The notes below the pieces were generated by a model, which was not told the origin of the DNA, did not search any database, and saw only the letters and a list, made by a program, of their open reading frames with translations. A stretch of 24,551 nucleotides of DNA. Origin: a virus. Where the stretch lies: IMG/VR virus record IMGVR_UViG_3300006916_000364, positions 1 to 24,551 of that record. One strand, given 5' to 3'. Position numbers and translations under genes: made by a program. Below are positions 1 to 24,551 of this stretch, piece by piece (position 1 is the stretch's first letter; each line of letters starts with the position of its first letter).

Positions 1-52
1 AAGCGCACCATGCGGATGCCAAGCATACCGCGACCTCGAAGAGCGGGTCACT

Positions 53-355
53 ATGCCCGTCATCCCCAAGGATGTAGCCATCGCTATCTTCCGTGAAGGC
101 ATCAAGCAAGGGGTGTATGACGCTTGCGATGAGATTGATAACTCCGACTCCGTCGAGATTGAAGAGAGTGGGTACACAGAAGGTTTTGAGGTGTCGTTCA
201 GCAAGTACGTTGACCTCACCGAACACATTAACACGGACTGGATGCGCGACAAGGTTGGTCAGTACAACGAGGAGTTTGTAGTAGATGCGCTCAAGGGATT
301 GTGTGCAAGCAAGGAGTTCGAGTGCCGCATCCACGGAATCGACAGCAATGACTAA
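53..355 (+). CDS. Hypothetical protein, possibly 5'-truncated by the window edge
   Basis: A 100-residue acidic protein that I do not recognise. The ATG at 53 is the first start codon seen in this frame, but the frame stays open back to position 2 with no stop, and those extra codons include a Cys-Gly-Cys stretch, so the true start may lie outside the window. No signal peptide, membrane segment or known motif is visible. The 3' end overlaps the next gene by 8 bases (ATGACTAA), the dense phage-type packing seen through the whole + strand block, which supports it being a translated early gene. Function unknown. Confidence 0.6.
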   Translation: MPVIPKDVAIAIFREGIKQGVYDACDEIDNSDSVEIEESGYTEGFEVSFSKYVDLTEHINTDWMRDKVGQYNEEFVVDALKGLCASKEFECRIHGIDSND

Positions 356-767
356 GAAAATAGACATAACGCCTGAGGTAATCATCCGCAGGTTACACTT
401 CACACAAGGCAAGACTCCCGAAGAGATTGCTCACATGTGGAGTTTCGAATTGAAATATGTACAACAAATTATTAACACAGAAAAATTTAAAACCATGAAG
501 AAGACAGACATGTCTATCAAGAAGCGCAACAAGCGCATCATGCAGCTCCGCAAAGAGGGCCTCACTCAGGCCGCTATCGCAGACAATGTTGGGTGCAGCA
601 CAAGCACAGTGCAACGTGTCCTCGGTGTACGACCCATTGCGAAGAAGCAGTCTCGCCCAACACCCAAGAAGGTTGTAAAAGCAACAAAGCCAGCAGCAAA
701 TACTGGTTTCGTCACCGAGTACAGTATCTTGTGGGGTGCATTTAAGTTCGTTAAGTCAAGCAAGTGA
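348..767 (+). CDS. Helix-turn-helix DNA-binding protein, probable regulator
   Basis: 139 residues, basic. Two helix-turn-helix-like segments are visible: one near residues 20-41 (TPEEIAHMWSF followed by KYVQQIIN) and a clearer one near 73-93 (LTQAAIADNVGCSTSTVQRV), which has the A-x-x-x-G-x-S-x-x-T-V-x-R pattern of resolvase/transposase-type HTH domains. The tail is rich in Lys, Pro and Ala. I chose the ATG at 348, which overlaps the stop of the previous gene, rather than an in-frame start at 285 that would sit deep inside it. It most likely binds phage or host DNA as a transcription regulator; the target is unknown. The stop overlaps the GTG start of the next gene (GTGA). Confidence 0.65.
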   Translation: MTKKIDITPEVIIRRLHFTQGKTPEEIAHMWSFELKYVQQIINTEKFKTMKKTDMSIKKRNKRIMQLRKEGLTQAAIADNVGCSTSTVQRVLGVRPIAKKQSRPTPKKVVKATKPAANTGFVTEYSILWGAFKFVKSSK

Positions 768-958
768 CAGACGAATACATGGAAGAACTCATGCGCCGCA
801 TCGATAACAAGATGCAGGCGTATGAGCTCTACCGCAGACCACAAGACAAGATGATGCTTGAGTGCATGGTCGCTGACTACGAAGCTAAAATGAAATTAAA
901 ACTACAAGATGAAGCAGAATCAAGTACGCAGATTCAGGGTCAGGTTCCACCTTGGTAA
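764..958 (+). CDS. Small hypothetical protein
   Basis: 64 residues, charged, predicted mostly helical, not recognised. The start is a GTG whose GTGA overlaps the TGA stop of the HTH gene, which suggests translational coupling; an ATG at 779 in the same frame is the alternative. The end overlaps the next gene by 50 bases, more than is usual here, so either this gene's tail or the next gene's early start may be wrong. No motif gives a function. Confidence 0.5.
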   Translation: MTDEYMEELMRRIDNKMQAYELYRRPQDKMMLECMVADYEAKMKLKLQDEAESSTQIQGQVPPW

Positions 959-1316
959 GGGCCCAAACTTTATGCACTGGCAAATCACAGATAAGAAGTC
1001 TGGCATGGCTCGCGAGTACTACGATCCCGACAAGGTTGAGATTGTAATGTACAAGGCCAAGCTTGGCAATCAACCTTCAGCGGCTCGCAAGATATTCGAG
1101 GGTGCAGACAAGACGGTCTGCGCTTGGGTGGATTGCGATGCCATCGACATCAACTATAAGAAATCCCCAAACTTCCAACCCCTTGATACAGAATCTCTTA
1201 CGCAGTACAAGTACAATCCTAGAAAGAATCCTCACTGGTTCACCGACACGGACTTCAACCTCGACAACGAAACATTTCTCAAGCTCACAACAAAACACAA
1301 CAAGATATATGGGTAA
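909..1316 (+). CDS. Hypothetical phage protein
   Basis: 135 residues, not recognised with certainty. The first 70 residues look like an alternating beta-rich domain (RRFRVRFHLGKGPNFMHWQI, then a YYDPDKVEIVM strand) followed by an A-x-K-I-F-x-G-A-D-K-T-V-C-A-W segment. The ATG at 909 is favoured because the RFRVRFHL strand lies upstream of the alternative ATG at 972; the 972 start has a purine-rich AAGGG about ten bases before it and would remove the overlap with the preceding gene. The stop overlaps the next start (ATGGGTAA). Lies among small early genes. Confidence 0.6.
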   Translation: MKQNQVRRFRVRFHLGKGPNFMHWQITDKKSGMAREYYDPDKVEIVMYKAKLGNQPSAARKIFEGADKTVCAWVDCDAIDINYKKSPNFQPLDTESLTQYKYNPRKNPHWFTDTDFNLDNETFLKLTTKHNKIYG

Positions 1317-1677
1317 CGCACTATTCTCCCTCAGCGCATATCGCAAGAACACCATGTGGATGTTCGACGACGAATCACGAGACATCAAAGAAGAGCCCTT
1401 CGTTGCTGGGGCAGACATCATGTTCGACCTCATGAGTGGTCGTTCAGTTGACCCAACAGTCGACAGGTGTGACGTTGTCTTCGGAGCTACACCTATTCCA
1501 GACTACGATGTACACGTTCGTCTCGACGGTAACGACGGACACGACGGACACTACTATGTCGTCAATGAGTTCAAAGACTATCCAGACGTAGAGACGTTCA
1601 GGTTCTGGCTGTGCCCTGCTCTGCTTGCGTTCTTCGATGAGGCCCCGCGCAACATCTATGTAAAGGTTCAGTCATGA
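1309..1677 (+). CDS. DUF6717-like hypothetical protein
   Basis: 122 residues. The layout (an opening strand and W-x-F-D-D near residues 16-20, an EEPFVAGAD segment near 28-36, a central V-F-G-A-T-P-I-P-D-Y, then W-L-C-P-A-L-L followed by EAPRNIYVKV at the end) resembles, from memory, the family of unknown function DUF6717; I could not search to confirm this. A 9-base direct repeat at 1534-1551 encodes DGH twice, giving a small His/Asp-rich loop. The start at 1309 overlaps the previous stop and was preferred to the in-frame ATG at 1063 deep in that gene. No enzymatic motif is evident. Confidence 0.6.
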   Translation: MGNALFSLSAYRKNTMWMFDDESRDIKEEPFVAGADIMFDLMSGRSVDPTVDRCDVVFGATPIPDYDVHVRLDGNDGHDGHYYVVNEFKDYPDVETFRFWLCPALLAFFDEAPRNIYVKVQS

Positions 1678-1808
1678 ACAAGAAGCAGTCTAAGTCAGCG
1701 CACCTTGGTCACCCCAAGAATGAGCACACACCACGAGCACGGCGGCGCAAGATGCGTCGTCTGCTCGACAAATATTTCCCTGTGAAAAAGAATGACGATG
1801 AAGTATGA
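1674..1808 (+). CDS. Very small basic protein (44 aa)
   Basis: A 44-residue, strongly basic reading frame starting with an ATGA overlap on the previous stop and ending inside the start of the next gene. The centre is Arg-rich (PRARRRKMRRLLDKYF), compatible with nucleic-acid binding, but no family is recognised. Support for coding comes only from its overlap geometry at both ends and from filling what would otherwise be a 120-base gap in a block with almost no gaps. Function unknown. Confidence 0.45.
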   Translation: MNKKQSKSAHLGHPKNEHTPRARRRKMRRLLDKYFPVKKNDDEV

Positions 1809-2211
1809 CGCACAATTTGCGCGACTCAAGATGAAGGCGATTGAATATCAGCCAAATGAATCGCTTGACATTACAGCAGACATAGAGATTGAAGCAGTTG
1901 ATGTTGCTCGGCGTATGATTCTTGCTGACCTCGAAGAGTATGGTGCCAAAGATTTCCTGAATCAAAAGCCATCGGATATATCTGGCTGCTTTACCTCTAT
2001 GGTCATGGACACATCCGCAGAACAGCTCGACACGATCATCCTCAACAAGGACGCAGAGGATGCCCTCGATGAGCTGGGACTTGGGGAGGAGCAGAGTCGC
2101 ATCGATATGGTTGACGTAGCCATAGCCCTTCACAACAACTACTCCAAGGGCATGGTGATACTATCACACTACCTGCTCATCTTTGAATACCTAAAAGAAT
2201 CAGATGATTGA
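1792..2211 (+). CDS. Hypothetical protein
   Basis: 139 residues, acidic, probably mainly alpha-helical. No recognised motif, signal peptide or clear membrane segment; the last 25 residues are hydrophobic (MVILSHYLLIF) but too short and interrupted for a confident membrane helix. Two starts are possible, ATG at 1792 and ATG at 1798, which differ by two residues. It overlaps the preceding small basic gene and the next gene (8 bases), so it belongs to the same operon. Function unknown. Confidence 0.6.
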   Translation: MTMKYDAQFARLKMKAIEYQPNESLDITADIEIEAVDVARRMILADLEEYGAKDFLNQKPSDISGCFTSMVMDTSAEQLDTIILNKDAEDALDELGLGEEQSRIDMVDVAIALHNNYSKGMVILSHYLLIFEYLKESDD

Positions 2212-2659
2212 TTTCCTAAATGCAGTCAAGAAAGAATATGAATCACGCCTCGACGTAAGGGTGGAGGACAACCGCCTCCGAGAAAATGTTGAGCATAGGG
2301 CTGCCGTATCTAATGCGTGTCGCCCCTTCTCCACATACAAGGACTTGGGCAGGCTGTGGGGTAGAGACCACGCAACAGTAGTGCATTACCGAAAGGAGCA
2401 CGAGGGTATGCTTAAGTTCTCTCCCGCATACCGAGCCAAGTACGGTGTGGCCCTAGCTAGTGTTCAGCAAGTGTCCCTTGAGATGGGTGTTAACCCATTG
2501 AGTAACACGTACATGAATGGCGAGCAACAGCTTAAAATCCTCGACGACATCCTCGAATGGGTCGGTGAGCTAAGGGAAAAAGTTGTTGAAAGTCTTGACA
2601 AATCCATGGGGCGATCGTATCTTAGCGACGCCGAAGTTCTTACTGAAACCGAAAACTAA
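2204..2659 (+). CDS. Protein with DnaA domain IV-like DNA-binding segment
   Basis: 151 residues. Residues 40-64 read as the end of a DnaA C-terminal domain: a short helix (FSTYKDLGRLW) followed by GRDHATVVHYRK, which matches the DnaA signature GRDHTTVxxA closely. In DnaA this helix-turn-helix recognises DnaA boxes. There is no AAA+ ATPase part, so this cannot be a full initiator; it is a stand-alone box-binding or related DNA-binding protein. The second half (residues 75-151) is helical and unrecognised. It sits directly before the annealing protein and exonuclease, suggesting a role in replication initiation or control, but that is inference. A distant TrfB/DnaA-like regulator is the alternative. 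Confidence 0.7.
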   Translation: MIDFLNAVKKEYESRLDVRVEDNRLRENVEHRAAVSNACRPFSTYKDLGRLWGRDHATVVHYRKEHEGMLKFSPAYRAKYGVALASVQQVSLEMGVNPLSNTYMNGEQQLKILDDILEWVGELREKVVESLDKSMGRSYLSDAEVLTETEN

Positions 2660-2669
2660 TTTAATTCAC

Positions 2670-3224
2670 ATGTCCAACTACAAGTTCAAGACCACGAACA
2701 TTCGTGGCAAGCAGTACGTTGAAGTCAACGAACGCATCAAGTTCTTCCGTCAAGAAGAGCAGTACAAAAACTGGGGTATCCTCACAGAGTTCCCCGTCCT
2801 TGACTCCGAGCAATGCCTCTGCCTCTGCACCATCACCACACCCGAGGGTCAGATCGTAGCACAGGGCCACGCTCACGAAGAGAAGGGCTCGTCTAACATC
2901 AACAAAACTTCCTATGTCGAAAACTGTGAGACCTCCGCTGTCGGTCGAGCCTTGGCCATGCTCGGAATCGGAATCGATACCTCTATCGCCTCCGCCAACG
3001 AAGTCGAAGAAGCCATCGCCAAGCAGCAGGAGCTGGTCGACAATCCTATTGTACAGAAGCTTTCGAAGAAACTCGACGCGCCAGTAGAGAACATCATGGA
3101 TAAGGCGGTGTCTTACATCAAGGCTTCGTCAGACAAGCAGAAAGCTTTCGACTCCGTGATGAAGAAGTACGAGTCTCAACTCACGGAAAAGCAAGTAGCC
3201 GGACTCAAGAAGTTCGTGCGATGA
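2670..3224 (+). CDS. Probable single-strand annealing protein (ERF-like recombinase)
   Basis: 184 residues. The stretch at residues 79-103 (NKTSYVENCETSAVGRALAM then LGIGID) is the hallmark I associate with phage ERF/Rad52-like annealing proteins and their relatives; the N-terminal part (GKQYVEVNERIKFF, then a beta-rich region) fits the same fold, and the C-terminal third is a Lys-rich helical region that could contact DNA or the partner nuclease. These proteins anneal complementary single strands during phage recombination and usually work with a 5'-3' exonuclease and an SSB, both of which are encoded just downstream. The start at 2670 is the natural one; an in-frame ATG at 2583 falls inside the previous gene. 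The 3' end overlaps the next gene by ATGA. Confidence 0.7.
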   Translation: MSNYKFKTTNIRGKQYVEVNERIKFFRQEEQYKNWGILTEFPVLDSEQCLCLCTITTPEGQIVAQGHAHEEKGSSNINKTSYVENCETSAVGRALAMLGIGIDTSIASANEVEEAIAKQQELVDNPIVQKLSKKLDAPVENIMDKAVSYIKASSDKQKAFDSVMKKYESQLTEKQVAGLKKFVR

Positions 3225-3511
3225 GCAGAGACATCAGCATCAACAACAACGGGATCATTGTGCCCGTTAAGAACACAGGCAAGTCTACCAAGCTCATCCC
3301 TTGGTCTATGGTAGAGAAGACGCCTGTTCACCCAGCTATTCGTCACTGTCGAGCGCCACGGTACAACGTGGATGTCTACTTGGTAGAGAAGACTATCAAT
3401 GGCAACAAGCTTAAGCAAGCATACAAGACTGAAAAGGATGCGATGCTGGCTCTCGACAAGTTTCTGATTAAGCACGGCATGGAGCCGCGCCATATCTTGA
3501 AGCGCAAATGA
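3221..3511 (+). CDS. Hypothetical protein between annealing protein and exonuclease
   Basis: 96 residues, basic. Not recognised. It has a beta-rich centre (YNVDVYLVEKT) followed by a helix (KDAMLALDKFLIKHG). Both ends overlap neighbours by four bases (ATGA at each side), so it is translationally linked to the recombination pair. It could be an accessory factor for that pair, but nothing in its sequence shows this. Confidence 0.6.
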   Translation: MSRDISINNNGIIVPVKNTGKSTKLIPWSMVEKTPVHPAIRHCRAPRYNVDVYLVEKTINGNKLKQAYKTEKDAMLALDKFLIKHGMEPRHILKRK

Positions 3512-4272
3512 ATATGCGTGAGCAGCTACAGGAGCGGGTGGGTAAGCCCCACCTCTCCTACTCTTCTCTCAAGTACGCTCTTGGGGACATGCGTCTCTGG
3601 GAGATGTACATGCGGGGACAGCTAAAGAAAGAGTCCGAGGCTTTGTACTTCGGAAGTCTTTACGACATGCTCTTGTTTGAACCTGAGAAAGCACATGACA
3701 CTTACTTTGTATTGGACGATTATGACATCGTTACTTCTATCGGCGGCAAGTATCCTCGTAGTACTAAACGTTACAAGGAGTGGAAAGCCGAAGCCATCCA
3801 AGCCAATGAGGGCAAAGAGCTGGCGTCGCAAGAGGACTGGAAGAAAGCGCATGAGATGATCCAGCGCCTGAAGGACTGCGGGTTGTACGACAGGCGGTTT
3901 GCAGGTGGCAAGTATCAGGTGGAGTTCAATGTAGATTACGATGGTGTCCCGCTCAAGGGATTCCTCGACTGTTTGCAAGACGACTTCATCGTAGACTCCA
4001 AGTCATCACGTTCAATCGACAAGTTCCGATATGACGTGCGCTCATTCAGCTACGACATCCAAGCGTATGTGTACACCAAGGTCTTTGATATCCCAGAGTT
4101 CTGGTGGGTCGTGCAAGAGAAGGCTTACCCCTTCTATCCTGCCGACGTAAAGTGTTCAGAAGAAACACTCTTCAATGGAGAGATGAAGTTTCATCAAGCG
4201 TTAGAGAACATCAAAAACTATCTCGATGGAAACACAGAGACAGTGGCCCACTACGCCGAGTTTGTTGTCTAA
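3508..4272 (+). CDS. PD-(D/E)XK exonuclease, RecE/RecB-like
   Basis: 254 residues. An N-terminal HLSYSSLKYAL motif and FGSLYDMLLFEPE (about residues 50-62) match the opening of DUF3799/exodeoxyribonuclease VIII-type phage nucleases. The catalytic core is visible as D154 in GFLDCL, D163-S-K165 in the next strand (the D-x-K of PD-(D/E)XK), and the downstream helix YDIQAYVY with Q185, the Q-x-x-x-Y motif typical of RecB-family nucleases. Such enzymes resect 5' ends of dsDNA to give 3' single strands for an annealing protein. Location one gene after the ERF-like protein and one gap before the SSB-like gene makes a lambda Red/RecET-type recombination set likely. Length fits the family. Confidence 0.8.
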   Translation: MNMREQLQERVGKPHLSYSSLKYALGDMRLWEMYMRGQLKKESEALYFGSLYDMLLFEPEKAHDTYFVLDDYDIVTSIGGKYPRSTKRYKEWKAEAIQANEGKELASQEDWKKAHEMIQRLKDCGLYDRRFAGGKYQVEFNVDYDGVPLKGFLDCLQDDFIVDSKSSRSIDKFRYDVRSFSYDIQAYVYTKVFDIPEFWWVVQEKAYPFYPADVKCSEETLFNGEMKFHQALENIKNYLDGNTETVAHYAEFVV

Positions 4273-4342
4273 CAAAGACAAGTTTGTAGTTACAATCTTG
4301 TATATCATTTGGCTCTTTTTGTAAACCTATAATTTTTTTCTC
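4273..4342 (+). promoter_or_regulatory. AT-rich gap with possible promoter before the SSB-like gene
   Basis: This 70-base gap is one of only three real gaps in the + strand block. It contains TTTG at 4283-4286 and, 17 bases later, ATCATTTG at 4304-4311, which matches the Bacteroidota -7 consensus TAnnTTTG at six of eight positions. A poly-T run (4333-4339) lies just before the start codon. A promoter giving strong expression of the SSB-like protein would make sense, but the match is imperfect. Confidence 0.3.
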
Positions 4343-4642
4343 ATGAGCGATAAGCAATATGATTCAGTACTCGTAGGGTACGCCGAAGAACCTCGTTACA
4401 ACGACAACGGGGAGTTGATTTCTTGGAACGTCCGCTTCAAGGACAACGAACTCACCGAGATGGTAGAGAAGTACGCAACCTCTCGCAACGAGCAGGGGCA
4501 AGGCGGTAACCTCTACGTCACGCTGTTCATGTCCAAGAACGGCAAGGCATGCTGCCGTGTGTTCGATCCGAACAGTGCAGCTGCCAAGGCCAAGCGTGCA
4601 GAGAAAGCTGCCACGCAAGAGGCTGATGAAGTCCCGTTCTAA
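4343..4642 (+). CDS. Small SSB-like single-stranded DNA-binding protein
   Basis: 99 residues. The protein ends in EADEVPF, an acidic tip with terminal Pro-Phe as in bacterial SSB (DDDIPF), the peptide that docks partner proteins such as nucleases and helicases. The body is small and beta-rich (YDSVLVGYAEEPRYND..., SWNVRFKDNEL, NLYVTLFMSKNGKACCRVF), compatible with one OB fold. It follows the exonuclease and precedes the primase-helicase, the expected setting. Preceded by its own 70-base AT-rich gap, which suggests separate expression. The body does not obviously match classical SSB, so the call rests on the tip, size and context. Confidence 0.65.
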   Translation: MSDKQYDSVLVGYAEEPRYNDNGELISWNVRFKDNELTEMVEKYATSRNEQGQGGNLYVTLFMSKNGKACCRVFDPNSAAAKAKRAEKAATQEADEVPF

Positions 4643-4928
4643 GGGAGCACCTATCTACTACATGACCGCTCGTGTCGCCTTCAAGAAACGGAAGGTTGTA
4701 CACGAGCGTGTTGTGTGGATAGTGTCTGTGTTTGATACTCCTCATGATATCGCTTCCTATGATTCCAAAACCATGCACCGACTAGCTGAAGAGCTATACG
4801 GAAAGAACGCTAAGTCAGAGAAGCAAATTATCATCAGGGATATTGAATCAAAAAAGTTTATTTCACACTCAACACTAACGTATGATGAGCACAAGAAACA
4901 AAATCAAAGCAAAGTGCAAGCAGCTTGA
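4626..4928 (+). CDS. Hypothetical protein
   Basis: 100 residues from the ATG at 4626, basic and not recognised. The start overlaps the SSB-like gene by 17 bases; the alternative ATG at 4662 (MTARVAFKKRK) would leave a 19-base gap and removes twelve residues, and a purine-rich AAGGGAG lies 15 bases upstream of it, so the shorter form is quite possible. The body looks beta-rich with a central helix (TMHRLAEELYG). It overlaps the next gene by 47 bases. Function unknown. Confidence 0.5.
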   Translation: MKSRSKGAPIYYMTARVAFKKRKVVHERVVWIVSVFDTPHDIASYDSKTMHRLAEELYGKNAKSEKQIIIRDIESKKFISHSTLTYDEHKKQNQSKVQAA

Positions 4929-5250
4929 AGACCTTCTGCTTATGAAGAACGCCAAGTATGGTGACGCTGCACTTGAACCCATGAACGTCTTCTCTAAGGC
5001 CAATGCCGTATCAGGCATCAAGGTTCGCATAGACGACAAGCTCAAGCGCATTATGAATGCCGGCATTGTAGATGACACGGAGGATACACTACAAGACTTG
5101 GCCGGATACCTCATCCTCCTTATGATTGCGAAAGAAAATGAAAGTAACGATATTCAAAAACGTCTACGACAAGACTTCACCTCATCACATTCAGCTAGCG
5201 ACAGCACTGCAAAGAATACAGAGTGGGAAGTCCAGTACACTGGTGTCTGA
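4882..5250 (+). CDS. DUF1599-like / nucleotide-modification-associated small protein
   Basis: 122 residues. The segment from residue 22 to 83 (KNAKYGDAALEPMNVFSKA, then IKVRIDDKLKRI, then EDTLQDLAGYLILLMIA) has the order of conserved elements I know from DUF1599-type (nucleotide-modification-associated) and related all-alpha NTP pyrophosphatase-like phage proteins: K-x-x-x-Y-G-x, a central R-x-x-D-K helix and a final D-x-x-G/N-Y helix with acidic residues. A role in nucleotide metabolism is plausible; the match is from memory. The last 40 residues are Ser/Thr-rich and overlap the primase-helicase by 113 bases in another frame, an unusually long overlap that may mean the tail is not conserved. 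Confidence 0.55.
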   Translation: MMSTRNKIKAKCKQLEDLLLMKNAKYGDAALEPMNVFSKANAVSGIKVRIDDKLKRIMNAGIVDDTEDTLQDLAGYLILLMIAKENESNDIQKRLRQDFTSSHSASDSTAKNTEWEVQYTGV

Positions 5251-6934
5251 CGTACGTGATGGCAGAAAAGAAAAGAAGCTTGAGCTCCCCGTTGTTTGTT
5301 TCAGCGGGGAGTTTTCGTCTCGTGCCGACGATGCGCTCTTCGAGCATAGCGGATTCATTGTGCTCGACTTTGACCACGTGGATGTTGATGCGACGAAGCG
5401 GTCCCTTGCCACGGATGATTACATTTATTCATGTTGGACTTCCCCGTCTGGCCACGGCGTCAAGGCGCTGGTTAAGATCACACATCCTGAGCGCCATCGC
5501 GATCACTTCCGCGCCCTTGTAAAGTACTTCGAGAGACAGCATGGGCTGGAGGTTGACGACTCAGGCATCAATGAATCCCGTGCGTGCTTCGAGTCGTACG
5601 ACCCAGACATCATCATCAAGGATGAGTACAAGAAGTTCGGCCACTTCACAACGGAGCATGCCGAGGCTCAGGTTCCAACGAACGAAGCTTACGACCACAC
5701 AGACTACATGAAGCTCAACCTTGCCTGTCGTATGATTAGGCAAGCCGAGGATGGTGAGAAGCACAAGATGCTCGTCAAGGCTGCCCGCCTATGCGGTGGG
5801 TACATAGCCGCTGGGCGTATGGAGGAGGACGAAGTGGTCAGAGTGTTGCACCGAGAGATATGCAAGAGAGACGTAGAGTCTGAATCTCATGCCTTGAACA
5901 CAATCCTCGATGCCATCAACATGGGCAGGGATATGCCTATCCGTGAGCTCATTGATGAAGAGAAGTCTGTTCAGCGTGAGATGCTTATCAATGATGGGGA
6001 CATGTCCTTCATCTCTTCCGATGACGAAGACTTCCGATGGATCGACGACTACTCGCAGGGTATGATTGAGATTGGCTTGGACACTGGCGACCCTCGTCTC
6101 GATGAGAACTTCAGGTACAAGAAGGAGTTTGTGATTGTCAATGGCCACTCCAACGTAGGCAAGACAACGACTATGCTGTACTTGATTGCCAACTCAGCTA
6201 TCAGGCACGGATGGAAGTGGGTTATCTACTCTTCGGAGAACAGAACCGCATCCGTTAAGATGTCATTGATGCAGTTTGCAATGGACAAGAAGGTAGCAGA
6301 CATGTCTTATTTCGAGCGTAAGCAGGCGTACAAATGGGTACAGGATCACTTCGTTGTCATCAACAACAGCCAAGTGTACAGCTACGCAGACATCATCCTA
6401 TTCATGGAGAAGGTGATGAGGCAGCAACCTGTCGATGCGATCTTCGTAGATCCTTACAACTCATTGAAGTTAGACATGAAGAACTCAAGCATTGGTGTAC
6501 ATGACTACCACTATGAGGCTGCTAGTGAGTTCCTTACGTTCAGCAAGGCCAACAACGTGGCGGTGTGGTTGAACATGCACGCTGTCACTGAGGCTCAACG
6601 ACGCAAGGGTCCAGACGGTTTGCCCGTGGCTCCTTACGCTGAGGATACAGAGGGTGGTGGAAAGTTCGTAAACAGAGCGGATTGCTTCATGACAATTCAC
6701 CGAAAGGTTCAAGCAATGGACCCTGAGATACGGAAAATGAGTGAGTTACATGTCCGTAAGGTAAGAGAGGTGGAGACTGGTGGCGCACCAACCGCGCTAG
6801 AAGATCCATACTGCCTCGTCATGAATCTTTCCCACACTGGATTCACAACCCGCATAGGACAAAGGGCTCTGTTTCAGCCTATTACATTTAAGGAGCAGAC
6901 TGCAATGCCAATAAACATGCAGTTCCTTAGTTGA
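5138..6934 (+). CDS. Primase-helicase fusion (VirE_N/BT4734-like primase domain plus RecA-type helicase)
   Basis: 598 residues. The N-terminal part resembles the BT4734/VirE_N domain found in Bacteroidota mobile-element primases, with archaeo-eukaryotic-primase-like motifs: D77-F-D79 in a hydrophobic strand, S104-G-H106 in SPSGHGVKALV, and NESRACFESYDPDI soon after. The C-terminal part is a RecA-fold ATPase: Walker A GHSNVGKT at residues 336-343, Walker B around D438 (DAIFVDPYNS), and NMHAVTEAQRR plus a GGGKFVNRAD segment as in DnaB-type helicases. One polypeptide would thus prime and unwind at the fork. The ATG at 5138 is chosen; a TTG four codons upstream is possible. This is the central replication gene of the window. 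Confidence 0.8.
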   Translation: MKVTIFKNVYDKTSPHHIQLATALQRIQSGKSSTLVSDVRDGRKEKKLELPVVCFSGEFSSRADDALFEHSGFIVLDFDHVDVDATKRSLATDDYIYSCWTSPSGHGVKALVKITHPERHRDHFRALVKYFERQHGLEVDDSGINESRACFESYDPDIIIKDEYKKFGHFTTEHAEAQVPTNEAYDHTDYMKLNLACRMIRQAEDGEKHKMLVKAARLCGGYIAAGRMEEDEVVRVLHREICKRDVESESHALNTILDAINMGRDMPIRELIDEEKSVQREMLINDGDMSFISSDDEDFRWIDDYSQGMIEIGLDTGDPRLDENFRYKKEFVIVNGHSNVGKTTTMLYLIANSAIRHGWKWVIYSSENRTASVKMSLMQFAMDKKVADMSYFERKQAYKWVQDHFVVINNSQVYSYADIILFMEKVMRQQPVDAIFVDPYNSLKLDMKNSSIGVHDYHYEAASEFLTFSKANNVAVWLNMHAVTEAQRRKGPDGLPVAPYAEDTEGGGKFVNRADCFMTIHRKVQAMDPEIRKMSELHVRKVREVETGGAPTALEDPYCLVMNLSHTGFTTRIGQRALFQPITFKEQTAMPINMQFLS

Positions 6935-6965
6935 CATTTGAAATTTTGTTTGGTAACTTCGTCAA
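6931..6965 (+). promoter_or_regulatory. Possible promoter before the resolvase gene
   Basis: A short AT-rich gap holds TAACTTCG at 6954-6961, seven of eight positions of TAnnTTTG, with TTGA at 6931-6934 nineteen bases upstream (overlapping the stop of the primase-helicase). If used, the transcript would begin at or just before the ATG at 6966 and be almost leaderless. Confidence 0.35.
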
Positions 6966-7424
6966 ATGAAGAAGCGAACAAAGACTCCTAAAAGACGTTC
7001 ATCCAAAAAAAAACATCTAGGAAGGTACGCTAGTTCACTTGAGAAGTATTGCGCTGACCAGCTTAAAGAATACGGGTTAGCTTTTGATTATGAGGAACAC
7101 ACCTTCGAGCTTATGGAGAAGTTCCGATTCCCAAACAAGTACTTTAAGATGACTGCAAAAGGTAAGGAGATGACTGACCGATCCGGGTCAGTCGTTCTCC
7201 CTATCACATACAGGCCCGACTTCGTAGGTAGAGATCATGACTGGATCATAGAAACCAAAGGGTTCCTTCCATCTCACCACGACTTTCCAATGAGGTGGAA
7301 ACTTTTTATGCGGCACCTAGTAGCAACCGACTCAAAAACTATTATCTTTCTGGCCAAGAATAGCGCCCAAGTAGATCATGCTATTCAAGAGATACTGAAA
7401 TCAATCAAGGATGGATCCATCTAG
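6966..7424 (+). CDS. PD-(D/E)XK endonuclease, T7 endonuclease I-like Holliday junction resolvase
   Basis: 152 residues. The N-terminus is a basic Lys/Arg-rich tail (residues 1-18) suited to DNA binding. The catalytic pattern is clear: E25 in the first helix (SSLEKYC), P84-D85 in YRPDFVG, and E96-T-K98 in WIIETKGF, then a helix with RWKLFMRHL. The order and spacing (Glu, Asp, Glu-x-Lys) match T7 endonuclease I (gp3) and related phage resolvases, and the length is right. Such enzymes resolve branched DNA before packaging. It lies directly after the primase-helicase and overlaps the next gene by 14 bases. A nicking endonuclease of the same fold is the alternative. Confidence 0.75.
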   Translation: MKKRTKTPKRRSSKKKHLGRYASSLEKYCADQLKEYGLAFDYEEHTFELMEKFRFPNKYFKMTAKGKEMTDRSGSVVLPITYRPDFVGRDHDWIIETKGFLPSHHDFPMRWKLFMRHLVATDSKTIIFLAKNSAQVDHAIQEILKSIKDGSI

Positions 7425-7629
7425 ACTCAGCGAGTACTACCTCATAGCCTGTGAAAGAGTACACTCGGTAATCGACGACCTGTACGAAACACTTCACGAC
7501 GAGAATGGAGAACCGATTCAAGCTGTAGCAGATGTTGTGGATTCGGTTGTCTCTGCTCGCAAGTTGATTGCTGAAGAATTGGATTTGATTAGATCAATTA
7601 TATCTGAATATGCAGAGCACAATCCTTGA
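7411..7629 (+). CDS. Small hypothetical helical protein
   Basis: 72 residues, acidic, predicted almost entirely helical with a possible short coiled coil in the second half (SARKLIAEELDLIRSIISEY). Not recognised. It overlaps both neighbours (14 and 20 bases), which supports translation. Position between two nucleases suggests, but does not show, an accessory role. Confidence 0.55.
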   Translation: MDPSRLSEYYLIACERVHSVIDDLYETLHDENGEPIQAVADVVDSVVSARKLIAEELDLIRSIISEYAEHNP

Positions 7630-8122
7630 GGTTAGCATCACCAAATCCATGGACAGAAGGGCTGAGTTTAAGTCCAGCATGCACGGAGACATAAAGAACA
7701 GCATCCGACGTGGCAAAGGAAACCTAGTTGGTTATCTCGGAGAAGAGATAGTGTTAGCCACAGTTGATGAGTGCGTAGAGCACAATACATTTAACTACGA
7801 TATGGTCCGCTTCCCAGAGACCGACTTCACATACACCATAGACGTCAAGACAAAGGAGAGGACAGTAGAGCCTAAGCCATACTACACCTGCCACGTAGCT
7901 AAGACATCACTGCATCAGAACGTAAACGTATACGTCTTCTGTCAAGTCAACGTAAAGAAGGGGCCTAGAAGAGGGTGGATACTTGGATGGATGCAGAAGG
8001 ACGATTACTTGAAGCAGTCCACATTCATGGCTGCAGGAGAGACGGATTCTTTTGGCTGGGAGAATAGGGTCGATGGATACGTATTAGAAATAGCGAAACT
8101 GCATCCAATATCTGAATTATAA
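7610..8122 (+). CDS. PD-(D/E)XK-like protein, putative nuclease
   Basis: 170 residues. The sequence around residues 38-80 has the form of a PD-(D/E)XK core: a helix with GYLGEEIVLATV (E45/E46), then Y63-D64, then I77-D78-V79-K80 in TYTIDVKTKERT. The strand after it (YYTCHVAKTS) and a later YVFCQVNV strand complete a plausible alpha/beta fold. I do not recognise a named family. It is the last gene before the intrinsic terminator at 8181-8216 and so ends the early block. Its role could be DNA processing or host DNA degradation; confidence in nuclease activity is moderate because the acidic-to-D-x-K spacing is only 14 residues. Confidence 0.6.
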   Translation: MQSTILEVSITKSMDRRAEFKSSMHGDIKNSIRRGKGNLVGYLGEEIVLATVDECVEHNTFNYDMVRFPETDFTYTIDVKTKERTVEPKPYYTCHVAKTSLHQNVNVYVFCQVNVKKGPRRGWILGWMQKDDYLKQSTFMAAGETDSFGWENRVDGYVLEIAKLHPISEL

Positions 8123-8127
8123 TTTAC

Positions 8128-8135
8128 TATCTTTG
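8128..8135 (+). promoter_or_regulatory. Perfect -7 element (TATCTTTG) of a Bacteroidota-type promoter
   Basis: TATCTTTG matches TAnnTTTG exactly and lies six bases after the stop of the preceding gene. No good -33 TTG/TTTG is seen 17-23 bases upstream. If used, transcription would start near 8139-8141 and run into the terminator at 8181-8216, giving an RNA of roughly 75 bases. Confidence 0.4.
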
Positions 8136-8138
8136 TGC

Positions 8139-8216
8139 CTGTTACACGGGCTAGTTGACTGTGGAACTTCGCAATCTGTGAGAGGGGTGAGCTATATCAG
8201 CTCCCCCTCTTTTTTT
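8139..8216 (+). ncRNA. Candidate short phage RNA between -7 element and terminator
   Basis: The 78 bases between the perfect -7 element and the end of the terminator T-tract have no reading frame worth calling. They could be a free-standing small RNA ending in the terminator hairpin, or merely the read-through end of the early operon. No tRNA features are present (no T-loop consensus, no acceptor pairing). Very tentative. Confidence 0.25.
8181..8216 (+). terminator. Strong intrinsic terminator at the end of the early block
   Basis: An inverted repeat AGAGGGGTGAGCT (8181-8193) and AGCTCCCCCTCT (8199-8210) forms a GC-rich stem of 12 pairs with one bulged T and a five-base loop (ATATC), followed by an uninterrupted T run to 8216. 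There is no A run on the upstream side, so it should act only on + strand transcription. It separates the replication genes from the secreted-protein cassette. Confidence 0.85.
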
Positions 8217-8221
8217 ATTCG

Positions 8222-8229
8222 TACCTTTG
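8222..8229 (+). promoter_or_regulatory. Perfect -7 element (TACCTTTG) in front of the metalloprotease
   Basis: TACCTTTG matches TAnnTTTG exactly and ends seven bases before the ATG at 8237. TCAG occurs 21 bases upstream (8197-8200), where the two - strand promoters have TTAG, but no TTTG box is present. The transcript would start around 8233-8235, practically leaderless. Coming right after a strong terminator, it would give the cassette its own control. Confidence 0.5.
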
Positions 8230-8236
8230 CTCTCGT

Positions 8237-10144
8237 ATGAGAACCATTATCACCACCCTGCTTTGCGCTATAACAACCTTGGGTGTGGCCCAAGAATGCG
8301 CCTTATTGTTGCCCGATAATGTAAAGATTATGGGCATGGAACGAACGCATGTTACCCTCGACAAGGTCGAAGCGGTAACACTACCAGTCGTGTTTCACGT
8401 AGTACACACTGGGGATGACGAACTCAATAACATTTCTGATGAGCAACTGCTTTCTCAGATCGATGTGCTCAACAGTAGTTTTTCAAACAGTAGTATACAG
8501 TTCTGCTTAGCTGTTCGTGACCCAGATGGTAACCCCACAAATGGCATAACTAGATATGATGCTAGCTGGAATGAGGAGTACGTAGCTGACGGCATAGCTC
8601 GCGACAACACACAGCCCGGATGGAGTCAGGTTGAGATGAAGCAGTCTGCTGGATGCTGGAATCCAGATGAGTACATAAACATATACTCTGTGTCTGAGAT
8701 CGACGGCAATGATGGTGGAGCAGGCATTCAAGGGTTCGCATACCTCGGCCCTACTGGAGACTGCAGAGACGGGATAGTGTGCCTGTACAATGCGACTGGT
8801 AATGTAGGAGAGCTAAAAAGCTACACCTCTGAGGGGCTCACAGGGGTCCACGAGATGGGACACCACCTCTCTCTGTGGCACACCTTCTCTAACACATCGT
8901 CTTGTACCTCAGAAACTAACTGCGAGACACAAGGTGATCAGGTATGTGACACTCCGCCCACGACTGTCAACAGCTATTGCTCATCGTCGTGCCCAGACGC
9001 TCTTGTAAATAACTTCATGGACTACACCGCAGAGTCCTGCAAGGATAGCTTCACTCAGGGGCAGGCAGAGAGGATGCACTCCTGCATACAAGACCAGCGC
9101 TACGGACTTGTAACAAGCTTAGCGTGCGCACCAGTGGTAGACTACGACGCAACGCCAGCCATAGCCTACTATCAGGAGACGTGGTGTACCCCAGCTCAAG
9201 ACATATGGATTGATGTCTTAAACCAAGGGACTGAGGTCATGCCTATACTTGAGGTTCAACTCTATTGCAATGGCAATCAATACACAACAACTCTGTTTGA
9301 TGTGCCTGTAGGTATCACTGAGGTTGTCTTCCCAGCCGTATATGTTGATGGTGCTCAGCAGTTTGAGGTGCAGACGATAAGCGAGTTCGACGAGTACGCT
9401 GATAACGACTACGCATGGTGGCCAATAGAAACCACTGACGGCAGTGTATTAGAGATATCCGTATCAACTGATATCTGGGCCAATGAGCTTGAGTGGTTGC
9501 TGTACGATCAGTATAATGAGGTTATCATGGGAGACGGTGACTGGGCTCCGGGAGTACAGACCTTTGAGTACGAGATGTGTGTGTTCAATGGATGCTACAC
9601 AGTAGAAGTGCTGGATGATGGGGGTGATGGCTTCTGCTCTATAGACTTTGATGGAGATGGCGTCTGCGACATAGGCGGACAGGGAATCGTCGGCACCATA
9701 GACAACGAGGTTGTATTCGAGACAGGCTTTGGCTTGCAGTTCGACCAGTGGGACAGCACGTTCTGCGTTGAGATAGACCCGTGCCCACTAGACTTCGATG
9801 ACGATGGCGTTGTAGGAAATAGCGACGTGCTCATCCTTGTTTCTGAGTTTGGGTGCGAAGAGGACTGCTTCACGGACCCGAACAATGATGGCATGGTAAA
9901 TGTAATGGATCTTATATATATGCTTTCGTTTATAGGTGAGTGCGACATAGATCAGAACCTCGGAATGGGAATGGTTAAAGACCTAACCATTGAAGCTGCT
10001 GATGCAGGAGGCAGTCTGTTTGGTGGTAACCCACACATATACGATATGTCTGGACGTAGAGTCAAGGGGCCTGTTGAGAACCTAGCATCAGGCGTGTATA
10101 TACTTAGATGGAAGGATACAACCAAAAAAGTATTTGTTCAATGA
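8237..10144 (+). CDS. Secreted M43-type zinc metalloprotease with dockerin-like EF-hands and T9SS type A sorting domain
   Basis: 635 residues. Residues 1-18 are a typical signal peptide without a lipobox. The catalytic site is H205-E206-x-x-H209-x5-H215 (HEMGHHLSLWH), with the Met-turn at M261 in NFMDYT; this combination and the Cys-rich surroundings match family M43 (cytophagalysin/pappalysin). After about residue 300 comes a beta-rich region, then acidic Ca-binding-like loops (DFDGDGVCD), a dockerin-like pair of EF-hands around 514-570 (DFDDDGVVGNSD and DPNNDGMVNVMD), and a C-terminal sorting domain (YDMSGRRV, SGVYILRW, KKVFVQ) of the T9SS type A kind. The host would export it via Sec and T9SS and either release it or hold it on the cell surface. 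All catalytic residues are intact. Between phage replication and virion genes it looks like acquired cargo. It overlaps the next gene by ATGA. Confidence 0.9.
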   Translation: MRTIITTLLCAITTLGVAQECALLLPDNVKIMGMERTHVTLDKVEAVTLPVVFHVVHTGDDELNNISDEQLLSQIDVLNSSFSNSSIQFCLAVRDPDGNPTNGITRYDASWNEEYVADGIARDNTQPGWSQVEMKQSAGCWNPDEYINIYSVSEIDGNDGGAGIQGFAYLGPTGDCRDGIVCLYNATGNVGELKSYTSEGLTGVHEMGHHLSLWHTFSNTSSCTSETNCETQGDQVCDTPPTTVNSYCSSSCPDALVNNFMDYTAESCKDSFTQGQAERMHSCIQDQRYGLVTSLACAPVVDYDATPAIAYYQETWCTPAQDIWIDVLNQGTEVMPILEVQLYCNGNQYTTTLFDVPVGITEVVFPAVYVDGAQQFEVQTISEFDEYADNDYAWWPIETTDGSVLEISVSTDIWANELEWLLYDQYNEVIMGDGDWAPGVQTFEYEMCVFNGCYTVEVLDDGGDGFCSIDFDGDGVCDIGGQGIVGTIDNEVVFETGFGLQFDQWDSTFCVEIDPCPLDFDDDGVVGNSDVLILVSEFGCEEDCFTDPNNDGMVNVMDLIYMLSFIGECDIDQNLGMGMVKDLTIEAADAGGSLFGGNPHIYDMSGRRVKGPVENLASGVYILRWKDTTKKVFVQ

Positions 10145-10662
10145 GAGCAATATTCTGGATTCTAATTCCGCTTTTGTACCCCATTATATCTTGGGGGCAA
10201 TGCGACATGGAGATCATAGGATTTAATCCAATCTCTACTGACATAACCATATCTGTCAATGGTGGGTACTGCGGATCAGAAGCAGACTCTATTGGTGAGT
10301 TCCTGTTGGCTCTATCATTCCAGCCTCCGATTGAAGATGTGCAAGATCAGTTCTGCGGGATCTACGACAACGGGTGGGCATACCTAATCTTTCCTCTCGA
10401 CTTCCCCGGCTTCAGCATAGGGGAGGGCGATGACGACATACTTCAGACAGGCGATACCGTCACCTTTAATCTGCTTGAAACGCCGAGTTTCGGGAGCGGA
10501 ACAGCCGCTTGCTGGATAGAAATCATGCAGAGCGGAGCTTACTTTGAGGAGTGCCTCATACTAACCGTATGGCAGATCAATGACAGCGACAACATCCTAG
10601 GTGATAGCGGGCTAGGTGGGTTCCCATACCCAGACGAGGATATCTTTAATAGCTGGATTTAA
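10141..10662 (+). CDS. Secreted protein, N-terminal part of a gene split by an in-frame stop
   Basis: 173 residues, starting with an ATGA overlap on the metalloprotease stop. Residues 1-19 are a hydrophobic signal peptide ending in SWGQ, followed by Cys. The rest is acidic, Cys-containing and beta-rich, with no recognised domain. The frame ends at a TAA (10660-10662), but the same frame is open directly afterwards for another 168 codons that carry a T9SS type B sorting domain. The two pieces therefore look like one ancestral secreted protein of about 342 residues. As it stands this half would be exported to the periplasm without a T9SS signal. Whether the stop is a real nonsense mutation, read through, or a sequence error cannot be decided here. 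Confidence 0.75.
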   Translation: MRAIFWILIPLLYPIISWGQCDMEIIGFNPISTDITISVNGGYCGSEADSIGEFLLALSFQPPIEDVQDQFCGIYDNGWAYLIFPLDFPGFSIGEGDDDILQTGDTVTFNLLETPSFGSGTAACWIEIMQSGAYFEECLILTVWQINDSDNILGDSGLGGFPYPDEDIFNSWI

Positions 10663-11169
10663 TGGAGCCTTAATGGGGCCTGCGATCCACCGCCTCCGCC
10701 AGTAGTTTACGGATGCACAGACATGTTTGCATACAACTACAACTCGGTTGCATCACAAGACGACGGGACGTGCATATATCAGGGCTGCCAAGATCCTGAA
10801 GCTCTCAACTATTGCGAGGAATGTGAAGTGGAAGGAGATTGCATATACCCTCCAGATGACGGTGGATCTGATACAGACTGTAACGACCCCGGGGTATATG
10901 CGCCCAATACATTTACCCCAAACAACGATGGCATCAACGACTACTGGAGGCCAATAACAACACAAGAGTGTTGGTGGAAGTGGGAGGTTAGGGTGTACAA
11001 CAGGTGGGGTACGCTCGTGTGGATAAGCTACGATCCAGACGATAAGTGGATAGGAGAGAGATTAAACTCCTTTGTTCCCGATGGGGTGTATACGTACGTA
11101 ATAAAAGGATCTACTTGGCAGAGCCAGAAGGTGGTGAACATGTACGGTCACGTAACGGTGTTCCGTTAA
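10663..11169 (+). pseudogene. C-terminal part of the split secreted protein with T9SS type B sorting domain
   Basis: In the same frame as the preceding piece, right after its TAA. It begins with a Pro-rich linker (DPPPPPVV), then the motif YGCTDMFAYNYNSVASQDDG with Cys pairs, a repeat type common in secreted proteins of marine Bacteroidota, and a degenerate second copy (GCQDPEALNY). From about 10905 it carries a gliding-motility-associated C-terminal domain (APNTFTPNNDGINDYW, VYNRWGTLVW, PDGVYTYVIKG), the T9SS type B signal. The first ATG is at 10723, in the middle of the repeat, so a separate protein from there (148 aa) would lack a signal peptide and could not reach T9SS. Its stop overlaps the stop of the convergent gene (TTAA). 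Confidence 0.7.
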
Positions 11170-11540
11170 TCTCGTGCCTCGTATATGCGGTCCTGCTGTA
11201 GGTCGTATACCTTGTCTTGTATCTCCCTGAAGGAAGCCTGAAGCCGGAAGCTTATGTCTGCGGTGTACTGCCAAGCAGGTTTCCCGCCGTCATATATAAC
11301 GACTACGGGTACGGCAGTGACTGATTCTTGCAAAGCCTTTGGTTGATCTTCAAGCCACCCGAACTTGTACTCACAACCCCTTAGGTCTTCTAGATCTCTT
11401 CTCGTGTTCTTTTCGTTCCACTCGGCATTGATCTGAATGACAGTCACCTCTGGTTTTGGGAGGTCCGTATTCACCTTAATGGCAGCCCCAGTACCGAGGG
11501 CCCCTGCAGCAAGAGCTATTATGGCTATGGTCTTGTTCAT
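11166..11540 (-). CDS. Membrane-anchored thioredoxin-fold protein lacking the CxxC site
   Basis: 124 residues. Residues 4-21 form a signal anchor or signal peptide. The rest fits a thioredoxin fold: a VTVIQINAEW strand, the active-site position occupied by W41-N-E-K-N45 where thioredoxins have WCxxC, and the cis-proline strand AVPVVVIYDGGKP (P78). Without the two cysteines it cannot act as a dithiol oxidoreductase; Cys56 is the only Cys left. Similar proteins are known from marine phages near lysis genes, but their role is not settled. Last gene of the - strand block; it overlaps its upstream neighbour by ATGA and its stop overlaps that of the convergent + strand gene. Confidence 0.65.
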   Translation of the reverse strand: MNKTIAIIALAAGALGTGAAIKVNTDLPKPEVTVIQINAEWNEKNTRRDLEDLRGCEYKFGWLEDQPKALQESVTAVPVVVIYDGGKPAWQYTADISFRLQASFREIQDKVYDLQQDRIYEARD

Positions 11541-11815
11541 TGGTTAGTGCTCAGTTCATAAAGTCTCTCCTCAATGATGTCAAGCTTCTTCCCATTCTCC
11601 TCAACCTTTTCCTGAGTTGAGATTATTGTTTCTCTAATAAGCTGGTCCTTAAGATCGTATTCTGTTCTAGAAACTTCAGGCTCAGGAAGTTTCTTTGCTA
11701 GCTCAATCTCGCTTTGCAGAGCAAACCACATACCACATACTGTCACGACGAATGATATGACCAAGGCGATAGTCTTTAAATCAAGAGTCAGTTCTGTTTT
11801 CTCGTCAAGCTTCAT
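11537..11815 (-). CDS. Single-pass membrane protein with coiled coil
   Basis: 92 residues. A single membrane helix at about residues 15-33 (TIALVISFVVTVCGMWFAL), followed by PEPEVSRTEYDLKDQLIRET and a predicted coiled coil to the end (EKVEENGKKLDIIEERLYEL). The size, a helix near the N-terminus and a long helical domain recall phage lysis accessory proteins (inner-membrane spanin or holin-associated), but no lysozyme gene is adjacent, so this is only suggestive. It has its own candidate promoter just upstream (11835-11867) and is coupled to the thioredoxin-fold gene by ATGA. Confidence 0.65.
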   Translation of the reverse strand: MKLDEKTELTLDLKTIALVISFVVTVCGMWFALQSEIELAKKLPEPEVSRTEYDLKDQLIRETIISTQEKVEENGKKLDIIEERLYELSTNQ

Positions 11816-11833
11816 TGGTTTGTTTTTGCTTGT

Positions 11834-11867
11834 GCAAATATAAGCAATAGATTTATTATGTAACTAA
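11834..11867 (-). promoter_or_regulatory. Candidate promoter TTAG-N21-TATATTTGC for the membrane/thioredoxin pair
   Basis: Read on the - strand, TTAG (11867-11864), 21 bases, then TATATTTG (11842-11835) followed by C. The -7 element matches TAnnTTTG exactly; the start would fall near 11831, about 15 bases before the ATG at 11815. A 6-base inverted repeat (TTGCTT 11826-11831, AAGCAA 11842-11847) straddles the -7 element and might be an operator. The same element spacing recurs at 22660-22693. Confidence 0.55.
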
Positions 11868-11878
11868 TTGACAGTGAG

Positions 11879-13216
11879 TTAGTATGCCTTCTTTACGCGC
11901 ATCTTTCCTCCACCCTTCATCTTGAGTACACGAAGAGAGCCACCGTTCTTGAATCCCTCTGCTGTTCTCATGATGTCAAAGTATGGGAACTGAATATAAG
12001 CCCCTTGTTTGGTTTGGTTTTGTAGCTTTACGGCTGGTATTCCGTATTCAGCAAGCTTACTGTTTATCCTAGGGACAACCCTACTAAGAGTTTCAGTGTC
12101 TACTGGAACTGGACGTCCTAGTCTCTTTGCGTCGGCAACGTCAATACCAAATGTTCCTGCAAACAACTCTGGGTTTTCTCCAAGAGAGTTCAGCCCTCCG
12201 TACTTAACCTCGTCTAGGATCGGTTCGGCCTTGCCTCTTTTAAAAAACCTAAACATGATTGGGTAGGCATCAGCGCTCATGCTATTGGCCAATCCATAAG
12301 AGTCTCCAATGAAGTCAACCCTGCCTCCAACAGGAACTTTTTCTAGTCCCGCCATCATAAGCTTACCTCTTGTAAGGGGGCTTGTCTTTGGGGCGACAAT
12401 ATTTACTACGTACTTGTTGCTGTTTGGCTTGGACTCCACGACATCCATGTACTCCATTGGGTTCTTTGAGCTCTCGTATCTAACAACGAGTCCATTAGCT
12501 GGATCAGTCTCGCCCATAAAGTCTCCAATATCTGGGACGTCTGGTTTAGCCTTAGGAATTTTTCCAGACCTCAAAATGTCAGCCATATCACGAAGCCTGT
12601 CAAGCTCTCCGGGATCCGTGTGCATGGCGTACTCGCCGTACATATCCTCCAAGTCAAAAGCCAGCTCATCTCTTCTCCACTGTGGCATACGAAGAAGTTC
12701 CGCGCTATCTGATGCAACCTGTTGTGCTGACTTAGAAGTATTGAGCTTATCGACAAGCTTATTCATAACCTGCATGTTTGCTGGAGATACGTTCCAGTCC
12801 ATCCAGTCTTTCAACATGTTGAGGTTTCCCGGAAGGAATGCCATGCCTGCAGCAAGAGATAGTTGCGGAAGGTTTTCAGCCTCTGACATAGCTGCAACGT
12901 CACCAACAGGAGACAGCGCCTCAACCACTGGGGCCATCATCCTCACCCCCTGACCAGCAGCTGGATCGAACTCTTGGTAGTCCTGACCAAAGAATGTTTG
13001 CATACCAGCCCTGCTCTGATCAAGCATAGCGTCAGCAGCAGACGTGTACACTGGGCGCTGCATAGAAACAGCAGTTGATGATGCCGCTGCTGGCTCAGTA
13101 GCCATAGGCATGGATGAAGGCATGCGTCTCTGAGCTTCTTTCTGAACCTCTTGTTGCTCCAGCATTCTAAGGAGGTCGGCGGTTCTACCACCTTCTTGGT
13201 ATCTTCTTACTCTCAT
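11879..13216 (-). CDS. Unknown virion-block protein, paralogue of the upstream gene
   Basis: 445 residues. It is clearly related to the next gene upstream: both start MR-x-R-x-x-x-x-GGRT-x-DLLRMLEQ, share PVYTS-x2-DAML-x-QSRAGMQTFFG with FDPA-x-GQG about residues 55-95, and share a C-terminal domain with GKLM/GRLM, VP-x-GG, S-x-D-x-YP and a GKAE segment, ending in a Lys-rich GGSLR tail. The middle is divergent. No known family is recognised; the C-terminal domain has a loose resemblance to acetyltransferase-like folds which I do not press. As part of the late block it may be a virion or lysis-stage protein. It overlaps its upstream neighbour by ATGA (13213-13216). Confidence 0.65.
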   Translation of the reverse strand: MRVRRYQEGGRTADLLRMLEQQEVQKEAQRRMPSSMPMATEPAAASSTAVSMQRPVYTSAADAMLDQSRAGMQTFFGQDYQEFDPAAGQGVRMMAPVVEALSPVGDVAAMSEAENLPQLSLAAGMAFLPGNLNMLKDWMDWNVSPANMQVMNKLVDKLNTSKSAQQVASDSAELLRMPQWRRDELAFDLEDMYGEYAMHTDPGELDRLRDMADILRSGKIPKAKPDVPDIGDFMGETDPANGLVVRYESSKNPMEYMDVVESKPNSNKYVVNIVAPKTSPLTRGKLMMAGLEKVPVGGRVDFIGDSYGLANSMSADAYPIMFRFFKRGKAEPILDEVKYGGLNSLGENPELFAGTFGIDVADAKRLGRPVPVDTETLSRVVPRINSKLAEYGIPAVKLQNQTKQGAYIQFPYFDIMRTAEGFKNGGSLRVLKMKGGGKMRVKKAY

Positions 13217-14565
13217 TTTACTTTTATGTATTTCTTTTTCTTTACGGGTCTAAGCGACCCACCCATGTAGTAAGAACCCGTAGGTATATTCTTTTTAACA
13301 ACAGGGTATGGGAGATGTAGCGGTGAATCATCATAAAAGTCTTCTACATCAACATCCATCAGTCTGCTTTCTGGAAGTCCAAGCTCCTTGAGCTTTGCGT
13401 CAATCTTCGGTTTGATTCTTTTCGATGCCGCCAGAATTTCTTCTGCTGGCTCATCCATTTGCGTGTGATTAAACGCCAACTGTATATCCACAGGATCAAC
13501 ACCAAACATCTTAGCCATCAAGTCAGGGTTGCTGCCCATGTCATTGATATCGCCGTATGAAATCTTGTATGGACCCGTCGTTTTATTGTTAAGAACTTCT
13601 GCCTTACCGGATTCAATGTACTTGAGCATATATGGGTATGAGTCTGTGCTCATGTTTGGGATATCTATGATACCCCCCTCTGGCACAGCCTTGATCATCT
13701 CCCCCATAAGCCTTCCCTGAGAAAACTTAGACGCATCCTGCGTCTCGCCAACAATGTTTATCGAGTATGAGCCATCCCCAGAAGGATTTTTTCTTAGGGC
13801 TGCTCCACCGTAACCACTATCAGTCCTGTACTCCAGCAAAACATTTGGGTCTCCTGACTGATGAATTTTAAAGAGACCTATTGACTCTGGTGCGTCGATC
13901 TTCACATCCAGCTTAGTCCCCTTAGATATGGCCCTAGCAGCACTGTACATGTGATCTGCAATCTCATCAGTAAGGAGCCCGTCTTCATACATCTCTTCAG
14001 TGGCAGCAGCAACATCAGAAGTGATGTTCATTCTTTCAGATTCAGAGAGACCTGAGTTTGCTCTGAAGAAAGTGTTATCAATCCCTTCAGTAACATCTCC
14101 CCCAGATTCTATAGAGCTAATAACGTCTAGGATCTTGTCGGAACGGTTTCCGAAATTGTTCCTGACGTACTTAAACATTCTCTGAAGAGTCTCTGTTGGG
14201 ATCGGCGCCCAAGCCGCTGCTGCAAGAGCAGCAGCCTCACCGTATCGACCCTCAGATGCTGACTCGGATATACCCTTGACGTCTCCAGCTCCAGTAAGCT
14301 CACCAATAGGGTATACTGGGGTGATTCCCTGACCATAAGCTGGGTCAAAAGGTTTTCTTTCTTCGCCAAAGAATGTCTGCATGCCAGCCCTGCTCTGTCC
14401 AAGCATGGCATCATCCTTTGATGTGTAAACAGGCGCATCTCTAGAAACTCTCAAGGACGATGGCTGCATGTACTGAGTCATTCCAGAGGCTGGGCCTTGG
14501 CTTTGCTCAAGCATACGTAGCAGGTCGCGAGTGCGGCCACCATCCTGTAGTTTCCTTGTTCTCAC
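13213..14565 (-). CDS. Unknown virion-block protein, paralogue of the downstream gene
   Basis: 450 residues, the second member of the tandem pair. The N-terminal basic segment with GGRTRDLLRMLEQ, the QSRAGMQTFFG block and the C-terminal domain (GRLMGEMIKAVPEGG, STDSYPYMLKYI, SGKAEV) are shared with its neighbour at roughly one third to one half identity by eye, while the middle (about residues 120-230) differs and is Ser/Glu-rich here. The end is extremely basic (PVKKKKYIKVK) after a GGSLR motif. Both ends are joined to neighbours by ATGA overlaps, so both copies are expressed together. Function unknown. Confidence 0.65.
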   Translation of the reverse strand: MRTRKLQDGGRTRDLLRMLEQSQGPASGMTQYMQPSSLRVSRDAPVYTSKDDAMLGQSRAGMQTFFGEERKPFDPAYGQGITPVYPIGELTGAGDVKGISESASEGRYGEAAALAAAAWAPIPTETLQRMFKYVRNNFGNRSDKILDVISSIESGGDVTEGIDNTFFRANSGLSESERMNITSDVAAATEEMYEDGLLTDEIADHMYSAARAISKGTKLDVKIDAPESIGLFKIHQSGDPNVLLEYRTDSGYGGAALRKNPSGDGSYSINIVGETQDASKFSQGRLMGEMIKAVPEGGIIDIPNMSTDSYPYMLKYIESGKAEVLNNKTTGPYKISYGDINDMGSNPDLMAKMFGVDPVDIQLAFNHTQMDEPAEEILAASKRIKPKIDAKLKELGLPESRLMDVDVEDFYDDSPLHLPYPVVKKNIPTGSYYMGGSLRPVKKKKYIKVK

Positions 14566-14999
14566 TTTCTAGATTTCTCTATGGTTCGTCCAGCGAAGTA
14601 TGCACCGAACGAAGTCAACATCAATATCTCCAACAAAGATACGTATGAATCTTTGACGTTAAAGGGGAGCTCATCCATGCTATCCAGCACCATCGTAACC
14701 ATGAACATAGACATCAAGGCGATCAGGGTTACTGGTCTGATAAGCTTAGCAAGCTTTACGTCGCTGCCCATATCAGCCTTCCACCGCTCGCTTACATTGT
14801 TTTGAAACTGTACCTCAGCATCGAGGACTGCCTTAGCCTCAGCTGGGTCAACGCTATTGTCCATGTCGAGTAGGTTCTTTACAACTCCGAGGCCCCCGCT
14901 ATCAGGAAGCAGTTCTCCTACTGTATCGAGAACCTTGGGTGCCTTGTCCTTCAGCCATTTGCCTAGGTTGGTATCCTTGATTTTCTTTTTCTCCTCCAT
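14562..14999 (-). CDS. Holin-like membrane protein (3TM GTA-holin type)
   Basis: 145 residues. A soluble N-terminal half is followed by R72-W73-K-x-D-M (SERWKADMGSD), K85-x-IRPVTLIALM and two strong membrane helices at about 88-107 and 119-136, ending GAYFAGRTIEKSRK. The RW-x-x-D, RP and G-x-YF-x-x-R-x-x-E-K elements are those I know from the phage/gene-transfer-agent holin family (GTA_holin_3TM). Such proteins would form the membrane lesion at lysis. Only two helices are obvious here. It starts two bases after the stop of the 1629-residue gene and overlaps the next gene by ATGA; no endolysin is recognised in the window. Confidence 0.7.
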   Translation of the reverse strand: MEEKKKIKDTNLGKWLKDKAPKVLDTVGELLPDSGGLGVVKNLLDMDNSVDPAEAKAVLDAEVQFQNNVSERWKADMGSDVKLAKLIRPVTLIALMSMFMVTMVLDSMDELPFNVKDSYVSLLEILMLTSFGAYFAGRTIEKSRK

Positions 15000-15001
15000 G
15001 C

Positions 15002-18000
15002 TTATGGTCTTGGCGGGGTTAGTGGTTTGTATACTCCAGCGAAGATGCCCTCTGCTTGACGCTCGCTAACCCTAGCGTACTGCCTCATGGTTGCAATGAT
15101 ATCATTCTTGCTCACACCAAGTCTGTTCGCCGACATAGCATACTTGTGCATCTCTTCTTGTATAGATCGGTTTGCTTCGTAAGCTTGGTTCTCGTCACTG
15201 TACTTCAGCGAGTTAGCATCCGACAGTCTCTCCTTGAACTTAACCATCTGGAATCCAAGCTGCTGGTTGACGTCAACGTTGTAGGGCTTGAATCCAGTGA
15301 GTTGACCACCAATCTCAGCTGGATCTGCACCACTGTCGTACACCTTACGCAATGACGTTATCGTTCCGGGCTCTACAACTTCGTACATATAAGACATGAC
15401 GTCCGTAATCTGCTGAGCCTGTGGTGATTCTGGATTGTATATGGGCTTGCCGTAGTCGTTTACGTTTCTGCTGACGTTCACAAGTCTTCTGGTCAGGATC
15501 TCTTCGCCAACGAATGGCTCTATAATGGTGAACAGTCCAGTAGCAAATGATTCGATCCCATCCTCCCCTCTCATAAAGGCATTCCCGATCTTGTCGAAGT
15601 GCCCGTAAGGATCTGATGATGAGAAGTCTATGTATGAGAACTTTCCGTCCTTGAGGTCGTATGGTATGATCTTAGAGTTCTGGCTCCAAGGGGCCATGAA
15701 CATTCTCAGGTCCTCCTGTCTTTGCTGTTCTTGTTCATTGTCAAGAAGCTCACCAGCCGCCCCCATCATCCCAGCACCAACAGCGCTTCCAGCCATGCCA
15801 GTAACGGCGTTCTTCATGCCTACGTATGTAGTCACACCAGCCATGCGCTTAGCGCCGATTGCCCTAATCTTTGGGTTGTCTGATGCCAGCTCAGCCTTGG
15901 CTTGAGCCATAGTATTCCACGCAACTCTATATGACTCCGCTTGGAATGATACAAAGTTTCCCATGATCGGGAATCTGCGAATCATCTGCACGGCTTCAGG
16001 AACCCTGCTGTATGTAGGGTACGTGTTCTTAACGAGCTCAGACACATAGCCGTCTAGCTCAGCCCTCTCCTGTTCGTTGAGCTGATCTGGCGTCTTGCCG
16101 AACATGGCCTCAGAATATCTGTTACTCTCGTTTTCAAACGCAACAATCTTGAAGAAGTCATCCTCCGCTTGATACAGGTCCTCAATTTTCTTTGCACCTA
16201 CACGTGCCTTTCTTAGCGCCTTGTCCTTGAGGCTAAGACCCTTGTCATTCATGCGCCGAGCAAGAGCCTCGTCCATGTTGGCGTCCTTGAACATATCTCT
16301 TATCTCCCCAACAGCTGCGCTCTGCTTTACGATACCAAGCTCAACATATCTATTCATGCGATCCTGCCATTCTTTAGACCCTCCGGCTAAGTCAGCCTTG
16401 AGTGCTTGGTATGCAGTATTCATCTGGGTGAGATCAGTGTGGCCATTAGCCCACATGAATCCGAGGTTACCTACAACGTTCTTAGAGTGCGTTGCAACAG
16501 ACCCAATGGTCTTAGCCCACTTGACGGTACCTATAGCCTTCATGTAGGTCTGCATAAATGAACTCATCTGATCTCCAGACTTGTTGAACTCTGCCGCTAT
16601 CTCTGGCGTAGTGTACAGTCCGTTTAGCGGAGCCATAGCTTCGCTGTTTTCAGAAGCTATCTGCGCAGTGTATGGGCCATTGGGCTTGTCAAACAAGAAT
16701 ACACCCTTGCCGTTCTCCTTTACTTTGTTGAGGAACCTAGCCGACTCTGCCGTCTGCGTCATCTTAAGTACAGAAGCGGCGAAGTTTTGTGCGGGGTCAG
16801 TGTACTCCCCCATCAAAGCACGAATCTCCTTGGGGATATCCTTACGCTCTTTGAGGATGTTGGTATTCTTACTGTCACTAGCTGCGGTAACAAAGGCCTT
16901 TGCGTCGTCTGGACTGAGGTACTTATCGATGTACCCATTAACAACCGACTCAAGGTATGCTTCTGCATCCAATCCCTGTGGGTTCTTGCTTGCGTCAATG
17001 TAATCGATGCCTGCCTGAGCACGCTCTCTTTCTCTGATTACATTCTTGGCAGCGTTGATTCTTTCCTCGCCAACCTTATCCTTCCAGTTCTTGTTGGTGA
17101 ACACCTCGTAAGATCTAGTCAAGTACTGACCAAGGTTTGAGATGACATTGTCGATCTCAGAGTCAGGCACCACGCCAAGATTGATGAGGTCGATAGACAA
17201 CTTGTCGATCTGATTTCTCATCTCTTGAGACAACCCAGCAAACTCGTCAGGCAAGCGGTTCAGTCCCTCTCCACCGCGCAAGGCGTCGTCGAAGTCTGCA
17301 AGCAACACATCCTCATCACCCTTAAACTTCTTAAGCAGTCTGTTGAACTCACGGATATGCTGCTGAGCCACATTAGCTGACTTAGCAATATTTGCCTCTC
17401 TCTGCTCCCTATCACGAAACATGCTGCGCGGCATAAAGCCGCGAGCAGAGAAGAATCTACGACGCAAACCCTCAGTCTTATCCTTCAGTCCCTTACCCTT
17501 TACGTATACGCCTTCTTTTTCGAGAGCTTCTCTGTGGGCCGATGGACTTTCAACAGGGCCAGCTCTTACTGGGGAGACTGGCTCTTGGGTAGGCTGCGTA
17601 GGTGCTTGCTCAGATACTTGAGCTGCTTGCTTCTCGGCAACTGGCGCAGCTTCTGTAGGTTGGCCAGCGAGTTCTTGTTCTTTTCTTCTGACATATTCAT
17701 CATGTTCTCTTTGGAATTCTTCGTCTTGCTCTAGCGCTTCGTTTACTGCTTGTTCTTGTTGTGGCGTCTGAGCCTGATCAAGAAGGATCTGATATGCAGC
17801 GTCTTGTGCGTCCTGACCCTCAAGCATAACTGTCTTACCCTCCGCATCCTTAAGCGATACGCGAGTGACATTCCCGTCATCGTCGTATTCAATACCGCGA
17901 GTAGGGATGTCACGTTGAATCCCATACTCATTACCACCGTATATGAGAGTTCCGTCAGGAGTGACTTCAACGCCAGCTTGATCTTCTGCAAGGTTAAGTT

Positions 18001-19891
18001 CTGAGATTGGTTTGTCCATAACCTCAGCGGCATTGCCGAGATCAATAATACGCTCATCAGTTTCGATTACAACCCTGTCACCAAACTCAGTGTCCCTCCT
18101 AAGCTCACCGCGAGTCCCGTCCTCCATGACCACTACGCGGCCAAGCTGCTCGGATACAGATGGGGCTTCGACATCCTCAGTAGAGGCAGTCACTTGCTCA
18201 TCATATCTAGCATTGATCGTTTCGATCTGAGATTCTACGTTCTTGAGTCTGCGCTTAGCTGTAGCCGTGGCCTTACCTTCAAGCTGCTGTCTTTCGTACT
18301 CAAGGTTGACCAATAGCTTCCTGTCTTGTTCGGAAAACTCGGATGGTATGTCCTTGGAAATCTGATACTTACGGCCCCGCTCTTCAAGCATAGCTTGAAC
18401 CTCTGGGTCGTTGCTAATCTCTATGTTGATACCCCCCATCTCCTCGTCTGTCACATCATTAAGCAACTCCATTAGAGTCTTTCTTGTGACAGCACCTCCG
18501 TTTACTTTGTACTCTCCTTTGGGCGCCTCAGTGTTGAGCTGATCGAGCACATCTTGCTGATCTTGCTTACCCTCAACTGGACGAGGCTTACCTTCTACTG
18601 CGTCTTGTACCCTAGCGCTTGCGAGAGTAAATGGCGTTTGAACCACGCCGGGACCGGCTTCCATTAAACCCTCTACAATGCTTGGCTCTTGTCCAGATAG
18701 GACTTGAGCCCCCATCTCACCACCAAATCCAGTAGCCGCCTCACCAGCAGCCGTAACTCCAGTTGTTGCAAACGCAGATCTGCCAGCTTGCTTCATGACC
18801 TTTGCCCCCCTAGAAAGAGCGGCGCCACCAAAGGCATCGACAGCAGCAATCGTACCACCACGGATGGCAGACCGCTTCCGAATTTCGCGAAGCTTGTTTT
18901 CGTCTTGTAAAATTGGGCCTACGTTTTCGTACGTAAACTCCTTGTCGCCAAGCTCCTCCTTAAGGAAGTCCACAAACGAAGAGGCAACCTCTACTGTAGC
19001 TCCTGCAGCGCCGAAAGCAAAAGGAAGACTAGCCGCAGCCCCGATAGTGGCACCAGCTGGAGCGGTGACTGGAGCCAGCGGCCCACCTCCAAGACCAGCT
19101 AATGCACCGCCAGCAGTGCCGCCAGTCATAATTGCCATTGCATTAGTAGCCGACGTCTGATTAAGCATGCCAGAGGTGGAGCTTAGCAAAACTTCAGCCA
19201 TGGCCTGAGGATTCTTGTATGTTGCTGTCAGCCAGCCCCATGCCCCGCCACCATTGTCGCTCATCGTCTTATAAAAAGAGGCGGTCTCATCAGACTGCCC
19301 TATATCCCGCATCTTGTTGTCGTATTCGTTGACGCTAGACACCAACTGTCTTATGGACTCGTCAGATATAGACATATCTCCAACGGCCATAGCATATGGG
19401 ATAGGGACTAAGTCTCCCGTTGCGAGACCCTGACCCCAAGCGCGGGCCATATCGTCAAAGACATCGCCAATACCGCCCATACTATTGACGAGATCTCCAA
19501 ACGATCCGTCAAGGTACTGGGTCTCTACTTGGTCAGCGGTAGTTACTGCAGGAGAAACCGAATCTCCACTCTCGACGGCCTGAGGCTGAGCTGTACCTGA
19601 GGTAAACGCCGTAGAATCCATGGCCGAAACTGGCGCCGAGACTGGTTGCGGAGGTAGTTCGGCTTTTTCTTTTTTTTTTACGTCGAAGAACTGAGCGTAG
19701 AAATCGTCTGCGCTCTTCGTGTACAGGCCTTGAGACAACAATCCGTCGTACAACTTCTTCTGAGCCTCAGGCGTAGAGAACTGCACAGCAAATTCTTCAT
19801 ATGATTTGGTGTACAATCCCTGCTCGCTCAACCCATTGTATAGGTTCTGGTGAGCCTGACTAAATGTAGGTTTTTTTGTTGGATCAGTCAT
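15002..19891 (-). CDS. Giant internal virion / DNA-ejection-type protein (1629 aa)
   Basis: 1629 residues, by far the largest gene. The N-terminus carries two near-identical copies of LY-x-GL-x-x-QGLYTKS-x-x-x-F-x-x-QF (residues 17-38 and 47-68). Residues about 248-305 form a long Gly/Ala-rich hydrophobic stretch able to insert in membranes. The middle (600-780) is charged and helical, with a Pro/Gln/Ala-rich linker. Around 1287-1332 a segment (YPTYSRVPE, RFPIMGNFVSFQAESYRVAWN) resembles, from memory, large polyvalent protein associated domain 38 (LPD38) of phages. Size, place after two smaller internal-virion-type proteins and before the holin match the gp14-gp15-gp16 order of T7-like phages, where the largest protein lines the DNA-ejection channel. 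No transglycosylase motif was found. Confidence 0.65.
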   Translation of the reverse strand: MTDPTKKPTFSQAHQNLYNGLSEQGLYTKSYEEFAVQFSTPEAQKKLYDGLLSQGLYTKSADDFYAQFFDVKKKEKAELPPQPVSAPVSAMDSTAFTSGTAQPQAVESGDSVSPAVTTADQVETQYLDGSFGDLVNSMGGIGDVFDDMARAWGQGLATGDLVPIPYAMAVGDMSISDESIRQLVSSVNEYDNKMRDIGQSDETASFYKTMSDNGGGAWGWLTATYKNPQAMAEVLLSSTSGMLNQTSATNAMAIMTGGTAGGALAGLGGGPLAPVTAPAGATIGAAASLPFAFGAAGATVEVASSFVDFLKEELGDKEFTYENVGPILQDENKLREIRKRSAIRGGTIAAVDAFGGAALSRGAKVMKQAGRSAFATTGVTAAGEAATGFGGEMGAQVLSGQEPSIVEGLMEAGPGVVQTPFTLASARVQDAVEGKPRPVEGKQDQQDVLDQLNTEAPKGEYKVNGGAVTRKTLMELLNDVTDEEMGGINIEISNDPEVQAMLEERGRKYQISKDIPSEFSEQDRKLLVNLEYERQQLEGKATATAKRRLKNVESQIETINARYDEQVTASTEDVEAPSVSEQLGRVVVMEDGTRGELRRDTEFGDRVVIETDERIIDLGNAAEVMDKPISELNLAEDQAGVEVTPDGTLIYGGNEYGIQRDIPTRGIEYDDDGNVTRVSLKDAEGKTVMLEGQDAQDAAYQILLDQAQTPQQEQAVNEALEQDEEFQREHDEYVRRKEQELAGQPTEAAPVAEKQAAQVSEQAPTQPTQEPVSPVRAGPVESPSAHREALEKEGVYVKGKGLKDKTEGLRRRFFSARGFMPRSMFRDREQREANIAKSANVAQQHIREFNRLLKKFKGDEDVLLADFDDALRGGEGLNRLPDEFAGLSQEMRNQIDKLSIDLINLGVVPDSEIDNVISNLGQYLTRSYEVFTNKNWKDKVGEERINAAKNVIRERERAQAGIDYIDASKNPQGLDAEAYLESVVNGYIDKYLSPDDAKAFVTAASDSKNTNILKERKDIPKEIRALMGEYTDPAQNFAASVLKMTQTAESARFLNKVKENGKGVFLFDKPNGPYTAQIASENSEAMAPLNGLYTTPEIAAEFNKSGDQMSSFMQTYMKAIGTVKWAKTIGSVATHSKNVVGNLGFMWANGHTDLTQMNTAYQALKADLAGGSKEWQDRMNRYVELGIVKQSAAVGEIRDMFKDANMDEALARRMNDKGLSLKDKALRKARVGAKKIEDLYQAEDDFFKIVAFENESNRYSEAMFGKTPDQLNEQERAELDGYVSELVKNTYPTYSRVPEAVQMIRRFPIMGNFVSFQAESYRVAWNTMAQAKAELASDNPKIRAIGAKRMAGVTTYVGMKNAVTGMAGSAVGAGMMGAAGELLDNEQEQQRQEDLRMFMAPWSQNSKIIPYDLKDGKFSYIDFSSSDPYGHFDKIGNAFMRGEDGIESFATGLFTIIEPFVGEEILTRRLVNVSRNVNDYGKPIYNPESPQAQQITDVMSYMYEVVEPGTITSLRKVYDSGADPAEIGGQLTGFKPYNVDVNQQLGFQMVKFKERLSDANSLKYSDENQAYEANRSIQEEMHKYAMSANRLGVSKNDIIATMRQYARVSERQAEGIFAGVYKPLTPPRP

Positions 19892-19897
19892 TGCCTA

Positions 19898-21577
19898 TTA
19901 ATAATCATCAAACAAACCGCCGCTCTTTACTGCCTCCTCGACCTGTCCAACAGCGTCGTCAACGGTGTTTTTAGCCTGCTCATTTGGCCCATAAACTATT
20001 CCGGACTGCAAACCATCAAGAGTAATGTTTGGGTCCTTATACACCCTTCTAATCGCTTGAAGGATAGATTGAACAGAGTCTCTATCTCTCCACTTATCGA
20101 GCACGATAGTTTTAACCTTGTCGTATTGTGAACCAGTCTTCTTTACTGAGAGGTCTAGCAGAACCACCTTGCCGTTAGACAAGAAGCCAATCTCTTTTGG
20201 TTGAATCTCAAACTGAACTGGTTCAAGGGCGCTATCGCCAAGAGCATATCTAGTCTCGTCAATTCTTCTCTTGAGCTGCAAGGCCTCTTCTGAGTTCTTG
20301 TCACTCATAGAGTCATAGCTCTCCTCCATAGATCTGAGCTGTCTGTGCTCTTCGCCAGCGCGGGGGTTGTCGATAACAATGGTTTCTTTCTTCTTGCCCA
20401 AAGAAGACAAGACATATGAATTACCATTTACCCCACTGTACATCTCGAACTGATCGATAGGCACAAGAACCCCATCTTCATCTGTCTCCATAAGCTCTCC
20501 CGTCCTCAAGTACTCAAGTCCGTCGAGAGTAAATGACTGCTTGCTGTCAAAGTCAGACTTAAATATATCTGCCTCTCTTTCAGAAACACTCTTCTTAGAC
20601 TCATCCTCCTCCACAATAAAGCGAGAAGATTCAGCCATCTGCTTTACAAGCTCTTTGTTTATGTCAGATATGTACTGAGACTGCATCTGATATGCAGGGT
20701 TGTTAATGTCACCCTGAATGTAAGCCGTAACAAGCCCTTCATTATCCCTCATGGCATCAGTAAAGAGGTTGCTTACAGCCCATGCTCTCGCAGCAGCAGA
20801 GTCTTCGTTCTCTACACCGCCAGACACTATGCCTTCAGCCACTCTATACGCTTCATTTTTATTCCAAGAGTCCTTGTTAAACGCCTTGGCTGCAGATCTA
20901 ACTGTACCCTCACCAATCTGAGTGGCACTCTTGCCATACCGAGCTTGAGTGGGTACAGTAAACGTAGTGGGGTTAGCCCACAATTCCCAGCTAGTGATGT
21001 CCTGCCAATCACCAGTCGGTTCCCCAGTCTCTGGGTCAACAGACTTAAACACAACCGTCCCGTCTGCCCCCATCTGAGTGGTAATACCACTACCTTCAAA
21101 TTGTTGCTGAGCCTGAATCATAGATTGAGGAGACGCGGCGGACTGTAGATATACCGGTAGCTGCTCGTTAAACTTAGCCGCTTGCGATGGGTCGGTGGAA
21201 ACGCCGTTGTAAGTCTCTCGGCTCTGCTGAACCTCATCGCTATTGTGTGAGGCGTAGGTGTTGAACCAGTTCGCGATGTCCTGTACGGCTCTACGTGCAG
21301 CGACAGGATCGTCAATAGCGAAGTTGTTTATGTCCTGCAACTTCTGATTGTAGTAGTCACTAAAGTGTTGACGCAGTGGGGGGATAAGCTTTGATACGTC
21401 ATAACCCTCAGCCTCAGATAGCATCTTATCCGCAGCCTTTTGGCGTGCGTTCATCTGATCTACTATGGCTTTTTTCTGCGCAGCTTGAGCTGCCTGCTGA
21501 GCCTTGAGGCTGTTGACAAGTCCAGACATGTCTGGCCCCTCCACAGACTTAAGCGGTGCTGTATACGCTACTGGCAT
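19898..21577 (-). CDS. Internal virion-type structural protein (559 aa)
   Basis: 559 residues, acidic, no signal peptide or membrane helix. The N-terminal 60 residues are a Gln/Ala/Lys-rich helix with coiled-coil character (LKAQQAAQAAQKKAIVDQMN), then DVSKLIPPLRQHFSDYYNQKL and a mixed alpha/beta body with a beta-rich middle (PTTFTVPTQARYG). No enzyme motif is visible. Its position between a gp14-like and a giant gp16-like protein suggests the middle component (gp15-like) of an ejection assembly; this is inference from order and size. The start overlaps the upstream stop by one base (TAATG), and six bases separate it from the giant gene. Confidence 0.6.
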   Translation of the reverse strand: MPVAYTAPLKSVEGPDMSGLVNSLKAQQAAQAAQKKAIVDQMNARQKAADKMLSEAEGYDVSKLIPPLRQHFSDYYNQKLQDINNFAIDDPVAARRAVQDIANWFNTYASHNSDEVQQSRETYNGVSTDPSQAAKFNEQLPVYLQSAASPQSMIQAQQQFEGSGITTQMGADGTVVFKSVDPETGEPTGDWQDITSWELWANPTTFTVPTQARYGKSATQIGEGTVRSAAKAFNKDSWNKNEAYRVAEGIVSGGVENEDSAAARAWAVSNLFTDAMRDNEGLVTAYIQGDINNPAYQMQSQYISDINKELVKQMAESSRFIVEEDESKKSVSEREADIFKSDFDSKQSFTLDGLEYLRTGELMETDEDGVLVPIDQFEMYSGVNGNSYVLSSLGKKKETIVIDNPRAGEEHRQLRSMEESYDSMSDKNSEEALQLKRRIDETRYALGDSALEPVQFEIQPKEIGFLSNGKVVLLDLSVKKTGSQYDKVKTIVLDKWRDRDSVQSILQAIRRVYKDPNITLDGLQSGIVYGPNEQAKNTVDDAVGQVEEAVKSGGLFDDY

Positions 21578-22656
21578 TACTCTATTTCAATCTCAATTTC
21601 TTTCTGTCCAACCTGAAAGTTAGGTGAATTCAAGAAATTAAGCAGTTCTGCAACTCTTTTTACTTCTTCTGGAGCGTCTGGATTTGACTCCAAGAATTTG
21701 TTCAGCACATCAACCGCCTCCATCGTGCTGTTTGTTTGATCTGGGTTAAGCACAACCTCCTCTCCTGTAAGCTCTGCTTCTTTCTCTCCAGTCTCCTCAT
21801 CAATCAGAGCCTTCTTGTTGGTGTCATGATTAAACTCACCACCCGTCATGTATAGCTGGTTCTTGAGTGAGCCCCCATGTTCCCTTAAGCGCTTTTTAAA
21901 GGCTTCTTTCCCCAACACATCCATTGTGGCAGTCAGGTCAGATGATGGAATAAATGAACCTGAGTCTTGGCCTGCAGTGCTTAGACCGAGCTGTTGTGCG
22001 GTTTTTGCTGTGTCACCACTCGGAGCCCCGTACCCCATCATGCCGTAATATGTGCCAACACCCTCTCCTATAGCTCCAATGCCTTGCTGCAACGCCTCTG
22101 TTCCGGCTGCATAGCCTAAGCTAGCTGCCGTCTGGCCTTCGCGTCGCAGCTGCTCCTGAAGTCCTCTTTCACTTCCAATGTTTAAGTCACTAATCTGTTG
22201 CTCTCTAAGTATGTTGGCTTTGCTGTACCCCTCTGCCAAATCAGCCAGTCGCTGCTGTGCTGCCGTCGACTGCTGAGCCGCAGCAAACTCTGACTGAGCA
22301 AGCTGACGAGAAAGAGACGGTGCTATATTAGCTATAGCAGCAGAAGATCTTGTGGGGTCTTGAACGCCCGAAGCTATAGCCTGTTGAGACAAAGCAAGGT
22401 TCTGTTCTCTGAGGTTCTTTATAGCCTCAGCACCTTGAGTCTTCTGCGCTTCAAGGAGATCTCTTGATTCCTGAGTGATGCCAAATTGAGGACCTGTCTG
22501 GTACTGAAGATCATCGAGACGCTTCATTGCATCCTGTGCAATCTGCTCGCCTGCTTCTCTTTGCTTCTTGGCCCTTACCCCCTTAGCGATGGCCTGACCG
22601 CCCTTTACGGCGACTTGTGTTCCCGCTGCTATTAATGCTGCTGTTACTAATGGCAT
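21577..22656 (-). CDS. Internal virion-type protein (359 aa, gp14-like position)
   Basis: 359 residues. The N-terminus is a hydrophobic Ala/Gly-rich helix (AALIAAGTQVAVKGGQAIAKG) typical of the small internal virion proteins of podoviruses, followed by a long Gln/Ala-rich helical region (to about residue 170), a Gly-rich linker and a C-terminal part with HGGSLKNQLYMTGGEFNHDTN and ALIDEETGEKEAELTGEE, a segment I associate with virion proteins of Bacteroidota phages. Probably a membrane-active ejection protein; no search was done. Its ATG lies only four bases after a perfect -7 promoter element, so it may have a leaderless transcript of its own. Confidence 0.6.
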   Translation of the reverse strand: MPLVTAALIAAGTQVAVKGGQAIAKGVRAKKQREAGEQIAQDAMKRLDDLQYQTGPQFGITQESRDLLEAQKTQGAEAIKNLREQNLALSQQAIASGVQDPTRSSAAIANIAPSLSRQLAQSEFAAAQQSTAAQQRLADLAEGYSKANILREQQISDLNIGSERGLQEQLRREGQTAASLGYAAGTEALQQGIGAIGEGVGTYYGMMGYGAPSGDTAKTAQQLGLSTAGQDSGSFIPSSDLTATMDVLGKEAFKKRLREHGGSLKNQLYMTGGEFNHDTNKKALIDEETGEKEAELTGEEVVLNPDQTNSTMEAVDVLNKFLESNPDAPEEVKRVAELLNFLNSPNFQVGQKEIEIEIE

Positions 22657-22659
22657 AAT

Positions 22660-22693
22660 GCAAATATAGTTATTATTACTTAGAGTGGTCTAA
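22660..22693 (-). promoter_or_regulatory. Candidate promoter TTAG-N21-TATATTTGC for the internal virion genes
   Basis: On the - strand, TTAG (22693-22690), 21 bases, TATATTTG (22668-22661) then C. It sits partly in the end of the upstream gene and partly in the 19-base gap. Transcription would start about 22657, next to the ATG at 22656. Layout and -7 sequence are identical to the candidate at 11834-11867. Confidence 0.55.
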
Positions 22694-23620
22694 GTCAGTT
22701 GGTTCATAGTTTACGTTGAGAGCGTAGAGCTCAAAGTTCTGACTCCCAAGATTTATAACGGCTTCGGCATACTGACCCCTCAAGAAATCACCATTGAGCT
22801 GAGGGTCGCTAACCGCGAACACATTAAGCACAGATCCAGAGGCGGCAAGGCTACCCAGTCTGCTGGCAAATGCAGCAAGCGCCTGTGGAGTAGTCTTTAT
22901 GAGTATCCCGTCTTTGTAAAAGGCTGATTGATTGCCAGTAATGTCTGACTCTTGAGGTATACTTATACCAGCTGGGATGCCAGAGTAATCCTGCCCCTCA
23001 ACAATAGTTTGCAGCGACCCGTTACCATTAAACCCAAACAGTTCTGAATCGTTCTCTACAGAGAATACCAAAGATGTCTTACCAGAAAAAGCTGGTGCAG
23101 ACCCATACACCCCATTCAAAGTGTACAGATTGTCTTGTTGGCTTACAACGCCGAGAGAGCCAGCAACTACAGGTATACTACCCACATACTTTAGGTTTAC
23201 GTTGGCCTTTACTCGTGGGTCTCTTGGCATATGGCCGTAAAGTATACCGCCTTTATTTGAAAGGGTGCCTATAGAGATGGTGCTCGGTGGTGATCCCGGC
23301 TGCAAGAACTCACTAGTTCTGATGGTATTCAAAGACCCAGTAAGGTTTTCAGTCCCCTCTACAGAGAAAGTCTTGTATATCTTGTTTTGAGATATATTGT
23401 CGTTAAAGGACACAGCTATAGAGGAGTTATGCTGCTCACCATAGAAGTTGTTGTTTGCAACATTTTTATGATGCTCCCAAGCGATGGTGTCTACTGCCGG
23501 ATCAATAGTCTTGTCGCAAGAGATAAACCTCTTGTCTATGCTTGAATAGTTGGACGAGACGTAGTCATACTTTGACGTCCATATATTCTTCGTGTTGTTA
23601 AATCCTATGGTGTTCTTCAT
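22676..23620 (-). CDS. Probable virion (tail/neck) structural protein
   Basis: 314 residues. The opening part (FNNTKNIWTSKYDYVSSNYS, SIDKRFISCD, then WEHHKNVANNNFYG and QHNSSIAVSFNDN, with IYKTFSVEG) is Asn/Ser/aromatic-rich and beta-type, a pattern I have met in tail or stabilisation proteins of Bacteroidota phages, though I cannot name a family. The rest is beta-rich with Gly/Ser turns and no membrane or signal segments. It is coupled by ATGA to the partial gene upstream and precedes the ejection proteins, which fits a tail or neck component. Confidence 0.6.
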   Translation of the reverse strand: MKNTIGFNNTKNIWTSKYDYVSSNYSSIDKRFISCDKTIDPAVDTIAWEHHKNVANNNFYGEQHNSSIAVSFNDNISQNKIYKTFSVEGTENLTGSLNTIRTSEFLQPGSPPSTISIGTLSNKGGILYGHMPRDPRVKANVNLKYVGSIPVVAGSLGVVSQQDNLYTLNGVYGSAPAFSGKTSLVFSVENDSELFGFNGNGSLQTIVEGQDYSGIPAGISIPQESDITGNQSAFYKDGILIKTTPQALAAFASRLGSLAASGSVLNVFAVSDPQLNGDFLRGQYAEAVINLGSQNFELYALNVNYEPTDLDHSK

Positions 23621-24551
23621 GCTGAAGGGTTGATAACAAATTGTCCGGTATTGTAATCAAAAACAACGGGGCCTGTAAGACCTGAAATAGTGTTATTTAT
23701 TAAAACAACTAGGTTGTCTATAAATTCATTTGACTCAACAACACTTGGGAGACCTATAGGGGAAGCTGGGTTAGGAGCATAATTAACATTATAGTTAGTG
23801 TACCTCTTAGCATCAGGAAGAGACCTTAGTGTAGCTTTTGGAACGTCAAATAAATTAGTTGGAAGATCGACCTCGCTGCCAAAAGCAACCAAGAATTCGA
23901 GCAAGTCAGCCGTAGAAACATTGCCATCAGCATTTGAGTCAAAGCCAGCGGCTTTAGTGGCGGTACTAGGGAGACCGTATTCGTCAAATATAGTATTAAG
24001 GGTGGTCTGTATTTCTTGGTTCCCCAGCTCAGGATTATTGAATACTTCGGAATAATATTCGCTAAGATACTTTGCTTCAGATGCGGTCCCAGCCTTAGGC
24101 GTGATGATCCCAGTAATTGCGTTAGTATAGTTGTCTAATGTATTGTCAATAGCACTATTTAAGATGTTATTCATCAATCCAAGAACTTGATTTGAATCTA
24201 ATGTGAGGGGGTCATAGGCCTCTATAATAATAGTTTGTAACGTGTCGTATGCAGCCTGACTCAACACATCTTTGGCGTTCGCTTCAAATACTATTGGTGT
24301 TCCATTAAAGCTGTATGCGGAAAGGTCGCCACTAAAAATTCCATTCTGAGAAACAGCAGAGTAAACACTAGTTTGTGTAATAATGGAATCAAGAGCATTA
24401 TACAGTCCGATGTATGAGCTAACAAGTCCGCTATTACCAATAGCTGCGTTTCCTGTGGGTACGTTGACGCCAGAGGCAAGCTTCTGTGCGGTAAGACCAG
24501 TTCCTCCATCGCCAGTATACCCCTTGCCATACGTGTTAGAAGTTTCATTAA
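23617..24551 (-). CDS. Partial structural protein with dockerin-like EF-hand, cut by the right window edge
   Basis: The frame is open from the stop at 23617 to the edge at 24551 (311 codons visible), so the true start lies outside; the GTG at 24267 is not the start. The visible part begins with a Gly-rich stretch (YGKGYTGDGGTG), continues as a helical/beta mixture and holds, at about 23870-23948, a dockerin-like EF-hand (FDSNADGNVSTADLLEFLVAFGS: D-x-N-x-D-G-x-V-x-x-x-D-L-L). The C-terminal end (about 90 residues) is Asn/Pro-rich. Position at the head of the visible late genes suggests a tail or fibre-type virion protein. The Ca-binding loop resembles those in host secreted proteins and in the metalloprotease of this window. 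Confidence 0.65.
   Translation of the reverse strand, partial: NETSNTYGKGYTGDGGTGLTAQKLASGVNVPTGNAAIGNSGLVSSYIGLYNALDSIITQTSVYSAVSQNGIFSGDLSAYSFNGTPIVFEANAKDVLSQAAYDTLQTIIIEAYDPLTLDSNQVLGLMNNILNSAIDNTLDNYTNAITGIITPKAGTASEAKYLSEYYSEVFNNPELGNQEIQTTLNTIFDEYGLPSTATKAAGFDSNADGNVSTADLLEFLVAFGSEVDLPTNLFDVPKATLRSLPDAKRYTNYNVNYAPNPASPIGLPSVVESNEFIDNLVVLINNTISGLTGPVVFDYNTGQFVINPSA

Follow-up and report, generated by a model that had tools for sequence, protein, structure and literature searches.

Late promoters of phage T4 carry TATAAATA at position -10 and no -35 element, and gp55/gp33 of T4 as well as the SSB of phage N4 redirect the host polymerase late, in hosts other than that of the phage described here. 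The late genes of N4 need the viral SSB (PMC5312081). In Bacteroidota, the housekeeping (sigma-ABfr) promoter combines a -33 element (TTTG) with a -7 element (TAnnTTTG). For host promoters of F. johnsoniae, one study (PMC6847099) describes a -33 element that is weak and hardly evident, and places the start of transcription 4 or 5 nt beyond the -7 element; leaders of ≤10 nt amount to 13%, by difference from the stated 87%. In F. psychrophilum, leaderless mRNAs make up 5.5% (PMC9723704), and in B. thetaiotaomicron 5' UTRs shorter than 10 nt make up 3.7% (PMC7366714). A survey of Pribnow-like boxes reports leaderless genes for a single one of 37 Bacteroidetes/Chlorobi genomes (BMC Genomics 2011, PMC3160421). 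Little has been described of early and late promoter classes in Bacteroidota phages, and searches of open-licence papers listed none on a late promoter consensus for such a phage.

The window (the whole stretch of DNA analysed, an IMG/VR virus record of 24,551 bases) is a phage of Bacteroidota, judged by its proteins. Primase/helicase and exonuclease genes are located on the + strand, a holin and a virion protein on the - strand, and a match to a crAss-type muzzle domain is also present among the proteins. Relatives in IMG/VR number in the hundreds (361 via the holin, 85 via the primase). Statistics were taken on 27 of 36 records (set G001-G036), up to base 59,600 in longer records and on the first 39,800 bases only of G035. 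The holin was matched in 27/27 and the primase in 25/27 records, on opposite strands in every record having both; the late strand of G012 and G017, without a primase match, was assigned from the holin only. Since the records are kin, the counts are not independent events; sites near stretch ends were omitted, as were similar contexts wherever counts are deduplicated. Row L009:668-752 in alignment A1 covered the wrong part of its sequence, and query frames e500 and e1310 of one protein search were wrong; all were ignored. A host scan of genome contigs yielded a single Actinomycetota locus, which was not used.

The preliminary description reported two late-strand promoters of identical layout, and TTAG-N21-TATATTTGC is indeed found at 11834-11867 (-) and 22660-22693 (-), both on the late strand and with no third copy in the window (Table 1). 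Both sites read TATATTTG and conform to the -7 element TAnnTTTG (TAHHTTTG) of a sigma-ABfr promoter. At 22660, 4 nt (CATT) separate the -7 element from the ATG at 22656 and, as starts in F. johnsoniae lie 4-5 nt past the -7 box, transcription is expected to begin on the A of this ATG. At 11834, the -7 element is followed after 19 nt by the ATG of gene 11537-11815, and by analogy to the F. johnsoniae data (PMC6847099) the start is expected at about 11830 (4-nt gap) or 11829. Gene 21577-22656, for which homologues were found but no PHROGs match, heads a run of abutting genes that reaches down to 11879. Gene 11537-11815, likewise without a PHROGs match, is followed by the overlapping gene 11166-11540. 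The late genes 11879-13216 and 13213-14565 (-) are adjacent paralogues (31% identity, E 3e-44) with a common N-terminus MR-R--Q-GGRT-DLLRMLEQ. The muzzle domain match of gene 22676-23620 (-) to PF25729 (E 3.4e-7, 31 bits, cut-off 27) concerns a phage group that lies apart from the known crAss-like records used for comparison.

Table 1 Features of the two putative late promoters and of the metalloprotease site
Feature	Position	Strand	Basis or remark
Metalloprotease TCAG	8197..8200	+	fold; loop and 3' arm of hairpin ~8180-8211
Early-strand putative -7 element TACCTTTG	8222..8229	+	7 nt before ATG (8237), M43 peptidase gene
92-aa late gene behind leadered promoter	11537..11815	-	ORF
Putative late promoter -7 element TATATTTG, leadered class	11835..11842	-	sequence
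TTAG copy 1	11864..11867	-	without evidence of function
359-aa late gene behind predicted leaderless promoter	21577..22656	-	ORF
Putative late promoter -7 element TATATTTG, predicted leaderless class	22661..22668	-	sequence; orthologous junctions
Late gene, match to crAss muzzle C-terminal domain	22676..23620	-	Pfam PF25729
TTAG copy 2	22690..22693	-	reading frame; orthologous junctions

Across the 27 records, TATATTTG occurs at 197 late-strand and 14 early-strand sites, with 3-12 late sites per record, and 169 of the 197 remain when similar contexts are merged. Sixty permuted octamers, used as a control, average 31.1 late and 32.3 early sites with maxima of 66 and 69. By crude ORF calls, the octamer lies upstream of 130 (61 + 69) of 1074 late ORFs versus 1 of 674 early ORFs; as the late ORFs preceded by it are a minority, most late genes would be operon-internal or use something else. 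The 159 late sites with an ATG 3-30 nt downstream lead to proteins of 43 clusters. Behind TATATTTG we find the portal gene (phrog_6547) at 25 sites in 24/27 records, a structural gene (phrog_14543) at 23 sites in 23/27 records and, as the third-largest cluster named, a 133-aa protein without assigned function in 18 records; the motif is placed before structural but not before early genes. In the column profile of the late sites, positions -5 and -4 are T, the octamer is directly followed by C or T and, besides the G/C of terminators, no column near -33 carries weight. The variable positions nn are TA in 67/102 and 70/137 late promoters, and TA, TC, TT, AA or AC in 94 of the 102 late sites with a 4-5-nt spacing.

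The pattern TANNTTTGNNNNATG is present in 36/36 records, at 132 late and 6 early sites, compared to 16 for the reversed pattern over both strands; the nine held-out records of the 36 contribute 26 late and 1 early sites of this N4 pattern, and 5 of the reversed one. The flanks of 61 held-out holin loci (of 80, as 19 were dropped whose contigs are already among the 27 records) contain TATATTTG at 26 late versus 4 early sites, at a much lower density; this signal is weaker because the region has few promoters and one permuted octamer, the largest, reached 27. Seven of the 10 new distinct late sites in these flanks precede an ATG, four of them at 4 nt, and none of the 3 new early sites does so. 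No comparable strand excess of TATATTTG was detected in six named Bacteroidota phages, Panino, phi18:3, phi38:1, MW202828 (not quite whole), elemoE (complete to 59,600) and crAss001 (to 99,200), nor in stretches of two Bacteroidota replicons. In this comparison set, at most 13 copies were present on one strand (elemoE), and an ATG followed at 4-5 nt twice overall. In two whole replicons plus a plasmid (2.35 Mb), TATATTTGNNNNATG has 4 occurrences. With about 4 expected, the counts of 13 and 5 for elemoE and of 10 and 11 for crAss001 point to a use of the octamer in further phages that do not follow the late-strand rule. Judged from these sequences, the phage-specific shared part is TATATTTGY itself, together with the strand on which it lies and its spacing to the start codon.

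This distance has two preferred values. An ATG follows late TATATTTG after 4-5 nt at 77 of the 197 sites, and the others form a second, broad hill, mostly at 13-29 nt. For TAnnTTTG as such, an open-frame ATG on the late strand is found at 4 nt for 90 and at 5 nt for 30 sites. The corresponding numbers are 4 and 2 for the early strand, and 1 and 1 when the octamer is reversed (late strand). An earlier pooled set contained 26 TAnnTTTG sites at 4 nt, where seven control octamers reached 1-4. The start codon at 4-5 nt is mostly ATG (106), rarely GTG (6), TTG (1) or CTG (1). A terminator-like hairpin is located directly upstream of 21/102 sites of the 4-5-nt class versus 13/376 comparison sites, so that transcription would have to restart within a few bases before the ATG. 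In the 4-5-nt class, which comprises about half of the late promoters, the message probably begins at the start codon and is leaderless. The succession of hairpin, TATATTTG and ATG within about 50 bases was seen on the late strand of L186, L189, L191, L213 and others, and at L205:15576-15665 (-) a tRNA-Ile (tat) ends a few bases upstream of a late promoter of the predicted leaderless class.

A -33 element TTG/TTTG at N19-21 is absent from both the 11834 and the 22660 site. In the first pooled set, TTG-N20 accompanies 23/99 TAnnTTTG sites before ORFs versus 15/596 inside ORFs (P 8e-12). Separated by strand, TTG at N19-21 is found at 11/53 early promoter-like versus 12/266 late promoter-like sites (P 3e-4), and late sites without an ATG (34/376) are above the late promoter-like ones. 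Early promoter-like and early non-promoter sites differ with P 0.07 (N19-21) and 0.02 (N20), and a separate early-strand set from primase loci has TTG-N20 in 18/52 versus 13/116 (P 5e-4); TATATTTG is present in 4 of these 52 early promoters. The -33 element of a sigma-ABfr promoter is thus found in early-strand promoters and not at the late sites, and by this comparison the predicted early promoters have the known TTG box and the predicted late promoters have none. As the host -33 element is also weak, its absence is not unique to the late class. Sigma-70 hexamers were considered and rejected (12 found versus 21.8 expected). Sequence statistics establish the strand restriction of the late class, its lack of a -33 box, its two spacings and its association with structural genes.

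Taken as a whole, these observations are likely to be explained by a sigma-ABfr-like late promoter class without a -33 box, used in two placements and with an incidental TTAG. Both sites would be host-type promoters of a late class common to this Bacteroidota phage group, which can be defined as TATATTTG plus C or T with an AT-rich part just upstream (roughly ATTTnnTATATTTGY) and would possess neither TTG nor TTAG as a -33 box. Placed 4-5 nt before the ATG, the element would direct the start to the start codon and yield a leaderless mRNA (22660); placed mostly 13-29 nt before the ATG, it would yield a short leader (11834). The early genes on the opposite strand would be served by TTG-N20-TAnnTTTG with other bases at nn. 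We infer the start 4-5 nt downstream, the leaderless mRNAs and the late expression; the best-supported mechanism would be recognition of host-type promoters through their -7 element.

In the preliminary description, TTAG at N21 was instead proposed as a possible phage-specific -33 element, recognised by a phage-altered host polymerase or an activator. Two exact copies within one window speak for this assumption, and two copies were obtained in 0/100 shuffles of the window, a test that is too favourable, since TTAG had been chosen on inspection of the sites. In the window, a looser search for TTAG-N19-23-TAnnTTTG returned the same two sites only (shuffle mean 0.14), and among 140 distinct late TATATTTG promoters TTAG is present at N20-22 in 3 and at N21 in 2; in the first pooled set TTAG-N21 accompanies 3/99 distinct TAnnTTTG sites before ORFs. 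An identical in-register tetramer between -35 and -15 is shared by 1052 of 9730 pairs (11%) of related late promoters, and by 403 pairs (4%) inside the N19-24 zone, so that the TTAG match is unremarkable when two promoters are compared by eye; the -33 columns are unremarkable in both spacing classes. The TTAG of the 11834 site is found outside the window only in L099, which is near-identical to it. At 22660, the 3' end of gene 22676-23620 (TTA GAC CAC TCT AAG stop, C-terminus ...LDHSK-stop) overlaps the upstream part of the promoter, and TTAG represents TTA (Leu) plus the G of Asp. Including that of the window, 25 distinct 3' ends of orthologues were available together with the DNA beyond them, and 23 of these junctions have kept TAnnTTTG and an ATG 4-7 nt beyond. 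TTAG at N21 or N22 is present in 13 of the 23, all with TTA for Leu, and absent from 10, whose Leu codon (CTT, CTC or CTA) does not provide it; these 10, with another Leu codon or residue, have nevertheless kept the -7 element and the ATG. That TTA is otherwise rare (11/263 Leu codons in six late genes of the window) favours a function of TTAG, but the preference for TTA at the junction may result from the A+T need of the promoter or from common descent. An inverted repeat CTTAGAccacTCTAAG in the region 22684-22693 was discarded, as the codons account for it and L012 and L071 do not preserve it. We consider a -33 function of TTAG extremely improbable; by the comparison with the relatives, the TTAG common to both sites is a coincidence. 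The assignment of both sites to one class of late-strand promoters holds, and at -33 this class differs from the usual Bacteroidota promoter, although TTAG is not the departure.

It is very unlikely, too, that TATATTTG-N4-ATG represents a translation-initiation context and not a promoter at the start codon. Such a context would fit the replacement of the Shine-Dalgarno sequence by sequence context in Bacteroidota, as described in PMC6847099. However, the octamer is equally frequent 13-29 nt upstream of an ATG, is identical to the known -7 element and often stands directly after a terminator hairpin, where only a promoter would help. Less remote, yet still doubtful, is a phage factor that replaces the contact of sigma region 4 with the -33 element and steers the host polymerase to TATATTTG late. 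The combination of no -33 box with a fixed nn in late and of TTG with other nn in early promoters is consistent with such a factor, as are the scarcity of TATATTTG on the early strand relative to permuted octamers (about 14-15 versus a mean of 32) and a small early protein with a [DE]-[VLM]-PF-like tip, as in SSBs, in 22/27 records. Against this, Sigma70_r2 is matched in 0/27 records and Sigma70_r4 above cut-off in 0/27, the HTH_23 protein of the window (348-767) is matched in only 2/27, the SSB idea is supported neither by a fold search nor by a PDB sequence search, and the host polymerase alone may suffice. Three candidates were rejected: a phage sigma factor (not found in the 27 records, with three sub-threshold region-4 matches), the HTH protein 348-767 as activator (not conserved) and, as late activator, the SSB-like protein 4343-4642 (+), which has only its tail motif in its favour. 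The latter is an early protein of 99 aa with an invariant, SSB-tail-like C-terminal PF after acidic residues; its model (pLDDT 74.9) gave no PDB match at E 0.001 and its sequence no PDB match. Also less likely than not is a dedicated late system, in which a phage factor would free the host polymerase from the -33 contact and direct it to TATATTTGY, with about one in two late promoters set to give leaderless mRNAs. If this is true, late translation would be under a separate initiation route, in a host having few leaderless messages.

The preliminary description further noted a matching TCAG at the metalloprotease gene. TCAG-N21-TACCTTTGC is literally present at 8197-8230 (+), but its TCAG lies in a terminator hairpin and is not a promoter box; relatives have TAAG or CAAG instead. 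The position of the TACCTTTG element, with an ATG within 7 nt, is kept in most relatives. A conserved small noncoding element occupies 8128-8215 (+), with a -7 box TATCTTTG followed by GTTACACGGG...CTGTGGAACTTCGCAATCT, a strong terminator hairpin and a T run; it has a fold z-score of -4.0 and about 12 distinct true copies among relatives, and looks like a phage RNA of 70-80 nt. Rfam gave no match above gathering for this element and none in the search as a whole, apart from one chance-level match. The M43 metallopeptidase (8237-10144, +) and the product of 10723-11169 (+), which bears a CHU_C type IX secretion signal, would be cargo that a Bacteroidota host exports. An early protein (2204-2659, +), present in 17/27 records, has a weak match to DnaA domain IV (PF08299, E 0.002, below cut-off) and is a possible origin-binding protein.

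With a late class defined by sequence, the late genes of metagenomic phages and the starts of their transcripts would become predictable, and the dependence of sigma-ABfr on any -33 box could be tested. The class also offers a set of predicted leaderless genes from a phylum with few leaderless mRNAs. The putative late promoters resemble sigma-ABfr promoters in the -7 octamer and in A/T at nn, and F. johnsoniae promoters in the start predicted 4-5 nt past the -7 element; the early-strand promoters share TTG at N20 with sigma-ABfr promoters. Unlike sigma-ABfr promoters, the late class is fixed on TATATTTGY, lacks the -33 element, is confined to the late strand and in about half of its members is placed 4-5 nt before the ATG. 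The late promoters of T4 differ in sequence and host, and no sigma-like protein was detected in the 27 records (Pfam Sigma70_r2, r4), yet in both systems a single element beside the start site, without an upstream box, would drive the late genes. The 4-5-nt class also resembles leaderless genes with a -10-like box in having a box at a fixed short distance from the ATG, although the survey of such genes (PMC3160421) sought Pribnow-like boxes and not TAnnTTTG.
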